A DNA stretch of 64,000 nt. It comes from Myxococcaceae bacterium (GTDB taxonomy: Bacteria > Myxococcota > Myxococcia > Myxococcales > Myxococcaceae). The stretch spans positions 1-64,000 of the forward strand of contig JAEUJQ010000042.1 in the NCBI GenBank assembly GCA_016793095.1, in the 5' to 3' direction. The stretch's first letter is position 1, and each line of letters opens with the position of its first letter. Below are positions 1-64,000 of the stretch, piece by piece. Under the pieces are notes generated by a model, which was not told the DNA's origin, did not search any database, and worked only from the letters and a program-made list of their open reading frames with translations. A program made the translations under genes and the position numbers.

Positions 1-446
1 GCGGACGATCCACCCGCTGCGCCACCAGCGACGGCGCCACCGCCCGCCCCGCCTGCGGACGATCCACCTGCGACACCACCAGCGACCGCGCCACCCGCTG
101 CGCCGCCTGCGGACGATCCACCCGCTGCGCCACCAGCGACCGCGCCACCTGCGTCACCCCCACCGACACCGCCGCCCGAACTCCCACCACCAGCCCCACC
201 TGCCGCGCTCCCACCGCCGGTCGCACCCGGCGAACAACTGCCGAGCGAGCAGACCAGCCCTGGCTGGCACACGCTGCACGAGCCTCCACTCCGACCGCAC
301 GCCGACTCGAGCACGCCTGCCTGGCAAGCGCCTCGATCGTCACAACACCCCTCGCAGTTGGACGGGCCGCACGTCTGCGCCGGCGGAGCGCTGCAGCCTG
401 CGGCGAGGACGATGGCACCGACGACGAGACTCGAGCGCAGCAGCAT
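1..446 (-). CDS. Partial Gly/Ala/Ser-stalk lipoprotein (C-terminus beyond window)
   Basis: The minus-strand frame starts at an ATG (444-446) with GGAG about 7 nt upstream and runs off the left edge, so only the N-terminal ~148 residues are present. It opens with a lipoprotein signal (LLRSSLVVGAIVLAAGC, lipid-modified Cys at residue 17). A Cys-rich segment follows (CEGCC, then CGRSGGSC and CQPGLVC), of a kind common in myxobacterial surface proteins. From about residue 80 it becomes a low-complexity AGGA/AGGS stalk. This matches the family of surface lipoproteins in which a Gly/Ala/Ser spacer separates the membrane anchor from a distal domain. The distal domain is not visible, so no function is assigned. 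It is divergent from pilD with a 112-nt intergenic gap. Confidence 0.8.
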   Translation of the reverse strand, partial: MLLRSSLVVGAIVLAAGCSAPPAQTCGPSNCEGCCDDRGACQAGVLESACGRSGGSCSVCQPGLVCSLGSCSPGATGGGSAAGGAGGGSSGGGVGGGDAGGAVAGGAAGGSSAGGAAGGAVAGGVAGGSSAGGAGGGAVAGGAAGGSS

Positions 447-558
447 GGATGACTCCGACCAGCGGGCAGACCTCAAGCGTGCCTGACCCCCGGGCCGCGC
501 TCCGAGTGAAATGAACCGCGGCCCATTCGAGGCAGCGGTGTAATAGCCTCGCCCTCGC

Positions 559-1647
559 GTGCCGGAGTCCCTCCTCGTCGTCTTCCTCTTCGTCCTCGGG
601 TTGCTCTTTGGCAGCTTCCTGAACGTCGTCATCCACCGGTTGCCCCGCGCCGAGAGCGAGACCAGCACCTGGTGGGTCGGGTACTCGAGCCTCGTCAACC
701 CGCGCCGCTCCCAGTGCCCCCACTGCCAGCACGCCATCCGCTGGTACGAGAACGTTCCCCTCGTCTCCTGGCTCGCGCTGCGCGGAAAGTGTTCCGCCTG
801 CAAGGCGCCCATCTCGCCGCGGTACGTGCTCGTCGAGCTGATGACCGGCCTGCTCTTCGTCGCCTGCTTCGTGCGCTTCGGGGTGACGTACCCGCTGCTG
901 CCTGCGCTGGTGATGATGGTGCTGGTGGTGCCGCTCGTCTTCATCGACGCCGAACACTGGATCCTCCCCTTCGAGCTCACCCTGCCGGGCATCACGCTCG
1001 GCCTCGCGCTGTCCGTCCCGCTCGGGTGGGACGTCACCCGCAGCGCCCTGCTCGGCGCGGCCGGAGGTTTCCTCACCTTCCGCGCGATGGAGTTCTTCGG
1101 GTGGCTGCTCTTCCGCAAGGAGGCGCTCGGCGCCGGAGACAAGTACCTGCTCGCGCTGCTCGGCGCCTTTCTCGGCTGGCGGCCGCTCTTCGCGGTGCTC
1201 TTCCTCTCGTCCATTCAGGGGGCGGTCGTCGGCGCCGTGAGCCTCGCGCTCCGGGGCCGCGCCGGTCCCCAGGCCCCGGTGGCCGAGGACACGCCTGCGC
1301 CCGCCGTCGCGGCACCACCCGAACCGCAAGCAGAAGAACTCGAAGAGGTCTTCACCTTCACGCCTGACGTCCTCAAGCCCGGCGTCCCGCTGCTGCGGCG
1401 CGTGCTCCTGCTCCCGTGGACGCTGCTCTTCCAGCCCATTCCCGACGACCCGCCGACGCCCGAGGGCGCCGACGGTCAAGAGGAGGACGTCGAGGAGTGG
1501 ACCCCGGGCGTGACGTCGCTGCCCTTCGGCCCGTGGATCGGCCTGGCCGGCATCGAGGTGCTCCTGCTCACGCCATGGCTCCACGCGACGTTCGCCGGCA
1601 CGCCGTTCAGCACGACGCTCTCGCTGCTGTTCGGCCAGCCTCAGTAG
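559..1647 (+). CDS. pilD: Type IV prepilin peptidase / N-methyltransferase
   Basis: This is the inner-membrane aspartic protease (family A24) that removes the leader from type IV prepilins and methylates the new N-terminus. FGSFLNVVIHRLP lies at residues 18-29. The zinc-binding cytoplasmic domain has two CxxC pairs (C53/C56 and C78/C81). The two catalytic aspartates sit in VFID (D130) and GAGD (D194), and several hydrophobic membrane segments follow. The start is GTG. An unusual feature is an acidic, Pro-rich loop of roughly 80 residues (about 232-310) inserted before the last membrane segment; this makes the protein (362 aa) longer than typical PilD (~290 aa). No pilus structural genes are in the window. 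It converges on proB with 1 nt between stop codons. Confidence 0.95.
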   Translation: MPESLLVVFLFVLGLLFGSFLNVVIHRLPRAESETSTWWVGYSSLVNPRRSQCPHCQHAIRWYENVPLVSWLALRGKCSACKAPISPRYVLVELMTGLLFVACFVRFGVTYPLLPALVMMVLVVPLVFIDAEHWILPFELTLPGITLGLALSVPLGWDVTRSALLGAAGGFLTFRAMEFFGWLLFRKEALGAGDKYLLALLGAFLGWRPLFAVLFLSSIQGAVVGAVSLALRGRAGPQAPVAEDTPAPAVAAPPEPQAEELEEVFTFTPDVLKPGVPLLRRVLLLPWTLLFQPIPDDPPTPEGADGQEEDVEEWTPGVTSLPFGPWIGLAGIEVLLLTPWLHATFAGTPFSTTLSLLFGQPQ

Positions 1648-1648
1648 G

Positions 1649-2782
1649 TCAGTCGAGCACCACCAGATCGTCCCGGTGCACGGCCTCGTCCATGCCGCGC
1701 CAGCCCAGCACCGCTTCGATCTGCGACGACTTCTTGCCCGCGATCCGCCGCAGGTCGTCGGAGCCGTACGCCACCAGCCCGCGCGCGAAGGGCGCTCCGT
1801 CAGGCCCGCGGAGGTCCACCGGGTCTCCGTGCGCGAACTCGCCCTTCACCTCGCGCAGGCCCGACGGCAGCAGGCTCTTCTTCTTCTCGACCAACGCGAC
1901 CCGGGCGCCCTCGTCCACCACCAGCGTCCCCTTCGGCTTGAGGGCGTGCGCGATCCACGCGGCGCGGGCGTCACGGCGCGAGGCGAGCGGCTCGAAGACC
2001 GTGCCCAGGTCCGCGCCCTGGAAGAGCGCGGTCAGCGCGCCGCTGCGGTGGCCTTCGGCGATGACGCAGCGGAGGCCGAGCTCGGTGACGCGCGCGGCGG
2101 CCTTCAGCTTGGTGGCCATGCCGCCCGTGCCGACGGCGCTGCCGCTGCCGCCCGCCGCGTCGAGCATCGCGGGCGTCACCCGCTCGACGAGGGGAATGCG
2201 CCGCGCGCCGGGGTTCGTGCGCGGGTCGGCGTCGTACAGCCCGTCCACGTCGGAGAGGATGACGAGCACGTCGGCTTCGACGAGGCCCGCCACCAGGCCG
2301 GCCAGGGTGTCGTTGTCGCCGAACTTGATCTCGTCCACCGACACGGTGTCGTTCTCGTTGATGACCGGCACCACGTCGTGCGCGATGAGGCGCTCGAGCG
2401 CGTGGCGGGCGTTGAGGTAACGCCGTCGATCCTGCACGTCGGAGTGCGTCAGCAGCACCTGCGCCACCACCCTCGGCGCGAGCGCCTCTTCCCACGCGCG
2501 CATGAGGCGGCTCTGCCCCACCGCGGCGCACGCCTGTTTGCCGGGGATGTCCTTCGGGCGCGCGCCGAGGCCGAGCCGCTCGACGCCCAGCGCGATGGCC
2601 CCCGAGGAGACGACGATGAGCTCACGCCCCTCGGCGAGGGCGACCAGCTCCTTCGCCAGCTTCTCGAAGTGCGGGCGATGGAACTTCCCCGTCGCGTGGG
2701 TGAGCGCGTTGGTGCCGATCTTCACGACGACCCGCCTGGCTTGCGCGAGCGCCTCGCGCCCCGTCTTCCGTCTCGAAGTCAC
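1649..2782 (-). CDS. proB: Glutamate 5-kinase
   Basis: ProB phosphorylates glutamate to gamma-glutamyl phosphate, the first step of proline synthesis in the cytoplasm. The amino-acid-kinase domain shows RVVVKIGTNAL near the N-terminus, the VVSSGAIALG loop, NENDTVS, GDNDTLAG, LSDVDGLY and GTGGMATK. The last ~100 residues form the C-terminal PUA domain (IDLRGPDG-type region with FARGLVAYGS). The GTG at 2782 gives 377 aa with the short N-terminus usual for the family. An in-frame ATG at 2821 would add 13 residues that look unlike a ProB N-terminus, and neither start has a strong ribosome-binding site. The partner gene proA is not adjacent. Confidence 0.95.
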   Translation of the reverse strand: MTSRRKTGREALAQARRVVVKIGTNALTHATGKFHRPHFEKLAKELVALAEGRELIVVSSGAIALGVERLGLGARPKDIPGKQACAAVGQSRLMRAWEEALAPRVVAQVLLTHSDVQDRRRYLNARHALERLIAHDVVPVINENDTVSVDEIKFGDNDTLAGLVAGLVEADVLVILSDVDGLYDADPRTNPGARRIPLVERVTPAMLDAAGGSGSAVGTGGMATKLKAAARVTELGLRCVIAEGHRSGALTALFQGADLGTVFEPLASRRDARAAWIAHALKPKGTLVVDEGARVALVEKKKSLLPSGLREVKGEFAHGDPVDLRGPDGAPFARGLVAYGSDDLRRIAGKKSSQIEAVLGWRGMDEAVHRDDLVVLD

Positions 2783-2988
2783 GCGCCGCGAGATAGCAGG
2801 CCACGGCCAGTGACGCTGCATGGGCTTGACCGCCGCGCGCGCTGCCGTTCCGCGTGCCCGGCTCGCCTGGCCACCGGAGACGACGCGAGGACGACGGAAT
2901 CGACCGCGTCAAGGCGGCCACCGGCTTGTTTCATCGACGAGCGCGCGGTCTCCTGCTGTTCGTTCGACGCGCTGTGGAGGCCGACCCG

Positions 2989-3351
2989 ATGCGCCAACCT
3001 CTGCTGAACGTGGCTCAGACGATGGACGAAGCTGGAGGCTCGCTGCTCGAGCGGGCGCTCGACCCTTCCCGCTGGGCGCTGCCGACCCGCCGGGTCAACA
3101 AGGAGAACCTGTGTCAGGTCGGGCGGGTTCAGGTCTGCGCGTCGCTCGACATCACGCCCACGCTCGACACGTTCATCCGCGTCTCGTTCCGCGGGCCTGG
3201 CCTGTCGCCGATGGAGGCCGCGGAGCTGCTCGAGCAGTTCGTCTCGAAGCGCTTCACCTACGTGCCGAACGCCGAGTGGTTCGTCGAGATCGACGCCCGC
3301 AAGTGGATTCACTTCTCCCGCAAGTACACGGAGCACCGGCTCGAGGCTTGA
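2989..3351 (+). CDS. Small conserved-looking hypothetical protein
   Basis: The 120-aa product starts at an ATG with GGAGG 8 nt upstream, which decides against the longer in-frame start at 2854. The N-terminal 40 residues are polar. The C-terminal half has an alternating pattern (VQVCASLDITP, FIRVSFRGPGLSP, WFVEIDARKWIHFSRKY) consistent with a small alpha/beta domain. There is no signal peptide, membrane segment or Cys motif. I do not recognise the family. It lies 18 nt upstream of a secreted Cys-rich protein gene in the same direction and may be co-transcribed with it. Confidence 0.7.
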   Translation: MRQPLLNVAQTMDEAGGSLLERALDPSRWALPTRRVNKENLCQVGRVQVCASLDITPTLDTFIRVSFRGPGLSPMEAAELLEQFVSKRFTYVPNAEWFVEIDARKWIHFSRKYTEHRLEA

Positions 3352-3368
3352 GGCAGACTCGGTCGCTC

Positions 3369-3644
3369 ATGAGCCGACTTCTCCTGACGCTCGCCGTCGT
3401 CTTCGCGCCGGTCGCGCTGGCCGACCTCATTCCCCCCTCGGAAGCCGAGTGCCGCCAGAAGAAGGCCGGTGACGCCTGCCGCGCCGACCTGGGCGAGGGC
3501 GTGTGTACGGCGGCGAAGTGCAGCCGCAACGACTACAGCGAGGGGCCACCGCCGAAGCAGAAGGTGGTGGACTGCCTCAAGTGCCTTCCTCCCGCCGCCG
3601 CGGACGCGGGCGTCGCCGCGAAGAAGGCGAAGGCGAAGAAGTGA
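3369..3644 (+). CDS. Small secreted Cys-rich protein, first of a tandem pair
   Basis: The 91-aa product has a clear signal peptide (MSRLLLTLAVVFAPVALA). Six Cys residues follow in the mature part, with ADLIPPSEAECRQ after cleavage and the signature NDYSEGPPPKQ near residue 60, then CLKC. The tail is Lys/Ala-rich (KKAKAKK). The next gene encodes a relative with the same order of elements (ADIPPD...C...C...LDYSEGVPPKS...C), so the two arose by duplication. Its stop overlaps the GTG of that gene (GTGA), which indicates translational coupling. Similar small secreted proteins of unknown role occur in myxobacteria; no function is assigned. Confidence 0.75.
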   Translation: MSRLLLTLAVVFAPVALADLIPPSEAECRQKKAGDACRADLGEGVCTAAKCSRNDYSEGPPPKQKVVDCLKCLPPAAADAGVAAKKAKAKK

Positions 3645-4000
3645 AGCCCACGCCCATGCCCCTGCTCATCCTGTCGCTCACCGTGGCGGCGACCGCCCTC
3701 GCCGACATTCCGCCGGACAACAGCACGCAGTGCCGCAGCGCGAGCGCCGGCGCCCCGTGCACCACCGACGACGGCAAGCCGGGCACGTGCGTCAGCCAGA
3801 AGGTGGGCCGGCTCGACTACAGCGAGGGCGTTCCACCGAAGTCGGTTCAGGTGGACATGCTCATCTGCGTGCCGTCGGTGAGCGCGAAGTCCGTCGTGCC
3901 CGCGACCACGCCGTTCCTCGCGTCTGGCCTGGTGTTGGCGGTGATGCTCGGCCTGCTGGTGATGAAGGTGGCGGGCCGACGGCGCGTGGGCGCGGCTTGA
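3641..4000 (+). CDS. Secreted/membrane-anchored Cys-rich protein, second of a tandem pair
   Basis: It starts at a GTG overlapping the previous stop (GTGA); an alternative ATG lies at 3656 and gives 114 aa. The N-terminus is a signal peptide (MPLLILSLTVAATALA). The mature part has four Cys and the shared motif LDYSEGVPPKS. Unlike its upstream paralogue it ends with a hydrophobic helix (ASGLVLAVMLGLLVMKV) and basic residues (AGRRR), which would anchor it in a membrane. The C-terminal Cys needed for a MYXO-CTERM tag is not directly before the helix. Its last codons (cgcggcttga) are themselves copied in the repeat array that follows. Confidence 0.7.
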   Translation: MKPTPMPLLILSLTVAATALADIPPDNSTQCRSASAGAPCTTDDGKPGTCVSQKVGRLDYSEGVPPKSVQVDMLICVPSVSAKSVVPATTPFLASGLVLAVMLGLLVMKVAGRRRVGAA

Positions 4001-4410
4001 GCGTCGAAGGAGGTCTGCCGACGTGCACCTGAGCACCGCCCTCCTCACTCCGGTGGACGTGCTGCGCGGCCTGAGCGTCGAAGGAGATGCGCATGAGCGG
4101 TGCCCTCCTGACTCTGGTGCACGTGCGGCGCGGGGGTGCTGCGAGGTCCCCCGACGAGTGCATGAGCCCCGCCCTCCTGACTCCGGTGGACGTGCTGCGC
4201 GGCCTGAGCGTCGGAGGAGGTCTGCCGAGGTGCGCCTGAGCACCGCCCTCCTCACTCCGGTGGACGAGCTGCGCGGGCGTGCTGCGCGGCCTGGGCGTCG
4301 AAGGAGGTGCGCATGAGCGCCGCCCTCCTGACTCCGGTGGACGTGCTGCGCGGCCTGGGCGTCGAAGGAGGTCTCCCGACGTGAGCGTGAGCGACGCGCT
4401 CCTGACTCCG
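3991..4410 (+). repeat. Tandem array of duplicated translation-start modules
   Basis: This segment consists of about six degenerate copies of a ~70-75 bp unit. A full unit runs from the stop region of the upstream gene (cgcggcttgagcgtc), through a Shine-Dalgarno (GAAGGAGG), to a start codon and roughly the first 13 codons of the downstream gene (ALLTPVDVLRG-type). SD copies lie at 4006-4013, 4080-4087 (GAAGGAGA), 4213-4220, 4300-4307 and 4364-4371. Starts follow at 4023 (GTG), 4093 (ATG), 4162 (ATG, no SD), 4230 (GTG), 4313 (ATG) and 4381 (GTG, the true gene start). The short frames overlap: the frame from 4230 ends in an ATGA overlap with 4313, and the 23-aa frame from 4313 ends in a GTGA overlap with 4381. 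Confidence 0.85.
4313..4384 (+). CDS. Putative 23-aa leader peptide coupled to the next gene
   Basis: An ATG with GAAGGAGG 5 nt upstream opens a 23-codon frame, MSAALLTPVDVLRGLGVEGG followed by LPT. Its first 15 residues repeat the N-terminus of the downstream protein (SDALLTPVDVLR). Its TGA (4382-4384) overlaps the GTG start of that gene at 4381. The arrangement suggests that ribosomes finishing the leader could restart on the main gene. Whether it is translated cannot be told from the sequence; it may be only a by-product of the tandem duplication. Confidence 0.4.
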   Translation: MSAALLTPVDVLRGLGVEGGLPT

Positions 4411-5376
4411 GTGGACGTGCTGCGCGCGGGGGTGCTGCGCGTCCTGGCGCCGTGGCTGTCGCCGCTCTACGCCGACCGGCGGCGCCGCGTGTGGTGGCTG
4501 GGCGTCTTCTCGGTCGTGAGCGCCTTCGTCGTCACGGGGCTGGTGCCGCTGTGGAGCCTCGCGCTGGGGCCGGTGCTGCTGGGCGTGCCCCACCTGGTGT
4601 CCGACGTGCGGTACCTCGTGGTGCGCCCCGGGCTGCACCTGCGCCACGCGCTCCTGGTGCTCGCGGGCGGCCCGCTGCTCGCCACCTCGTTCGGCGCGGG
4701 GCCGGTGGTGGGCCTCGCGAGCGTCGTGCCGGCCGTGCTGGTGGCGACGCCGCGCTCGTGGAAGCTCGTGCTCGCCCTCGGCGGCTGGGCTGCCCTCACC
4801 GCGGCGGCCTGGCTCGACCCCTGGGCCTTTCAGCTCGGCTTCCTGCACGCCCACAACCTCGTCGCGGTGCTGGTCTGGTGGCTGCTGTCGCCGCGCGCCG
4901 CGTCGATGGCGTGGATCCCCGCGCTCACCCTCGTGGGGGTCGCCGCCATCTTCGCCGGCGCGCTCGACCCGCTGCTCACCGTCGCGGGGGGCTGGAGCGC
5001 TCCCTGGACGGGCGCCAGCTTCACGGAGTTCGTCGAGACCATCACGCCCGCGCTGGAGCCGACCCTGGCCGCGCGGCTGGTGCTGTCGTTCTGCTTCCTG
5101 CAGTCGGTGCACTACGCGGTGTGGCTGCGGCTGGTGCCCGACGACGAGCGGCCGAGACCCGCGCCGCGGACCTTCCGCTCGACCTGGGCCGCCCTCGAGC
5201 ACGACTTCGGCCGCGGACCGCTCCTCGCCTTCGTGGCCCTCGCGCTCGGCATCGCGGGCTGGGGCCTCGTCAACCTGCCCGGCGCGCGCCTGGGCTACCT
5301 GCACCTCGCCGCCTTCCACGGCTACCTCGAGCTCGCCGTGCTCGCGCGCTGGTTCGTCCATGGGCGACGGACGTGA
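4381..5376 (+). CDS. Polytopic membrane protein resembling Brp/Blh-type carotenoid dioxygenases
   Basis: The 331-aa protein has about eight hydrophobic segments. Histidine motifs at membrane borders resemble the Brp/Blh beta-carotene 15,15'-dioxygenase pattern: GVPHLVSD (family GxPHGxxD), FLHAHNL, SFCFLQSVHY (family FCFIHS..H) and LAAFHGYLEL. Those enzymes cleave beta-carotene to retinal using His-bound iron in the membrane. The match is by motif only, and the Gly after PH is replaced, so this could instead be an uncharacterised membrane family. The GTG start with GAAGGAGG 9 nt upstream is chosen; several upstream start copies lie in the repeat array. The stop overlaps the next gene (GTGA), so the two products are probably made together. 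Confidence 0.6.
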   Translation: MSVSDALLTPVDVLRAGVLRVLAPWLSPLYADRRRRVWWLGVFSVVSAFVVTGLVPLWSLALGPVLLGVPHLVSDVRYLVVRPGLHLRHALLVLAGGPLLATSFGAGPVVGLASVVPAVLVATPRSWKLVLALGGWAALTAAAWLDPWAFQLGFLHAHNLVAVLVWWLLSPRAASMAWIPALTLVGVAAIFAGALDPLLTVAGGWSAPWTGASFTEFVETITPALEPTLAARLVLSFCFLQSVHYAVWLRLVPDDERPRPAPRTFRSTWAALEHDFGRGPLLAFVALALGIAGWGLVNLPGARLGYLHLAAFHGYLELAVLARWFVHGRRT

Positions 5377-5720
5377 GCGGTCTGCTGGAGTCCACCACCG
5401 GCGCGTGGCTGGTCGCCTACGTCTTCACGCAGGTCATCGAGGTGCCGCTCTACCTGCGCATCACCGGTGGACGGTGGGCGACCTCGCTGCTCGCGTCCAC
5501 CCTCACCCACCCCGTCGTGTGGTTCGTCTTCCCCGCGGTGTGCCCGCTGTCCTGGGGCTACTGGGGCATGGTGGCCGCCGCCGAGGCCTTCGCGGTGCTC
5601 GGCGAGACCGCCTGGCTGCGCGTGAACGGGGTGACCGGAGCGCTCAAGTGGGCCTTCGTCGTCAACGCCGCCAGCGCGGTGGGAGGCCTCCTGCTCCGCG
5701 ACACGTTCGGCGTGCCGTGA
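5373..5720 (+). CDS. Small four-helix membrane protein, coupled to upstream gene
   Basis: The 115-aa product starts at a GTG overlapping the upstream stop. It has three to four hydrophobic segments (TGAWLVAYVFTQ, LLASTLTHPVVWFVFPAV, GMVAAAEAFAVLGETAWL, WAFVVNAASAVGGLLL) and little soluble sequence. The motif QVIEVPLYLR near residue 20 recurs in small myxobacterial membrane proteins of unknown function. The 4-nt overlap argues that it acts with the preceding Brp/Blh-like protein, perhaps as a partner subunit. It ends 4 nt before the convergent stop of the nucleotide cyclase gene. Confidence 0.75.
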   Translation: MSGLLESTTGAWLVAYVFTQVIEVPLYLRITGGRWATSLLASTLTHPVVWFVFPAVCPLSWGYWGMVAAAEAFAVLGETAWLRVNGVTGALKWAFVVNAASAVGGLLLRDTFGVP

Positions 5721-5724
5721 GACC

Positions 5725-7326
5725 TCACGCGCCCGAGAGACGGTAGTACCGCAACGGCTGCGCGACGTTCTTCACCGGCGTCTCGTCGAGGTCGCCCACC
5801 GAGAGCTTCGCGAGCGCCGCGTCCTTCGCGGCCTGCGCCGCCTCCCACGCTTCCTTCATCACCAGCGTCTCGCGGAAGCTGCCCAGCGACTGCAGCCGCG
5901 CCGTCTGGTTCATGCCGGTCGAGAAGCTCGTGTAGTTGCGGTTCGGACCGAACAACCCGCAGAAGCTCACCGCCAGGTTCACGCCGATGGCGACGCCCAG
6001 CCCCGGCACCTTGAGGACCTCCGACAGCCGGCTGATCTCAGGGTGCGCGCTCATGGTGTCGCGCGTGAAGGCCTGAATCTCGACGGCGGCCTTGATGGCG
6101 TTCACCGCGCGCGCGCTCGCCGCGTCCTTGAAGAACGGCGGGCCGAAGAGGCCGATGACGCAGTCGCCGACCATCTTGTCGAACACGCCGCCGTGGCGAT
6201 GGAGAATGCGCACCGCCTCGGACGACCAGTCATCGACGAACTTGCCGATGCGCTCAGGCCGCTCGAGCACCTGCTCGCAGATGCGCGTGAAGCCGTTGAT
6301 GTCGGCGAAGAGAATGCCCACCTCTTCCGCGCGCGGAGACAGGTACCGCCGCTCGTAGTTCGGGTCCTTGAGCAGCTCGTCGATGGCGCCCGACGAGAAG
6401 AACTGCGAGAGGTGAATGCGCTCGCGGTTGTAGTCGATGAGGCGCTGCGAGAGCGTCGAGGCGAGCAGGCGCAGCAGGTCCACGGTGTAGGCCGAGAAGC
6501 CCTCGCCGCCGCTCCAGACCATGATCTTCCCCAGCGTGTGCGACTCGCCCACCCCGCTGATGAGGACCGTCTCGACGGCCTTTCGCTCGCCCAGCACCTG
6601 GCCCAGGTGCTTGTCGTTCGGCGTCACCAGGTTCGAGCCGTACGAGCGGATCGCGTCGTCCAGCGTCTGGAAGCGGCGCCCATTCGAGGCGAACTCGAGC
6701 TGGCCGTACTTGTACATGCGGTAGTGCAGCGCGCCTGACTCCACTGCGTCGCGGTAGAGGAGCAGGAAGCCCGGCAGCTTCACCTTCTCGCACAGCGCCC
6801 GCACGGCGCCGTCCATGCCGACCTCGAAGACGCGGTTGGCGAGGTACGTGTTGATGGTGACGAGCAGCTGGTGCTTCTCGGCAGCGGTCTGGATGGACGC
6901 CAGCACCGTGTCGAGCTCTTCGGCCACCGTCTCGAGCGAGCGGGCCAGCCTGGCGGCGTCGGCGACCCGGTCGCCCTCGTACAGCACGCCCATGGAGCCC
7001 ACCGGTACGCCCACCACGTCGAGCTGCTGGGCGACGAACGTGTGCCCCGACTCGAGCCGTCGCACGCCCCAGCGGTTACCGGTCAACAACGTCCCGGGGA
7101 AGACGCCGTCGAACTCTCCGTGCGAGAAGGTGGTCGAGACCAGCTCCTCGTCGAGCGTGGTGACGCACACCCCGCGCGCCCCGAGGAAGTGCATCAGCGG
7201 AGGGAACACCCGCTCGAACGTCTTCTCGAGGTTCTCGCGGTGCTTGAGCGATTCTTCGAGCAGGTCGTCGACGGTGCGGGTCAGCTCCCGAAGGAACTTC
7301 AGCTCTTCCAGCGTCAGGTCGTCCAT
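5725..7326 (-). CDS. Class III adenylate/guanylate cyclase with N-terminal sensor region
   Basis: The 533-aa protein ends in a class III nucleotidyl cyclase domain (about residues 330-510), which would make cAMP or cGMP from ATP or GTP. The first metal-binding motif is GILFADINGFTRIC, and KMVGDCVIGLFG carries the second Asp. The third motif is altered: the usual GDxVNxAxR appears as STGMNQTAR, so Asn and Arg are kept but the base-selecting Asp is replaced. Residues ~40-320 look like one or two GAF-type sensor modules and include a short coiled stretch. The start ATG at 7326 (MDDLTLEELKFL) is preferred; longer in-frame starts read through the divergent neighbour's 5' end. Activity and substrate are uncertain. 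Confidence 0.85.
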   Translation of the reverse strand: MDDLTLEELKFLRELTRTVDDLLEESLKHRENLEKTFERVFPPLMHFLGARGVCVTTLDEELVSTTFSHGEFDGVFPGTLLTGNRWGVRRLESGHTFVAQQLDVVGVPVGSMGVLYEGDRVADAARLARSLETVAEELDTVLASIQTAAEKHQLLVTINTYLANRVFEVGMDGAVRALCEKVKLPGFLLLYRDAVESGALHYRMYKYGQLEFASNGRRFQTLDDAIRSYGSNLVTPNDKHLGQVLGERKAVETVLISGVGESHTLGKIMVWSGGEGFSAYTVDLLRLLASTLSQRLIDYNRERIHLSQFFSSGAIDELLKDPNYERRYLSPRAEEVGILFADINGFTRICEQVLERPERIGKFVDDWSSEAVRILHRHGGVFDKMVGDCVIGLFGPPFFKDAASARAVNAIKAAVEIQAFTRDTMSAHPEISRLSEVLKVPGLGVAIGVNLAVSFCGLFGPNRNYTSFSTGMNQTARLQSLGSFRETLVMKEAWEAAQAAKDAALAKLSVGDLDETPVKNVAQPLRYYRLSGA

Positions 7327-7408
7327 CGGCACACACGGGAGGGTAGCACCGGGCTGGAGGCTGGCCGAGAACTTCGCTTGCGGCCGAAGGGAGGTAGACT
7401 GATCACCT

Positions 7409-7702
7409 ATGCTGATCTCCCTCGCCGCCTCCCTCCTCCTCTCGACCTCCTCGGGGACGCGCCCCAACACCTACAGCGAGCGCTGGCTGTGCGACCTCTG
7501 GGCGGGGGCTCAATGCCACGCGACGAGCTGTCAGAAGGACGGCAAGGAGCGCTGCCAGGCCGTCTCCAAGCAGTGCCAGGAGACGAGCCGCAAGACCGAG
7601 GTGGACGCCGGCCGCGCCCAGAAGAAGGCCGCCTGCGCGCGCGCTCTCCTGTCACAGGCCTGCGGGGCTCCGAAGCCACCGGAGTGTGACGGGCTCCTCT
7701 GA
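7409..7702 (+). CDS. Small secreted Cys-rich hypothetical protein
   Basis: The 97-aa product has a short N-terminal hydrophobic signal (MLISLAASLLLS) and eight Cys in the mature part, including CDLWAGAQCHATSC and CQAVSKQC. The middle is strongly charged (TSRKTEVDAGRAQKKAACARA). The Cys spacing suggests a disulphide-stabilised helical hairpin. A Shine-Dalgarno (GGAGGT) lies 13 nt upstream, slightly far. It is divergent from the cyclase gene with only about 80 nt between starts, so the two promoters overlap or face each other. No family is recognised. Confidence 0.65.
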   Translation: MLISLAASLLLSTSSGTRPNTYSERWLCDLWAGAQCHATSCQKDGKERCQAVSKQCQETSRKTEVDAGRAQKKAACARALLSQACGAPKPPECDGLL

Positions 7703-7825
7703 GCTGCTCCCCGTTCGACTGAGGCGCCGCTGAACAGACGCACCGGGTCGGCCGTTCCAGCCGGCATGATCAGCCGCTGTCGAACCGCGTGCATCGCCCC
7801 ACCCGACTCGTGTAGGAGCGCAGGC

Positions 7826-9061
7826 ATGCGTCGCCTGACCCTCGCCGTGTCGCTGCTGGCCGCCCTCCCCGTCCTCGCCCAGGACAAGCCGAAGCTGTCG
7901 GTGGTGCCCTTCGCGCTGCTGTCGGCCGAGATCAACCCACGGGCGAGCGCCAAAGCCGTCGGCATGCTCTCGCAGGAGTTCAAGAGCGCCGAGAAGTTCG
8001 AGCTGGTCGAGAGCCGCAAGAAAGACGCCGACGCTGCCGCAGACGGCCTCGCCGAGGCGAAGAAGCTGGTCGACGAGGCGAAGGACCTGCGCGCCAGGAA
8101 GAAGTTCCGCAAGGCCGACGAGGCCCTCACGAAGGCCCTCGAGCTCTTCCGGAAGAACGCTGCCAGCCTCACCGACATCGCCGACGTCATCGACGCGTAC
8201 GCGCTGCTCTCGGCGGTGCAGTACAACACCGGCCGCGACGAAGAGGGCCTCCAGAGCCTGTCCACGGCGCTGGGCCTGGCGCCCGAGCGCGACCTGCCGC
8301 TCGCTGCCACCTCGACCCTCTTCGCGCGCGTGGTGACGGACACCCGCAAGGCGGTCAAGGAGGCCACGAAGGGCCAGCTCGTCGTGGAGTCCACGCCCAG
8401 CAACGCGACGGTGCTCATCGACGGGCTCCCGCTGGGCTCGACGCCGCTGACCGTGAAGGACGTGCCGCCCGGCCTGCACTTCTGGCGGGCTGCGTTGCCC
8501 AACGGCGAGACGCAGGGAGGCGTCGTCGAGGTCGGGTCGGGCAAGCAGGCGAACGTGAAGGCGACCAGCGCCTCGAAGGACCCCGAGTCGCGACTGCTCG
8601 CGGTCGTCGCGCAGAACAAGATCGATCCCGACGCGCTGGGGGCCGCGAAGGAGTTCGCCGCCAGCACCCAGGCCGACCTGCTCATCTTCGGCGGGCTGTC
8701 GACGAAGGCCGGCAAGGGCCTGGTGCTCGACAGCTTCGTCTACGCCGTCGCGGCCAACGAGGTGCGCCGGCTGCCCCGCGCGTCCTTCGACGCCGAGCTG
8801 CTGAACGCCGGCATGGAGTTCTACAACCTGGCCGGTGAGGTCGCGAAGTCGGGCGCGCAGACGGGCGAGGCGGTGAAGGTGCCGGCCAGCGTGTCCTTCG
8901 ACCTGGTCGGTCAGTCCGCCCGCATCGTCGAGGTGAAGTACGGCGTGGTCCCGGGCAAGGCGGCGGCCGCCGAGGCGCTCGACGGGCTCGACACGCCACC
9001 GGGCAAGGACGACGGGCCACGCAAGCCGCTGGGGCCCCGCGGGCCGCTCAAGAAGAAGTGA
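7826..9061 (+). CDS. Secreted PEGA-domain protein
   Basis: The 411-aa protein begins with a signal peptide (MRRLTLAVSLLAALPVLA). Residues ~40-110 are Lys/Ala/Glu-rich helix, followed by a TPR-like region to about 165. A PEGA domain spans ~183-228 (LVVESTPSNATVLIDGLPLG, then TPLTVKDVPPGLHFWRA); this beta domain is typical of surface and periplasmic proteins of deltaproteobacteria and planctomycetes. The C-terminal ~170 residues contain a Rossmann-like stretch (ADLLIFGGLSTK) and a basic tail (KKK). The ATG at 7826 has AGGAG 7 nt upstream. The stop overlaps the GTG of gluQ (GTGA). Confidence 0.85.
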   Translation: MRRLTLAVSLLAALPVLAQDKPKLSVVPFALLSAEINPRASAKAVGMLSQEFKSAEKFELVESRKKDADAAADGLAEAKKLVDEAKDLRARKKFRKADEALTKALELFRKNAASLTDIADVIDAYALLSAVQYNTGRDEEGLQSLSTALGLAPERDLPLAATSTLFARVVTDTRKAVKEATKGQLVVESTPSNATVLIDGLPLGSTPLTVKDVPPGLHFWRAALPNGETQGGVVEVGSGKQANVKATSASKDPESRLLAVVAQNKIDPDALGAAKEFAASTQADLLIFGGLSTKAGKGLVLDSFVYAVAANEVRRLPRASFDAELLNAGMEFYNLAGEVAKSGAQTGEAVKVPASVSFDLVGQSARIVEVKYGVVPGKAAAAEALDGLDTPPGKDDGPRKPLGPRGPLKKK

Positions 9062-9984
9062 CGTCTGGCGAGGTTGGCCGGTTCGCTCCGAGCCCGACGG
9101 GCCGGCTCCACCTGGGCAACCTGCGCAGCGCCCTGCTCGGGTGGCTCTCGGCCCGTGCGGTCGGCGGGCGCTTCCTGCTGCGCATCGAAGACCTCGACCC
9201 CGACCGCTCGAAGCAGGCGCACGTCGACGGCATCTTCGAGGACCTCGAGTTCCTCGGCCTCGACTGGGACGGGGAGGTGCTCTTCCAGTCGAAGCGCGCC
9301 GAGGTCTATCGCGCGGCGCTCGAGCAGCTCTCCCGCGCCGGCCGGGTGTACCCCTGCACCTGCTCGCGCGCCGAGGTCTTGCGCGCTGCCTCGGCGCCGC
9401 ACGCTGGCGAGGAGGGGCCGCTCTACCCGGGGACCTGCCGCGACGGGGCGGAGCCGAAGGCAGGGCGCCGACCCAGCCTTCGTTTCCGGGTGGCGCCGGG
9501 CGTGGTGCGGCTCGTGGACGAGGTCTGCGGCCCGTATGAACAGGACGTGGAGCGCTCCGTGGGCGACTTCCTCGTGCAGCGGGCTGACGGCGTGGCCAGC
9601 TACCAGCTCGCGGTGGTGGTGGACGACGCGGCGAGCGGCGTCACCCGGGTGGTCCGGGGAGACGACCTGCTCTCCTCCACGCCGCGGCAACTGCAGCTGC
9701 TCGACGCGCTCGGCCTGCCGGCGCCCCGCTACGCGCACGTGCCGCTGCTGCTGCAGGAGGACGGCAAGCGGTTGGCGAAGCGTGACGGCGCGATGACGGC
9801 GCCGGGGTTGCGCGCGCGTGGCTTCACCGCGCAGCACATCATCGGGCTCCTGGCGAAGTGGAGCGGCCTCGGCGATGGCGGCCCCATCTCGGCGCGCGAG
9901 CTGGCGGCGGGCTTCCTGCTCGACAAGGTGCGCCGCGAGCCGACGGTGGTCCACGAGGCCGAGCTGCTCGCGCCTGGTCGATGA
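9058..9984 (+). CDS. gluQ: Glutamyl-Q tRNA(Asp) synthetase
   Basis: GluQRS is a truncated glutamyl-tRNA synthetase that attaches glutamate to the queuosine base at the anticodon of tRNA(Asp). Residues 18-21 (HLGN) form the HIGH-like signature and KRLAK (237-241) the KMSKS-like loop. A zinc site is visible as C100, C102, Y123 and C127. The protein (308 aa) has no anticodon-binding domain, as expected for this paralogue rather than GltX. The GTG start overlaps the upstream PEGA gene by 4 nt. It is usually found beside dksA; here its partner is a secreted protein, so the coupling is probably not functional. Confidence 0.92.
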   Translation: MTSGEVGRFAPSPTGRLHLGNLRSALLGWLSARAVGGRFLLRIEDLDPDRSKQAHVDGIFEDLEFLGLDWDGEVLFQSKRAEVYRAALEQLSRAGRVYPCTCSRAEVLRAASAPHAGEEGPLYPGTCRDGAEPKAGRRPSLRFRVAPGVVRLVDEVCGPYEQDVERSVGDFLVQRADGVASYQLAVVVDDAASGVTRVVRGDDLLSSTPRQLQLLDALGLPAPRYAHVPLLLQEDGKRLAKRDGAMTAPGLRARGFTAQHIIGLLAKWSGLGDGGPISARELAAGFLLDKVRREPTVVHEAELLAPGR

Positions 9985-10005
9985 GGCCCACCGAGGCTGC
10001 GCGCC

Positions 10006-10653
10006 GTGGCCGGAGTGGCGCAGAATGAACGCTACGTGACCCCGCTCGTCGACCGCCTGTTCCAGAAGCTCGGCACCCTCGAGCTCGGGGGCTTCCTGCT
10101 GCTCTGCGTGGGCGTCGCGGCCTCGCCGGCGCTGGCGTACTTCGCCGTTCACTCCCTCGACGGCGCCGAGGCGCCCTCGCGCTGGTACGACGGGGGCGTC
10201 TACCTGTCCTGGGCGTTCCTCATCTACTTCTCGTGGGCGTGCCTGCCGTCGCGCGAGCTCCCGGCGAGGGCGCGGTTGCGGGCGTGGGTCCTCTTCTTCC
10301 TGCTCGAGCTCGCGTACCCGGCGGTGAGCTGGCTGCTCGAGGGCGGCACCCGGCTTCACGTCTTCGCCGACGTCACCAGCTACTTCTCGACGAACATCGC
10401 GCTCTCGGCTGGAGCGCTCCTCACCATCAGAGGCGCCAGTCTGTTGCGAGGCGGCGACTGGGGCATCCTGGTGCCGCTCGCCTTCGTGGCCTTCTTCATC
10501 GTGCTGCCCGGCCTGTCGGTCGAGTGGGACTGGTGGCAGGTCGTCGAGCTGCCACACGGTGACGGGCTCTCCCAGGGGCTGCGCGCGGCGGGGGTGCTCT
10601 CAGGCGCCGCAGGCGTCTTTCGCAACCTGCGTCGCTCGTCGCTGTTCAGGTGA
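10006..10653 (+). CDS. Integral membrane protein of unknown function
   Basis: The ~215-aa protein has about five or six membrane helices (FLLLCVGVAASPALAYFAV, VYLSWAFLIYFSWACL, AWVLFFLLELAYPAVSWLL, TNIALSAGALLTI, ILVPLAFVAFFIVLPGL). Aromatic residues cluster near the ends of the helices (VEWDWWQVVELPHGDGL). No catalytic motif is recognised. The start is uncertain: GTG at 10006 or GTG at 10036 (VTPLVDRL), and the latter gives a more usual length of N-terminus. It follows gluQ by 21 nt and may share its transcript. Confidence 0.7.
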   Translation: MAGVAQNERYVTPLVDRLFQKLGTLELGGFLLLCVGVAASPALAYFAVHSLDGAEAPSRWYDGGVYLSWAFLIYFSWACLPSRELPARARLRAWVLFFLLELAYPAVSWLLEGGTRLHVFADVTSYFSTNIALSAGALLTIRGASLLRGGDWGILVPLAFVAFFIVLPGLSVEWDWWQVVELPHGDGLSQGLRAAGVLSGAAGVFRNLRRSSLFR

Positions 10654-10860
10654 GGATGCCAGTCGGTGGCGCGCGACTGACGAGCCCACCTGAGTTCGTG
10701 AACCACAGGCTGATGGAGCGGGTCTCTTTCGCTCTCTCTGGCGCCGGAACGCAGGCCGGGACCGCGCAGCCCGTCCATGCCTCGAGACAGGCAGCGTGGC
10801 GGTGCAGGAATACGCGCATCTTCGGGATCAAGCGTGCGCGCGTGAGTACAGTTCCAGCTC

Positions 10861-11802
10861 ATGCTCACTCGCTCGCTCGTGGTGCTCGCTGTCGTGGGTG
10901 GTTTCTCGTGCGGACGGCCGATCGTGGGGAGCGGCGACGGGGGCTCAGCGGGCGGCTCCGCAGGCGGCTCGACGGCAGGCGGCTCCACGGCAGGCGGCTC
11001 TTCGGCAGGCGGCTCGACGGCAGGCGGTTCGACGGCAGGTGGGTCCGGAGGCGGAGGCTCCAGCGCGGGCGGCTCGACGGCAGGTGGGTCCGGAGGCGGA
11101 GGCTCCAGCGCGGGCGGCTCGGCCGCGGGTGGCGCTTCCGGGGGCGGGGCGGCGGGGTGTGGAAGCGACGGTGGGGTGTGCGGTGTGGGCCGCACCTGCT
11201 GCAACAACGCGTGCGTGAACACGGCGAACGACCCGACCAACTGCGGAGCCTGCGACGTGCGCTGCACGGGGGCGACTCCGTACTGCGACGGCGCCTGCAC
11301 CTCGCCGCCCTGCTCCGTCGACGCGGGCGGGTGCGGAGTGGGGCAGTCGTGTTGTGGCCCGACGTGCTGTGGCACGGGCCAGCTGTGCTGCGAGCGTCAG
11401 GGTCCGGTCTCGGGGCAGCCCGTCTGCCACACGCCGACCGCACAGGAGCCGACCTGCCCTCAGGGTTGCGCACCGCTCTGCGCGAGCGACCGCACCATCA
11501 AGGCTGACCTCGCGCCGGTCGATGAGCGGGCGATTCTGCAGCAGGTCGCGGCGCTGCCGCTGTCGACGTGGCGCTACACGGCTGACCCGTCCTCAGTTCG
11601 GCACCTCGGCCCGATGGCGCAGGACTTCAAGGCGGCCTTCGGCCTGGGCGACACCGACAAGGGCTACCACTCCATCGACGCGCACGGCGTGTCGCTCGCC
11701 TCCATCAAGGCGCTCTTCCAGTTGGTGCAGGAGCAGGACGCGCGCCTGCGTCGCCTCGAAGGCGAGAACGCGGCGCTCAAGGCCACCTGCGGGCCGCGGT
11801 GA
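10861..11802 (+). CDS. Stalk lipoprotein with C-terminal S74 intramolecular chaperone domain
   Basis: The 313-aa protein has an N-terminal lipoprotein-like signal (SLVVLAVVGGFSC). An AGGS/GGGGSS stalk occupies about residues 22-95, and a Cys-rich region with CGVGRTCC and CGVGQSCC repeats runs to ~205. The last ~100 residues match the peptidase S74 chaperone of endosialidase fold. SDRTIKADL at its start carries the Ser and Lys (+5) used for self-cleavage, and LGPMAQDF plus a terminal coiled coil (QEQDARLRRLEGENAAL) are typical. In phage tailspikes this domain trimerises the preceding part and then releases itself. Finding it on a Gly/Ser-stalk lipoprotein suggests a trimeric surface fibre. Confidence 0.82.
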   Translation: MLTRSLVVLAVVGGFSCGRPIVGSGDGGSAGGSAGGSTAGGSTAGGSSAGGSTAGGSTAGGSGGGGSSAGGSTAGGSGGGGSSAGGSAAGGASGGGAAGCGSDGGVCGVGRTCCNNACVNTANDPTNCGACDVRCTGATPYCDGACTSPPCSVDAGGCGVGQSCCGPTCCGTGQLCCERQGPVSGQPVCHTPTAQEPTCPQGCAPLCASDRTIKADLAPVDERAILQQVAALPLSTWRYTADPSSVRHLGPMAQDFKAAFGLGDTDKGYHSIDAHGVSLASIKALFQLVQEQDARLRRLEGENAALKATCGPR

Positions 11803-11805
11803 CGG

Positions 11806-12642
11806 CTATCGGAGTGAGAAGGAGAGCGAGCCGCCGCGGGGCGTGGGCGTCACGAGGTCCTGCTGGCCCGACCGCGCGAACACCGCCATCACGGCCTGGT
11901 GATCCGAACGGCCGCCAGCCACGACGCGCGCGGTGAGCGGCTCGAGGTGCGTGGAGTAGACGATGTGGTCGAGCTGCGCCGACAGGTGGAGGGCCCCGAC
12001 GTCCCAGCCCCACGTCTTCGCGTCGGGCGCGAACTCGGGCAGCACAGACCGCAGCTTGCGGCGCTCCAGCTCGCGCACTGCCTCTCCGCCGGTGCCCTCG
12101 TTGAAGTCTCCAGCGATGAGCGTCGGCAGCGATGGGTCCAGGGAGCCGAGGAAGTGCTCGACCTCGGCGCGGCGCGCGGGCCCGGTCGTGAGGTAGCCGC
12201 TCACCCAGCTCCCCGAGTCCGACACTGGCGGACGGAGATGGACGATGAGGGCCTGCACGGGGCCGAGCGGGGTCTGCGCCACGACGCGCATCGACGGGAA
12301 CCAGCCCGCCGGGTTCTTCAGCACGTCCTTCACCTCGAAGGGGCTGCGCGACAGCACCGCGAGCCCGCCAGCGCCGGGCGCGTGCAGCCACGTCTGGTGC
12401 GGCCACTTCAGGGACAGCCGCTGGCTCGAGGCTGACTGCCACTGGGGCGTCGTCTCCTGCAGCAGCACCAACCCGGCGGTCGAGCTCTCGAGCACCCCGA
12501 CCGTCGCGGCGTCGCCAGGGATGCCGAAGTTCACGTTGTACGTCAGCACCTCGAGCACCGGCTCACCGGCGGCCGGCGCCCGCGTGGCGCGCGTCGCGTG
12601 GGAGCAGCCGAGCGTGACCAGCAGGGGCAGAAGGAGCCTCAC
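11806..12642 (-). CDS. Endonuclease/exonuclease/phosphatase-family lipoprotein
   Basis: The 278-aa protein has an N-terminal signal with a possible lipidated Cys (LLPLLVTLGC). The EEP fold motifs are in order: LTYNVNFG, VLLQETTP (catalytic Glu), IVHLRPP, IAGDFNEG (Asp and Asn), QLDHIVYS and the closing SDHQAVMAVF with catalytic His. Members cut nucleic acids or hydrolyse phosphoinositides and sphingolipids as Mg-dependent phosphodiesterases; an exported one acts outside the cytoplasm on DNA or phospholipid head groups. The substrate cannot be chosen from sequence. It converges on the S74 lipoprotein gene, with 3 nt between stops. Confidence 0.88.
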   Translation of the reverse strand: MRLLLPLLVTLGCSHATRATRAPAAGEPVLEVLTYNVNFGIPGDAATVGVLESSTAGLVLLQETTPQWQSASSQRLSLKWPHQTWLHAPGAGGLAVLSRSPFEVKDVLKNPAGWFPSMRVVAQTPLGPVQALIVHLRPPVSDSGSWVSGYLTTGPARRAEVEHFLGSLDPSLPTLIAGDFNEGTGGEAVRELERRKLRSVLPEFAPDAKTWGWDVGALHLSAQLDHIVYSTHLEPLTARVVAGGRSDHQAVMAVFARSGQQDLVTPTPRGGSLSFSLR

Positions 12643-12797
12643 GAGACGCTCCGACGCCGCGGCCGCTCCCGGCGTTCCATCACTCCATGAGCCCGTGCGC
12701 CGAGACGCTGCTCCCCACGCACGCGAGGGTGCTGGTACGTTCGGTGAATGACGTTCACCAGCGCAGGCGTGGCCGCGCTGCTCGCGCAGGCGTGAGG

Positions 12798-13295
12798 ATG
12801 CGACGCGAGCTCCTCATCATCGCGGGCGTGCTGGTGCCCTTCTTCGTGCTCCTCGCCGTGGGGCTGCTCGTCGACCGCGACCGGCCAGACGCTCTGGCGC
12901 CCGCAGCGGCTCCTCCCACGACTGACCCGGGCGCAGCTCCGGCTCCCGGGGCTCCGGCCACACCGCCGACGGCTCAGGCGCCGGCTGCGCGCGAACCCTC
13001 AGGGGCCCCAGCGCTTCCACGCGAGCTCGCCGCGCCCGTCACCGCCGTCACCCCCGAGGTGCTGCGCTGCTTCGAGGACCACCGCGCGCACCTCCACGCT
13101 CCCCAACACCTCGAGGTGCGCTTCACCCCGCTGCCCGACGGTGGCTTCGGCTCGGTCCAGGTGCCGACCCACGCGAACCCGTGGGTGTCGGCCTGCGTAG
13201 AAGACGTCTTCGACGAGGTGAGCTTCGTGCCGACTGGCGCCGAGACCTTCCAGCCCGCGCGTCACACGTTCGTCTTCGATCCCGCTGCGCGCTGA
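12798..13295 (+). CDS. Membrane-anchored protein with AgmX/PglI-like C-terminal domain
   Basis: The ~165-aa product starts with MRRELLIIAGVLVPFFVLLA, a single membrane anchor. A ~55-residue Pro/Ala-rich spacer (AAPPTTDPGAAPAPGAP) would reach into the periplasm. The last ~85 residues contain VLRCFEDHRAH, then LEVRFTPLPDGGFGSVQV, then a second Cys in WVSACVEDVFDEVSF. This order (Cys, beta strand with DGG turn, Cys, closing strand) resembles the AgmX/PglI C-terminal domain common in myxobacteria, itself related to TonB C-termini; that assignment is inference. The start could also be the GTG at 12792. Confidence 0.7.
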   Translation: MRRELLIIAGVLVPFFVLLAVGLLVDRDRPDALAPAAAPPTTDPGAAPAPGAPATPPTAQAPAAREPSGAPALPRELAAPVTAVTPEVLRCFEDHRAHLHAPQHLEVRFTPLPDGGFGSVQVPTHANPWVSACVEDVFDEVSFVPTGAETFQPARHTFVFDPAAR

Positions 13296-13489
13296 CCTGG
13301 CGCATCCGGCGCGCTGCGTCGGGGGCACGCCTGTCCCTTGCCTTCCCTCCGGGCCGGTCTCCATCGACACGCTCCCGAAGTGATCGCGCTGGAGATCGGT
13401 GGCCGCAGCCGGATGAAAGCCCGGCCCGGGGTTGTCGCCACCCGCGCTGCCGCCTAGGTTCGGCGTCCACCACCCACAGGGAGAGGCCC

Positions 13490-13888
13490 ATGCCACGCAT
13501 CGCAAAGTCAGACGTGAACCGCGCACTCGACACCGTCGCGAAGACGCTCATCCGACTCGGCGGGGAAGACGGGAAGATCTCGCGCGCCGAGGTGAAGAAC
13601 GCGCTCGCGACCGACCGCGTCGCCCGCCGCGAGGCGCCGCTGGTCGACATCTTCTTCAAGTTCGTCGATCACCGCGACTTCCGGAAGGGCGCTCAGGTGA
13701 CCGCGAGCGACATCAAGCGCGCCGTCGAGTACGCCAAGACGAACATGGTCGCGAAGTACGATCTCGACAACAACGGGCTGTCGACTGACGAGATCAAGAA
13801 GATGTCGCTCACCGGCAAGCGCGCCGTCGAGCTCGCGAAGCTGCTGAAAGACCCCATCAACTACAACCCGTTCGCCCGCGGCGAGTAG
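13490..13888 (+). CDS. Small EF-hand-like calcium-binding protein
   Basis: The 132-aa soluble protein starts at an ATG with AGGGAGAGG just upstream. A convincing EF-hand loop lies near residues 95-106 (DLDNNGLSTDEI, acidic residues at positions 1, 3, 5 and 12). A weaker loop lies near residues 26-36 (GEDGKISRAEV), and the remaining sequence is helical. Calmodulin-like proteins use paired hands, and here the first is degenerate. There is no signal peptide, so it is probably a cytoplasmic calcium-responsive or structural protein. Its TAG stop is in frame with the IucA/IucC-like coding sequence that begins immediately after it. Confidence 0.75.
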   Translation: MPRIAKSDVNRALDTVAKTLIRLGGEDGKISRAEVKNALATDRVARREAPLVDIFFKFVDHRDFRKGAQVTASDIKRAVEYAKTNMVAKYDLDNNGLSTDEIKKMSLTGKRAVELAKLLKDPINYNPFARGE

Positions 13889-13891
13889 CGT

Positions 13892-15766
13892 CTGATCGAG
13901 AAGTTCCTGAGGGAGGAGCGGCGCGTTCACCGCCGCGTTGACCGCCGCCTCCTCGACCCGGGCACCCTCGATGGCATCGACCCGTCCTGGCTGCCCGAAG
14001 CGGCCCAGACGTTCGAGCTCCCGTGCTTCTGGGTCGCCGATGAGCGCCTGCACGTCTTCGCGCTCGAGCCATCACGGGCCCGCCGCCGGCTCTTCTTCAT
14101 TCACCCTCAAGCGCTGCCCGGCTACCGAGGCTGGCTGAAGGGGTGCGAGAAGGGGCCGAGGTACTTCGCGACCGCGACGTCTTCCACGCGCACCGTCGTC
14201 GCCTGGCCCGAGGGCACCCGGCCGAAGGGCCTGTGTCTCAAGCTGTCGCTGCCGGTGGTGTTCGCCGGGGAGCGCCGCGTCGTCACCGCCGAGCTCGCGC
14301 GTGAGGCGGTCGAGGCCACGCGACGCCTGCGTGGGCTGCGCTCCGGGCTTCGCATCGTGCCCGAGCCGCTGGGCGTGGTGCCGCGCGAGGTGGACCTGGG
14401 CGGCTACCTGGTGCGGACGCTGCCGCGCGTGCCGCTGACTCCCTGGTTCGCGCTGGCCCGTCCGGAGCGCCACCTGCGCCCCTTCTTGCGCGCGTGGTTG
14501 ACGTCAGCCGTCGAGCACGGCTGGGTCGCCGACGTGCACGCGCAGAACCTCCTCGTGGGAGGCGGGCGGTACTGGGTCCGCGACATGGACAGCGTCTGGC
14601 TCGACGACCCCGAGCTCGAAGGCGCACGAACGAGCCTGCACACATACTTCCTCGGTGGCCCGGCGCGCCGACACCGGGCGCTGTTCTTCCGCGAGCTCGA
14701 GCGCATCGCCGGCCGCGCCGCGCGTTCACCCGAGCGCTTCGCGCAGTGGCTCGAGGACCAGCGGCACCTCCGGCGCAAGGCCCCGCGACCTCCTGCGCGG
14801 GTGCGTCAGTGGCTCAGCAGAGAGCAGAGCGGCGAAGGCCGAGCGAGGGACCCCCGGCGGTTCGCGAAGGTCAGCATGGAGGCGCTCCCGCGCCGGTTCC
14901 GCCCCGAGGAACGGCCCGTCTGGCGCCTGCCGTACTTCGTGGCGCCGCTCGACCGGGTGCGCGTGTACGGCTCCGGCAGACCTGCGGCCCTCTTCACGGC
15001 GCGCGGCGTGCGCGTCTTCTTCCACCCGTTCATGGCCGAGCACTACGCCCTCGACGTGCTCGAGTACGGGGCTGGCACCGAGGTCTTCTGGGCCACACCG
15101 ACGTCGTCGCCCCGCTCGGTCGTCGTCTGGAACGACGAGCACCTGTTCGCCCTGAAGCTCTCGCTCGACGTCGAGCTGCTGGGCATCAACCGGCTCGTCG
15201 AGGACTCGAAGCTGCAGCGCGCGGTCGCGGTGTCAGCGGCGCTGCGCGACGTGCGCTTCCTGCGTGAACCGGTCGCCGTTCGGACCGAGGAGAAGGGGTA
15301 CGGCTTCATCTACCGTGAGCTGCTCGACGACATGAACGAGCTGACGCCCGGGTTCGCGTGGAAGCGAGAGCCGCCCTGGCGCTCGCTCGTGAGCACGTTC
15401 TGCCAGCTCGCCTTCGGGCAGGGGCTCATTGGGGACCTGCACCGACAGAACGTGCTGCTGACCCGGACAGGCGACGTGGTGCTGCGCGACCTCGACGCCT
15501 TCAAGCGTGCGCCGGCGAAGGAGTACCAGCGCGCCTGGGTCGACGAGCTCCGCGCCGAGTGGATGTACGGGCGCACCCCGAAGCGCTGGGCCGAGGTCGA
15601 TGCGATGCTGTTCGACGAGCTCACCCGCTGGCTGGGGGCCGACGTCGTCAACGCCGAGCGCGCGCACCTGAAGCGCCGGGGGTGGAAGTCCCTCGCCGAC
15701 CCCAAAGACCCGTCACAGCCGCTCTACTCACTCGACGCGATGGTGCGAAGGAAGCGCCAGGCGTAG
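13892..15766 (+). CDS. Tandem IucA/IucC-like (siderophore synthetase C-lobe) protein; start unclear
   Basis: The open frame from 13889 to 15766 encodes about 625 residues containing two copies of one module. Copy 1 has SSTRTVVAW, LCLKLSL, VADVHAQNLLV and WVRDMDS. Copy 2 has SSPRSVVVW, FALKLSL, IGDLHRQNVLL and VLRDLDAF. The HxQNxL...RDxD pattern and KLSL strand resemble the kinase-like C-terminal part of IucA/IucC siderophore synthetases, which join carboxylates to amines using ATP. The first canonical start codon is GTG at 14255, but copy 1 clearly begins upstream. No ATG, GTG or TTG exists in frame between 13889 and 14255, so a CTG start (13892 or 13907) or a sequence/start anomaly is implied. 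Substrate unknown. Confidence 0.75.
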   Translation: MIEKFLREERRVHRRVDRRLLDPGTLDGIDPSWLPEAAQTFELPCFWVADERLHVFALEPSRARRRLFFIHPQALPGYRGWLKGCEKGPRYFATATSSTRTVVAWPEGTRPKGLCLKLSLPVVFAGERRVVTAELAREAVEATRRLRGLRSGLRIVPEPLGVVPREVDLGGYLVRTLPRVPLTPWFALARPERHLRPFLRAWLTSAVEHGWVADVHAQNLLVGGGRYWVRDMDSVWLDDPELEGARTSLHTYFLGGPARRHRALFFRELERIAGRAARSPERFAQWLEDQRHLRRKAPRPPARVRQWLSREQSGEGRARDPRRFAKVSMEALPRRFRPEERPVWRLPYFVAPLDRVRVYGSGRPAALFTARGVRVFFHPFMAEHYALDVLEYGAGTEVFWATPTSSPRSVVVWNDEHLFALKLSLDVELLGINRLVEDSKLQRAVAVSAALRDVRFLREPVAVRTEEKGYGFIYRELLDDMNELTPGFAWKREPPWRSLVSTFCQLAFGQGLIGDLHRQNVLLTRTGDVVLRDLDAFKRAPAKEYQRAWVDELRAEWMYGRTPKRWAEVDAMLFDELTRWLGADVVNAERAHLKRRGWKSLADPKDPSQPLYSLDAMVRRKRQA

Positions 15767-18118
15767 TCACGGCCGGCGAGCCGAGTGCTGCTTCGCGAGG
15801 TGCCTTGCGACCTCGAGCCACGCCGATGGAATGGCGTCGAAGTGCACGAGCTCGAGGTGGTCGACCGACCTCGCAGGCACGGCGAAGAGCAGCGGCGGGA
15901 GCGACTTGATCAGCTCATGCCGCAGCGTGAGCGAGACGCGCAGGCCGTCCTCCCACCAGAGGCGAATCGGGCCGTCGGGCCTCGCGTTGGCGAGGCGGAA
16001 GTCGAGCGGCAGCTTCCGGGCGCGCATCCACTCGAGCCAGGGCACCAGGTCGATGGTCTGCTGAAAGACGAGCACGGACCGGGTCTTCGGGTGTTGCGTG
16101 AGCAGCGCCTCGAGCGTCGACGGTCGAAGGGGAGCCGCATCCATTCGGGCCCGCAGTTCGAGCCGCTGGTGGGCCTTCACGAACTTCGTCGTCCACTCGG
16201 AGCCTGGATCAGCCGTGACGACCGTGACGGTCTCGGCGTGCGCCCGCAGTGACTCGGTGAGCGCGGGGAGTTGAGCAACCAACGCTCCGGCGATGTGCAG
16301 CGTGGCGGTCTTCACACGAGGCAGTCCGACGAGGGCAAAGGCCAGCAGGTCCTTTCCGCCAGCGCCCAGCTGCCAGTCGGAGCAATCCTTCGAGAGCGTC
16401 AGCGCGAACGGCGCGAGGTACCAATGCTGAAATGGCCCGCGCTCGATGTGCTGCTCCCCGTGGCTGCGCTTCAGCGTGAGCCGCTCGACGCCCGCGTTCT
16501 CGGCCAGCTTCCACAGCGCCGCGGTCTCGCGAAAGTCGACGCCGCCGGTGAGCTCGAGCGAGGAAGGACGGTGCTGGTCGAGGGCCGCCGTCAGTGCCGA
16601 CGCATCGAAGACGACGCCGCGCGCTGGGCTCAGCACGACGTGACCGCCAGCGCTCGTCGCCTTCACCTTCGAGAGCAGCTTCGATGCCTCCGTCTTCACC
16701 TCGAAGCGTCTGCCGAGCGCACGGAGCGACGGCTCCCCCGTCAGCGCCTCGGGCCCCTTCAGCACGACGAGCTCGCACAGCGGGCGCTTCACCGCGCGCA
16801 GGTCCTTCACGAGTTGCTGGGTCTCGGCGACGTTCGAGAGCGAGACCTCGAGCATGCCGCCTCGCTGGAGTGACAGCGCCGGAAACGCCAGCGTCTCGAG
16901 CTGCTTCGACGTGTCGAACACCGGCATCGCGTCGGCCAGCAGCGCACCGCGGCCGTGCTGGCTCTTCACCTCGACGGACCTCACGCGCTGGCCGGTGGGC
17001 GTCGCGAGAAAGCCAAGCAGGCCCACGAGGTCGTCGAGCCTCGTCACCACCACGCGCTCGAGCGAGGTGAGCGCCGTGACCTTCTTCCAGGCGCTCTTCG
17101 TACCCTCGGCGAGGTTGCCGAGCATGAGCGTCTTCACGGCCAGCGGCTCGGTGCGGCGCGCGAGGTCCTTCACCCAGGTGGCGCCGACGTGCAGCGTCTC
17201 GAGGCGCTCGGCGTGACAGCCATCGAGCGGAATCACGTCGCTCTCGCGCAGCGTGCCCCACTCGAGCTCGTTTCCCCACGTACCGCTGCGAACGCCGTCG
17301 CGGTCGGCGAAGAGCGCCTTGACGGGAAAGCCCTTCTCCCACTCGAGCTTCCCTGAGCCAAAGCAGCGGTGCCGTGCAGAGCGCTGCAGCGCTTCGAGCC
17401 CGGCCGTCTCTCCCGCCATCATTCGCGCGATGAGCTCGCCCTGTGGCTCCCCCAGCTCCGAGAGGAAGTCGGCGTAGACCTGCAGGCGCGCGTCGTCGAA
17501 GTGCTTCACCACGTCGGCGAGCAGGCGTTCGCGCGCTTCGGTGCCCGACGACTTCGCGCGCTGCAGCGGTTCGAGCGCCTTCGCGAACGCGTCGACCCGT
17601 GCGTCGTCCTTCGGCTTCGGTGGCCGTGAGGCGGGTGCCGTGGAGACGATGTGCGTGATGGTGGCGAGCTCGTCGGGGCTGAGCTGGCCGCGGCGCGAGC
17701 CACGGTGGGCCTGCAGGAACGCGTCGACCTCTCTCCTCCACGTCAGCACCCGTGGGTCGGGCTGACGCAGCAGCAGCTCGACGACCGCGCGGATGAACAG
17801 CTCGGGGTTTCCGGTGGCGACGTCGAACGGCGGCGCGCCGATGAGGGTGATGAGATAGTCCGTGAGGCGTGGATCGGCCGGAGCACCATCGAGCGCTTCG
17901 ACGTTGGCGCGGCTCTTCACGCTGTTGCCGCCAGCGACGACGTTGAGCAGCCGGACCGAGAACCCATCACGCTCGGGCTCGGGAGTGACTGCTTCGAGCG
18001 CGACGATCAGCTCGGCGAGGCGTGGCAGGGGAGCGCTTCTCCACCACGCGAGCGCGGCCGTCATCGCGTCACGAAGGGAGCGCCTGTTCAGCGCGTCGAT
18101 GGCGAGGGTTGCAGACAT
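15767..18118 (-). CDS. TIGR02996-domain protein with leucine-rich-like repeats
   Basis: The 783-aa protein contains LQVYADFLSELGEPQGELI near residue 220, the signature (VYADxLxExGDPxGE) of the TIGR02996 domain found in large families in Myxococcota and Planctomycetes. Downstream are irregular leucine-rich units (LETLHVGATWV, VKTLMLGNLAEG, LERVVVTRLDDL) of the kind that usually accompany it. There is no signal peptide, so it is probably a cytoplasmic scaffold or interaction protein; its function is not known. The ATG at 18118 (MSATLAIDALN) is preferred over a longer Arg-rich extension. Its stop abuts that of the convergent IucA/IucC-like gene without a gap. Confidence 0.8.
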   Translation of the reverse strand: MSATLAIDALNRRSLRDAMTAALAWWRSAPLPRLAELIVALEAVTPEPERDGFSVRLLNVVAGGNSVKSRANVEALDGAPADPRLTDYLITLIGAPPFDVATGNPELFIRAVVELLLRQPDPRVLTWRREVDAFLQAHRGSRRGQLSPDELATITHIVSTAPASRPPKPKDDARVDAFAKALEPLQRAKSSGTEARERLLADVVKHFDDARLQVYADFLSELGEPQGELIARMMAGETAGLEALQRSARHRCFGSGKLEWEKGFPVKALFADRDGVRSGTWGNELEWGTLRESDVIPLDGCHAERLETLHVGATWVKDLARRTEPLAVKTLMLGNLAEGTKSAWKKVTALTSLERVVVTRLDDLVGLLGFLATPTGQRVRSVEVKSQHGRGALLADAMPVFDTSKQLETLAFPALSLQRGGMLEVSLSNVAETQQLVKDLRAVKRPLCELVVLKGPEALTGEPSLRALGRRFEVKTEASKLLSKVKATSAGGHVVLSPARGVVFDASALTAALDQHRPSSLELTGGVDFRETAALWKLAENAGVERLTLKRSHGEQHIERGPFQHWYLAPFALTLSKDCSDWQLGAGGKDLLAFALVGLPRVKTATLHIAGALVAQLPALTESLRAHAETVTVVTADPGSEWTTKFVKAHQRLELRARMDAAPLRPSTLEALLTQHPKTRSVLVFQQTIDLVPWLEWMRARKLPLDFRLANARPDGPIRLWWEDGLRVSLTLRHELIKSLPPLLFAVPARSVDHLELVHFDAIPSAWLEVARHLAKQHSARRP

Positions 18119-18155
18119 GAAAGAAGACGAACACGCGCTACCCCGCGCACGGCGA

Positions 18156-18611
18156 TCACACCTTCGGACTCGGCCAGAAGCCGCAGGCAGCCCAGTCCGA
18201 GTCACCCATCGAGAAGGTGCTGGTCCGGCGATAGCCGTGACTGATGACGGCGTTCGTGATCGCCTCGCGGGAATCGCTCACCCGGTCCTTGTGCCGGAAC
18301 ACCACGTAGAACCGCGTCTTCGCTCCCTGGTACGACTGCGCGAGGGGGAGCAGCTTCTCGAGCTCGACCGCGTCATCGACGAAGAGGTGGATGGCGTCGT
18401 GCTCGTCAGGTGCGTCTTTGGGCCGCGCAAAGAAGCGTGCCATCGACCTGTACTGCGCCGGAGCGTTGATGATGACGAGCCCGCCGTCGCGGGAGAACGT
18501 GACGTTCCCTGCGGGCTTCCGGGGTGCAGGGGCCTGCCTCTTCGAGGGGAGCGGCTTCGGGGTACGCCGCCTCGCGTTCGCCTTCAGCTTCGTCTTCGAC
18601 CTGATGGGCAT
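18156..18611 (-). CDS. DUF3052-like small protein
   Basis: The ~151-aa product has a basic N-terminal tail (MPIRSKTKLKANARRR) and a compact domain from about residue 35. GLVIINAPAQYRSMARFF is followed by AIHLFVDDAVELEKLLPLA and TRFYVVFRHKD. This order (VINAP strand, acidic-rich strand, Leu-rich helix, final strand) resembles DUF3052-type proteins, though the usual WVxYPK strand is replaced. The length also fits. An in-frame ATG at 18632 would add 7 residues. It lies 37 nt upstream of the TIGR02996 gene in the same direction, so the two may be co-transcribed. Confidence 0.6.
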   Translation of the reverse strand: MPIRSKTKLKANARRRTPKPLPSKRQAPAPRKPAGNVTFSRDGGLVIINAPAQYRSMARFFARPKDAPDEHDAIHLFVDDAVELEKLLPLAQSYQGAKTRFYVVFRHKDRVSDSREAITNAVISHGYRRTSTFSMGDSDWAACGFWPSPKV

Positions 18612-18649
18612 GTTCGCGACAGATACCACCATGGGTGTGGAGAAGAGAA

Positions 18650-18716
18650 CTGCGCGACCTCGACGCCTTCAAGCGCGCGCCGGCGAAGGAGGACCGCCGA
18701 GCAGCGCCAGGCGTGA
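18650..18716 (+). pseudogene. Relic of a second IucA/IucC-like gene copy
   Basis: Positions 18650-18691 repeat 15482-15523 of the IucA/IucC-like gene with one mismatch in 42 bases and still read LRDLDAFKRAPAKE. After a deletion, 18703-18714 matches the 3' end of the same gene (agcgccaggcgt). The piece is therefore the remains of a duplicated copy that lost most of its sequence, separated from the intact gene by the TIGR02996 and DUF3052-like genes. It has no start or domain and would not be translated usefully. Confidence 0.7.
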
Positions 18717-18773
18717 GCGCTCGCGGCGCAAGAAAAGTCGCGCGCGGCCGCGCAGCTGGCGCACGATGACGCC

Positions 18774-19586
18774 ATGCTCCCGTTCGCGCTCGCCGCCGTC
18801 CTCGCCGCCAGCCCGGCTCCGCACCGCCTCAAGTGGGATCCCCGTGTCGATCTGCCGGTGACAGGCGTGCTCGGCGTGGGCTGGCTCGTGAGCGAGTTCG
18901 CGCTGAAGCCGCAGCTCGCGCCGAAGGCGTGCACCTGGTGCGGGACCAACGGCTTCGACACCGCCGTGCGCCGCGCCTTCAACCCGACGCTCGCGCCCAG
19001 CGCCTCGGGAATCCGGCCGGCCGCGACCGCCTCGGACATCCTGGGCTTCGTGGGCGTTCCGCTGCTCACCCTCGGGCTCGACGCGCTCGGCGCGAAAGAC
19101 GCGCCCGACTTCCTCAAGACCTGGGCGGTGGATGTGCTCATCATCCTCGAGGCGACGCTGTCAGCGCAGGTGGTGAACCAGACGGTGAAGTTCCTGGTCG
19201 GTCGCGGGCGCCCGTACACCGTCGATGCGCCTGCCGAGCTGCTGGAGACCGCGCGCGACCCGCACGACCACAACCTCTCGTTCTTCTCGGGGCACACCAC
19301 GTTCACCATCGGGCTGGCGGTGTCTGCGGGTACGGTGGGGCTGCTGCGGGGCTACAAGCTGGCGTGGCTCACCTGGGCGGTGGCGGTGCCCGCGGCGCTC
19401 ACCACGGCGACGCTGCGCCTGGCCGCCGACAAGCACTGGATGACGGACATCCTCGTGGGGTCGCTGGTCGGGAGCGCGTTCGCGGTCGCCCTGCCCGTCC
19501 TCTTCCATGGGCGCGAGGGCGACCCGCTGTCCCTGCGTGTCAGTCCGACGCCGAACGGCGTGACCGTGGCCGGCACGTTCGACTGA
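18774..19586 (+). CDS. PAP2-family membrane phosphatase
   Basis: The 270-aa protein has an N-terminal signal-like segment and about five membrane helices. The three PAP2 signatures are intact: KFLVGRGRP (K139, R145, P146), FFSGHTT (S172-H174) and RLAADKHWMTD (R215, H221, D225). These residues form the phosphohistidine active site of enzymes that remove phosphate from phosphatidic acid, undecaprenyl pyrophosphate or similar lipids on the outer face of the membrane. Substrate cannot be settled from sequence. The ATG is preceded by no strong ribosome-binding site. It precedes a GNAT gene in the same direction with ~110 nt between. Confidence 0.9.
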   Translation: MLPFALAAVLAASPAPHRLKWDPRVDLPVTGVLGVGWLVSEFALKPQLAPKACTWCGTNGFDTAVRRAFNPTLAPSASGIRPAATASDILGFVGVPLLTLGLDALGAKDAPDFLKTWAVDVLIILEATLSAQVVNQTVKFLVGRGRPYTVDAPAELLETARDPHDHNLSFFSGHTTFTIGLAVSAGTVGLLRGYKLAWLTWAVAVPAALTTATLRLAADKHWMTDILVGSLVGSAFAVALPVLFHGREGDPLSLRVSPTPNGVTVAGTFD

Positions 19587-19694
19587 CCCCGCGCGCCGGT
19601 GGGCCCCACGAGCGTCCTCGACGCCGCAGCCCGCCGACGACGTGCGCAGAGGTGGACCGTCGCAGGCGGTTCGCTACAGTCGGAGTTCCCTGCG

Positions 19695-20534
19695 ATGCGG
19701 CACCACATCGAGCAGCTCGGGCCAAAGCACCTCGAGGCGCTCAAGCAGCTCCTCGCGAAGGACCCGACCCACAACCTCTATCTGCTCGGCGTGCTCGAAG
19801 AGTTCGGCATCGTCTGCGACCCGACGCGCGCGCCCTTCGCCTTCCACGGGCGCTTCACGGGCGAGAGCGAGCTGACGGCAGCCATCTTCGTCGGCGGGTC
19901 AGGCGGGCTCGTCATTCCCTCGGCGGGGCCGCTCAACGCCATCACCGACCTCGCCCGGGCGCTCTCGGCCACCGTGCAGCTCAAGTCCTGCATCGGCGAG
20001 AAGATGCTGGTGGACGTGCTGGTGCAGCACCTGAACGGTCAGGTGAAGTTCTCGAAGCTGCAGCGGCTCTACTCCGTGTCGGCCGACGACCTGGGCCCGT
20101 TCACCAACCCGCTGCTGCGGGTCGCCACCGAGGCCGACGTGCCGCGCCTGGTACCGCTGGCCGCCGCGTGCGTGAAGGAGCTGCACGAGCGCGACCCGCT
20201 GGCCGACGACGCCGAGGGCTTCGCGGTGCGGGTGAAGCAGCGGGTGATGACGAAGCGCACCTACGTGCTCGAGGAGAACGGGCAGCTCGTCTTCAAGCTC
20301 GACATCGGCAGTCGCTCGCAGTTCGGCGCCGAGCTCGAGGGCGTCTTCACCGACCCGGGGTTCAGGGGGAAGGGCCTGGCCACGCTCTGCCTCGGGCAGA
20401 TCTCCCGCTTCCTCCTCTCGTCGCTGCCGCGCCTCACCCTTCGCGTCGATGACTCGAACTCGGCGTTCGCGGGCATCGCGCGCAAGGTGGGCTACGTGGG
20501 CGGGCGTGGGCAGCGCTTCGTCTGGGGAGACTGA
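19695..20534 (+). CDS. GNAT-family N-acetyltransferase (DUF4081-like N-terminus)
   Basis: The 279-aa cytoplasmic protein has two parts. The N-terminal half (LEALKQLLAKDPTHNLYLLG, FHGRFTGESELTAAIFVGGS) resembles the DUF4081 region found before some acetyltransferase domains. The C-terminal half is a GNAT domain with the acetyl-CoA-binding V-x-T-x(4)-RGKG element as GVFTDPGFRGKGLATLCL and the closing VDDSNSAFAGIARKVGYV. It would transfer an acetyl group from acetyl-CoA to an unidentified amine. The start ATG at 19695 (MRHHIEQLGPKH) gives the usual family N-terminus. Confidence 0.85.
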   Translation: MRHHIEQLGPKHLEALKQLLAKDPTHNLYLLGVLEEFGIVCDPTRAPFAFHGRFTGESELTAAIFVGGSGGLVIPSAGPLNAITDLARALSATVQLKSCIGEKMLVDVLVQHLNGQVKFSKLQRLYSVSADDLGPFTNPLLRVATEADVPRLVPLAAACVKELHERDPLADDAEGFAVRVKQRVMTKRTYVLEENGQLVFKLDIGSRSQFGAELEGVFTDPGFRGKGLATLCLGQISRFLLSSLPRLTLRVDDSNSAFAGIARKVGYVGGRGQRFVWGD

Positions 20535-20617
20535 CGAGCGCAACCCCTCACCGGCTGTTGTGGGAGTGAGCGTCGGCGAGCGTCCACCCTCGAGAGGGTC
20601 GCCGGCTGGCCGGCTCT

Positions 20618-22030
20618 TCACTCCGGGTCAACGAGCTGCGCCGGGTCGAGCAGCGCGCGGCTCGGGGCGTTGAGCTGCCAGCGACCGCGCCAGCCGACGA
20701 GCCACCGGGGGCACGCGCGCAGCTGCTCGCGCACGGTGCGTTGGGCCGCCTCGCTGGCGAACGCCTCGCTGGCCGAACCATGGCGCGCGCCGCCCCGGGT
20801 CGCGTCGAGCAGCATCTGCCCGTAGCTGTCGACGAGCGCCTGGCTCCCCGGCAGCACCGGAGGCCACCGGTCGGCCATCACCAGCTCGTGTGGCTCGAAG
20901 GCACAGACCGGCCCGGGCCCGAGGCGGCGCACGAGCTCCACCCGCTTCGCCTGCGCCTCGTCGGCGTCACGGCGCCGGTCCAACACCCAGAGGAGACCGG
21001 GGACGCCCGCGAGCGCTGCCACCACCACTCCGAGCGCCCCCTGCGCGCGCCACCGCGGGAGCCCCTTCGACGCCTCACCGACGCCGACCCCGCACAGCAT
21101 CGCGAGCGGGAACGCCAGGTGGGCGTCGTACTGGTTCCAGAAGGCCGCCGTGCCGAGGAAGGCGACCACGAGCAGCGCCGTCACCGCCGCGCACAGCCGC
21201 GTGAAGGGATCGCTCCGTCGCCGCCACAGCGCCCAGCTGGTCGCGACGAGCAGCGCCACGGGGAGGACGGAGCGCTCGACGAACATCTCCGACAGCCGCG
21301 CAGCGAACCCCACGTCACCGTCCGCGGGCCGCGCGAGGTGGAACCACACCACCTGCGACAGGAAGTCAGGCACCAGCACCGCGAGGGGGCCCATCACGAC
21401 GCCGGCGACGACGACGGCCACGACGACTCCCGGCAAGGCCCGGCGGCCGCGCGCGATGAGCCAGGCCGCGAGCCACAGCACGGCCCACGACTTCACCAGC
21501 AGCCCGACCCCGAGCCACAGGCCGGCCGTGAGGGGGCGCGGAGGGTCGGCCGCGAGCTTCCAGGCGGCGAGCAGACAGGCCCCCGTCAGGAAGGGCTCGA
21601 GGTGCACGCCGCGGTCGGCGGCCACCACCTCGGGCCACACCGCCAGCAGCCCCGCCGCGACGCAGGCGCCGAGGAAACCGGCGTGCCGACGCACGAGGAG
21701 CGCCGCGAGGAACACGTCGAGCGCGGCGACGAGCGAAGTGCCCCACCGCGCCAGCTCGAGCGCCCGGGACGGTGTGACGTCCCACACGGTCGCGAACGAG
21801 AGGAGCGCGGGCACCGCGGGCGGGTGTACGAAGACGAAGTCACGCCACGGCAGCGCGCCCTGCCACAGGAGCGCGGACGCCGAGAGGTAGACGCCCTCGT
21901 CGTAGTCCACCGCCCAGCCCAGCACCCCGGTGCGGCGGAGCCAGGGCGACACCCGCGCGACCCACGCGGCGAGGCTGAGCAGCGCGAGCAGGGCCACCTC
22001 GAGCCGTCTGGCCATTCGCTCGTCCGTCAC
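20618..22030 (-). CDS. GT39-like glycosyltransferase (polytopic membrane protein)
   Basis: The 470-aa protein has about 10 membrane helices. The first extracytoplasmic loop carries VDYDEGVYLSASALLW and FVFVHPPAVPALL, matching the Asp-Glu motif and His-Pro-Pro of GT39/ArnT-like transferases, which move sugars from polyprenyl-phosphate donors onto lipids or proteins outside the inner membrane. The C-terminal ~110 residues form a soluble domain (PVCAFEPHELVMADRWPPV). The start is GTG at 22030; an internal ATG (22015) is a close alternative. Acceptor and sugar are unknown. It stands alone on the minus strand between plus-strand genes. Confidence 0.82.
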   Translation of the reverse strand: MTDERMARRLEVALLALLSLAAWVARVSPWLRRTGVLGWAVDYDEGVYLSASALLWQGALPWRDFVFVHPPAVPALLSFATVWDVTPSRALELARWGTSLVAALDVFLAALLVRRHAGFLGACVAAGLLAVWPEVVAADRGVHLEPFLTGACLLAAWKLAADPPRPLTAGLWLGVGLLVKSWAVLWLAAWLIARGRRALPGVVVAVVVAGVVMGPLAVLVPDFLSQVVWFHLARPADGDVGFAARLSEMFVERSVLPVALLVATSWALWRRRSDPFTRLCAAVTALLVVAFLGTAAFWNQYDAHLAFPLAMLCGVGVGEASKGLPRWRAQGALGVVVAALAGVPGLLWVLDRRRDADEAQAKRVELVRRLGPGPVCAFEPHELVMADRWPPVLPGSQALVDSYGQMLLDATRGGARHGSASEAFASEAAQRTVREQLRACPRWLVGWRGRWQLNAPSRALLDPAQLVDPE

Positions 22031-22295
22031 GCCGTGCGCTCAAGCACGCGGCGGGAGACCTGTCACCAGCCGAGAGGGGCGGCGCTCGCCGTCGTTGAAG
22101 TCGAACGGCGTCCTGCTGAAGTCCCACCCCGACGGCGCTCCAGGCCTTCTTCATGATGATGACCCGCTCCCATCGACCGTCGAACTTCGCGCCCGGCGAC
22201 CCGGGAGTTCATCCTGGCGTCACCTTCGCCGCGCCCACCGCTCCGGACCCGGGCCTCTCGAGCCGCCAACCCGGCGACCTCGCGAACGACTCCCG

Positions 22296-22835
22296 ATGAC
22301 GCGCCCTGAGTGGGAGAGACAGGAGCTGGCTCGCGAGGCCTTCGAGCGCCGCCGCCAACGCCGCACGTGGCTCATCGCCTTCGGCATCGTGCCCGTGCTC
22401 GTCATCGCGGGGCTGGTGGCCTCAGGCTTCCTGCGCCTCGACCGCTACGCGCGCCTCAACGAGGGCAAGCCGCTGCTCGAGGCCATCGCCGCGCAGCAGG
22501 TGGCCCACCGGGAGCGCACGGGACGCTGGGCGACGCGCTTCTCGGAGCTCGAGCCCGCCGAGGCCCGCTTCTTCACCTGCTTCCTGTCGCAGGAGGAGCG
22601 CAGGCTTCCGACGGCGACGGATGCGATCGCCGTCGAGGCCCGCGAGCTGCCACGGCTCATCGACGAGCTGGAGCTCGGCGTCACGTGCGAGGGGAACCGC
22701 TGCGACTACCTCGCGGCCTGCGCGGCGAGGTGGGAGTGGAACGGCCTCATGACGGTCCTCTTCGTCACCTCGAGGGGGCTGCCGGACTCGAGCCGGCGGC
22801 CTCATGTCGTCTTCAGTCCCGGCGTCGTCCCCTGA
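22296..22835 (+). CDS. Single-pass membrane protein with pilin-like periplasmic part
   Basis: The 179-aa product has a charged cytoplasmic N-terminus (MTRPEWERQELAREAFERRR), one membrane helix (residues ~24-43) and a periplasmic domain. After the helix, LLEAIAAQQVAHRERTGRWA resembles the helix-to-loop passage of type IV pilin-like proteins. However, there is no prepilin cleavage site (no GFTLxE). Four Cys occur in the C-terminal part (FFTCF, VTCEGNRCDYLAAC), probably as disulphides. The start ATG is chosen because upstream frame sequence is low-quality, and no strong ribosome-binding site is present. Function unknown. Confidence 0.65.
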   Translation: MTRPEWERQELAREAFERRRQRRTWLIAFGIVPVLVIAGLVASGFLRLDRYARLNEGKPLLEAIAAQQVAHRERTGRWATRFSELEPAEARFFTCFLSQEERRLPTATDAIAVEARELPRLIDELELGVTCEGNRCDYLAACAARWEWNGLMTVLFVTSRGLPDSSRRPHVVFSPGVVP

Positions 22836-22936
22836 AGCCAGCCGGGCCAGCGATTCCGGCTCGACGGGCTCCAGTCAGCCCGGGTCGGCCCTGTGCCGTA
22901 CCTGGAGCGTGATTCGCCTCGTCTTCGCGTCGAAGT

Positions 22937-23797
22937 TCAGCGCGGCACCAGCGCGCACCGCCCCGACCAGCACCTCGCCCCGAGCGGCGTCGTGGGCGCG
23001 GGACAGGGACCGCATGAGGGCGCGGCGCCCGTGGTTCCCTGCGACAGCCCGAAGGGAGCCCCCTTGCCCTCGGACGTGCGGCGCACGGGAGGCGGTCGCA
23101 CCTGCTCCACCGGCACCGCGCGCGGCGACGGACAACACCCGCACGGCGACGACCAGCACGCGCTGCCCGGCGGAGGGTTCAGGTCGACCCCGCAGTCGGC
23201 GTCGGCGCGGCACTGGGCAGGCGGCGGCACCGGCACGAGGTTGGTGGGCTCGGCGACGCAGCGGTTCGCGCGACACACCGGGCGGATCGGCGCGGGCACC
23301 ACCTGCGCGCAGGCGATGCCTTCGCAGGCTGGCCGGCGGCAGCGCACCGCCGCGCACTGCTGCTGCTGGAGCTCGGCCCGCCGGCGCGTCACCGCGGTCG
23401 GCGGCACGGGACAACAGGCGCCACAGCACCCGGCGAACGTCGTCGAGATGCAGTCACCGTCCGCCGCGCAGAAGTCCGGGTCCGCGTTGCGCGCTGGGGG
23501 CCTCGCGACGCAACGCCCCGCTTCACACACGGCGACCAGCTCTTGCTGGGGGGCCGGCGCGCAGGGCGTGGAGCAGACCGGCGCCGCGCAATCGACGATG
23601 GCACAGCGGCGCTGCTGGCGCTCGAGCTCGCTCCTCAGCCACGCGCTGGGCGGCGCCGGGCAGCAATCGCCACAGCACCCCTGGAAGTCCGACATCACGC
23701 AGTCACCATCGACGCGGCAGCCGGGCGGGCGTGGTGAGGGCAGGTCGGCGAAGGCCAGCGTCGCTCCGAGGAGCGTCAGCAGCGCGCAGCGAGTCAT
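22937..23797 (-). CDS. Secreted protein with three Cys-Cys repeat modules
   Basis: The 286-aa protein has an N-terminal signal peptide (MTRCALLTLLGATLAFA). It then carries three related modules starting with C-x-x-D-x-DC: CRVDGDCVMSDFQGCCGDCC, CAADGDCISTTFAGCCGACC, and the looser CRADADCGVDLNPPPGS with CGCC. A further PCGPC-type pair lies near the end. The regular C..DC..CC.CC pattern suggests small disulphide-knotted domains facing the periplasm or outside. The ATG overlaps the stop of the upstream Gcr-family gene (ATGA). It is the last gene of the five-gene minus-strand block. The family is not recognised. Confidence 0.75.
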   Translation of the reverse strand: MTRCALLTLLGATLAFADLPSPRPPGCRVDGDCVMSDFQGCCGDCCPAPPSAWLRSELERQQRRCAIVDCAAPVCSTPCAPAPQQELVAVCEAGRCVARPPARNADPDFCAADGDCISTTFAGCCGACCPVPPTAVTRRRAELQQQQCAAVRCRRPACEGIACAQVVPAPIRPVCRANRCVAEPTNLVPVPPPAQCRADADCGVDLNPPPGSACWSSPCGCCPSPRAVPVEQVRPPPVRRTSEGKGAPFGLSQGTTGAAPSCGPCPAPTTPLGARCWSGRCALVPR

Positions 23798-25830
23798 GCT
23801 GTCCCCTTCGACGCCAGGAAGAACGGCCGCGGTTCCTTCACCAACCGACGCAGCACCGCGCGCCCCAGGGCGAGCTGCGCCTTGAGCCCGAGGCCCCGCG
23901 AGCGCAGCGCCACCACCAGCGCGAGCGCGAAGCTGACGCCGAAGTTGATGCTCGCCACCAGAGGCACCGCCAGCAACGCCCAGCCGAAGCCCGCCACCGT
24001 CGGCAGCGCCGCGCCGTGGAACATGCCCGCGTACGTCACCTGCCCCATCACGAAGGTGACGTGCCGCACGTCCATCGGCAGGCCCACGAGGCGGAAGCCG
24101 AGCGGCATGAAGCCCAGCAGCAGGCCGAAGCCCGCGTTCCCGCCGAAGGCGGCCACCTGCGTCATCACCTTCGCGGCGAGGGCGCGCGCCTTCTCCCGCC
24201 CCACCAGCCGCCGCAGCCACCGGTTCGACGCGAGCGCGCCCGACAGCTCGTTCACCACGAACCAGTTCTCGACGGCGCCGGAGAGAATGCTGGCGAGCCA
24301 CAGGCAGACGCCCGTCGCGACGGCGAACACCAGCGTGCCGCTGGCGAAGGGGTGGTGCACGCTCACCACCTTCTCGGCCGTCTCGGCGTCGAGCACGTGT
24401 CGCCCCACCGTCACCTGCGCGATGACGTCGATGAAGACCGCGACGGGGATGACGGTGCCGACGTTTCCCACGAGGGCGGCGAGCTGCGTGCGGCTGGCGC
24501 TGGCCACCAGGTCCACCAACGGCTCGAGGGTGGTGTCGGTCGAGTCGGTGCGCTCCTCGATGCCGCGGGCCAGCGTCGCCGCCGTCATCGAGGGCTGCTT
24601 CGTCGCGAGCGAGAAGTGGGCGAACTGCATCGCCACGAAGCCCCACGCGTAGTTGAGGCCCACCGCGATGGAGTCGAGCAGCAGCGGCAGCTTCGCCCAC
24701 GAGATGAAGAACTTGAGCAGCACCATCAGCGCGGTCAGCGCCCCGCCACCGGCCGCGGAGTCGAACATCGCGTGCTGCTCGGCGCGGCTCGCCGTCAGGT
24801 AGTGCTCGCCCGAGCTGCTGGTGCGCTCGGCGATTCGGCGAGCCAGCAACGTCGTGGTCGAGCGCCACAACGCGCCCAGGCTCTTCTGCTCGACGAGGCC
24901 CACCACCAGCTCGCGCTCGAGGTGCGTCCACGCGACGTCCCGGCGCGCCTCGTCATCGCTCAGCGCCGCGGCCAGCCGCCCGAGCCGCCGCAGGAGGGCG
25001 CGCGCCCGCTCGAGGTCGAAGACGAGGTCGAGGCTGATGCCGGTGGTGTCGAGGCCGTCACGCACGAGGCGGAGCACCTCGCGACAGTCGGCGAGGCACC
25101 CATCGACGGCGGCCCACGCGCTCTGGTCCTTCAAGAAGCCGAGGACGAGCGCAGCCAGGCGCGAGAAGGGCGACTCGGACGGTGAGACCCCAGAGGCCTG
25201 GAGGAACGAGGGGTGCAGGCCGATGGCCGCCACCTGGGTCGCGAGGCTGAGCGCCGCCTCACGCGCCCCCCGCTGCATCATCGCGTCGACCGCCGCCGCG
25301 TCGAGGCCCAGCGAGAGCTCGAGGCGCCTGCGCACCGGCTGGGCGAGGTCGAGGAACCACCGCACCACGGCGCGGCGCGTGAAGAGCCGCTCGAGCAGCC
25401 GCGCGAGGTCGTTCCCCACCGGCGGAGCGGGCAGCACGTTGTCGGCCACGCGGCTGGCTGCCTCACGGAGGATGCCGGGCTGGCGCGGCAGGCCGACGAC
25501 GCAGAGGAGGCGGGTGGCCGACAGCCGCGCGGTCAACTGCCCCACGACCCGCTGGACGCCCTCGCGCGTGCGCGGCACCTCGTCGAACACCTCGAGCAGG
25601 ACCCGCAGCCTGGCGTCGCGCTCGCTCTCGTTCGGCCGCCGGCTGGGCACCGCGCCGCGCTCGAAGACCCACCCCACCACGTCCTCGAGCCACTCGATGT
25701 GCGCGTCCTGGTCGTCCTGCGGCTGCGTGGACAGGAGCGTGTGCAGGCGCCCCAGCACCGGCTCCCGCACGTCGCTCGCGCCGAAGCGCGTGACGAAGGT
25801 GCTCCTGTCGAGGAGGTCGACCTCTTCCAT
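23794..25830 (-). CDS. Gcr-family membrane protein (annotated as 'site-specific recombinase')
   Basis: The 678-aa protein matches the Gcr/COG4389 family by its core: SSSGEHYLTASRAEQHAMF, LNYAWGFVAMQF, SLATKQPSMTAATLA and several C-terminal membrane helices (LVFAVATGVCLWLASILSG, FGLLLGFMPLGFRLVGLP). The N-terminal ~330 residues are soluble and helical. The family name comes from an early report of a recombinase-like role in Neisseria. I see no Ser- or Tyr-recombinase active site, and the hydrophobic profile is that of an integral membrane protein, so the recombinase label is doubtful. It starts 16 nt after the OmpA gene stop and overlaps the next gene by 4 nt. Confidence 0.85.
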   Translation of the reverse strand: MEEVDLLDRSTFVTRFGASDVREPVLGRLHTLLSTQPQDDQDAHIEWLEDVVGWVFERGAVPSRRPNESERDARLRVLLEVFDEVPRTREGVQRVVGQLTARLSATRLLCVVGLPRQPGILREAASRVADNVLPAPPVGNDLARLLERLFTRRAVVRWFLDLAQPVRRRLELSLGLDAAAVDAMMQRGAREAALSLATQVAAIGLHPSFLQASGVSPSESPFSRLAALVLGFLKDQSAWAAVDGCLADCREVLRLVRDGLDTTGISLDLVFDLERARALLRRLGRLAAALSDDEARRDVAWTHLERELVVGLVEQKSLGALWRSTTTLLARRIAERTSSSGEHYLTASRAEQHAMFDSAAGGGALTALMVLLKFFISWAKLPLLLDSIAVGLNYAWGFVAMQFAHFSLATKQPSMTAATLARGIEERTDSTDTTLEPLVDLVASASRTQLAALVGNVGTVIPVAVFIDVIAQVTVGRHVLDAETAEKVVSVHHPFASGTLVFAVATGVCLWLASILSGAVENWFVVNELSGALASNRWLRRLVGREKARALAAKVMTQVAAFGGNAGFGLLLGFMPLGFRLVGLPMDVRHVTFVMGQVTYAGMFHGAALPTVAGFGWALLAVPLVASINFGVSFALALVVALRSRGLGLKAQLALGRAVLRRLVKEPRPFFLASKGTA

Positions 25831-25845
25831 CAGGAGCCGACTGTC

Positions 25846-27618
25846 TTACGGCAGGACGATGAACTCAACCCGGCGGTTCGCTTCTCGACCCGCGGGCGTG
25901 TCGTTGGTGTCGGTGGGTTGCTCTCCGCCCGCGCCACGCGCCTCGAGCCGTGCAGCGCTGACGCCGCGCAGCACGAGCGCCGCCTTCACCGAGTCCGCCT
26001 GCGCCTGCGAGCGCTTGAGGTTGGCCTCAGGCTTGCCGAGACCGTCGGTGTGCGCCTCGATGCGAAGCCGGGCGAGCTCGGGGTGCGCCACCAGCACGGC
26101 GGCGAGGTTGTCGAGCAGCGCGTGGGAGCGTGGCTGCACCCCGTTGGCGGCGTCGAAGGCGAGCTTCTCTTTCGTGGTGAGGCGCTCGGCGCTGATGACG
26201 ACGAGCTGCTTCTTCTCCACCGGGCAGCCGAGGTTGAGGTGCGTGCCGGACTCCTGCGGGCAGTTGTCCTCGCGGTCGCTCAACCCGTCGGCGTCGGAGT
26301 CAGGCCAGGGACAGCCCTTGTTCTCGACGGCGCCGGACCCCTTCGGACAGGCGTCGAGCCGGTCCACCACCCCGTCACCGTCGGAGTCCACGTCGGGGCA
26401 CCCCTGGTTGTCGAGCAGACCCGCGAGGGTGGGGCACGCGTCCTTCCGGTCGATGAGGCCGTCACCGTCGCCGTCGAGGTCGGGGCAGCCGCCGTTCTCG
26501 ACGGGCCCGCGCTCGTTGACGCACCGGTCGGCCTCGTCGAGCACGCCGTCACCGTCGTTGTCGGGGTCGGGCTTGCCGTCTCCGTCCTGGAAGCCGTCGA
26601 CGTCTTCGGGCTCGAGCGGCGCCTCGTCGCGCACGTTGGGCACGCGGTCGGCGTCTTTGTCGAGGTCGGGGCAGTCGGCCAGCTCGTAGGGCAGGCCCTC
26701 GACGCACGCCGGGCGGGTGGGCTTCGCGTTCGAGAAGGCGGCGCCCAGGTACGCGCGGGCCTGCGGCGTCGCGGGCTCGCCCCACAGGCCCGGCCCCGCG
26801 GCGGCGAAGAGCTCGACGTCGGCCACCACCCAGCGCACGCCGAGCAGCGCCTCGACGCCCACGCGGTTGCCGGTGAGGGGCATGAAGACGCGCACCGTGC
26901 CCTCGCCGCGCGGGCCCGCCAGCGCCACCGACGTCACCATGGCGGCGAGCGACACCTGAGAGCCGACGAGGTCGAGCGGCTCACCGGTGCGCCCGGAGTA
27001 GTCCACGAGCGGCCGCAGCACGCCGGCCAGCTCGAGGCCGACCTGCACCTCACGGTACACGTGGCCAGCGGTGATGCGCGGCGCGAAGCCGAGGCCGCCG
27101 TTGCCGAGCGCGCTGCCCGTGCCGACGGGAACGCCGACGCCGAGCCCCGCCGAGAGCAGCACCGGGCGCGAGGGGTCCGTCCAGATGGGGATGCGCACGT
27201 GCACCCACGGGTTGCCGAGCCCCGCCGACGCGACCGGCACCTCGTCGGAGCCGCGCTGGTACAGCGTGGCGGGGATGACGGCTGACAGCTCGAGCCACTC
27301 GAAGACGCCGAGGGCGCCGAAGACCTGCAGGCCGAAGCGGTCGGAGACGAGCGAGCGTGGAGACGACAGGCTCGCCGAGCGCATGGCGCCGTAGCCGAAG
27401 GTGAAGGCTGCTCCGGCGCGGAACTGCCCCGCGCGCAGCGTCTGTCCGTTGCCCGTCCAGAGCGAGCCGCGACCGCCCGACTCGAGCCAGACCTGCTCGA
27501 TGTCCGACGCGGGGACCTGTGCGTGAGCGGTCGAAGCGAGCACGACGAGGGCGCAAACCACCACGAGGCCGCGCACCTGAAGCAGCTGCGACAGAGGTGG
27601 CGCTCGCATGGGACGCAT
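25846..27618 (-). CDS. OmpA-family outer-membrane protein with thrombospondin type 3 repeats
   Basis: The ~590-aa protein has a signal peptide ending in ASTAHA. A beta-barrel-like domain (about residues 40-310) shows alternating hydrophobic strands such as GVGVPVGTGSALGNG. Calcium-binding type 3 repeats of the form DxDxDGxxDxxDxCP occupy ~320-460 (DGDGDGLIDRKDACP, DSDGDGVVDRLDACP, DSDADGLSDREDNCP). The C-terminal OmpA domain binds peptidoglycan (LRIEAHTDGLGK, LKRSQAQADSVKAAL, NRRVEFIVL). It would link the outer membrane to the cell wall. Start alternatives are GTG 27636 and ATG 27609. Confidence 0.93.
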   Translation of the reverse strand: MRPMRAPPLSQLLQVRGLVVVCALVVLASTAHAQVPASDIEQVWLESGGRGSLWTGNGQTLRAGQFRAGAAFTFGYGAMRSASLSSPRSLVSDRFGLQVFGALGVFEWLELSAVIPATLYQRGSDEVPVASAGLGNPWVHVRIPIWTDPSRPVLLSAGLGVGVPVGTGSALGNGGLGFAPRITAGHVYREVQVGLELAGVLRPLVDYSGRTGEPLDLVGSQVSLAAMVTSVALAGPRGEGTVRVFMPLTGNRVGVEALLGVRWVVADVELFAAAGPGLWGEPATPQARAYLGAAFSNAKPTRPACVEGLPYELADCPDLDKDADRVPNVRDEAPLEPEDVDGFQDGDGKPDPDNDGDGVLDEADRCVNERGPVENGGCPDLDGDGDGLIDRKDACPTLAGLLDNQGCPDVDSDGDGVVDRLDACPKGSGAVENKGCPWPDSDADGLSDREDNCPQESGTHLNLGCPVEKKQLVVISAERLTTKEKLAFDAANGVQPRSHALLDNLAAVLVAHPELARLRIEAHTDGLGKPEANLKRSQAQADSVKAALVLRGVSAARLEARGAGGEQPTDTNDTPAGREANRRVEFIVLP

Positions 27619-27642
27619 GGGCACGGGGGAAAGCACAACCGT

Positions 27643-28140
27643 TCACCGCACTCCAGCGTCGAGCAGCGCGTCGAGGCGCTGCGACACGTCGTCCACCAGC
27701 GGCTCATGGGCGTCGTGGTAGGCCTTGTCGAGGGCCTCGATGCGGCGGCGGCAGTCGTCGAGGGCCTTCACCACGGCCGGCGTCGCGCCTCCGTCCCGGG
27801 CGAGCAGCTCGGCCAGCGACGCGCAGGCGCGCGTCTGGGCCTTGAGGTCGGCGGGCAGGTCGCGGTCGTCTGCGTGCAACCGGGCGAGCGGCTGGCGGAC
27901 CCGCACGCGGGCGTTGGTGATGGCGACCTCGAGGGCGCGCGCCTCGGTCGAGCGGGCGCTGTCCTTCGGCACCTTCGCCAGCAGCGCGAGCACGTCATCG
28001 AAGGCCTTCGAGTCGGGGCGCTCTCCACGCTCGACGAGGGCGACGTGGCGGGCCCTCGCGTCTTCGTAGAGGCGCCTGCCCTCGTCACGGCAGGCGGCGA
28101 GCAGCAGCACGACGACGACGGTGGTGAGGCGCCACCTCAT
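27643..28140 (-). CDS. Small lipoprotein of unknown function
   Basis: The 165-aa product has a canonical lipobox (VVVVLLLAAC, Cys at residue 17). The mature protein is largely helical and charged (DEGRRLYEDARARHVALVERG, EALDKAYHDAHEPLVDDVSQ), suggesting a periplasmic helical bundle. Three further Cys occur. The ATG overlaps the stop of the upstream MYXO-CTERM enzyme gene (ATGA), and the OmpA gene follows by about 25 nt, so it belongs to the minus-strand block and may be an accessory of either neighbour. No family is recognised. Confidence 0.75.
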   Translation of the reverse strand: MRWRLTTVVVVLLLAACRDEGRRLYEDARARHVALVERGERPDSKAFDDVLALLAKVPKDSARSTEARALEVAITNARVRVRQPLARLHADDRDLPADLKAQTRACASLAELLARDGGATPAVVKALDDCRRRIEALDKAYHDAHEPLVDDVSQRLDALLDAGVR

Positions 28141-29327
28141 CGCCGGCGGAGGCGCAGGGCGACGAAGCCGAGCAGCAGCCAGTACCCGGCGCCGGCAGAC
28201 TGGCACTGGCACCCGACCGGCCCGGTGCCTCCGACGCCTGCGTCGAAGGGCTGAAAGACGCTGCCATCGAAGCTGGCGAAGGGGTCTCCACCGGCGCTCC
28301 CGCCCGCGGTGCCGCCGCCCGCATTCCCGCCCCCGGTGCTCCCGCCGTCGAGCCCTCCATCAGCGCCACCGGCGTCGGCGCGACCGGCGTCTGCGCCAGC
28401 GTCAGCACCGCCCGCATCGGGAACGAGGGGCAGCGGCGTCCACCCTCCCGGCACCGGGTAGCCGCGCAGGACGGCCGGAGCGATGGGCGTCGTCCTCGCG
28501 CAGCCGGTGCTGAAGCCGGGGAGGTCGGGCGCGCCGGCGTCGGCCCACGCCATCCACAAGAGCGACGCCATCACGGTGAGGGAATCGGCCCAGCGGCGCG
28601 CGGTGAGGTCGCGTGACTGGGTGAAGAGCACCTGCCGCTGGTACCCTCCGCCGCCCGCGTCGAGGCCGCCCGCCGCCACGTCTGCCGTGATGAGCGACGC
28701 CACCAGCGGGTTCCCGACGAGCACGATGTCGAAGGTGGCGTAGCGCGGGTCGATGCGCCCGGGTGTGCCGTAGAGCATGCGCGCCTGGTCGCGAATGGCG
28801 TTGATGTTGGCGGTGACGTTCAACATGTCGGACTCCCAGCGCGCGTGGAGCCCGTCGTTGGGGTCGAAGTTCTTCGTGTTGTGCAGCACCGAGAACGAGT
28901 CGGTGACGTAGTGCGACATGTAGAAGGCGCGGTCGAGGATCTGGTTCACGTCGCGCGCGCGGAAGGCGGCGACGAGGCCGGCGTACTGCTCCTCCACTCG
29001 CCAGGGCACGGTGCCGTTGCGGGTCGCGTTCTGCCGCAACTGGTCGAGGGCGGCCTGCCAGTCTCGCGGGTAGCTGGCCGGCGGGTTGACCCAGTCGATC
29101 TCCAGGTAGTGCCGTGGCGCTTCGGTCTGGTCGGTCAGGCGGTCGCGGTCAGGGTCGCACGACCGGTCCTGCAGCGCGGCGGTCTGACGCGACGCGAACC
29201 AGGTCGTCAGACAGTGGTTGGCCGGGAGCGGCTCGTGCATCATCGACGACAGCCGTCGGTGCCCGTCGAAGCCCCAGGCGAGGCAGAGGTCGGGGGCGAG
29301 GGTCAGGAGCAGCAACCAACGGAACAC
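28137..29327 (-). CDS. Secreted zinc-dependent phospholipase C / S1-P1-nuclease-like enzyme with MYXO-CTERM tag
   Basis: The GTG start has AAGAAGG 5 nt upstream. After a signal peptide (FRWLLLLTLAPDLCLA) the mature protein begins WGFDGHRRL. In the PLC/S1-P1 fold the mature N-terminal Trp and the nearby His bind the zinc cluster, so this start is telling. Other likely ligands are in HYLEIDW, FYMSHYVTDSFSVLHN (HxxxD) and the GLHARWE region. Asp/Gly/Ala-rich stalk sequence (PDAGGADAGADAG, GGGNAGGGTAGG) follows from ~300. The end is a MYXO-CTERM tag: CQC, hydrophobic YWLLLGFVAL, then RLRRR. It is probably a surface-attached phosphodiesterase acting on lipid or nucleic acid. Confidence 0.82.
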   Translation of the reverse strand: MFRWLLLLTLAPDLCLAWGFDGHRRLSSMMHEPLPANHCLTTWFASRQTAALQDRSCDPDRDRLTDQTEAPRHYLEIDWVNPPASYPRDWQAALDQLRQNATRNGTVPWRVEEQYAGLVAAFRARDVNQILDRAFYMSHYVTDSFSVLHNTKNFDPNDGLHARWESDMLNVTANINAIRDQARMLYGTPGRIDPRYATFDIVLVGNPLVASLITADVAAGGLDAGGGGYQRQVLFTQSRDLTARRWADSLTVMASLLWMAWADAGAPDLPGFSTGCARTTPIAPAVLRGYPVPGGWTPLPLVPDAGGADAGADAGRADAGGADGGLDGGSTGGGNAGGGTAGGSAGGDPFASFDGSVFQPFDAGVGGTGPVGCQCQSAGAGYWLLLGFVALRLRRR

Positions 29328-29493
29328 CGGGCCTTCTTGGCGTGAATCGTCCAGTGGATGCAACTGGCGAGGCGCTCTCGAGGGACAGTTCCGGCCCGGC
29401 GTCACCGCAACAGTTGTTGCACCCTGCGCTGACGGCCATCAGGCGGGGAAAGCACGCCCTTTCGGTGACTGCGCGGGGCGCTAACCTGACGGC

Positions 29494-30624
29494 GTGACGA
29501 AGCGGCTGGCGCCTGCAGCACGTTGGGCCACGGTGGGCGCCAGTCTGGTGGTGGGGCTGGTCGGGTTCCGGTTCCTCCACCCGCTGAGCCCCAGCACCGC
29601 TGGAGGCGCGCTCCTCTTTCCCAGCGTGGTGGCCGGCCTGCTGATCTCCACGCGACTCACCGTGCTGGTGGGGCTCGTGGCCTGCGCGCTGCTGAACGCG
29701 ACCCTCTTCCTGGCCTTCGGCGAGGTCTACTCCCTCCAGGCCCTGGTGACGGGCGTCACGCTGGTGGTCGGGGTCGGCGTGCTGGTGGCCCGCTCGCGTG
29801 AGCTGCAGAACCGCATTCGCGACGCCGAGCACGAGCGTGCGCTGGCCGACGCGCGCGCACGGCTGTCCACCGCCGAGCGCCTCGTCTCGCTGGGGACCCT
29901 GGCGGCCGGCATCGCGCATGAGGTGAACAACCCCCTCGCCTTCATCCTCGCCAACCTGCGCTTCGCCCGCGACGCCATCAGCGACGGGCGTCTCGAGCGC
30001 GAGCGTGACGAGGTGCTCAAGGCGCTCTCGGAGTGCGAGCTCGGCGCCCAGCGCATGCAGGCCATCGTCGCCGACATGAAGCGGCTCGCCCGCGACGGAG
30101 ACACGGACGCCGTCGAGTCCGAGCCGCAGACCGTGGTGCAGAGCGCGCTGACGCTGCTGCGAACCCAGACGCGCCTGGTGCGCATCGAGACGGACTTCCA
30201 GCGCGCGCCCCTCGTCGCAGCGAGCGAGGCCCGCCTGGGCCAGGTGGTGCTCAACCTCGTCATCAACGCCGTGCAGGCCTTCGCGAAGCCCGACGCGAGC
30301 TCCCGCGTCATCATCCGGGTGCGGACGGATGATCGCGGCTGGGCGGTCATCGAGGTCGAAGACAACGGCTCGGGTATGACGGCGGAGGTGCAGCGCCGCC
30401 TCTTCGACCCCTTCTTCACCACCAAGGCGCCGGGCGTCGGCACGGGGCTGGGCCTTCCGCTCTGCCAGGCCTTCGTGCACGCGCTCGGCGGCCACATCAC
30501 CTTCGAGAGCAGCGTGGGGCGAGGCACGACCTTCCGCGTCTCCCTTCCGCCAGCGGGCCAGGGACTGGCGTTGGCCCCTGAGCCGGTCTCGGTCACGCGG
30601 CTGAGCCCGCTGAAGACGAAGTGA
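29494..30624 (+). CDS. Membrane-bound sensor histidine kinase
   Basis: The 376-aa protein has four membrane helices (about residues 12-98) forming an integral sensor with almost no periplasmic loop, then a short coiled linker. The kinase core is complete: phosphoacceptor helix LAAGIAHEVNNPLAF (H in HEVNNPL), N-box NLVINAVQAF, G1 DNGSGM, F-box FDPFFTTK and G2 GTGLGL. It would autophosphorylate and pass phosphate to a response regulator, but none is encoded nearby, so its partner is elsewhere (an orphan kinase, common in myxobacteria). The start is GTG. Confidence 0.93.
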   Translation: MTKRLAPAARWATVGASLVVGLVGFRFLHPLSPSTAGGALLFPSVVAGLLISTRLTVLVGLVACALLNATLFLAFGEVYSLQALVTGVTLVVGVGVLVARSRELQNRIRDAEHERALADARARLSTAERLVSLGTLAAGIAHEVNNPLAFILANLRFARDAISDGRLERERDEVLKALSECELGAQRMQAIVADMKRLARDGDTDAVESEPQTVVQSALTLLRTQTRLVRIETDFQRAPLVAASEARLGQVVLNLVINAVQAFAKPDASSRVIIRVRTDDRGWAVIEVEDNGSGMTAEVQRRLFDPFFTTKAPGVGTGLGLPLCQAFVHALGGHITFESSVGRGTTFRVSLPPAGQGLALAPEPVSVTRLSPLKTK

Positions 30625-30667
30625 CACGGGCCTTGAGTCCTCCCGGCCCGAGCGCTACCAGCGGCGC

Positions 30668-31369
30668 ATGGTGCTGGGGCTCATCGTCGCGTGCATCGCG
30701 GGCTCGGTGACGCTGGCGCTGGCGCGTCCGTCGCTCGCTCGGCCGGTGTTCCGTGTGCTGGCCGTCACCTCGTGCGTCGGCTGGGCGGTTGGCCTGGTGC
30801 TCGGCCTGCGCTGGGCGCCGCCCGACGAGTACATGGGCGAGGTGCAGCGCATCATGTACGTGCACGTTCCGCTCCTGTGGACCTGCATGCTGGCGCTCGG
30901 GCTCAACTTCGGCGCATCGCTCTGGTGGCTGTTCCTCGGGCACCGGACCGCCGACGAGCTCGCTGGAGCGGTGGCCGAGCCAGGCGTCGCGTTCGGCGCG
31001 CTGGGCCTCCTGACCGGCGCCATCTGGGGCAAAGCGACGTGGGGGGTCTGGTGGTCGTGGGACCCGCGGATGATCTCGGCGACCGCGATGGTGGGGCTCT
31101 ACGCGGCGTACCTGCTCGTCCGTGCCGCGCTCGGTGAACGCGCACGCTTCCCCGCGGCGGTGATGGCGACGAGCGTCTCCATCGTGCTGCCCGTCGTCTG
31201 GTTCTCGGTGCGCTGGTGGAGCTCGCTGCACCAACTGCAGTCCAACGCCTCGACGATGGACCCGCAGATGCGCCTGGTGTTGCTCGCCAACGTGGGCGCG
31301 ATGTTCGGCGTCTTCACCTGTCTGGTGTGGGCTCGGCTCACACAACGCCTGACGACTGAGCCTGGTTGA
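30668..31369 (+). CDS. ccmC: Cytochrome c biogenesis protein CcmC (haem exporter)
   Basis: The 233-aa protein has six membrane helices. The periplasmic WWD haem-binding motif is present as WGKATWGVWWSWDPRM. Two likely axial His residues lie in MYVHVPLLW and WWSSLHQLQS. CcmC loads haem onto CcmE during c-type cytochrome maturation. The length fits CcmC (~240 aa) and not the longer CcmF. The gene stands alone: ccmA, ccmB, ccmE and ccmF are not adjacent, and the upstream neighbour is a histidine kinase 43 nt away. A haem-export role through the WWD family is firm; exact subfamily is slightly less so. Confidence 0.88.
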   Translation: MVLGLIVACIAGSVTLALARPSLARPVFRVLAVTSCVGWAVGLVLGLRWAPPDEYMGEVQRIMYVHVPLLWTCMLALGLNFGASLWWLFLGHRTADELAGAVAEPGVAFGALGLLTGAIWGKATWGVWWSWDPRMISATAMVGLYAAYLLVRAALGERARFPAAVMATSVSIVLPVVWFSVRWWSSLHQLQSNASTMDPQMRLVLLANVGAMFGVFTCLVWARLTQRLTTEPG

Positions 31370-31406
31370 ACGACGGCCCGCCACGCGATGGTGGATACTG
31401 ACGAGC

Positions 31407-33950
31407 ATGCGTCGGTTGTGCGTACTGGTCGCTGCGTTGGTCTGCGGGTGCGGCTCGAGGCCTCCCGAGGGTGCGGCGCTCTTCGTGCGGGTCGAGCGGG
31501 GCGCGGCAACCTCGAGCTGCGTGCAGGTCATCATCACCACCAACGGCAGCTCCACCGACGTCGGGGCGAGGCCCTTCAACGCGGCGGGCTCGATCGCCGT
31601 CGGCATCCTCAAGGACTCGCCAGACCCCGAGGTCGAGGTGACCGCCATCGGCGGCCAGGGCGCGGCCTGCACACCGACGAGCCCTCCCGAGCGTGCCTCG
31701 AAGCGGTTCCGCTTTCCCGGCTCGGGGACGACGCCCGAGGTGCTGACGCTCGAGGCCGCCACAGGCGACGGAGGCGTGCTCCTGGACGCGGGCCAGACGT
31801 CAGACGGTGGGCTCGATGGAGGCCTGGCCGACGCGGGAGGTTCTTCGGACGGCGGTCTTCCGGACGCAGGCGGTGACGGCGGCGTGGACGCGGACAACGA
31901 TGGGTCGCCAGCCGGCCTCGACTGTGACGACAACGACCCCCGCCGCTTTCCCGGAAACCCGGAGCGCTGCGCGGGCGGCGTCGATGAAGACTGCAACATG
32001 CAGGTGGACTGCCAGCAGCAGCCGACGTGCGCGAACCAGCGGTGCGGGGTGGGCGACGCCGGCCTTGCCACCTGCGTCGCGACGAGCTGCGTCGAGCAGG
32101 CCTGCGGGAATGGCCTCGATGACGACCTCGACTCGCTCGTCGATTGCCAGGACCCGGACTGCGCGAACCAGCCCTGCGCTGGCATGGGCCGGTGCACTGG
32201 CACCGTCTGCCAGCAGCCCGTGGAGACGGCGTGCGCCGATGCGCAGGACAACGACGGCGACGGCGACGCAGACTGCCTCGACCCCGACTGCTCGAACCAG
32301 GCGTGCAGCGACGGGCTCTCGTGCTCGCTCGGAGACACCTGCGTCGGCGCCACCTGCACCCCCAACCAGTCGGTTCAGTGCATCGCGCCTCCGCACCCGG
32401 TGTGTTTCCAGCCCATGGGCGCCTGCACCGAGCCTGACGCCGGCTGCGCGTACACGGTGATGCTCAACCAGATGTGTGACGACGGAGTGCGCTGCACCAC
32501 GGGCGACACGTGCGGTGCCGATGGCGGATGCCGGGGCGCCTCGGTCAACTGCTCGCAGAGCACCAACCGCTGCCGCGCGCTGAGCGGGACCTGCGTCGAG
32601 GCCGACGGAGGCTGCTCGTTCCCCGCCGTCGCCGATGACACGGCCTGCGACGACGGGAACCCCTGCACCGTGCTGGACACCTGCCAGGCTGGCGCGTGCA
32701 CCTCGGGCGCGCCCATCAATTGCCAGGTCACGGCCTGCCAGTACCTCGGGAGCGCGTGCCTGTCGGACGGAGGCTGCGACGTGCGCAACCACGACGCGGG
32801 CGTGGTGTGTGACGGAGGGCTCTGCAACGGCCAGGGCGGCTGCAGCGGCCGCTTCCCCTACCCGCCGTCGAACTTCACCGAAGCGGACGTGCCACGAGAC
32901 GCCGGACCGGCCCTCGTCATCACCTGTGCGACGACGTTCACCGTCTCCTCGCTGGGGGCCCTGTCGGTCGCCTCGACGTGCGGGGTGCCGACGCCCCCGT
33001 CGCGGGTCATCACCCAGCCCGGCAACGCGCCCGACCTCGTCCTCATTCACGCGCCGTCGCTGACCATCGCCGACGCGGGCGCCCTCGTCATCGCCGGCAG
33101 CCCGAACCACGCGGTGGCGTTCGCGGTGACGGGCAACGCGCTCATCGCGGGCTCCCTCGACGTGACGGCCTCTTCACCCACGGCGCCGGCGCCGGGCGCC
33201 GACAGCCCGGCCTGCGACCGGAGCGGCGACGGCGGCACGAACGCGGTGGCAGCGAACCCGCGCGGTGGCGGCGCGGGCGGCTCCTTCGGCAGCCGCGGCG
33301 GCAATGGAGGCAACGCAGGCGCCGGCCCTCTCGTCGGCGGCATCGCAGGCATGACCTCAGGCTTCGCCGCGTTGAGCCCACTCACCGGCGGGTGCTCGGG
33401 AGGCAATGGCGGCGGCCTGACCGGCGGGGGCGCGCGCGGCCTCGGCGGCGGCGCCGTGCAGCTCTCCGTCGGTGGCACCCTGCTCGTTTCGGGCCGTGTC
33501 AGCACGGCCGGGCGTGGAGGCGCAGGGGCGAACGCTGACGTGGAGGCTGCTGACGGACCCGGCGGCGGTGGCGGGGGCAGCGGCGGCGCGATTCTGCTCG
33601 AGGCCGGGCTCGTCACCGTCACCGGCCATCTGACTGCCAATGGCGGGAGCGGGGGCGAGGGTCAGGCGGGCGCGAACGGCGTAGGGGCGAGCGGGCTCAC
33701 GGGAAACCTCTTCAGCGCGGCGGTGACACCGAACGGGGGAGGCACCTCCAACGGTGGAAACGGTGGCGTCGGCGGCGGCCGGAGCGGAGCCGCGACGAAC
33801 GGCGAGACACCCGGGAACTCGAACGCCGGTGGCGGTGGGGGTGGGGGCAGCGTTGGGCGAATCCGCATCAACTCCGTGCAGGCCTGCACCGGGACACCGC
33901 AGACCGTCTCGCCGCAGGCCTCCTCGATGACGCCGGCCTGCCAGTACTGA
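31407..33950 (+). CDS. Large MopE-like Cys/Asp-rich surface lipoprotein
   Basis: The 847-aa protein has a lipobox (LCVLVAALVCGC). An Asp/Gly linker (~115-165) leads into a putative metal-binding MopE-type motif (DNDGSPAGLDCDDNDP, then RCAGGVDEDC). Repeats follow with CGNGLDDDLDSLVDCQDPDC and DNDGDGDADCLDPDC, and a Cys-rich region continues to ~490. Residues ~600-820 are Gly/Asn-rich (GGGAGGSFGSRGGNGGNAG), typical of myxobacterial surface proteins with a possible beta-helix. MopE motifs bind calcium or copper in other bacteria. It is probably outer-membrane anchored with a long extracellular part. Binding partner unknown. Confidence 0.82.
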   Translation: MRRLCVLVAALVCGCGSRPPEGAALFVRVERGAATSSCVQVIITTNGSSTDVGARPFNAAGSIAVGILKDSPDPEVEVTAIGGQGAACTPTSPPERASKRFRFPGSGTTPEVLTLEAATGDGGVLLDAGQTSDGGLDGGLADAGGSSDGGLPDAGGDGGVDADNDGSPAGLDCDDNDPRRFPGNPERCAGGVDEDCNMQVDCQQQPTCANQRCGVGDAGLATCVATSCVEQACGNGLDDDLDSLVDCQDPDCANQPCAGMGRCTGTVCQQPVETACADAQDNDGDGDADCLDPDCSNQACSDGLSCSLGDTCVGATCTPNQSVQCIAPPHPVCFQPMGACTEPDAGCAYTVMLNQMCDDGVRCTTGDTCGADGGCRGASVNCSQSTNRCRALSGTCVEADGGCSFPAVADDTACDDGNPCTVLDTCQAGACTSGAPINCQVTACQYLGSACLSDGGCDVRNHDAGVVCDGGLCNGQGGCSGRFPYPPSNFTEADVPRDAGPALVITCATTFTVSSLGALSVASTCGVPTPPSRVITQPGNAPDLVLIHAPSLTIADAGALVIAGSPNHAVAFAVTGNALIAGSLDVTASSPTAPAPGADSPACDRSGDGGTNAVAANPRGGGAGGSFGSRGGNGGNAGAGPLVGGIAGMTSGFAALSPLTGGCSGGNGGGLTGGGARGLGGGAVQLSVGGTLLVSGRVSTAGRGGAGANADVEAADGPGGGGGGSGGAILLEAGLVTVTGHLTANGGSGGEGQAGANGVGASGLTGNLFSAAVTPNGGGTSNGGNGGVGGGRSGAATNGETPGNSNAGGGGGGGSVGRIRINSVQACTGTPQTVSPQASSMTPACQY

Positions 33951-34196
33951 GCCCTGGCGCGCTCGCCCTGGCCCGACGGGCATGAGGCCGCCCGCGAGCC
34001 GCTTCGCCAGCGCGGAGTCCTGGCGCGCTCGCCCTCACCTGCCCGTCACCATGCGAAAGGAGCCCACGTCGCTCGTGTTCGATGCGGGTTTCGTCGCGCT
34101 TCTGTCAACCGCCCTTACCGGCCTCTCGAGAGACAACCGGAGCGCCGTGGGGACAATGAAGGTGGCGGGCGCAGCAAAGGGGCAACTGGAGGCGGT

Positions 34197-35027
34197 ATGG
34201 CGTACCAGATTCGTCCAGGCGACACGTTGTCAGGCATCGCAGCGCGGCACGGCACGACGGTCGCGGCGCTGATGCGGGCGAACCCGCAGATCAAGAACGC
34301 CAACCTCATCTACTCGGGCCACACGCTGAACCTGCCCGGCTCATCGGACAGCTTTCAGCCGGCGCCCCCGAGCGGTGGCAGCCGCTACACCGTCAAGCCG
34401 GGCGACACGCTCTCGGCCATCGGCGCGCGCTTCGGCGTCAGCTACCAGGCCATCGCGCAGGCCAACGGCATCGCGAACCCGAACCTGATTCACGTTGGCC
34501 AGCAGCTCACCATCCCCGGGCGCAACGGCACGCCGTCGCCAGGCCCCGCACCCACGCCTTCGCCGACGCCGACGCCGACACCCGGTCCCGTCTCTGGCAT
34601 CGAGAACCGTCCAGGCGTGCGGGGCACCGCGCAGCAGACCATCGACTTCTTCATGTCGAAGGGGCTGACGCGGGCGCAGGCTGCGGGCATCGCGGGCAAC
34701 CTCCTCCACGAGTCCGGCTTCAGCCCCACCGCGGTCGGAGACAGCGGGACCTCGTTCGGCGTCGCGCAGTGGCACCTCGGACGGGGCGACGCGATGAAGC
34801 GGTGGACGGTGGCGAACGGCTACTCGAGCACCTCGTTCCGCGGACAGCTCGAGTTCCTCTGGCACGAGCTGAACAACAACGAGCGCTACGCGCTGGGCAA
34901 GCTGCGCGCGACCACGACGCCGTACGACGCGGGCATGGCGTTCTGCCGCTACTTCGAGCGGCCCGCGTACATCAACCCGGCGCGCGGCCAGGCGGCCGAG
35001 CGGTTCTTCCGCGAGAGCCAGAGTTGA
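34197..35027 (+). CDS. LysM protein with phage-tail-lysozyme-type domain
   Basis: The 276-aa protein starts at an ATG with GGAGG 5 nt upstream. Two LysM peptidoglycan-binding modules occupy residues ~3-47 ([17 protein letters not shown]) and ~63-107 ([17 protein letters not shown]). A Pro/Thr linker follows, then a domain from ~145 to the end. [29 protein letters not shown] (likely catalytic Glu) and SFGVAQWH match phage tail lysozymes. It would cut peptidoglycan. No signal peptide is visible, so export must use a contractile injection system, lysis or a non-classical route. Confidence 0.88.
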
Positions 35028-35294
35028 GGCGATCGCCACTGTCTCCGTTGCCCCGCTGGCGCCGGCGCCGTCGGAGCTGAAGCGCTCTGCACCACGTGGG
35101 AGCGGAGGTCCCGCGCCGCGGGGTGGCTCTCGAGCTCTTCGCCTGACGAGCGGCAGCTCGGCGTGCAGCGCCACCGGTGCCTTCACTGACGAGCCGCTCA
35201 CCCGACGAGCAGTCCGGCAGCGCAGTCGCCTCGCGGAGAAGCTGCCTCGGATCGAAGCGTGACGCCGGCGCCCCGGGCCGTTAGCTCCCCGTGC

Positions 35295-35897
35295 ATGAGC
35301 GACCTGTTCTCCGACAAGGCCCACGACTGGGACACGCGGCCGGTGCCCGCGCAGATCTCGGAGGGCGTCTCGCGCGCCCTCATGCAGGCCATCGCGCTGT
35401 CCCCCACGATGACGGTGCTCGACTTCGGCGCAGGCACGGGCCTGGTCTGCGCGAAGCTGGCGCCGCACGTCGGGCGGATTCTGGCCGTCGACATCTCGGC
35501 GGCGATGCTGGAGCAGCTCAAGAAGAAGCCGGAGCTCGAGGGGAAGGTCGAGGTCTACTGCCAGGACCTCGTTGCGGCGCCGCTGCCCGCGAAGGTCGAC
35601 CTGGTCGTCAGCGCCATGGCGATGCACCACGTGCGGGACACCGCGGGCCTGCTGGCGTCGCTCCACACCCACCTGAAGCCTGGCGGCCGCGTCGCCCTGG
35701 CAGACCTCGACTCCGAGGACGGCAGCTTCCACCCGCCTGGCACCGAAGGCGTCTTCCACACGGGGTTCGCTCGCGAGGCGCTGGGGGCGCTGCTCGAAAG
35801 CGCCGGGTTTCGCGACGTGCGCTTCGTCACCGCGTGCGAGGTGCTGAAGGAAGGTCGCGCCTGGCCCGTGTTCCTGGTGACGGCGACCCGGCGCTGA
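35295..35897 (+). CDS. Class I SAM-dependent methyltransferase
   Basis: The 200-aa soluble protein has the SAM-binding motif I VLDFGAGTGLVCAKL at residues ~35-50. The acidic residue closing motif II is in ILAVDISAAMLEQLKKK, followed by VDLVVSAMAMHHV (motif IV/post IV) and LKPGGRVALADLD (motif V-VI). The fold and size fit small-molecule methyltransferases of the Methyltransf_11/25 group, such as UbiE-like enzymes, but the substrate is not shown by sequence. The start ATG at 35295 removes a spurious in-frame extension. Confidence 0.9.
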   Translation: MSDLFSDKAHDWDTRPVPAQISEGVSRALMQAIALSPTMTVLDFGAGTGLVCAKLAPHVGRILAVDISAAMLEQLKKKPELEGKVEVYCQDLVAAPLPAKVDLVVSAMAMHHVRDTAGLLASLHTHLKPGGRVALADLDSEDGSFHPPGTEGVFHTGFAREALGALLESAGFRDVRFVTACEVLKEGRAWPVFLVTATRR

Positions 35898-35988
35898 GCC
35901 TGCCGCGACCGCGCGAGGCTGCTGCTCGAGGCCGCCCCTTCGAGGGGGCCCACTCGACGGCGGGCGCGCGCGCCGCTACGAGGGCCGT

Positions 35989-36705
35989 ATGCGTCCGTCG
36001 CTCCTCGTCGTTCTGTTCGCGCTGCCCGCGTCTGCTCAACAGGCGGCGCCGACCATCACCCTCGCCGACCTCGAGAAGGCGTGCGCGAAGGGCGACCAGT
36101 CGGCGTGCACCGACTACGGCTTCAACCTCGAAGGGGCGGACCCGGAGAAGGCGGTGTCGGTGTACCGGGCAGCCTGCGCGAAGAACGCGCTGCCCGCCTG
36201 CAGCAACCTGGCGCTGTTGCTGCGTGACGCGCGTGGGGCTCCGAAGGACCTCGAGGAGGCGGCCAGGGTGGCGAAGAAGGCGTGTGACGGGAACAACGCT
36301 CCCGGCTGCCTGCACCTCGGCCTCGTGAAGGACGCCGCCAACGACTTCACCGCCGCGACGGCGGCCTACGAGCGCGCCTGCGGCCTCAAGGTCTTCCATG
36401 GCTGCACCAACCACGCGGTGAACCTGCTCAAGGGCGTCGGCGCGAAGAAGGACGAGAAGCGCGCCACGGCGATGCTCGAGAAGACGTGCGGCGAGTCGGT
36501 GAAGAAGGGCGTGCAGTACCCGTCGCTGCGCGCGTGCCTCGTGCTCGGTCAACTCTACGAGAGCGGCGGCGCAGTACCGAAAGACAAGGACGCCGCGAAG
36601 CGCCTCTACAAGCTCGCCTGCTTCGGCGGCCTCGATGAGGGCTGTGAGCGGCTCGGCGCCGGCCCGAAGAACGTGAACGAGCACGGGGACGGCCACGGGC
36701 ACTGA
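35989..36705 (+). CDS. Secreted Sel1-repeat protein with His-rich tail
   Basis: The 238-aa protein has a signal peptide (SLLVVLFALPASAQ). Helical SEL1-like repeats with conserved Cys follow: LEKACAKGDQSACTDYG, YRAACAKNALPACSNLALLL, YERACGLKVFHGCTNHAVNL and YKLACFGGLDEGCERLG. Each repeat pairs a C..ACA with a downstream AC/GC, as in Cys-rich Sel1 (HcpA-like) proteins, where disulphides brace the helices. The C-terminus ends in EHGDGHGH, which could bind metal. Such repeats mediate protein contacts in the periplasm; partner unknown. Confidence 0.85.
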   Translation: MRPSLLVVLFALPASAQQAAPTITLADLEKACAKGDQSACTDYGFNLEGADPEKAVSVYRAACAKNALPACSNLALLLRDARGAPKDLEEAARVAKKACDGNNAPGCLHLGLVKDAANDFTAATAAYERACGLKVFHGCTNHAVNLLKGVGAKKDEKRATAMLEKTCGESVKKGVQYPSLRACLVLGQLYESGGAVPKDKDAAKRLYKLACFGGLDEGCERLGAGPKNVNEHGDGHGH

Positions 36706-36916
36706 AGGACCCCGGGAGCCGTGTCGCGAGGCCCATTGCGCGCAGTCAATGCGCTGAGCTTGCGTGCGCGCACGCTGACGCGCGCAGCGGTTTCCGCCGT
36801 GGCGCCCGAACGAGGCGAAAGTCGTCGCTGGCATCGCTGATGCTCTTCCGGCGGGTCGAAGCCCCACCCGTTCCCGCGCCGGCCTGCGGGGCGGAGACGG
36901 ACGCAGGAGGTGCCCC

Positions 36917-37627
36917 ATGAGGAGGCTCCTGTTCGCGACGTTGCTGCTTTCGTGCGGAACCGAGATGACCCTCGTCGATGGGAACGGCGTGCTCGCCACC
37001 GAGGAGCGCACGGTGCCCGGTGTCACGGCGGTCGCCCTGGCGACCTCAGGGAACCTGACGGTGCGCTTCGGCTCGCCAGCCTCGGTGTCGATCACGGCCG
37101 AGGAGAACGTGTTGCCGAGGCTGACCTCCACGGTGCGGGGCGGCGAGCTTGGGCTCGGCAGCGAGCCGTTCGTCACCCTGCGCCTGCACCGGCCAATCTC
37201 GTACCTGCTCACGGTGCCCGAGCTCCGGAGCGTCACGGTCTCCAGCAGCGGCAGCGTCACGACGCCGAGCCTCGCCGCGCCGACCATCGCCTTCACGGTG
37301 AGCAGCTCGGGCTCCATCGTCGCGGCGGGCGTCGAGGCGAACACTTTGAAGACCAGCATCTCGAGCTCGGGCGACGTTCGCATCAGCTCGGGCGCCGTGG
37401 CGAGCCACCGGGTGACGATCTCGAGCAGCGGCAGCGTGATCGCCGACGGGCTGCGGAGCACGTCCGCGACCGTGACCCTGTCGAGCTCGGGTGACGCGCT
37501 GGTGTGGGTCACCGACACCCTCGACGCCACCCTCTCGAGCGCAGGCAACGTGCGCTACTACGGCTCGCCGATGGTGAACGTGACCGCGACGAGCGCCGGG
37601 CGGGCGATTCCCCTCGGCGCGCGGTGA
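36917..37627 (+). CDS. GIN-domain (DUF2807) lipoprotein
   Basis: The 236-aa product has a strong ribosome-binding site (AGGAGGTG) and a lipobox (LLFATLLLSC). The rest is a repeated beta-strand pattern of a GIN head domain: VTVSSSGSVTTPSL, FTVSSSGSIVAAGV, TSISSSGDVRISSG, VTISSSGSVIADGL, VTLSSSGDALVWV. Each strand pair ends in SSSG(S/D), which builds a right-handed beta-solenoid. GIN-domain proteins are outer-surface or periplasmic and their role is not established. It is likely an outer-membrane lipoprotein. Confidence 0.88.
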   Translation: MRRLLFATLLLSCGTEMTLVDGNGVLATEERTVPGVTAVALATSGNLTVRFGSPASVSITAEENVLPRLTSTVRGGELGLGSEPFVTLRLHRPISYLLTVPELRSVTVSSSGSVTTPSLAAPTIAFTVSSSGSIVAAGVEANTLKTSISSSGDVRISSGAVASHRVTISSSGSVIADGLRSTSATVTLSSSGDALVWVTDTLDATLSSAGNVRYYGSPMVNVTATSAGRAIPLGAR

Positions 37628-38037
37628 GTCGACGTCACGGCACCTCGTCGTCGCCGTCGCTGGTGGCCGTCCCACGCGGAGGGTGGCGCTCTGCCGGGCG
37701 AGCCGGTGAGGCGACCGAGCCCCGGGAGCGCCAGTGAGGCCGGTCGATGAGCACCGTCACGACGTTCGGTGCTGTTCCTGTCGCGGCTCCGTGGCCCATG
37801 ACGATCCACGCGCGCTCCGCGAGCGACCGGATCGTCGACGAACCGTCTTCGGTTGCCTGCTCAGGGAGTGGAGTCGGCGCCCACGGTCTTCCGAGATGGC
37901 CTCGGTGAACTTGAACCGGGCCCACCGTTGAGCGCGACGAACTCCTGGCCCCCGGCTCGCGGCCGTGGGTGAAGACCTTGTGGACGACGCTCGGCGGTCG
38001 ATGTGAAGCGGGCTCGGACGGCGCGCGCGCTCGGCGT
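37628..38037. other. Intergenic region, 410 bp, no gene recognised
   Basis: The stretch between the GIN lipoprotein stop and the stop of the giant stalk protein contains no reading frame with a start, ribosome-binding site and family-like sequence. Short frames on both strands are Arg/Pro-rich, as expected for non-coding GC-rich DNA. No strong hairpin or RNA gene was seen. The two flanking genes converge here, so it should contain terminators for both, but I cannot locate them. Confidence 0.5.
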
Positions 38038-41000
38038 TCAGCTCGAGGGTGGCCCCGCGCCGCTCGACGTGCGTGAACGGCGAGCCATCACGAGGAGCGC
38101 GAGGACCAGCCAGAGCGGGTCGCCGCTCGGGGCGTTGCACTGACAGCCCACCGTGGTGACGGGACCCGGCTCGCCCCCCGCGGAGCCGCCTGCCGCTGAG
38201 CCGCCTGCCGCTGAGCCGCCCGCTGCAGAACCGCCCGCCGCTGAACCGCCCGCCGCAGAACCGCCCGCTGCAGAACCGCCCGCTGCAGAGCCGCCCGCTG
38301 CTGAGCCACCCGCTGAACCGCCCGCAGAACCGCCCGCCGCAGAGCCACCCGACGCTGAGCCACCTGCGGCCGAGCCGCCTGCCGCTGAACCGCCCGCCGC
38401 TGAGCCACCTGCCGCTGAACCGCCCGCAGAGCCGCCTGCAGCCGCAGAGCCACCTGCCGCTGAACCCCCCGCTGCCGAGCCACCCGCCGCGGAGCCACCT
38501 GCCGCAGAACCGCCCGCAGAGCCGCCTGCCGCTGAACCGCCCGCCGCCGTGCCACCTGCCGCTGAACCCCCCGCTGCCGAGCCACCCGCCGCGGAGCCAC
38601 CTGCCGCTGAACCGCCCGCCGCAGAACCGCCCGCCGCTGAGCCACCTGCCGCAGAACCGCCCGCCGCTGAGCCACCCGCCGCCGAGCCACCCGCCACAGA
38701 CCCGCCCGCCGCAGAACCGCCTGCCGCTGACCCGCCCGCCGCTGAGCCACCTGCCGCTGAACCGCCCGCCGCAGACCCGCCCGCCGCTGTGCCACCCGCC
38801 GAGCCACCTGCCGCCAAGCCACCCGCCGCTGAACCGCCCGCTGCCGAGCCACCCGCTGCCGAGCCACCCGCTGCCGAGCCACCCGCTGCCGAGCCACCCG
38901 CCGACCCGCCCGCTGCTGAGCCACCCGCTGCCGAGCCGCCCGCCGCAGAACCGCCCGCCGCAGTGCCACCTGCAGCCGTGCCACCTGCGGCCGTGCCACC
39001 GGCGGACCCGCCACCTGCAGCACCACCAGCTGAACCACCAGCTGCTGAACCGCCCGCCGCACTGCCACCCGCGGCACCACCACCTGCGGAGCCGCCCCCC
39101 GCCGCGCCGCCTCCCGCGCCTGCATCCGGCGCCGGATCGTCGTTCGTGATCGTGCCCACGCCTTGCGAGTCGATGAAGCTCGAACCTGCCGAGGCGCCAG
39201 ACAGGTTCACCAGCACCGTCTCGTTGCCCTCGAAGGTGGTGTCCCCGAGGACGTTCACCGTCACCGTGCGCGAGACCTGGTCCGGCAGGAACAAGACCGT
39301 GCCTCCAGCCGAGTTGTAGTCACTGCCGCTCGTCGCGGTGCCGTTCGCCGTGACCCAGCTCGCCGACACGTTCGCGCCACAGGCGTGATTCAGCGTCACC
39401 GTGAAGACGAGCTGCGTCGTGCCGGTGTCGCCCTCCGACACCGTCGCGTCGGAGATCGAGATGCCCGGGTTCTCCTGGTAGCCACAGCCGCAGACGCCGG
39501 GCGCCGTCTTCGCCGGGTCCGCCGGACAGAGATCGCACGTCACCGGGTCCACCACCGAGGGCGCGACGCCTCCGGGCTCCGTCGTCGCGAGCAGCTTGAG
39601 CACCTTCGTCGGCGCGTCCTGCTGCGCCACCACCACCACGCCGCCGTCCCCCATCACCGCGAGCGTCGCGAACAGCCCGGTGTCCTTCTGCGTGTCCACC
39701 GAGCGCACGTCCCACCGGGGCGCCAGCACGCCCGCGTCCGCGTCGAACCGCTGCGGCAGCCGCCTCGCGTGCTCGAGCGAGCCAAGGAACGCGAAGGCCA
39801 CCTCGGGCTCGCCCCCTGGGCTCCACGCCACGTCCGCGCTCGCCATCGCAGTCTGGCCGAACGGGTTCCCCAGCGTCACCGGCGGCTGCCAGACACCGCT
39901 CACGCGCTCGACGAACGACACCGAGCCGGTCGTGCCCACCGTCCCACGGAAGAGCACCCCGAGATCGCCGTTCGGTCGACGGGCCATCGCCACCTGCACC
40001 GCTCCGCCGAAGGCGGTCACCAGGCCGCCCGGCAGCGGCACGGGCTGCGCGATGAACGTGCCGGACGCATTCGTCGCGAGCAGCAGGTCTCCCGTCGCGT
40101 TCGTGGCCGAGAGTGCGCTCGCGCCAGACGTGCGCGTGAACACCACCTCGGCCGCACCGGCTGGGGTGAAGGCGAAGTCGAAGGACGGTGGCAGGTAGTT
40201 CGCCCCGCAGGTGTTCGCCGCCACGAGCGAGGGCGTCCACGAGCCGTTCGCCTGCTCCTGGTAGAGCGTGAGGGAGTCGGCCGCCGAGCCGCCGCACCCC
40301 GTCGCCGCCCGCTGCCACACCACCACCGCCGGCCGCCCCGACACCGGGTCGAACGCCAGGCGGAACGAGAGCGGCGCCGTCGAGGGCGCCTGGGTGATGG
40401 GCGCCAGCGAGCAGCCGGTCCACAGGTTCGACGCGCACCCGGTGGCGCACGCGTCGCCCGTTCTCCGCGCGAGCCGCACCTCGATGTTCCCCACCCGCGC
40501 CTGCGGGTAGACGATGGCCACCTGGCCCGTGCGCGGCTCGACGCCGACGTCGATGAGGCGGGTCGCCACGTTGCCTGCGACCCCCGCTGGCAGCCCGAGC
40601 GCTCCCTGCACCACCTCGCCACGCCAGGTGCCGTCGGCGTTGCGCGCGCGGAAGACGGCGGTGTTCGCGGTGGTGTCGAGGAACGCCACCACCGGCCCGC
40701 CGTCGGGGCCGCCGCGCAGCGCCAGCGCGACCGACGACGGCTGCGTCGGCGCCGCCACCTGCTCGCGGACGGGCCAGCGCCGTCGCGCCGCCGTGGCCAG
40801 CGGATCGAACTCGTACGCGCCGAGGTCGGGCACGACGTCACGCGGCTGGCGCAGGAGGTCCCCGGTCTCGGTCGAGCCCACGCCAGCGTCGATGGCCGGA
40901 GAGCCCGCCGCGAGCCGCCAGTCCTCCGGGCCGAGGAAGCGCGGGTCGCCCGTCGCATCGGTCACCGGCACGCCTGCGTCGCCGGCCCCGCCGAACGCCG

Positions 41001-41817
41001 CCGCGCTCCACCCGAAGGCCAGGTTGTGGTCGCGCGACTGGTTCGCGGTGAGCGACGTCGCCCCGCCCGCGACGACGTTGAAGCGCGCGACGGCCGCGGT
41101 GATGCCCGCCGCCGACGGGTCCGCGTACGGCGCCGTGCGGTTCCGCGCGTCCACCGTGTTGTGCGTCACCAGCGCGTTGCCCGGGCAGGTGATGCCTCGC
41201 CCGCTGGCGCCGAGGCTCGGGTCGACGACCAGGTTGTTGCGCACGAGCACCTGGCCGACGGGGTTCGTCACGCACGCGACGCCGTCGCTGCCGGTGTTCA
41301 TCACCACGTTGCGCTCGAACACGGCCTGCGTGCCGGCGTTCACCCCCGCGAGCTGGAAGACGCCCCGCCCGCGCACGTCGTGGATGAAGCAGTCGCGCAC
41401 CGCCGCCACCCTCCGCACCGCCGTCACCGCGTCGCTCAGCGTGCCCGTCAGCTCGAAGCCCTCGATGACCCAGTCGTCGTAGCCGTCGAACGCGCTGGCG
41501 CGAACGTGGTCGCCGTCGATGAGGCAGTGGAAGCCCGGCGCGCAGCGGAAGGTGAGGCCCTGCTTCAGGTTCCCGGGCTGCGACGTCACGAGCTCGTGGT
41601 ACTCGCCGCCCAGCACGAGGCAGATGTCGCCGTCGGTGACGGTCGCGCCCACCGCGCACGCTCCAGGCGAGGGGTACTCACACGGCGCCGGCGCGCTCGG
41701 TGAACACACGGTGTGCGTGACGCCCAGCGCCTGCCGCGCGACTCCGAACGGCTCGTGCGAGCTCCCGCACCCTGCCGCGACGACCCCGAACCCCAGCGCC
41801 AGCCAGCGACCGTTCAT
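38038..41817 (-). CDS. Giant stalk surface protein: lipobox, beta-helix, Calx-beta, AGGS stalk, MYXO-CTERM
   Basis: The 1259-aa protein begins MNGRWLALGFGVVAAGC, a lipoprotein-like signal. Residues ~40-320 look like a right-handed beta-helix (VIEGFELTGTLSDAVTAV, VLVRNNLVVDPS, ALVTHNTVDARN). A propeller-like part runs to ~780. A Calx-beta domain follows (VSEGDTGTTQLVFTVTLN, GNETVLVNLSGASAGS, TITNDD). About 320 residues of AGGSAAGGS repeats form a stalk, and the end is MYXO-CTERM (GCQC, LWLVLALLVMA, RRSR). Having a possible lipid anchor at the N-terminus and a sorting tag at the C-terminus is odd. It is probably a cell-surface adhesin or enzyme carrier. Confidence 0.85.
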   Translation of the reverse strand: MNGRWLALGFGVVAAGCGSSHEPFGVARQALGVTHTVCSPSAPAPCEYPSPGACAVGATVTDGDICLVLGGEYHELVTSQPGNLKQGLTFRCAPGFHCLIDGDHVRASAFDGYDDWVIEGFELTGTLSDAVTAVRRVAAVRDCFIHDVRGRGVFQLAGVNAGTQAVFERNVVMNTGSDGVACVTNPVGQVLVRNNLVVDPSLGASGRGITCPGNALVTHNTVDARNRTAPYADPSAAGITAAVARFNVVAGGATSLTANQSRDHNLAFGWSAAAFGGAGDAGVPVTDATGDPRFLGPEDWRLAAGSPAIDAGVGSTETGDLLRQPRDVVPDLGAYEFDPLATAARRRWPVREQVAAPTQPSSVALALRGGPDGGPVVAFLDTTANTAVFRARNADGTWRGEVVQGALGLPAGVAGNVATRLIDVGVEPRTGQVAIVYPQARVGNIEVRLARRTGDACATGCASNLWTGCSLAPITQAPSTAPLSFRLAFDPVSGRPAVVVWQRAATGCGGSAADSLTLYQEQANGSWTPSLVAANTCGANYLPPSFDFAFTPAGAAEVVFTRTSGASALSATNATGDLLLATNASGTFIAQPVPLPGGLVTAFGGAVQVAMARRPNGDLGVLFRGTVGTTGSVSFVERVSGVWQPPVTLGNPFGQTAMASADVAWSPGGEPEVAFAFLGSLEHARRLPQRFDADAGVLAPRWDVRSVDTQKDTGLFATLAVMGDGGVVVVAQQDAPTKVLKLLATTEPGGVAPSVVDPVTCDLCPADPAKTAPGVCGCGYQENPGISISDATVSEGDTGTTQLVFTVTLNHACGANVSASWVTANGTATSGSDYNSAGGTVLFLPDQVSRTVTVNVLGDTTFEGNETVLVNLSGASAGSSFIDSQGVGTITNDDPAPDAGAGGGAAGGGSAGGGAAGGSAAGGSAAGGSAGGAAGGGSAGGTAAGGTAAGGTAAGGSAAGGSAAGGSAAGGSAGGSAAGGSAAGGSAAGGSAAGGSAAGGLAAGGSAGGTAAGGSAAGGSAAGGSAAGGSAAGGSAAGGSVAGGSAAGGSAAGGSAAGGSAAGGSAAGGSAAGGSAAGGSAAGGSAAGGTAAGGSAAGGSAGGSAAGGSAAGGSAAGGSAAGGSAAAGGSAGGSAAGGSAAGGSAAGGSAAGGSASGGSAAGGSAGGSAGGSAAGGSAAGGSAAGGSAAGGSAAGGSAAGGSAAGGSAAGGSAGGEPGPVTTVGCQCNAPSGDPLWLVLALLVMARRSRTSSGAGPPSS
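38165..39120 (-). repeat. In-frame AGGSAAGGS-encoding microsatellite-like repeat (~950 bp)
   Basis: Short units of 15 bp (encoding GGSAA, with variants GGSAG, GGTAA, GGLAA) repeat over about 950 bp within the giant stalk gene. Third-position differences (gcc/gct/gca; ggc/ggt) show that the array is not freshly expanded. On the opposite strand it reads as a Pro/Ala-rich frame, which is only a mirror. Related but shorter arrays occur at 1-240 and 10945-11150. Confidence 0.9.
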
Positions 41818-42023
41818 GACGCACCCCGATGGGGGCACGAAAGCACGGCCGCGCGCGGGTGGTGACCTGAAGGTCGCGCCGGTTCGAGTTGCGCTGTCCG
41901 CTCCGAGCAGCACTGCTTCGGTTGCCCCTCGTCAACCCATTCGCGAGACCGCCTCCTCGCTCGCTCGGGATGACCCGCTCACCACCTTGCGCAGCACGTG
42001 GAAGGCCTGAGCGGTCGGCGCCG

Positions 42024-42281
42024 TCAGGGGCCGACGAGCCGGTTCACCAGCGCGACGTACTGCTGCATCGCGGCGTCCTTCGAGGTGCCCTTACGGCCGG
42101 CCCACGCGTCGTATTTCGCGCGGCCCTTGAGGTCGAGCATGCCCGGGCGCTTGCCCTCGACGTCGCCCACGGTGCCCTGCTTGTAGAGCGAGTACAGCTC
42201 GAGCAGCGTGTCGTTCGAGGGCGCGGCTTTGAGCGTCTTCACGCGCTCCTGGGCTTTGGCGAAGTCGTCGGTGAGGGCCAT
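42024..42281 (-). CDS. Acyl-CoA-binding protein (ACBP)
   Basis: The 85-aa protein matches the ACBP family along its whole length. The signature is LYSLYKQGTVGDV with ligand-binding Tyr and Lys, then RPGMLDLKGRAKYDAW and a final helix (AAMQQYVALVNRL). It binds medium- to long-chain acyl-CoA esters in the cytoplasm as a carrier or buffer. The family is mainly eukaryotic but appears in some bacteria, including myxobacteria. The ATG has GGAGG 8 nt upstream. Its neighbours do not suggest a lipid pathway. Confidence 0.93.
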   Translation of the reverse strand: MALTDDFAKAQERVKTLKAAPSNDTLLELYSLYKQGTVGDVEGKRPGMLDLKGRAKYDAWAGRKGTSKDAAMQQYVALVNRLVGP

Positions 42282-42320
42282 GGTGTTCCTCCGGGTGAGC
42301 GCCCGGAAGAGAGCACGGAA

Positions 42321-42713
42321 TCACTCGAGCTGCGTGGCCTCGTTGCAGGTGCGGGCGACGAGCGCGCGCACGAGCGCCTTCTGGCTGGCGCCGCTCGCCT
42401 TCGTCGAGATGGCGCCGAGCAGCTTCTGGTCCGCCGCGCGAACGCTGACCAGGCTGAGCTTCAAGCCACCCGGTAGCACCTCGAGGCTGGGCTTGAGCAC
42501 GATGGAGGCGCGCCGCGCGTCGCCGTCGATGACCGTCGCGCCCCGGCGCCGCAGCTCGTCGCGCAGCTGCCGGTCCACCTCACCGATGAGGGCGGTCCGC
42601 TCGGGCGACGCGTCCACCTGGCTCCACGACACCGCGTAGACGCGCGCGTTCATCGCGCCGTGCACGCTGCCGGCGAGGAGGGACGTCATCACGATGGCGA
42701 GGCGCGCGAACAT
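42321..42713 (-). CDS. Small secreted hypothetical protein
   Basis: The 130-aa product has a signal peptide (MFARLAIVMTSLLAGSVHG). The mature part alternates helix and strand (LIGEVDRQLRDELRRRGATV, ASIVLKPSLEVLPGGLKLSL, KALVRALVARTC), similar in rhythm to periplasmic proteins that assess nucleoside- or lipid-binding, but no family is recognised. An imperfect inverted repeat just upstream (42715-42734) could hide the Shine-Dalgarno (GGGAGAG) in a hairpin. It lies 39 nt upstream of the ACBP gene in the same direction. Confidence 0.65.
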   Translation of the reverse strand: MFARLAIVMTSLLAGSVHGAMNARVYAVSWSQVDASPERTALIGEVDRQLRDELRRRGATVIDGDARRASIVLKPSLEVLPGGLKLSLVSVRAADQKLLGAISTKASGASQKALVRALVARTCNEATQLE

Positions 42714-42925
42714 GGCTCTCCCGTCCGGGAGCCGTGCGGCGCTCCCGCTCGTTCGTCTGGTGCTGTTCCGAGACGCCGTCAGGGACTGCGACGGCCTTGA
42801 TGCGACCTGTTGCAGGACGGTAGCAGCGGCCCCGGCGCTCGCGAATTTTCGGCGGGCGGCGCGCCGATCAGCGTCACCTTCCGCGGAGTTCCATGCTCTG
42901 GTCCGCCCAACCCTGCGGAGGCGCG

Positions 42926-44410
42926 ATGGCCGACGACGACGTGAAGAGCCCTTCCCTCACCCGGCTCCACTGGCTTCGTGACGAGCTCGAGCCGTGGATG
43001 ACGAAGTACCTCCAGGAGCACTCGGAGCACCACTCGGTGCTGCTCGCCGTCGCGCAGTACTGGGCCGACGAGGCCGACGACGCGGTGCACCTCGAGGCGC
43101 TCGCGTCGACCTCGCGCGTGCCCGACTTCTTCTCGACGAGCTGGGAAGACGAGGGCGGCGAGCCCGGCACCTTCGCGCTCGGCTGGAAGCACCGCCCCTC
43201 GTGGGACGACAACGGCGAGTCGATTCGCGCGTTCCAGGCGTACTGCGGCGAGGGGGGCAGTCAGGAGCTGCCGCCGGCCGACCAGGCCGAGGTCTTCGGG
43301 CTGGTGACGCGCACCGCGACGGGCGCGGCGTTCTCGTGGCTGGGGCGGTGCCAGCGGCCGTGGCTCGACCTGCCGCACACCGCGCTGCCCGGCTTCATGG
43401 GTGACTCCGACGGCGACCCGGAAGACCGCGAGCCGCTCGACGTGGTGGTGCCCGCGCAGACGCTCGACGCCGCCGACGTGAAGTGCCTCGAGGCCATCGC
43501 GTCGGACCCGTTCGGCGAGGGGCCGCGGCGGGTGTGGGCCGACATGTGGCTGGCGCGCAACGACCCGCGCGGCGCGTTCATGCAAGAGCGCCACGCCCCC
43601 CGGGAAGCGCTGCTGCAGCGGGGTGAGTTCTGGCTGGGCGAGCTCAACCAGTGCGTGCCGCTGGGCTCGGCCGTCTTCGAGTACGGCTCCCTCGCGGAGG
43701 CCGACGTCGCGCTCGACGACGAGCGGGTGGGCCTCGCAGAGTCGCCCTGGTGGCTGTCGGTGCACACGCTGCGCTTCTCGGGCGAACACGAGGTCTTCAC
43801 CCCGCGCATGAAGGGCCTGCGCCACGTGAGCGGGCTGACGTCGGCCGGGCTGCTCGCGCTGAAGGACTTCGTCAGCACCCCGCTGCTCGAGTCCCTGCAC
43901 GTGTCGCTCGACCTCGACGCGCTCGAGGTGCTGACGGCGCTCCCGCTGAAGTCGCTGCGCTCGCTGTCGCTCACGGTGAGCGCGGGGGCGAAGCTGTCGA
44001 AGCTGAAGCTGCCGACGAGCACGTGGCTCCAGCTCGAGCACGTGCGCGTGGTGCGGCCGTGGGAGCTCACGTACGAGTGGGACGAGGAGGACGCCGGAGG
44101 CGCCGACGACGAGATGCCGTCGCTCGGAGAGCTGCGCGCGGCGCTGCCCTACGTCCCGCGGGTCTCGGTGGTGTCGGGTGACTCGACGGGCCTGCCCTCG
44201 GGCTGGGAGCTGTCGCTGTCGCGCGGCCAGGACGACGTGGCCTCGCTGCGCCTCGAGCGGCTGGGACCGGCGGCGCGGCGCTCGCGGCTCGACGCCCAGC
44301 TCGCGGGGCTGCCGTCGTCGGTGAAGACGGTGCGGTGCGAGCCCTCGCTCCTCTGGGCGCCCACAGGCGCGTTCCCCGTTGGGAAGGGGCGCAAGGCACA
44401 GGTGGGCTGA
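42926..44410 (+). CDS. TIGR02996-domain protein with leucine-rich-like repeats (second copy)
   Basis: The 494-aa soluble protein starts at an ATG with GGAGG 5 nt upstream. A TIGR02996-type motif, RRVWADMWLARNDPRGAFMQ, lies near residue 200. Leucine-rich units follow: LRFSGEHEVFTPRMKGLRHV, LLESLHVSLDLDALEVL, LKSLRSLSLTVSAG. It is the second such protein in the window (the other is at about 15.8-18.1 kb), but the two are not close duplicates. The N-terminal ~100 residues (LRDELEPWMTKYLQEHSEH) are unlike the other copy. Role unknown; the fold suggests binding. Confidence 0.78.
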   Translation: MADDDVKSPSLTRLHWLRDELEPWMTKYLQEHSEHHSVLLAVAQYWADEADDAVHLEALASTSRVPDFFSTSWEDEGGEPGTFALGWKHRPSWDDNGESIRAFQAYCGEGGSQELPPADQAEVFGLVTRTATGAAFSWLGRCQRPWLDLPHTALPGFMGDSDGDPEDREPLDVVVPAQTLDAADVKCLEAIASDPFGEGPRRVWADMWLARNDPRGAFMQERHAPREALLQRGEFWLGELNQCVPLGSAVFEYGSLAEADVALDDERVGLAESPWWLSVHTLRFSGEHEVFTPRMKGLRHVSGLTSAGLLALKDFVSTPLLESLHVSLDLDALEVLTALPLKSLRSLSLTVSAGAKLSKLKLPTSTWLQLEHVRVVRPWELTYEWDEEDAGGADDEMPSLGELRAALPYVPRVSVVSGDSTGLPSGWELSLSRGQDDVASLRLERLGPAARRSRLDAQLAGLPSSVKTVRCEPSLLWAPTGAFPVGKGRKAQVG

Positions 44411-44444
44411 GTGCCGGGCGCCGGCGAGGTGCAGGCGCGTCGAG

Positions 44445-44810
44445 GTGAGCCTGGCGGCCGAGCAGCACCGGCTCGTCTTCACGCTCACGGTGCGGCACGT
44501 CGAGTTCAACGCGGCCGACGGCAGCGACGAGGTGACCCGCCAGTGGACCGAGGTCTGGGAGACGACGCTCGACGGGCGCCTCACCACGCTCTCGCGCAAT
44601 GGCGGGCCGGGGCGCTCGTGGCTGCTGCCCTCGCACGCGCCTGAGCCCGGCGACGTCGTGACGGTGCGGGAGCCGGGCGAGCTGGTCATCGCGCGAACGC
44701 CCCGCGCCCCGCTGCCTCGCGACCCGGAGCAGCTCGAGGCCGCGCAGCGCGCCGCCGGCTGGCGCATGGCGATGCAGAAGGGCGGCGAAGACCCTGACGA
44801 GCAGGCGTGA
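44445..44810 (+). CDS. Small hypothetical protein downstream of TIGR02996 gene
   Basis: The 121-aa product starts at a GTG 34 nt after the previous stop. The sequence has a beta-rich first half (HRLVFTLTVRHVEFNAADGS, WTEVWETTLDGRLTTL) and a polar helical end (LEAAQRAAGWRMAMQKG). There is no signal peptide or Cys. It may be co-transcribed with the TIGR02996 protein. Family not recognised, and the start is a guess among in-frame GTG codons. Confidence 0.55.
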   Translation: MSLAAEQHRLVFTLTVRHVEFNAADGSDEVTRQWTEVWETTLDGRLTTLSRNGGPGRSWLLPSHAPEPGDVVTVREPGELVIARTPRAPLPRDPEQLEAAQRAAGWRMAMQKGGEDPDEQA

Positions 44811-44814
44811 TGCC

Positions 44815-44845
44815 TTGACGGCAAGCCGACTGCCGTCGTGATGAT
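44815..44845 (+). promoter_or_regulatory. Candidate promoter with inverted-repeat operator before vapB-like gene
   Basis: A perfect 7-bp inverted repeat, gacggca (44817-44823) and tgccgtc (44831-44837), separated by 7 nt, lies directly upstream of the GTG at 44851. It overlaps a -35-like TTGACG (44815-44820) and precedes a weak -10-like sequence around 44840. VapB-type antitoxins bind such palindromes to repress their own operon, so this is a plausible autoregulatory operator. The promoter call itself is weak. Confidence 0.45.
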
Positions 44846-44850
44846 GTCGC

Positions 44851-45213
44851 GTGCGCACGACCGTCACCCTCGACCCTGACGTCGAGGCCATGCTCACCAG
44901 GGCGATGAAGCAGAAGGGCGTCTCGTTCAAAGAGACATTGAACGACGCGATCCGCCACGGGCTCCGGCGCACGTCGAAGACGGCTCGTTCCGAGACGCCG
45001 CTCCCTCCCTTCGACATGCGCGTGCGACCGGAGTTGAACCTCGACAAGGCGCTGCGCCTCGCCGCCGGACTCGAGGACAGGAGCACGTGCGACGACTCGA
45101 GGTGGGGCGCTGACGTGTTGGTGCCGGACGTGAACGTGCACGGACCGAAGCTCGCCCATCATGGCCGGTGTTCGAAGTGCCAGGTGCTGAACCCGACCGA
45201 CCCGAAGCGGTGA
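44851..45213 (+). CDS. VapB-like ribbon-helix-helix antitoxin fused to a remnant of vapC
   Basis: The first ~75 residues are a VapB-type antitoxin: RTTVTLDPDVEAMLTRAM (ribbon), KGVSFKETLNDAIRHGL (helices) and FDMRVRP...LDKALRLAAGLED (toxin-binding tail). Normally the vapC toxin starts just after, with a residue pattern like VLVPDVNVLVYA. Here that start is present in the same frame (DVLVPDVNV), then the sequence changes to HGPKLAHHGRCSKC and stops after 24 residues. The PIN-domain toxin is therefore lost and its first codons are joined to the antitoxin. The tail has a CSKC pair of unknown origin. The intact DNA-binding part may still repress its promoter. Confidence 0.75.
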   Translation: MRTTVTLDPDVEAMLTRAMKQKGVSFKETLNDAIRHGLRRTSKTARSETPLPPFDMRVRPELNLDKALRLAAGLEDRSTCDDSRWGADVLVPDVNVHGPKLAHHGRCSKCQVLNPTDPKR

Positions 45214-45288
45214 CGGCTCAGCCCGCGGTTCCGACCGTTCAGCCCGGACAACGGAAGGAGGTGCCCTGGCCCCGCGTACCGTCGGGGC

Positions 45289-46806
45289 ATGCGAGTCCTC
45301 CTGCTCAACCCGCCCCACACCGCCATCGGCAGCCGCTGTGTCCCGGACGACCACCTGCCCCCGCTCGGGCTCCTCTCCATCGGCGGGCCGCTCCTCGACG
45401 CGGGCCACCAGGTCGAGCTGCTCGACGCCGACCTCATCGACCAGCCGCACGAGGCCATCGTCGACGAGGTGTGCCGCCGGGCGCCTGACGCGCTGCTCGT
45501 AGGCCACGCCGGCTCGACCTCGGCACACCCGACCATCGCGACGCTGACGCGGGCCATCCGCGAGCGCGCGCCCCTCATCCGCATCGTCTACGGCGGCGTC
45601 TTCCCCACCTACCACTGGCGCGAGGTGCTCACGCAGGAGCCGCAGGTCGACGTCATCGTGCGCGGCGAAGGTGAAGACACGGCCGTGCGCTTGATGGACG
45701 CGCTCGAGCGACGCGGCCCGCTCGATGAGGTGAAGGGCCTCGCGTTCCGTCGGCTGGGCAAGCCGCTCGCGACGCCCGACGCGCCCGCCATCACCGACCT
45801 CGACGCCTACCGGGTCGGCTGGGAGCTCATCGACTTCTCGCGCTACCACTACTGGGGGAAGAAGCGCGCCGTGGTGATGCAGTTCTCTCGCGGCTGCCCG
45901 CACCTGTGCAGCTACTGCGGGCAGCGCGGCTTCTGGACGCGCTGGCGCCACCGCGACCCGGTGAAGTTCGCGAAGGAGATCGCCAGGCTCCACCGCGAGC
46001 ACGGCGTCGAGATCGTCAACCTCGCCGATGAGAACCCCACGTCGCAGCGCAAGGCGTGGAAGGCGTTCTGCGAGGCGCTCATCGCCGAGAACGTCAACGT
46101 CGAGCTGGTCGGCTCGACGCGCGCGGGCGACATCGTTCGCGACGCGGACCTGCTGCACCTCTACAAGCGCGCCGGCGTCTCGCGGTTCCTGCTCGGCACC
46201 GAGAGCACCGACGAGGCGACGCTCGAGAAGATCAAGAAGGGCTCGACGACGGCGGTGGACGTCGAGGCGATTCGCCTGCTGCGCGCGCACGACATCCTCT
46301 CGCTCGCGACGTGGGTGGTGGGCTTCGAGGAGGAGCGCCCACGTGACTACTGGCGCGGCTTCAAGCAGCTGCTCTTCGCGGACCCCGACCAGGTGCAGCT
46401 GCTCTACGTGACGCCGCACCGGTGGACGCCGTTCTTCGAGGAGGCGAAGGGCCGGCGCGTCATCCAGACCGACCAGCGCCGCTGGGACTACAAGCACCAG
46501 GTGCTCGAGACCCGGCACCTGCCGCCGTGGCTGGTGATGACGTTCGTGAAGGCGATGGAGGTGGGCATGCAGCTTCGCCCGCGCGCCTGGGGCCGGCTGT
46601 TCCATCACGACCCGAAGATCCGCGCGGCGCAGCGCTGGTACTACCGCATCGGCCGGCGCGTCTGGTTCTTCGAGTGGAGGAACTGGCTGTTCCGCGAGAC
46701 GCGCACCACCAGCGGGCCGAGCGTCGAGCACCTGTGGGGCAAGGCGCAGGTGGCCGAGGAGTTCCCCAACGTCATCGTGCGGGGCCAGGAGCGCCTGAGC
46801 GCCTGA
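45289..46806 (+). CDS. B12-binding radical SAM enzyme, BchE-like
   Basis: The 505-aa protein has an N-terminal cobalamin-binding Rossmann domain (~1-160; VRGEGEDTAVRLMDAL near its end) and a radical SAM core with the FeS cluster Cys at 203, 207 and 210 (RGCPHLCSYC). The stretch CGQRGFWTRWRHRDP and LADENPTSQRKAWKAFCEAL, TRAGDIVRD and FLLGTEST follow closely the arrangement of anaerobic Mg-protoporphyrin monomethyl ester cyclase (BchE), which forms the fifth ring of bacteriochlorophyll. No other photosynthesis gene is in the window, so it may be a related oxidase or methylase of another tetrapyrrole. A hairpin separates the Shine-Dalgarno from the ATG. Confidence 0.85.
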   Translation: MRVLLLNPPHTAIGSRCVPDDHLPPLGLLSIGGPLLDAGHQVELLDADLIDQPHEAIVDEVCRRAPDALLVGHAGSTSAHPTIATLTRAIRERAPLIRIVYGGVFPTYHWREVLTQEPQVDVIVRGEGEDTAVRLMDALERRGPLDEVKGLAFRRLGKPLATPDAPAITDLDAYRVGWELIDFSRYHYWGKKRAVVMQFSRGCPHLCSYCGQRGFWTRWRHRDPVKFAKEIARLHREHGVEIVNLADENPTSQRKAWKAFCEALIAENVNVELVGSTRAGDIVRDADLLHLYKRAGVSRFLLGTESTDEATLEKIKKGSTTAVDVEAIRLLRAHDILSLATWVVGFEEERPRDYWRGFKQLLFADPDQVQLLYVTPHRWTPFFEEAKGRRVIQTDQRRWDYKHQVLETRHLPPWLVMTFVKAMEVGMQLRPRAWGRLFHHDPKIRAAQRWYYRIGRRVWFFEWRNWLFRETRTTSGPSVEHLWGKAQVAEEFPNVIVRGQERLSA

Positions 46807-46831
46807 GGGACGGCTCGAGTGCAGCCGTCCC
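46807..46831. terminator. Bidirectional hairpin between convergent genes
   Basis: A perfect 9-bp inverted repeat (gggacggct / agccgtccc) with a 7-nt loop starts directly after the TGA of the BchE-like gene and lies 12 nt from the stop of the convergent outer-membrane protein gene. There is no U-tract on either side, so it is a stem-only terminator candidate or 3'-end stabiliser serving both genes. Confidence 0.7.
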
Positions 46832-46842
46832 CGAGCTCGAGG

Positions 46843-47439
46843 TCAGAAGCTCGTCTGCACGCCGCCGTGAATGTCGATCCGTCCGTACGGCGCGACCCGT
46901 CGCCACGCGTCGGTGAGGTAGTAGGTGTAATCGACCCCCACCACGAGGTGAATGCGGTCACCGAGCGGCTGGAAGTACGAGGCGCCGCCGAGCACGCCGA
47001 GCCCGAACGTCGGCAGAATCGGAATCGGCACGCCCACGCGAAGCTGCAGGTTGTCGATGACCTGATAACGCGCTCCCGGCGTCAGCTCGAGCAACGCGAT
47101 GCCCGGCGTCGGGGTGAGGTAGGCGAGGAACCGCCCGTCGAGGTCGATGGAGAAGCGGTCCATCAAGAAGTACCCGACGCCCGCGTTCGCGCCCACCGTC
47201 ACCCGCGCCCCGTTCGGGTTCGCCCCACCCAGGTTGATGCTCTGGTTCAGGTCGAAGTTGAGGCTGCCGCGCACCGCCACCCGTCCCTTCGAGAACGGGC
47301 CCGCCGGCGCCTCCTTCTTCTCCTCCTTCTCGACCTTGTTCTGCATCCCGTTGCCGTTGCCGGTGTCCGCCTGATCGCCTTCCTGCGCGAAAGCGACGGC
47401 TGCCAACGTGAGCCCGAACAACACAATGAAACGACCCAT
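46843..47439 (-). CDS. Outer-membrane beta-barrel protein
   Basis: The 198-aa protein has a signal peptide (MGRFIVLFGLTLAAVAFA) and a charged N-terminal linker (GNGMQNKVEKEEKKEAP). The rest is a small porin-like barrel of alternating strands (VTVGANAGVGYFLMDRFSID, LELTPGARYQVIDNLQLRVG, IHLVVGVDYTYYLT). The protein ends in Phe (GGVQTSF), the signal recognised by the BAM complex. The ATG has GGAGG 5 nt upstream. It resembles OmpW/OprF-like eight-stranded barrels; function unknown. Confidence 0.82.
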   Translation of the reverse strand: MGRFIVLFGLTLAAVAFAQEGDQADTGNGNGMQNKVEKEEKKEAPAGPFSKGRVAVRGSLNFDLNQSINLGGANPNGARVTVGANAGVGYFLMDRFSIDLDGRFLAYLTPTPGIALLELTPGARYQVIDNLQLRVGVPIPILPTFGLGVLGGASYFQPLGDRIHLVVGVDYTYYLTDAWRRVAPYGRIDIHGGVQTSF

Positions 47440-47568
47440 GACGACCTCCTTGCAGACGACAACCTACCGGACTTCTTCGAGAGTTCTACTGGCGCGAGGT
47501 GTCCACTGCGGTGTCGTCCCTTATCCCACCTTCTGACGAGAACAGACCATCTTCGCAAGGAGCCCGGT

Positions 47569-47832
47569 GTGCGAACGAACGAACTGACGGTGCTGCTCAA
47601 GAAAGTCCGGCGGACGCTGACGCCCGAGGCGACGCCCATCGCGCGCTCGCTCGAGCTGTACCAGCGGTTCGGCCCCATCCTCTTCTCGCACTTCTACCGG
47701 GCGGTCGGTGACGAGCAGAGGGCGATGGCGGCCACGCGGGTCGCCTTCGAGCGCCTCCTGTCCACCGGCCTCACCGAGGACCGTGACGTCGTGTCGTGGG
47801 TGCGGACCCTCGAGGTCGAGTCGCACCACTGA
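47569..47832 (+). CDS. Short sigma-70 region-2-like protein
   Basis: The 87-aa product starts at a GTG with AAGGAG about 6 nt upstream. LELYQRFGPILFSHFYRAVG followed by DEQRAMAATRVAFERLL matches the pattern of ECF sigma factor region 2 (YRRYGPxVYRRxxRLxGDxxxAxDxxQExFxRLL). However, the core Gln-Glu is changed (ATRVAF) and no region 4 follows before the stop. It might bind RNA polymerase or an anti-sigma factor, or it may be a decayed sigma gene. The downstream gene converges, so a fused region 4 is not nearby. Confidence 0.65.
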   Translation: MRTNELTVLLKKVRRTLTPEATPIARSLELYQRFGPILFSHFYRAVGDEQRAMAATRVAFERLLSTGLTEDRDVVSWVRTLEVESHH

Positions 47833-47855
47833 CGCCGGAGGCCCGCCGTGATCGA

Positions 47856-48491
47856 CTACGACCCCGACATCGTCAGCGCACCGAGGAGCGCGAGCTGGAA
47901 GAGCACCTGGGGCGTGTTGCAGGCGAAGGTGATGCGGTTGATGCGCTTGAACCGCTCGCTCTCGGGGTCGGCGAACCAGATGCCGTCGTCGCCGGTCGTC
48001 TTCCCCTCGACGGCCTGGAAGAACAGCGCTGCGTAGAGCAGCTCGACGACGAGGCTGAACACGAGCATCACCACGAGCGCTGGCGCCCAGGGCCCCCACG
48101 CGCCCGTGTCTCTCAGCGCGGCGCCGCTCCAGGCCGCCAACCCCGCGATGGTCGCGATGCAGAGCGCGTCGTGCGCGATGCCGATGGGCGGCCGCCAGCT
48201 CTTCGTCACGTGCAGCATGAAGAGCTCCACCACGCCGCGCAGCCACATGGACGCGGCGTGAACGCCGACGATGAGCCGGTACGGCCAGGGCAGCCGGGGC
48301 TCGAAGGCGAGCACTGCGCACTCCACGAACCAGCACCAGATGGCGAAGAAGAGCCAGAGCACCTTCGGGTTCGAGATCTTCCCCCCGCGTGCCCCGTGGC
48401 CGGCGTTCTGCTTCGCGCGAAACCGCAGGCCCATCACGAGCGCGAGCACCACGCCCGCCCACAAGAGGCCGACGGTGGGCAGCGACGCCAT
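47856..48491 (-). CDS. Integral membrane protein of unknown function
   Basis: The 211-aa protein has about six membrane helices (VGLLWAGVVLALVMGL, VLWLFFAIWCWFVECAVLA, YRLIVGVHAASMWLRGVVEL, ALCIATIAGLAAWSG, ALVVMLVFSLVVELLYAALFF, TPQVLFQLALLGAL). Charged motifs (GIWFADPESERFKRINRIT) precede the last helix. The start ATG shares one base with the TGA stop of the Skp-like gene upstream (TGATG), so the two are probably translated in sequence. No motif of a known transporter or enzyme is seen. Confidence 0.78.
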   Translation of the reverse strand: MASLPTVGLLWAGVVLALVMGLRFRAKQNAGHGARGGKISNPKVLWLFFAIWCWFVECAVLAFEPRLPWPYRLIVGVHAASMWLRGVVELFMLHVTKSWRPPIGIAHDALCIATIAGLAAWSGAALRDTGAWGPWAPALVVMLVFSLVVELLYAALFFQAVEGKTTGDDGIWFADPESERFKRINRITFACNTPQVLFQLALLGALTMSGS

Positions 48492-49030
48492 CACTTCGTG
48501 GGCGCGGGCGCGGCGGGCTTCGGCGCGCCACCCTTGCGCGAGTTGTACGTGCGGATGAGCTCGTTGGTCAGGTCCAGCGACGGAGGCGCCCAGGCGAGGC
48601 CCGAGCTTGCCCGGTCGAACACCATCGCCAGGTTCTCGCGCTGGGCAATCTCCCCGATGATCTGCTCGAACTTCGGGAGGATGACGGACATCTCCTTGCG
48701 CTCGGCCTCGGCCATCTCGAGCTGAGCCTTCTGCACCTTCTCGGCGAGCTCGCCCTGGCGCTTCAGAATGGAGTCGAGCTTCTCGCGGCGCGCCTTCTCC
48801 TCCATCGTCGTCTCCTGCTTCTTGAAGAGCTCGGCTTCCTTCTCGAGCGCGCCCTTCTCGACCTCGAGCTCCTTCTTCCTGGCGTCGGCCTTCACCTGCA
48901 GGCGCTGTCTGGCGGCCCGGCCTTCGTCCACCTCGACGAGCGCGCGCTGGAAGTCGACGTAGGCGGCCTTGAAGTCACCAGCGGAAGAGGCGGCGGCGGT
49001 GAGCAGCGTGAGCAGGGCGGCGATGCGCAT
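48491..49030 (-). CDS. OmpH/Skp-like periplasmic chaperone
   Basis: The 179-aa protein has a signal peptide (MRIAALLTLLTAAASSAG). AAYVDFQRALVEVDEGRAAR, the typical start of Skp/OmpH, is followed by a long coiled coil rich in Lys and Glu (KKELEVEKGALEKEAELFKK, KRQGELAEKVQKAQLEMAEA). The closing strand (IGEIAQRENLAMVFDRAS) and a Lys/Pro/Ala tail follow. Skp holds unfolded outer-membrane proteins between SecYEG and BAM as a trimer with tentacle arms. It is not beside bamA here, so it may be a paralogue with a dedicated client. Confidence 0.88.
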   Translation of the reverse strand: MRIAALLTLLTAAASSAGDFKAAYVDFQRALVEVDEGRAARQRLQVKADARKKELEVEKGALEKEAELFKKQETTMEEKARREKLDSILKRQGELAEKVQKAQLEMAEAERKEMSVILPKFEQIIGEIAQRENLAMVFDRASSGLAWAPPSLDLTNELIRTYNSRKGGAPKPAAPAPTK

Positions 49031-49089
49031 GGAGGTCTCGGACGTGAGGGAGAACAGCGGCCCGCGCTGTAGCACGGCCGCTCGCGACG

Positions 49090-50028
49090 TCACGCCCCCC
49101 GCACGGGCGAACGGCGGCGGGGAATGCGCTGGTTCGCGTCGAGCCGCGCGGCGAGCAGATCGACGAAGGCGCGCACCCTCGGAGACAGCCGCGGGCCCGG
49201 CGGAAAGACCGCGTGCAGGGGCAAGGGCGGTGGTTGGAAGGCCTCGAGCACGCGCACGAGCGTGCCGTCGGCCTCGTCGTCTGCCGAGAAGCCGGCCGGT
49301 AGGCGCGCGATGCCGAGGCTCGCGGCCGCGAAGTCGCGCACGAGCATGAAGCTGCTCACCGCGACCCGGGCCCGCACGGGCACCATCGTCACGCGGCGCT
49401 TCACGAGCAGCGGCCACTTCGCGCCGCGCTCGGTGTTCGCGTTCACGATGCAGTCGTGGTCGAGCAGGTCAGCCGGCGTCTTCGGGCTGCCGTGCTGCTC
49501 GAGGTACCGTGGGCTGGCCACGATGACGACGGAGTTGGTGCCCAGCAGCCGCGCGCGCAGCGACGAGTCCTGGAGCACGCCGGCTCGCAGCGCGAGGTCG
49601 TAGCCCTCACCGACGAGATCGACGTAGCGGTCGGTGAGATCGAGCGTCACGCGCACGTCGGGGTTCGTGCGCAGGAACTCGGTGACGATGTCGCCGAGGA
49701 AGTGCTCGGCGAAGGTGACGGGCGCGGTGAGCCGCAGCACGCCGCGGGGCGAGGCCTCGCTCTCCTGCACCTCACGCGCGGCGTCGGAGAGGGTCGAGAG
49801 CGCCTGGCTCGCCCGTTGAAAGAAGGCCTCACCGACGTCGGTGAGCGTCACCGTGCGCGTCGTGCGCTGCAGCAACTGCACCGACAACTGCTCCTCGAGC
49901 AGGGCCACGCGGCGGCTCACGGTGGACTTCGGCACGTTGAGGGCGCGCGCGGCGGCGCGGAAGGAGCGGTGCTCCACCACCGCGACGAAGGCCGTGACCG
50001 CGTTGAGATCGAGCTGACTCAGGTCCAT
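49090..50028 (-). CDS. LysR-family transcriptional regulator
   Basis: The 312-aa protein has the LysR winged helix-turn-helix at residues ~5-64 (FVAVVEHRSFRAAARALNVP, KSTVSRRVALLEEQL). The effector-binding domain fills ~90-300 (VLRLTAPVTFAEHFLGDIV, YDLALRAGVLQDSSLRARLL). It is closest in pattern to the AaeR/DsdC-like subgroup that represses or activates neighbouring genes. The ATG has GAAAGGTG upstream. The nearest divergent gene is not close enough to be a sure target (the next genes upstream run in the same direction), so its regulon is unknown. Confidence 0.92.
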   Translation of the reverse strand: MDLSQLDLNAVTAFVAVVEHRSFRAAARALNVPKSTVSRRVALLEEQLSVQLLQRTTRTVTLTDVGEAFFQRASQALSTLSDAAREVQESEASPRGVLRLTAPVTFAEHFLGDIVTEFLRTNPDVRVTLDLTDRYVDLVGEGYDLALRAGVLQDSSLRARLLGTNSVVIVASPRYLEQHGSPKTPADLLDHDCIVNANTERGAKWPLLVKRRVTMVPVRARVAVSSFMLVRDFAAASLGIARLPAGFSADDEADGTLVRVLEAFQPPPLPLHAVFPPGPRLSPRVRAFVDLLAARLDANQRIPRRRSPVRGA

Positions 50029-50082
50029 CGCTCACCTTTCCTCTCCCTTCGCGAATTCGAGCGGCTCATCGCCTCGATGGGG

Positions 50083-50616
50083 TCAACCGGGCCCGGAGTC
50101 GCTGTCGCTCGAACCGAGCCAGATGAAGAAGCGGTCGAGCAGGGAGCGCTTCTCGGCCTGAGCAGCCGACTCCGGCGTGGACAGGCGCGCGGCGCAGCCG
50201 GTGCACAAGAGGCCCGTCACCGTGCACCGGGCCTCGCTGAAGGGCCGTCGCTCCTGGCAGGCCTCGCACTCGAAGCCACTGCCGCCCGAGGTCCGCCGCC
50301 GGGTGGCGCGGTTTTGACCGAGCTCCTCGACGTCATGGCCATCCAGGAAGACGCCAGCGCACGAGGCGCATCGCTCGACCTCGATCTTCCCTTCGAGCAT
50401 CGCCGCCTCGAGCTTCACCCTGCAGCTCGGGCAGCTCCGGCTCGAGGCCCCCTGGCGCCGGCGCACGGTCCGCCCGAGCGCGGCCTCGACCTCTCCGGCG
50501 TTGAACCAGAGCGCGCCGCACTGGCCGCAGCGATCGAGCTCCACCTCTCCCGCTCCGCCGCGCGCGGGCACGTAGAACGGCTGCATGCGCTGGCGACAGT
50601 CGGGGCAGGTCGCCAT
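50083..50616 (-). CDS. Multi-CxxC zinc-ribbon (zf-TFIIB-like) protein
   Basis: The 177-aa soluble protein holds four CxxC-based zinc sites: CPDCRQRM with CGQCGALWFNAGEVE, then CPSCRVKL with CASCAGVFLDGHDVEEL, and CEACQER with CTGCAARL. The first two units show the zf-TFIIB pattern (CPxC...CxxCxGxWxDxxE). It may bind nucleic acid or act as a zinc-stabilised adaptor. The ATG (GGGAGG 7 nt upstream) is 1 nt from the stop of the GST-N-like gene, so the two are co-translated. The C-terminal tail is acidic and Ser-rich (GSSDSDSGPG). Confidence 0.82.
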   Translation of the reverse strand: MATCPDCRQRMQPFYVPARGGAGEVELDRCGQCGALWFNAGEVEAALGRTVRRRQGASSRSCPSCRVKLEAAMLEGKIEVERCASCAGVFLDGHDVEELGQNRATRRRTSGGSGFECEACQERRPFSEARCTVTGLLCTGCAARLSTPESAAQAEKRSLLDRFFIWLGSSDSDSGPG

Positions 50617-50617
50617 C

Positions 50618-50875
50618 TCAGCGCCTCCCGACGTCGGCGTGGGCTGAGAGCCGCGCGATGATGGCGTCGGCGCCAGTGAGCAGGGTCGCCCCGTCCCACA
50701 ACGCGGGCGTCGTCTGCCCACCGCCGCGCGCCGAGAGATCCGCCTGCACCTCGGGGTAGCTGACGTTGCGGAAGCGCACGTGCTCGCCCAGCTCGTGGTC
50801 GACGACGTACCGGCGCACGCGCGCGCTCGAGGGATCGGCGATGGCGTGGAACAGCTCGAAGGCCGGCTCTGGCAT
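50618..50875 (-). CDS. Small thioredoxin-fold protein (GST N-terminal/glutaredoxin-like)
   Basis: The 85-aa product starts at an ATG with GAAGG upstream. FELFHAIADPSSARVRRYV begins like a glutaredoxin or GST N-terminal domain, but the active-site CxxC position reads ADPSSA with no Cys. The fold hallmark cis-Pro is in GGGQTTPALWDGATLLTGAD, followed by the final helix (AIIARLSAHA). GST enzymes use Ser or Tyr here, so a Ser-based GSH-binding role is possible without the C-terminal helical domain. Its stop is directly before the zinc-ribbon gene start, so they form a two-gene unit. Confidence 0.78.
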   Translation of the reverse strand: MPEPAFELFHAIADPSSARVRRYVVDHELGEHVRFRNVSYPEVQADLSARGGGQTTPALWDGATLLTGADAIIARLSAHADVGRR

Positions 50876-50970
50876 CGCCTTCACTCTGCCACGCCACGGC
50901 GGACCTTCCACGACCTCTCATCTGGCGCTCGCTGCTGGACGCGACGCGCAGAAGCACGTCCAATCGGTCC

Positions 50971-51588
50971 GTGAACAAAGTGCCCGCCATGCTCCTCCTC
51001 GTCGCCGGCCTCTTCCTGGTGAGCTGCCTGGTGCTGAGCGCGCTCGTCTTCGGCGCCCTCAAGCTCGCTGACACCTCCGTCGCTCCGATTCCCTCGAGCA
51101 CGACGGTGCAGCCGGGGTTCGACGGCCCGCTCGAGGGCACCTGGCGCCAGCTGCGCGGGGGCTTCACCGGCGTCGAGGCGAGCGAGCCAGACGACAGCGC
51201 GCTCACGTCGAAGTGGCCGCCGGGAAGTGTGGTGGAGCTGAGCTTCTCGCCCGGCCAGCGCTACCGCTTCACCTTCGTGGAGGCGACGGGCAGCGGGGTG
51301 ACCTCGACGAAGACGCTGGTGCGCGAGGCCGGGGCCTGGGCGCAGCAGGGCGAGGTGCTCGACCTCACCGTGGAGAAGGCGCTCGAGGTCCGCCGCTGGG
51401 GCAGCGGCAAGCACAGCGCCCAGCAGCTCCCCAGCGGGGCCACCCGCCGCTTCCGGCTCGAGACCCGCATCACCGAGTCAGACGGCCCGGCGGGCGCCGC
51501 GCCGGTAGTCCGCGAGGGGCTGCGCCTCACCGGCCCGTGTCCCTGGGCGCCAGACACCGGGTGCCAGTGGGACCTCGAACAGGAGTGA
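50971..51588 (+). CDS. Membrane-anchored exported hypothetical protein
   Basis: The 205-aa product starts at GTG. One N-terminal hydrophobic helix (AMLLLVAGLFLVSCLVLSAL) anchors or exports it; the Cys inside the helix is not in a good lipobox. The exported part is beta-rich (LEGTWRQLRGGFTG, VVELSFSPGQRYRFTFVEA, RRFRLETRITES) and resembles lipocalin-like stress or cell-surface domains in rhythm only. Two Cys near the end (GPCPWAPDTGCQWD) may form a disulphide. It converges on the next gene with 13 nt between stops. Family unknown. Confidence 0.7.
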   Translation: MNKVPAMLLLVAGLFLVSCLVLSALVFGALKLADTSVAPIPSSTTVQPGFDGPLEGTWRQLRGGFTGVEASEPDDSALTSKWPPGSVVELSFSPGQRYRFTFVEATGSGVTSTKTLVREAGAWAQQGEVLDLTVEKALEVRRWGSGKHSAQQLPSGATRRFRLETRITESDGPAGAAPVVREGLRLTGPCPWAPDTGCQWDLEQE

Positions 51589-51601
51589 GGGCTTCGGCCG
51601 C

Positions 51602-53224
51602 TCAGTGCCGAACGACTGGCGGCAGCTTCTCCGTGAGCTCGCGCACCTGCTGCCAGGTGAGCTCGGTGCCGGCCGGGTAGCCGAACGCCGCGCCCTGCAG
51701 CTTGATGCCCTTCGCGGTGAGGGTGACGGAGCCGCTGACGACGGGCACCTCGTTGGTGACCGAGCCGCCGAGGGTGACGCCGCCGCCGGTGCCACCGGCC
51801 ATCGGCTTCACCTGGAGCTCACCCGCCACGTTGGTGATGGACGAGACGCCGATGGAGGCCGTGACCTGTCCATTCTGCACGGCCTGGCCGATGAGGTTCG
51901 ACGCGGTCTGCGTGTCTCCGCGCAGCAGCGCGCCCATCACCCGCTCGCGCATCGCCGGCGGCAGCTGGTCCACGCCGACCTCGAGCTTCACCTGCCCACC
52001 CTGCGTCGCCACGTCACCGTTGAGCGTGATGGTCGCCTTGTAGCCCTCCGACAGCGCCCGCGGCGGTCGGCCGGGCTGGAGCACGAGGCTGCGCTCGAAC
52101 GCCACCTCGGCGCTGCCGCCCGCGAGGCGGATGGAGGCCTGCACGCCGCCGCCACCCACCGCTCCCTTCACCTCGCCCTCGACGCCGCCGGCGACGGTGC
52201 CCTTGATGGTGAGCGTGCCGTTGTCGTTGAACTCGATGCGCCCGCCGCCCTTGATGTACGGCGCGATCTGCCCCTCGACGCCGGGCCCGAGCGTGCCGCC
52301 CAGCACGCCGGTCAGCTTGCCGCCCACGCCGACCTCGACCGCGCTGAGGTGGCGGCGGATGTAGTCGATGGGCTCGCCAGGCAGGTTCACGCCCGGCAGC
52401 TCCTGAATGCCGGTGAGGAAGCTGGCCGCCGCCGGACCGACGCCGGGCAGCGCGGCGATGCCTGCCATCGCGCCGATCTGGAGGCCGAAGGCCGCGAGCT
52501 CGGTCGCCCCGCCCTTCTTCGAGAGGTCGACGGTCAGCTCGAAGCCTGCCGTGCCCTCGACCCCGATGGCCGCGTTCGCCTCGGCGCCCGCGGTGTCACC
52601 GGTCACCTTGCCTGAGAGCGACCCGCCACCGCCGACGGAGATCTTGAACTTGTTCGGGTCGTCGGTGCTGCGCTCGACGGACACCTGCACCTTGGCGCCC
52701 ACGTCGACGCCCAGCACCGCCGCGAGCTCGGCGTTCGCGCTGACCTGCACCGAGGTCTTCTGGCCCGGCGTCATCCGGTCCAGGCCCATGGCGTTGACGA
52801 CGGCCTTGTCGAGGCCCGTCATGTTCGTGCGGTCGATGGGCCGCTGCGCCGCTGCGCCCGGGTCGGACAGGAGCGTGCGCATGGTGTCGCGCACTCCGGA
52901 GGCCGCGCGATCGGCCACGTTCCCGATGCCGTTGATCAGATCCCTCGCGCCGCCGAGCAGGTTGCGCGCCAGCCCGATGGCCTCGGTGGCCTTGTGGTTC
53001 GCGACGGCGACGGTGCCGGTGAGCAGGGCGTGCGCGGCCGGCGCAGCGAGCGCGACGGGCGCCTTCGCCACCTGGACGAACCCGCTCACGGTGCGAGCGA
53101 GGGGTGACTGGGGACGAGCGAGCTGAGCCGAGGCTGCGACTCCGACTCCCGCACGCGCGGTCGCTTTGATGACGGGCTTCGGCGGCGGAGGCGGCTTCGG
53201 TCGATCTGAGCGGCGAACGGTCAT
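51602..53224 (-). CDS. Large Gly-rich beta-structured protein of unknown function
   Basis: The 540-aa protein starts at an ATG (MTVRRSDRPKPPPPPKP) without a signal peptide. The N-terminal ~100 residues are Pro/Ala-rich. From ~150 onward it is a long series of Gly-rich alternating strands (VQVSANAELAAVLGVDVGAK, VEVGVGGKLTGVLGGTLGPG, LTIKGTVAGGVEGEVKGAVG, VTASIGVSSITNVAGELQVK). A hydrophobic Gly/Ala segment (~270-300, FGLQIGAMAGIAALPGVGPA) could insert into a membrane. The make-up recalls pore-forming or structural secreted proteins, but no family is recognised. It is divergent from the GT22 gene. Confidence 0.72.
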   Translation of the reverse strand: MTVRRSDRPKPPPPPKPVIKATARAGVGVAASAQLARPQSPLARTVSGFVQVAKAPVALAAPAAHALLTGTVAVANHKATEAIGLARNLLGGARDLINGIGNVADRAASGVRDTMRTLLSDPGAAAQRPIDRTNMTGLDKAVVNAMGLDRMTPGQKTSVQVSANAELAAVLGVDVGAKVQVSVERSTDDPNKFKISVGGGGSLSGKVTGDTAGAEANAAIGVEGTAGFELTVDLSKKGGATELAAFGLQIGAMAGIAALPGVGPAAASFLTGIQELPGVNLPGEPIDYIRRHLSAVEVGVGGKLTGVLGGTLGPGVEGQIAPYIKGGGRIEFNDNGTLTIKGTVAGGVEGEVKGAVGGGGVQASIRLAGGSAEVAFERSLVLQPGRPPRALSEGYKATITLNGDVATQGGQVKLEVGVDQLPPAMRERVMGALLRGDTQTASNLIGQAVQNGQVTASIGVSSITNVAGELQVKPMAGGTGGGVTLGGSVTNEVPVVSGSVTLTAKGIKLQGAAFGYPAGTELTWQQVRELTEKLPPVVRH

Positions 53225-53352
53225 GGCGGTCCTCGGTGGGGAATGGTCGGGAACTGCAACACGGAGTTGTCGTCCCGGCGAGCGCCGGGTTTCTCCACGC
53301 AGGGTAGGCCGAGGTGGGCAAATGGCGCCGCCCAAGGTACACGCCCGGAAAC

Positions 53353-54831
53353 ATGCCGAAGACGCGTCCCGCGCAGGTGCTGTTGTGGTTGCCGGCGGCC
53401 CTCGGGCTCCTCTCCCGGCTGCAGCTGGCGGGGGCGGATCACGGCATCTTCTGGCCGGACGAGATCTACCAGTCCTTCGAGCCCGCCCACGCGCTCGTCT
53501 TCGGGCACGGGCTCATCCCCTGGGAGTTCATCGACGGCGCGCGCAACTGGGCGCTGCCCGGCCTCGTGGCGCTGGTGATGAAGGTGCTCGCCCTGCTCGG
53601 CCTCGACCAGCCGACCTCGTACGTTCCCGCGGTGAAGGGCCTCTTCGCGCTCGTCTCGGTCGGCACGGCGGTGGGCGTGTACCGGCTCTCTCGCGCGCTG
53701 GGAGCTGACGAGCTGCCCGCCGCCGCCTGCGCTTCGGTCTTCAGCCTCGCTGCGCCGGTCGTCTACTTCGCGCCGCGCGCGATGAGCGAGAACGCCACCG
53801 TGCTGCCGATGGTGTGGGGGCTCGCGCTGGTCTTCGACGCCGCGCTGCTCGACGAGGCCTCCGGGGCAGGGGACCTCACGCGCGCGAGGAAGCTGCTGTG
53901 GTTGGGCGCCTCGCTGTTGGGGCTGTCGGTGCTGTTCCGGCTCCAGTCGGCGGTGGTCTGCGTCGCCGTCGTGGGCGTGCTGGTGGCGCAGCGACGATGG
54001 AAGGCGCTGCGCGACGTGACGGTGGTGCTGGCCGTCTGGGCCCTGCTCTTCGGCGCGCTCGACGCCTTCACGTGGAAGAACGCTCCCAACGTGAAGTGGG
54101 GCGGCTGGTTCCACTCGGCCGTCGTCTACCTGCGCTTCAACCTCATCGAGGGCAAGGCGGCGGGCTGGGGGGTGGCGCCCTGGTACTTCTTCGCGCAGCG
54201 GCTGTGGACGTCGATGCCGTTGGTGACGGTGACCCTGGTCGCGGGCCTGCTCGTCGGAGCGCGGCGGGCCTGGGCGCTGGTGGTGGTGGCGCTGCTCTTC
54301 TTCGCGCTGCACTCGGCGTCGCCGCACAAGGAGTACCGCTTCATCCTCCCGTTGCTCCCGATGCTGGCGGCGGTCGCAGGCGTCGGCTTCTCGGCCCTGC
54401 CCATCGAGCGGCTGCGGCAGGCGGCGATGGCGCTCACGGTGGTCGCCGCCGCGCTCTCGTTCGCGACGAAGGAGTCGCTCACCTTCGGGCAGCTCGGCCA
54501 ATACCCCGGACGCGAGAACGACAGCGCGTGGGACGACAACGGGCCGGTGAACCGCCTCATGCTGGTGGCGTCGCAGCAGCCGGACCTGTGCGGCCTCTTC
54601 ACGCCGGTGCACCCCGCGTGGATGGGCGGCGCGACGTACCTGCACACGAAGGCGCCGCTCTTCTCTCCGGGCTGGCCGTACGACTGCGCGCAGGCGGGCA
54701 CCTGCAACTACGCCATCCTCCCGAAGGGCAACCAGCTGCCTCCCATCGCCGAGGACAAGAACTTCGTGCTCGTGAAGCTGCCTGGCAGCCCCTGTCGGCC
54801 CGACCCGAACTACGCCTGGCGGCTCCCGTAG
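53353..54831 (+). CDS. GT22-like mannosyltransferase (ALG9/PIG-B type)
   Basis: The 492-aa protein has about 10 membrane helices. The first luminal-type loop carries WPDEIYQSFEPAHALVFGHG and LIPWEFIDGARNWALPG, matching the DE motif and (F/W)E of GT22 enzymes, which use dolichyl- or polyprenyl-phosphate-mannose to extend glycolipids or GPI. ASPHKEYRFILPLLPML is the HKE-RF element typical of the ALG9/PIG-B group. Bacterial members act on membrane glycolipids, and the acceptor here is unknown. The start ATG (MPKTRPAQVLLWL) is preferred over an upstream in-frame codon. Confidence 0.85.
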   Translation: MPKTRPAQVLLWLPAALGLLSRLQLAGADHGIFWPDEIYQSFEPAHALVFGHGLIPWEFIDGARNWALPGLVALVMKVLALLGLDQPTSYVPAVKGLFALVSVGTAVGVYRLSRALGADELPAAACASVFSLAAPVVYFAPRAMSENATVLPMVWGLALVFDAALLDEASGAGDLTRARKLLWLGASLLGLSVLFRLQSAVVCVAVVGVLVAQRRWKALRDVTVVLAVWALLFGALDAFTWKNAPNVKWGGWFHSAVVYLRFNLIEGKAAGWGVAPWYFFAQRLWTSMPLVTVTLVAGLLVGARRAWALVVVALLFFALHSASPHKEYRFILPLLPMLAAVAGVGFSALPIERLRQAAMALTVVAAALSFATKESLTFGQLGQYPGRENDSAWDDNGPVNRLMLVASQQPDLCGLFTPVHPAWMGGATYLHTKAPLFSPGWPYDCAQAGTCNYAILPKGNQLPPIAEDKNFVLVKLPGSPCRPDPNYAWRLP

Positions 54832-55457
54832 CGCAGGGCGCCCGAGACGGCTCCGTCACGCGCACGGCTTCACCGGCGACTGAAGCGCCGGCCAGAGGAC
54901 CTGACGCTCCCAGCGCCGGACGAGCGAGGAGAGTTCACCGCGGGCGCGGTCGGCACGGTCGACGGCTCCATCGGCGGTGTGGTGGTGTCGCGGCGCGACC
55001 TGCGCGACGGCGACACGTTCCGCGCGTACCACGACGGCTCGGATCGCGACGAGGCGCGCATCGCGCATGAAGCAGGTGGGTCCCACCCCGTCGCGGCCGC
55101 GGGGGCCGCCGGGGAGGGGCACCGCGCCGCTCGGCGAGGACGAAGGAGCTCGAGCCGCCAGGGAAGCGGAACCGAGGGCGCAGCTGGAGCGGCACCACCC
55201 GGCAGAGGGACTGACGTGCCGGCTCGGTCGAGCTGCCGCAAGAGGCGTTCCTCGCGGTGCTGAAGTCGGAGAACGCGCCCGTGCGAGGTCGATTGGGTGC
55301 GTGGCTCAGGGCTCGAGCCACGCGCGCAGCGGGTTCACCGTCGGACGAATCTGCTGCCGGACCATGAGGTCCGGGTTGCCGGTGAGGGAGCGCTCGCGCC
55401 CCAGCCCGCCCTTCGCGTCGAGCGCGCCCGTGCGAGGTCGATCGGGTGTGCGTGGGC
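54832..55457. other. 626-bp intergenic region with coding relics and a duplicated gene end
   Basis: The left part (about 54895-55070) reads on the plus strand as an unexpectedly protein-like stretch (LTLPAPDERGEFTAGAVG, then VDGSIGGVVVSRRDLRDGD) with no start and an early loss of quality, so it may be a decayed gene fragment. The right part (about 55275-55456) belongs to the duplicated 3' end described separately. No RNA gene or intact reading frame was found. Confidence 0.45.
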
Positions 55458-55575
55458 TCAGGGCTCGAGCCACGCGCGCAGCGGGTTCACCGTCGGGCGA
55501 ATCTCCTGCCGGACCATGAGGTCCGGGTTGCCGCTGAGGGAGAGCTCGCGCCCCAGCCCGCCCTTCGCGTCGAGC
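55275..55575 (-). repeat. Two-copy tandem duplication of the 3' end of the HD-GYP-like gene
   Basis: Copy B (55424-55575) is the true 3' end of the gene, and copy A (55275-55423) lies immediately downstream with a period of ~150 bp. Both encode the same last ~38 codons ending in RPTVNPLRAWLEP and a TGA (55306-55308 in A, 55458-55460 in B). They also share a following 30-bp leader (gcgcccgtgcgaggtcgat). About ten substitutions separate them (for example QEIRPT versus QQIRPT). Copy A has no start and is downstream of the stop, so it is not translated. Confidence 0.85.
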
Positions 55576-56330
55576 GGGCGGACCCTGGGCTGCGCGACGT
55601 TCGCGTCCGACGGTGGGGCGACCACGACGGCCATCGACCCATCGGACAGCTGCACCGAGGTGCCGGGCGGGAAGAAGCCCAGCGTGCGGACGAACAGCTC
55701 GACCGCCGTGCTGTCGAGGCGCTGCCCGGCGAGCTGTCCGAGCAGGCGCATGACGTGGTCGCTGCCCACGGGTGGGCGGTTCGGGCCCGGCTGCGTCAAC
55801 AGCTCGAAGATCGACGGCGGCGCGATGAGGCGTGCGGTGGCGCGCGGGTTGGTGGACAGCGGCAACGCCCACTCGAGGGCGACCGAGGTCTGGTGGCACA
55901 CCTCGTCCGTCAGCACGTCGGCGCTGCACCTCAGCGCGCTGCGCAGGCCCAGGTGCCCGGGCGGCTCCAGCTCGGGCGGCACCCGCGACAGGTCGTGCAC
56001 CAGGGCCGCCATGCACAGCTCGACGGTGTCGGCGGGCGACAGCAGCATCTGCCGCGTCAGCACCAGCGTGAAGGCGGCCACCGCCGAGAGCCGCTGCGCC
56101 AGGCCGTCGGGGCCCCGGGGAAGCCGGCCGAGGGCGACCAGCAGCCACTCCTTGTCGAAGGCCTCCTCGAAGACGTTCTGCATCGCCCGACGCAGGAGGC
56201 TCGTGCGCCATGGCTGCTTCTGCGCCAGGCGGCCGAGCGCGTCGCCCATCACCGTCACCAGGCCCACGTAGGCGCGGACCAGCCGCAGGTTCGCCTCTCG
56301 CTGCGCGCGCTGTTCGTCGCTCAGGCTCAT
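55458..56330 (-). CDS. Degenerate HD-GYP-like protein
   Basis: The 290-aa soluble protein has the layout of an HD-GYP output domain, whose active forms hydrolyse cyclic di-GMP. The HD pair is kept in MAALVHDLSRVPPE, and the C-terminal part (LDSTAVELFVRTLGFFPPGT, VQLSDGSMAVVVAPP) matches the end of such domains. However, the GYP signature and several metal-binding His residues are not visible (RCSADVLTDEVCHQTSVALE in that place), so it is probably catalytically dead and acts as a binding or scaffold protein. The ATG overlaps the stop of the HEAT-repeat gene (ATGA), so they work together. Confidence 0.75.
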   Translation of the reverse strand: MSLSDEQRAQREANLRLVRAYVGLVTVMGDALGRLAQKQPWRTSLLRRAMQNVFEEAFDKEWLLVALGRLPRGPDGLAQRLSAVAAFTLVLTRQMLLSPADTVELCMAALVHDLSRVPPELEPPGHLGLRSALRCSADVLTDEVCHQTSVALEWALPLSTNPRATARLIAPPSIFELLTQPGPNRPPVGSDHVMRLLGQLAGQRLDSTAVELFVRTLGFFPPGTSVQLSDGSMAVVVAPPSDANVAQPRVRPLDAKGGLGRELSLSGNPDLMVRQEIRPTVNPLRAWLEP

Positions 56331-57928
56331 CGCGCTCCACCCTTCAGCTTCGTGAGCGCGTCGCGGCAGGCGGCCTTCAGCGCAGGCGGCGCGAGCAGCC
56401 GGTCGGCCTCGGCCTCGAGCGCGGCCCTGACCTTCGGAGTGTCCACCCGGGCGAGCGCGTGTACGACGCCAACCTTGAGCGCGGCCGGAACACGGTGCAG
56501 CTCCTCGAGCAGCACCTCCGCGGCCTTCGGCCCTCCGATGCGCGAGAGCGCGTCATGCAGCGCCTTGCGCTCCTCGTCACCGAGCGAGCGGTGGAGCTGC
56601 GCCACCAGGGCGGGCAGCGCCGACGGATCTTCGAGCTCGGCGACGTGGTGGATGGCGAGCAGCCGCACCTGCGCGTTCGGGTCCTTGATGCGGTGGTGGA
56701 GCGCGTCGGCGAGCAACACGGCGTGCTCCTGCTTCACGAGCTCGAGCGCGTGCCGCCGGACCGCCGCGTCGGGGTTCATGAGCCCCTTCTTCAACACGCC
56801 GACCGCGTCCTTGACGGGCAGCTTCGGCACCGCGTCGAGGCCCGGGTCCGGCTGCGTGGCCGGCGCGGCGAGGCCGCCACCGTCGAGCTCGGCGATGAGG
56901 CCGTTGAGGCGGCGCTTGCCTTCGACGCCCAACGAGGGCGCCGTGAGGAGCGAGCGCGCGGCGCCCAGGCCCATGTGTCGCAGCCCGTTGAGCGCGTCGG
57001 GCGCTGCCTCGGCGTCGTTGAGCGACTCGATGAGCCACGCCATCACCAGCGGAGAGGTGAGCGACGTCTTGAAGCGCTCGGCCACCGCCTGGCCCGCCGC
57101 CGCGTGCGACTCGTGCGCGGCGTGCTTGAAGGCGTCGACGGCCTCGGCGAAGCGATGCTCCTGGCCGAGCGAGCGCACCAGTCGATCGACCACGCCCGCC
57201 AGCGCGTTCACTTCCTGCTGGGTCTTCGCGAGGTCGCCCGTGTGCACGAGCGCGTCGGCGAGGTGCTCGACGGCCTTGTCGCGTGGCGCCTGGAGCCCGC
57301 GCTGCAGCACCTCGAGCCCCGCCTTCCAGGTGTCATCGACCCGGCCTGTCTCGGGCACCAGGTCCGTCGCGTCGAGCGCCTGCAGCAGCGGCACGAGGCG
57401 CGCGTCCGAGAGGTCCACCACCTCGAAGCCAGCGATGGTGGGCGCGCTCGTCCACGTACGGAACCGCGCCTCGCCCTCCCGCTGGTGCTTGTCGTCCAGC
57501 ACGCTCATGGGCGGGTGCAGCGTCAACACCACGTGGGGTTCGTCCTGGTCCCAGACGCGCGTCGCGAAGCCCTCGGTCCCGAGCGGGCCGCGGGCCGTGC
57601 GGATCCACGCTGCGGCGAACGGCAGCGCCTCTTCGGTCTTCAGCCCGTGCCGGAAGGCGATGGTCTTGACGCCCTCGCGCAGCAGGGGCGCGGCGAGCTG
57701 CTCTGACAGGGGCGGCGTGGCGAGCGGTCCGTCTTCGGTCTGAAGCCCGTGCGCCGAGACGGTGAAGGTGATGCCGTCGTCGGCAGCTTCCGCCATCGCG
57801 CGCGCGAGCCGCCCGATGGCCTGCTCGAGGTGCCTCGGAACGAAGGGCTTCTCCTGCTGCGCGTGGAGGCCTGCCTGGAACGCCTGGGTCAGGTGGGCGA
57901 GCGCGGCCGCGCGGTCTTTCATCCCCAT
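56327..57928 (-). CDS. HEAT-repeat protein coupled to HD-GYP-like protein
   Basis: The 533-aa soluble protein has an alpha/beta N-terminal part (~1-170) with FTVSAHGLQTEDGPLATPPL. A helical middle follows (VEHLADALVHTGDLAKTQQ, VVDRLVRSLGQEHRF), then HEAT-like repeats from ~390 to 530 (VGVLKKGLMNPDAAVRRHAL, LHHRIKDPNAQVRLLAIHHV, LHDALSRIGGPKAAEVLLEE). HEAT arrays bind partner proteins. The pairing with the HD-GYP-like protein suggests a two-protein complex. The start could be ATG 57928 or 57922 (MKDRAAALAHL). Confidence 0.82.
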   Translation of the reverse strand: MGMKDRAAALAHLTQAFQAGLHAQQEKPFVPRHLEQAIGRLARAMAEAADDGITFTVSAHGLQTEDGPLATPPLSEQLAAPLLREGVKTIAFRHGLKTEEALPFAAAWIRTARGPLGTEGFATRVWDQDEPHVVLTLHPPMSVLDDKHQREGEARFRTWTSAPTIAGFEVVDLSDARLVPLLQALDATDLVPETGRVDDTWKAGLEVLQRGLQAPRDKAVEHLADALVHTGDLAKTQQEVNALAGVVDRLVRSLGQEHRFAEAVDAFKHAAHESHAAAGQAVAERFKTSLTSPLVMAWLIESLNDAEAAPDALNGLRHMGLGAARSLLTAPSLGVEGKRRLNGLIAELDGGGLAAPATQPDPGLDAVPKLPVKDAVGVLKKGLMNPDAAVRRHALELVKQEHAVLLADALHHRIKDPNAQVRLLAIHHVAELEDPSALPALVAQLHRSLGDEERKALHDALSRIGGPKAAEVLLEELHRVPAALKVGVVHALARVDTPKVRAALEAEADRLLAPPALKAACRDALTKLKGGAR

Positions 57929-58029
57929 GGGCCGAGTGTCGCTCTGAAGTGATGGCCGGGCCAGCCTTCGGCCGTCGCCGGCGCTTCGCGCTCGACCCGG
58001 TGGGCGGCGAACGTCAGACTCGGCCGGCC

Positions 58030-58395
58030 ATGTGGCGATACCTGCAGGCCCACGAGGCGTTCGTCCGCACCGCGCTCGGCGAAGCGCACGACGCGGCGTT
58101 CTGGGACCAGCTGGCAGACTTCCACGCGAGGCAGCTCGCCTTCATGCAGCACGAGCGGCTGATTCACCTGCTGGTGACGCTGGCCGTCGCGGTGCTCTGT
58201 CTCGGCAGCGTCGGCTTCTCGAGCCTGTCGCCGTCGCTCGCAGCCTTCGCCATCGCGGCGCTGCTGCTGGGCCTCGTGAGCGCCTACCTCGTGCACTACT
58301 TCCGCCTCGAGAACGGCGTTCAGCGCTGGTACCACCTGGCCAACGCCATCGAGACGAAGCGCGGGCGGGTGACGCTCGAGCACCCGAAGCCCTGA
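58030..58395 (+). CDS. Small membrane protein with cytoplasmic N-terminus
   Basis: The 121-aa product starts at an ATG (MWRYLQAHEAF); a longer Arg-rich in-frame extension to 57949 is unlikely. The first 40 residues are helical and polar (AFWDQLADFHARQLAFMQHE). Two membrane helices follow (LIHLLVTLAVAVLCLGSVGF, LAAFAIAALLLGLVSAYLVH), then a short tail (RWYHLANAIETKRG). It resembles small inner-membrane proteins of unknown role. It is divergent from the HEAT-repeat gene, with 101 nt between starts. Confidence 0.72.
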   Translation: MWRYLQAHEAFVRTALGEAHDAAFWDQLADFHARQLAFMQHERLIHLLVTLAVAVLCLGSVGFSSLSPSLAAFAIAALLLGLVSAYLVHYFRLENGVQRWYHLANAIETKRGRVTLEHPKP

Positions 58396-58552
58396 GCTGG
58401 ATTTCGTCCTGGGCCTGCGCTCGTCGGGGCCTCCGGTCCCTCGCGGGCTGGTGAGCGGAGCGGCCGTTGCGTTGCTGGTGGCGAGGAGCCGCGAGTGACT
58501 TCGGCTCGTCACGCTGGCCTCTCACCAGCACCTCAGGCACGCTCTCGTCGCC

Positions 58553-58978
58553 ATGTCGAAGTCGCGGTCCAGCCGCTCCACCGCCAAGCTCCCGCCGATC
58601 GCAGGAAACGAAGTCGATGCCTTCCTCGAGGCGCTCGACCACCCGCTCAGAGACGACGTCGTGCGCGTGCGGCGCCTCCTGCTCGCGGCGCTCCCGGACC
58701 TGGGCGAGGCCATCAAGTGGAACGCCCCCAGCTTTCGCCACGGCGAGCGCTTCTTCGCCACCGTCGACCTGCGGTCCACGGACCGCCTTCGGCTCGTCTT
58801 CCATCGCGGCGCAAAGAAGGACGCCGCGCCGAAGCCGACGCTGAGCCCTCGCGCCGAGGTGCTCGTGGAGTGGGTGGCCGACGATCGCGCGCTCGTCACG
58901 CTCGACCCATCGAAGCTCGCCTCGCAGCGCCTCGCCTTCACCACGCTCGTGCGCGAGTGGGTGTCACAGCTTCCCTGA
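58553..58978 (+). CDS. DUF1801-family protein
   Basis: The 141-aa cytoplasmic protein fits the DUF1801 (YdhG-like) fold by its conserved elements: VDAFLEALDHPLRDDVVRVR at the start, LGEAIKWNAPSFRHGERFFA with the KWN/APSF signature, and LRLVFHRGAK. The C-terminal helix reads LASQRLAFTTLVREWV. Family members are small iron-sulphur-assembly-related (frataxin-like) folds of unproven role. The ATG is 157 nt after the previous stop, so it has its own promoter. Confidence 0.88.
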   Translation: MSKSRSSRSTAKLPPIAGNEVDAFLEALDHPLRDDVVRVRRLLLAALPDLGEAIKWNAPSFRHGERFFATVDLRSTDRLRLVFHRGAKKDAAPKPTLSPRAEVLVEWVADDRALVTLDPSKLASQRLAFTTLVREWVSQLP

Positions 58979-59117
58979 CGACGAGCAGACCTGCGACCCA
59001 CCGAAGGCGCCAGGACTGGAGCCGCGAGTGGCGCCGACGCATCACCAACATCCGAGAATGGGTGTGAGACTGAGTGGCCCGCCGGCGCGAGGAGCGAGTC
59101 CGAGACAGAGCGGCGAC

Positions 59118-59430
59118 CAGCGGGAGTGGGGCGAGACGAAGTGCTTCGATCAATCGACGGCGGTGAAGTTCCTGCAGGCGAACTCCCTGCTCATCGGCAG
59201 TGGACTTCCGCTCCTTCGACGCAGGCGACACCATCGACGCGGCGATGGCCGAGGCGATTCGCGGCTGGCTGGTCGCGCGCTGAGGCAGGTCGAGCCCTCC
59301 TTCTGCAGGCGGCAGATCCGCTCGAAGGCACGGCGTTCAGCGGCGAGAAGCTGATCCTCGACGCGAAGCTGCTCGACACGGCGAAGCACTCGGTGGTCGT
59401 GACGGCGCGCGCCGACTGCCCGCGTCCTGG
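59118..59430 (+). pseudogene. Coding relic in decayed intergenic DNA
   Basis: In the ~840 bp between the DUF1801 gene and the MYXO-CTERM gene, three plus-strand stretches look like real protein but lie in different frames. They are CFDQSTAVKFLQANSLLIG near 59140-59200, VDFRSFDAGDTIDAAMAEAI with RGWLVAR and a stop near 59199-59283, and FSGEKLILDAKLLDTAKHSV near 59337-59400. The frame changes between them suggest a frameshifted, decayed gene. No family is recognised, and no intact start or ribosome-binding site is present. Confidence 0.3.
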
Positions 59431-59439
59431 TGGGCCAGC

Positions 59440-59841
59440 GGAAGCGCGGCGAGGCGACGCGCCCAACGACCGACGACGCAGCGCGAGGGAGTCCGAGACG
59501 TCGGGCGGCGAGGCGACGCGCCCGACGACCGACGACGCAGCGCCAGGGAGTCCGAGACGTCGGGCGGCGACGCGAGGCTCAGCGGCCCGACGACCGACGA
59601 CGCAGCGTCCGAGACGTCGGGCGGCGAGGCGACGTGAGGCTCAGCGGCCCGACGACCGACGACGCAGCGCCAGGGAGTCCGAGACGGGGGCGAGGCGACG
59701 TGAGGCTCAGCGGCCCGACGACCGACGACGCAGCGCCAGGGAGTCCGAGACGGGGGCGACGTGAGGCTCAGCGGCAGCGCCAGGGAGTCCGAGACGGCGG
59801 CGAGGCGACGTGAGGCTCAGCGGCCCGACGACCGACGACGC
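59440..59841 (-). repeat. ~65-bp tandem repeats of a gene's 3' end and terminator region
   Basis: About six and a half copies of a ~60-66 bp unit containing cccgacgaccgacgacgca, then agggagtccgagacg, then ggcgaggcgacgtgaggctcag. The rightmost copy (59817-59841) is the true 3' end of the MYXO-CTERM gene (RRSSGR and TGA), so the other copies lie downstream of that gene. Unit lengths vary by internal deletions, and one copy near 59770 lacks the gene-end core. Some units can form a stem (gtcgggcg at 59500-59507 with cgcccgac at 59519-59526). Confidence 0.85.
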
Positions 59842-60623
59842 ACCACCAACGCGAGCAGCGCGAGCAGGCCGGAGCCGCCCGCCGTCGAGGAACAGCCCAC
59901 CGCGTCCGTGGGGACGAACGTGGTCAGCTGCTCCGACGACATCGCCATGTTGCCCGAGAGGTCGAAGGCGATGACGCGCAGGTCCACCGAGCCCTCGGGG
60001 ACCGCCACCGCGGTGATGTCACGGCCGACCGTCACCGCCAGCGCGGCGGCGGGCATCGTGGCGGCGTTCGTGGTGGCGGGCACCAGGAAGTTGATGTCGC
60101 CCGGCGCGTCGAGCACCACGGTGACCGACGAGGGACCACCGCAGGAGGTCGCACCGAACGTCTCGCCCTTCACCTCGGTCACCCGCGCCTTCGGCAGCTC
60201 GGGCGGCTGGGTATCGACTTCCTGGGACGTGGTGAAGCGCGTGAGCACCGCCCCATCGAGCTCCACCTTGTAGGTGGCGTTCGCGTCGAGCATCACCATG
60301 GGTCGCAGCACGAAGAGCGTCGAGACCCGCTCACCGGTCACCCGCACCGCCGAGCTGCTGAGGCCCACCGGCTTGCCCCGCTCGTCGAGCAGGCGCACCG
60401 CGCTCACGTCGTTCAACATCGTGCCGCTCTTCTCGACCGTCACGTCCGACCGCAGCCACACCGAGGTCGAGCGCGGCACCCGGGACCCGTCAGCCGGCAG
60501 CACCTCGAAGCCCTTGATGCCGGTCTGCGCGAGTCGGCTGCAGGCCTCGGCCGGGTCGCTCATCAGCGACACCGCCATCAGCCCGCCCGCAACCAGCGCT
60601 TTCCAGACAGAACGTACAGCCAT
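59817..60623 (-). CDS. Secreted MYXO-CTERM protein with Ig-like part
   Basis: The 268-aa protein has a signal peptide (WKALVAGGLMAVSLMSDPAEA). The mature part has an Ig-like beta sandwich (FEVLPADGSRVPRSTSVWLR, ATYKVELDGAVLTRFTT), as in Big_5-type domains of extracytoplasmic proteins. A second beta domain follows (VTVVLDAPGDINFLVPATT), and the end is a MYXO-CTERM tag: VGCSST, hydrophobic GLLALLALVV, RRRSSGR. The tag is cut by a myxosortase and its Cys is lipid-modified to hold the protein on the cell surface. Function unknown. The 3' end is duplicated downstream. Confidence 0.82.
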   Translation of the reverse strand: MAVRSVWKALVAGGLMAVSLMSDPAEACSRLAQTGIKGFEVLPADGSRVPRSTSVWLRSDVTVEKSGTMLNDVSAVRLLDERGKPVGLSSSAVRVTGERVSTLFVLRPMVMLDANATYKVELDGAVLTRFTTSQEVDTQPPELPKARVTEVKGETFGATSCGGPSSVTVVLDAPGDINFLVPATTNAATMPAAALAVTVGRDITAVAVPEGSVDLRVIAFDLSGNMAMSSEQLTTFVPTDAVGCSSTAGGSGLLALLALVVRRRSSGR

Positions 60624-60880
60624 GACCGAAGCCGTAAGCGAGCGGCGTGCCAGACTGTACACCAGTTATTCCAAGCCGTTGACGCGACGAGGAGCCAACG
60701 ACCGGCCTGATCCACGACAGCGCTGCCACGCGCCCTCCCTTTTCATCTTGGGTGGAATGGTGCAGGCTCACGCCAATGGTGTAGACGAACACCCTCACCA
60801 TGACGGGCGATCAGGCGAGCCTGATCGTCCACGAATCACGGACCTCGGCTGCTGGCACAGGGCGTGGAAAAGGGCAGCGC

Positions 60881-61240
60881 ATGTACCCCGAGAACCGCAA
60901 CGTCCGCCGCTACACCTGCCAGGCCCGCTTCTTCGGCTCGGGAGGCACGTTCCTCTTCCGCGGCGCGGTGACCGACATCTCGCGCACGGGGCTGTGTCTC
61001 AGCGGAGTGGCCCCGATGGCGAAGGGCCAGTCGATTCACCTGAAGGTGGAGCTGCCCGCCGGGACGGTGGACGCGGTGGGTGAGGTGCGCTGGGTGCGGC
61101 CGCTCGAAGGGGGCACGGCCGAGGTCGGTCTGCGCTTCGTCCGCATCAACCAGTCGAGCCTCGAGGCCATCGACGAGACGGTGGCGGAGCGCGAGCGCCC
61201 CGTCACCTCGAGCTTCATGCGCCAGTACGTCTTTCGCTGA
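60881..61240 (+). CDS. PilZ-domain protein
   Basis: The 119-aa protein is a single PilZ domain: RRYTCQARFF near the start, TDISRTGLCLSGVAPMAKGQ (the DxSxxG motif), IHLKVELPAGTVDAVGEVRW and VGLRFVRINQSSLEAI. PilZ domains bind cyclic di-GMP through an N-terminal RxxxR and DxSxxG. Here the first motif is reduced to RNVRRY, so binding is likely but not certain. In myxobacteria such stand-alone PilZ proteins regulate motility and surface functions. The ATG at 60881 has AAGGG 8 nt upstream; an earlier ATG at 60800 adds a non-conserved tail. Confidence 0.88.
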   Translation: MYPENRNVRRYTCQARFFGSGGTFLFRGAVTDISRTGLCLSGVAPMAKGQSIHLKVELPAGTVDAVGEVRWVRPLEGGTAEVGLRFVRINQSSLEAIDETVAERERPVTSSFMRQYVFR

Positions 61241-61303
61241 CCGCCCGGAAAGCCCATCGCCGCGTTGACGGCTGGCGGCCCTCCCGTCCACAGTCCGGGC
61301 CCT

Positions 61304-62599
61304 GTGCGGTGGCCGGCCCTCCTGACGACCCTGACGTTCGCCTGCGCGACCTCGAGCCCGGCGCCTGCCCCGGTGACGGTGAAGGCCGACGACTCCGGCG
61401 GCGACGTCGCGAGCGCCTTCGAAGAGCCGGTGCCGGTCGCGCCGACGGTGACCGCGAAGCCGCCGCCGCCGCTGCCCGACCTTCGCGCGCCGTTCCGCGA
61501 GGCGCTCGAGGCGGGCCAGCGCGCCCTCGCCAGCAGAGACCTCGACGGCGCACTCACCCATGCGCGGCGGGCCCGCAAGGAGAGCGACGTGCTCGGCGTG
61601 GCCGAGCGGGTGAAGGCGCTCGAGCTGTCCTTCAAGGTCGCGATGGCCTCGACGGCGGGGCCCGACGCCCAGCGCGTCGCTCGGGAGTGGCTGTCGAGCT
61701 GCAGCGGAGATGGGGCCGACGCCTGCCGCGCCCAGGCCCTCAACGCGCTGCTCTCGACCTCGCAGCTCGACCCCTCGTCCGCGAGCGCGCTGCGTGACGA
61801 GGTGGCCGAGCGGCAGAAGGCCGAGGCCTGCCTCAAGACCTCCGAGCGCGCGAAGAAGCCCGAGCGCTGCTTCGCCGAGGCCGAGAAGACGGCGAAGCAC
61901 CACCGCGACGAGCTGCTCCTCGCGCGGGCCTCGTACGTGCGCGCGCTGGCCGCTCCGGAGCCCCGCCAGCCGGCCCTCTTCTCCGCGGTCGAGCAGCACT
62001 GTGACGCGCCCGCGTGCCTGCAGGTGCGGCGACGGGCGCTCGGCCGCCTCCTCGCGAAGGCCAGGGCCGACAAGAGGCTCGAAGACGCCGCCCGCTTTGC
62101 CCTGCGTGACGCCGAGGCCTTCGGCAGCACGCTCGCCGAGGCGGAGCGCGTCTGGGGCCGGCCGCCCGAGGTGGACGTCGTGTGCGCGGCCTACGACGAC
62201 GCGAGCGGGGCCGGCGCCTGCCGCAAGCTGGAGAAGCAGCTGACCGGCCGCTGGACCTTCCGCGACTTCTCGAAGGACAAGCCGCGCGAGGGGCTGTCGG
62301 GAGACCAGGTGCGCGCGGTGAACGAGCACTACGCGCCGCTGCTCCAGGAGTGCCTCTCGGCCCAGGCCCGGCGGCTGCGTCCGCCCGACGCCGTTCGCTA
62401 CGAGCTGCGGTGGATGGTGTTCAACGACGGCCGGGTCGGCGAGGTGCACTTCAAGGACGGCAGGCACGACGACTCCGAGCTGGCGAAGTGCCTGCGGGCG
62501 CAGTTCGAGACCTGGCGGTACCCCCGCTACGAGGGCGAGTGGCAGCACGTCGAGCAGGCCTTCACGGTGAGCGCCGTCGAGCGCCGCAGCGAGCGGTGA
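61304..62599 (+). CDS. Lipoprotein with AgmX/PglI-like C-terminal domain
   Basis: The ~431-aa protein starts at a GTG and has a lipoprotein-like signal (WPALLTTLTFACATSS). A Pro-rich spacer is followed by a long helical region with many Cys in pairs (SSCSGDGADACRAQ, ACLKTSERAKKPERC, HCDAPACLQVRRR), TPR-like in rhythm. The last ~75 residues (LLQECLSAQAR, YELRWMVFNDGRVGEVHFKD, LAKCLRAQFETWRYPRY) match the AgmX/PglI-type C-terminal domain, with two Cys framing a beta hairpin. It probably acts in the outer envelope. A 19-nt palindrome follows its stop. Confidence 0.75.
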   Translation: MRWPALLTTLTFACATSSPAPAPVTVKADDSGGDVASAFEEPVPVAPTVTAKPPPPLPDLRAPFREALEAGQRALASRDLDGALTHARRARKESDVLGVAERVKALELSFKVAMASTAGPDAQRVAREWLSSCSGDGADACRAQALNALLSTSQLDPSSASALRDEVAERQKAEACLKTSERAKKPERCFAEAEKTAKHHRDELLLARASYVRALAAPEPRQPALFSAVEQHCDAPACLQVRRRALGRLLAKARADKRLEDAARFALRDAEAFGSTLAEAERVWGRPPEVDVVCAAYDDASGAGACRKLEKQLTGRWTFRDFSKDKPREGLSGDQVRAVNEHYAPLLQECLSAQARRLRPPDAVRYELRWMVFNDGRVGEVHFKDGRHDDSELAKCLRAQFETWRYPRYEGEWQHVEQAFTVSAVERRSER

Positions 62600-62919
62600 C
62601 GTTCGAGTCAGGCTGACTCGAGCTCGCGTGTCCCGAGCTCTGCGTTCGCGCTTGTGGCGCGTCGAACGCGCGGTGTACGACTCGCCACGTCAGGCCGGCG
62701 CGTGCTGACCCACCACCCATGACTTCCGGCGACGACGAGCGCGCGGCGGGCGCGCGGCAGGTTCGTTTCACGCGCGAGCGCCGCGGGGTGTCGTCTTCTG
62801 CGATGACCTGGGCGAGGCCGCTCACGAGCGACGAGGTGCGCGGCAACGCCGAGCTGCTCGTGACAACGCGATGGCCACGGGTGGCCTCTCACGCCTATCC
62901 TTCCCGGCCTCCGCCCACC
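62600..62919. other. Intergenic region, 320 bp, no gene recognised
   Basis: Apart from the hairpin at its left end, this stretch contains no convincing reading frame. A plus-strand frame runs from 62719 into the next gene, but its first 67 residues are Arg/Ser-rich and unlike the family, so the start at 62920 is preferred. The promoter of the ADP-ribosylglycohydrolase gene should lie here, but no clear -35/-10 pair is visible. Confidence 0.5.
62603..62621. terminator. Palindromic hairpin after lipoprotein gene
   Basis: tcgagtca (62603-62610), loop ggc, and tgactcga (62614-62621) form a perfect 8-bp stem starting 4 nt after the stop of the preceding gene. It has no U-tract. It could terminate transcription with Rho-independent help or protect the 3' end; a protein-binding palindrome cannot be ruled out. 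Confidence 0.55.
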
Positions 62920-63948
62920 ATGCCGCTGCGACTCGCCGAGCTCCAGGACCGGTTGCGCGCGTCGATGCTGGGCTTTGCCATCGGCGACGCCCTCGGGTTC
63001 CCGCTGCGCGGGCTGCCGCCTCCGGGGCTCACCCGCCTCACGCACGTGGCCGACGACTTCGCCGCCCGGCCGCGCGGGCGCTTCGCGAAGGGGCAGTTCA
63101 GCGACGACACCCAGATGATGCTGGCGACCGCCGAGGCGGTGACGGCCGAGAAGCGCATCGACGGCCGCAGCGTGGCCGCGCACCTGTCCTGGCTGTGGCA
63201 GGAAGGCGTCATCCTGCAGCCGCCCACCAGCGCGTCCGACGCGGCTCAGGCCCTGCTGGCCGGCACGCCGTGGATGGGCGCGGGCGCGGCCATCGGCGTG
63301 AGAGACCCGTCGTGCCTCTCGCGTGCGCTGGTGCTGGGCTTCTGGAGCGAGCCCTCTCCGCCCCGGCTGGCGCACGACGCCCAGGTGCTGACGGTGGTGA
63401 CGCACAAGGACCCGCTGTGCGCGGCGGCGGCTTCGGCCTTCGCGCGCGCGGTGCAGCTCGGCCTGTCTGGAGAGCCGCACGACGCGGCCGCCTTCTGCGC
63501 CGAGGTGTCGAAGGCCGCGGCCCCGGCGAACCAGGAGCTCGCCGACGAGCTGTACTACCTGCCCCGCGCGCTGAGCTGGGCGCCCGACCGCGCACTGCCG
63601 GCGCTGCGACGCGTGGGCGTGGCGATGAGCGAGCTCGAGGCCGAGGGCGGACTGCCCGCGCACGTGACGCCGGTGCTGCTGACGGCCCTCTACTGCGTGC
63701 TGAAGGCGCCTGCGGACGTCCGACAGGCGCTGACGCTGGTGCTCTCGACGGGCGGCGAGGTGGACGTCGCGGCCGGCCTGGTGGGCGCCATCATCGGCGC
63801 GCACGTCGGCACCGAAGGGCTGCCCGCGCGGCTGCGCCGCAACGTGCTGTACGGCGACTCCCTGGTGGACGCCGCAGACCGGCTGTTCGACGCCCGCCTC
63901 GCGAAGGAGCAGGTCACCGTCGCCCAGCCCGTCACCGTCCGGCGGTGA
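62920..63948 (+). CDS. ADP-ribosylglycohydrolase family protein
   Basis: The 342-aa soluble protein has the family motifs in order: LGFAIGDALGFPLRGL near the N-terminus, GQFSDDTQMMLATAEA (metal-binding Asp pair), THKDPLCAAAASAFARAV, and the C-terminal STGGEVDVAAGLVGAIIGAH. Members remove ADP-ribose from proteins or related bonds using two Mg ions. In the last motif the usual GGDTDTxA is GGEVDVAA, so the first metal-binding Asp is Glu and the Thr is Val, which could lower or change activity. Substrates range from ADP-ribosylarginine to ADP-ribosylated nitrogenase reductase; none is indicated here. Confidence 0.88.
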   Translation: MPLRLAELQDRLRASMLGFAIGDALGFPLRGLPPPGLTRLTHVADDFAARPRGRFAKGQFSDDTQMMLATAEAVTAEKRIDGRSVAAHLSWLWQEGVILQPPTSASDAAQALLAGTPWMGAGAAIGVRDPSCLSRALVLGFWSEPSPPRLAHDAQVLTVVTHKDPLCAAAASAFARAVQLGLSGEPHDAAAFCAEVSKAAAPANQELADELYYLPRALSWAPDRALPALRRVGVAMSELEAEGGLPAHVTPVLLTALYCVLKAPADVRQALTLVLSTGGEVDVAAGLVGAIIGAHVGTEGLPARLRRNVLYGDSLVDAADRLFDARLAKEQVTVAQPVTVRR

Positions 63949-64000
63949 GCGCGGCAGGCGACTCCCTGGGGCGCCATCATGGGCTCGTCCGGCTGCGCCG

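Follow-up and report, generated by a model that had tools for sequence, protein, structure and literature searches.

It has been reported that termination-reinitiation between neighbouring genes requires overlapping frames or very short gaps, a gap of about 20 nt nearly abolishing it, and that the 4-nt overlap is among the commonest gene spacings (PMC10666635). The extent to which natural operons rely on such a stop-start handoff, as against independent initiation, is still argued; duplications of a gene junction are natural frameshift experiments in this respect, and if only one of the three phases survives, the genome records a need for the handoff. In Mycobacterium tuberculosis, MIRUs have been reported to insert at start codons, whereby a frame inside the unit couples to the gene through 4 nt while expression of the coupled gene changes little (PMC12548453). 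The MIRU units of senX3-regX3 in the same species are 77 and 53 bp long (PMC4213456), and by our own arithmetic both lengths are 2 mod 3, the condition for 4-nt overlaps to form a chain. Coupled leader frames, such as uORFs and the leaders of bicistronic designs, are short and serve solely to bring a ribosome to the following start (PMC12548453).

The locus compared here with these systems lies on contig C14 of an 8.8 Mb myxobacterial genome whose nearest named relatives are Archangiaceae/Myxococcaceae MAGs. In the window, meaning the whole 64,000-nt stretch of DNA that was analysed, a compact operon occupies positions 2974–5720. The start GTG 3641 of gene A overlaps the stop of the preceding gene by 4 nt (GTGA), and the gene after B begins at 5373 with the same 4-nt GTGA overlap, so that the operon is otherwise tightly coupled; between A and B, an interval of 380 nt built from tandem copies of the junction stands in place of a direct overlap. 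The features are as follows.

3641–4000, + strand: gene A (upstream), a small secreted/membrane-anchored protein of no Pfam family; stop TGA 3998–4000
3997–4032, + strand: relay frame 0, 11 codons, from a TTG overlapping the stop of A (TTGA; GTGA in relatives)
3998–4070, + strand: module 1, with the real stop of A, SD GAAGGAGG at 4006–4013 and GTG 4023
4023–4316, + strand: relay frame 1, 97 codons, in frame through GTG 4230 and ending in ATGA 4313–4316 (TGA 4314–4316)
4071–4135, + strand: module 2, with a weak SD GAAGGAGA at 4080–4087 and ATG 4093, whose frame (4093–4239) is off the main chain
4136–4203, + strand: module 3, SD lost, ATG 4162 in frame with 4093
4204–4290, + strand: module 4, with SD GGAGGAGG at 4213–4220 and GTG 4230
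4291–4354, + strand: module 5, with SD GAAGGAGG at 4300–4307 and ATG 4313
4313–4384, + strand: relay frame 2, 23 codons, ending in GTGA 4381–4384 (TGA 4382–4384)
4355–4447, + strand: module 6, with SD GAAGGAGG at 4364–4371, the true start GTG 4381 and the first codons of B
4381–5376, + strand: gene B (downstream), 331 aa, GTG start, a conserved polytopic membrane-like protein
5373–5720, + strand: gene after B in the operon, its GTG start overlapping the stop of B

The first-pass annotation had described about six degenerate tandem copies of the junction, and this is borne out by repeat families and TRF arrays: five degenerate copies are followed by the true start, with a unit of about 74 bp that comprises the stop region, a Shine-Dalgarno (SD), a start and the first 15–20 codons of B. 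The repeat families D1–D9 and the TRF arrays were located at 4030–4447, and successive homologous starts are 64, 69, 74, 77 and 74 nt apart. The SD coordinates given in that annotation (4006, 4080, 4213, 4300 and 4364) all agree with ours, and its frames exist, the frame from 4023 containing 4230 and ending in ATGA at 4313 and the frame from 4313 ending in GTGA at 4381; its chain of SD/start modules stands as to copies and frames, but the third copy (ATG 4162), inside the 4093–4239 frame, has no SD. The true start of B at 4381 is backed by orthologues beginning VSV/VSL at the same place. In addition, an extra start, TTG 3997, overlaps the stop of A where relatives carry GTG, and its 11-codon frame terminates 7 nt past GTG 4023, so that the chain starts at gene A itself. 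Overlaps of 4 nt with neighbouring frames are thus found at TTGA 3997, ATGA 4313 and GTGA 4381, and every handoff falls within 7 nt when TTG 3997 is counted as a start. The first step depends on this TTG or, failing that, on a strong SD across a 25-nt gap; with ATG and GTG starts only and handoffs within 14 nt, no chain is found at this locus.

In three same-genus relatives (G001, G003 and G006), A and B overlap directly as GTGA (...GCGTGAGC...), the stop/start overlap of a termination-reinitiation gene pair, with neither array nor spacer, and in other relatives the two reading frames overlap or lie close together without an array. Since the array is absent in the relatives and a direct GTGA is present there, the array is a tandem duplication that arose in this lineage on a translationally coupled junction, and the old GTG persists as TTG 3997. 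Both that ancestral junction and the junctions on either side of it in the operon belong to the ordinary termination-reinitiation type, at ATGA/GTGA overlaps; a single handoff from one gene to another is usual for that type, whereas the array would pass ribosomes on repeatedly through filler frames of up to 97 codons. Similarly, the locus differs from uORFs and bicistronic leaders in that several such frames stand in series and derive from duplication of the gene's own junction. The closest known kind is the mycobacterial MIRU, which resembles the A/B unit in sitting between operon genes with a frame that overlaps the neighbouring gene by 4 nt, yet the A/B array is locally derived. MIRUs belong to mycobacteria and form a dispersed, apparently mobile family, whereas here, in a myxobacterium, every array has a unit of its own, derived from the junction in which it lies; a search of the A/B array against its whole own genome gave no other match except two 25-nt chance matches, in contrast to a family dispersed over many loci. 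The unit being local and unique, these arrays are not MIRUs, though they may work alike. Bacterial minisatellites (VNTR), of which this genome holds many, share the degenerate tandem copies, but ordinary VNTR differ in that the arrays copying a coupled start are phase-restricted here, while other arrays are unrestricted. A literature search found no paper on phase-restricted duplication of gene junctions, which is not proof of absence.

It had also been proposed in the first-pass annotation that the SDs were kept while the copies diverged. This does not hold, because the third copy without an SD indicates that SD loss has occurred, and conservation in the SD columns does not exceed that of the other columns of the unit (mean pairwise identity 0.80), with 60% of 8-column windows being equally or more conserved; SD conservation among the copies was consequently rejected as a sign of selection, there being no excess. 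The same two observations weigh against the idea, suggested by the module view of the first-pass annotation, that the copies serve chiefly as reserve ribosome-binding sites loading extra 30S subunits for B. Four strong SDs remain, one of them close to the true start, and GGAG or GGAGG occurs in each unit of other arrays too; however, the units of one array described below (C19:30311) have no obvious SD and still keep the relay phase, and this idea is regarded as very improbable. The handoff would instead rest mainly on the stop/start overlap.

The interlock of the frames at the A/B locus is not more than chance and proves nothing by itself. When a GTGA junction is copied at a period of 2 mod 3, every copied frame necessarily meets its stop at the following GTGA, so that the interlock is expected from geometry, and when neutral substitution and indel decay was simulated from a GTGA array with a period of 2 mod 3, the chain was kept in 75–96% of runs. 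Because the SDs are not preferentially conserved and the chain survives neutral decay, the reasons first given for a relay show no function on their own. These results favour a neutral explanation, according to which a tandem duplication is decaying in a minisatellite-rich genome (67 mostly non-coding tandem arrays with a period of at least 24 in 2.32 Mb), the frames interlock only because of the repeat period and because stops other than TGA are scarce, and the last copy's own SD, the strong one at 4364 before the true start, drives B independently. Such an explanation predicts random phase wherever a junction has been duplicated, and on this point the other arrays of the genome and the junctions of its relatives speak against it, as set out below; it is considered rather unlikely.

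The presence of a chain is weak evidence under an indel null, since most arrays retained their chain in at least half of the runs with single random indels; the test was therefore based on phase. For the frames to be linked, stop offset plus period must equal 0 mod 3, which is satisfied by one of the three period phases; this is a simple rule that is countable across all genomes, and through it a mechanism put forward for MIRUs is extended to repeats of local origin. The sample was 2.32 Mb of the same genome, in which gene calling with a dicodon model gave 2017 genes (90% coding). A frame-blind similarity search was made upstream of each gene start, with 0 of 1895 shuffled controls reaching a score of 40; coding repeats, paralogues and divergent neighbours were set aside, and same-strand junctions copying the downstream start were kept. 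Eight such junction arrays were found, the A/B array and seven others, as listed by contig.

C14: A/B junction (this array); last spacing 74, needs 2 mod 3
C9: glycosyltransferase/lpxK junction, 122 bp x 4; last spacing 122, needs 2 mod 3
C48: PALP/GMC-oxidoreductase junction, 7 copies; last spacing 95, needs 2 mod 3
C4: before a FAD amine-oxidase-like gene, 7 copies; last spacing 68, needs 2 mod 3
C19:167474: before a HopA1-domain gene, several copies; last spacing 98, needs 2 mod 3
C20:16257: 2 copies; last spacing 74, needs 2 mod 3
C36: chlorophyllase-like/unknown junction, 2 copies, 14-nt overlap; last spacing 67, needs 1
C19:30311: DUF1385/unknown junction, 2 copies, start 12 nt after stop; last spacing 99, needs 0

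In 8/8 arrays the spacing that adjoins the real gene has the relay phase (chance p = 1.5e-4), although the sample is small and was hand-curated from about 25 matches, with the rule formed on the first two or three; when the A/B and C9 arrays are omitted, the remaining six give p = 1.4e-3. The array on C20 scored 38 in the start scan and was recovered by the upstream-end scan; it satisfies the phase rule, but the first of its copied starts has been lost to GTA and the gene call downstream of it is short. The relay phase is found in 22 of the 30 adjacent spacings; the others comprise 4 in-frame pass-throughs and 4 that are neither. In 7/8 arrays the chain is unbroken from the upstream stop onwards, each handoff falling within 14 nt, and shifting all periods of the seven chained arrays by +1 or +2 destroyed the chain (kept in at most 2% of runs) in 10 of 14 shifts. 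With a looser definition of the chain, the product under random phase is 0.0055, or 0.011 without the A/B array. The control, 18 convergent-type 3'-end duplications in the same genome, shows no phase bias (period mod 3 = 5/5/8), which is the random phase that neutrality predicts for the junction arrays as well. Over all same-strand gaps of 30–700 nt, 24 strict chains were counted against 13.8 by shuffle, a modest excess, with phases of 24/15/14. The orthologues of the C48 and C36 junctions overlap directly, without an array.

Several other matches to the start-duplication search were rejected because they do not represent operon junctions: those on C44, C13 and C92 are in-frame coding repeats or spurious calls, C48:15372 reflects spurious overlapping calls, C8 holds tandem paralogous genes, and at C1 and C43:100732 the upstream gene is divergent, with no relay at C1. 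The arrays on C10, C46, C92 and C43:58075 lie between same-strand genes but copy only the upstream 3' end, without the downstream start, and the phase rule is therefore inapplicable to them. Three of the relay-type arrays, those before a GMC oxidoreductase gene (L173:2967-3461), a FAD amine-oxidase-like gene (L120:18136-18566) and lpxK (L042:4713-5076), are long, with 4 to 7 copies and unbroken overlap chains.

The lpxK junction was also compared among relatives. Other species of the genus are without the array found on C9, and four of them (loci L175, L176, L177 and L178 in genomes G006, G001, G003 and G005) have a spacer of 133, 643, 220 or 181 nt instead; the corresponding start-to-start distances are 134, 644, 221 and 182 nt, all 2 mod 3. 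In each spacer a single frame begins by overlapping the stop of the glycosyltransferase gene by 4 nt and ends by overlapping the start of lpxK by 4 nt. The spacers are non-homologous except for those of G003 and G005, the one in G001 holds repeats of the upstream end (local score 80), and their frames score as non-coding, at -0.4 to -1.1 per codon compared with +0.35 to +0.55 for the gene. More distant relatives show direct overlap or short gaps at this junction. That the spacers differ in sequence yet stay in phase indicates that the linkage of frames is maintained although the sequence itself can vary freely, which is a second point against neutral decay. The same spacers bear on the suggestion that the filler frames encode real small proteins, to which the open frames of 11, 97 and 23 codons at the A/B junction lend some appearance: the lpxK spacer frames score non-coding and differ between species, the relatives have no such frames at the A/B junction, and the filler peptides are copies of the N terminus of the next gene or its out-of-frame translations, so that this suggestion is barely credible.

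Taken with the phase of the seven other arrays and the lpxK spacers, the most probable reading, held with fair though not high confidence, is tandem duplication of a coupled GTGA junction filtered by selection for termination-reinitiation. The module-to-module handoff of ribosomes proposed in the first-pass annotation is favoured on this new ground, while its original arguments fail, SD retention not being found and the local interlock being expected. According to this reading, a coupled junction whose upstream stop overlaps the downstream start (GTGA) would undergo local tandem duplication and later decay, and the duplication would be tolerated only if, given its period, each copied downstream start shares its frame with the copied stop that follows. 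A duplication in the right phase would give a chain of filler frames, along which a ribosome would terminate at one junction, start again on a short filler frame and terminate at the following junction, up to the real gene; after a duplication in either other phase, a long stretch would stay untranslated or ribosomes would cross the downstream start out of frame. The other phases may have been removed by selection for coupling, or by selection against an untranslated gap exposed to polarity. Selection against wrong-phase duplications would be the simplest account of the phase bias, and the phase linkage in eight arrays suggests that the cell needs ribosomes to be passed from gene to gene. It is more speculative, and rather doubtful, that phase-filtered junction duplication is a general bacterial route to multi-step translational relays, in which copy number could tune the stoichiometry of neighbouring genes like a rheostat, because some ribosomes would be lost at each handoff; this would be a VNTR control resembling that of MIRUs but needing no mobile element.

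Gene B had been named "Brp/Blh-like", after the Brp/Blh beta-carotene dioxygenases, a name that finds no support in the curated family models of Pfam or NCBIfam, where neither its product nor those of 11 relatives gave a match, or in a PDB fold search with the product of B, which also gave no match. The product of B is a conserved helical membrane-like protein with invariant H71, H158, H244 and H313, and these histidines together with the many helices are only suggestive of Brp/Blh.

Regarding other repeats, many of the extragenic arrays of this genome, which are degenerate, derive from a gene's own 3' end, and tandem arrays are fewer and shorter in the contigs of relatives. Examples of such 3'-end-derived arrays in the window are a 152 bp x 2 repeat at 55274–55609 and a repeat of about 63 bp x 5 at 59446–59839. 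In addition, about 54 tandem copies of the 15-nt unit CGCCCGCCGCTGAGC occupy positions 38172–38961, where they probably form a coding Gly/Ala/Ser-rich linker.
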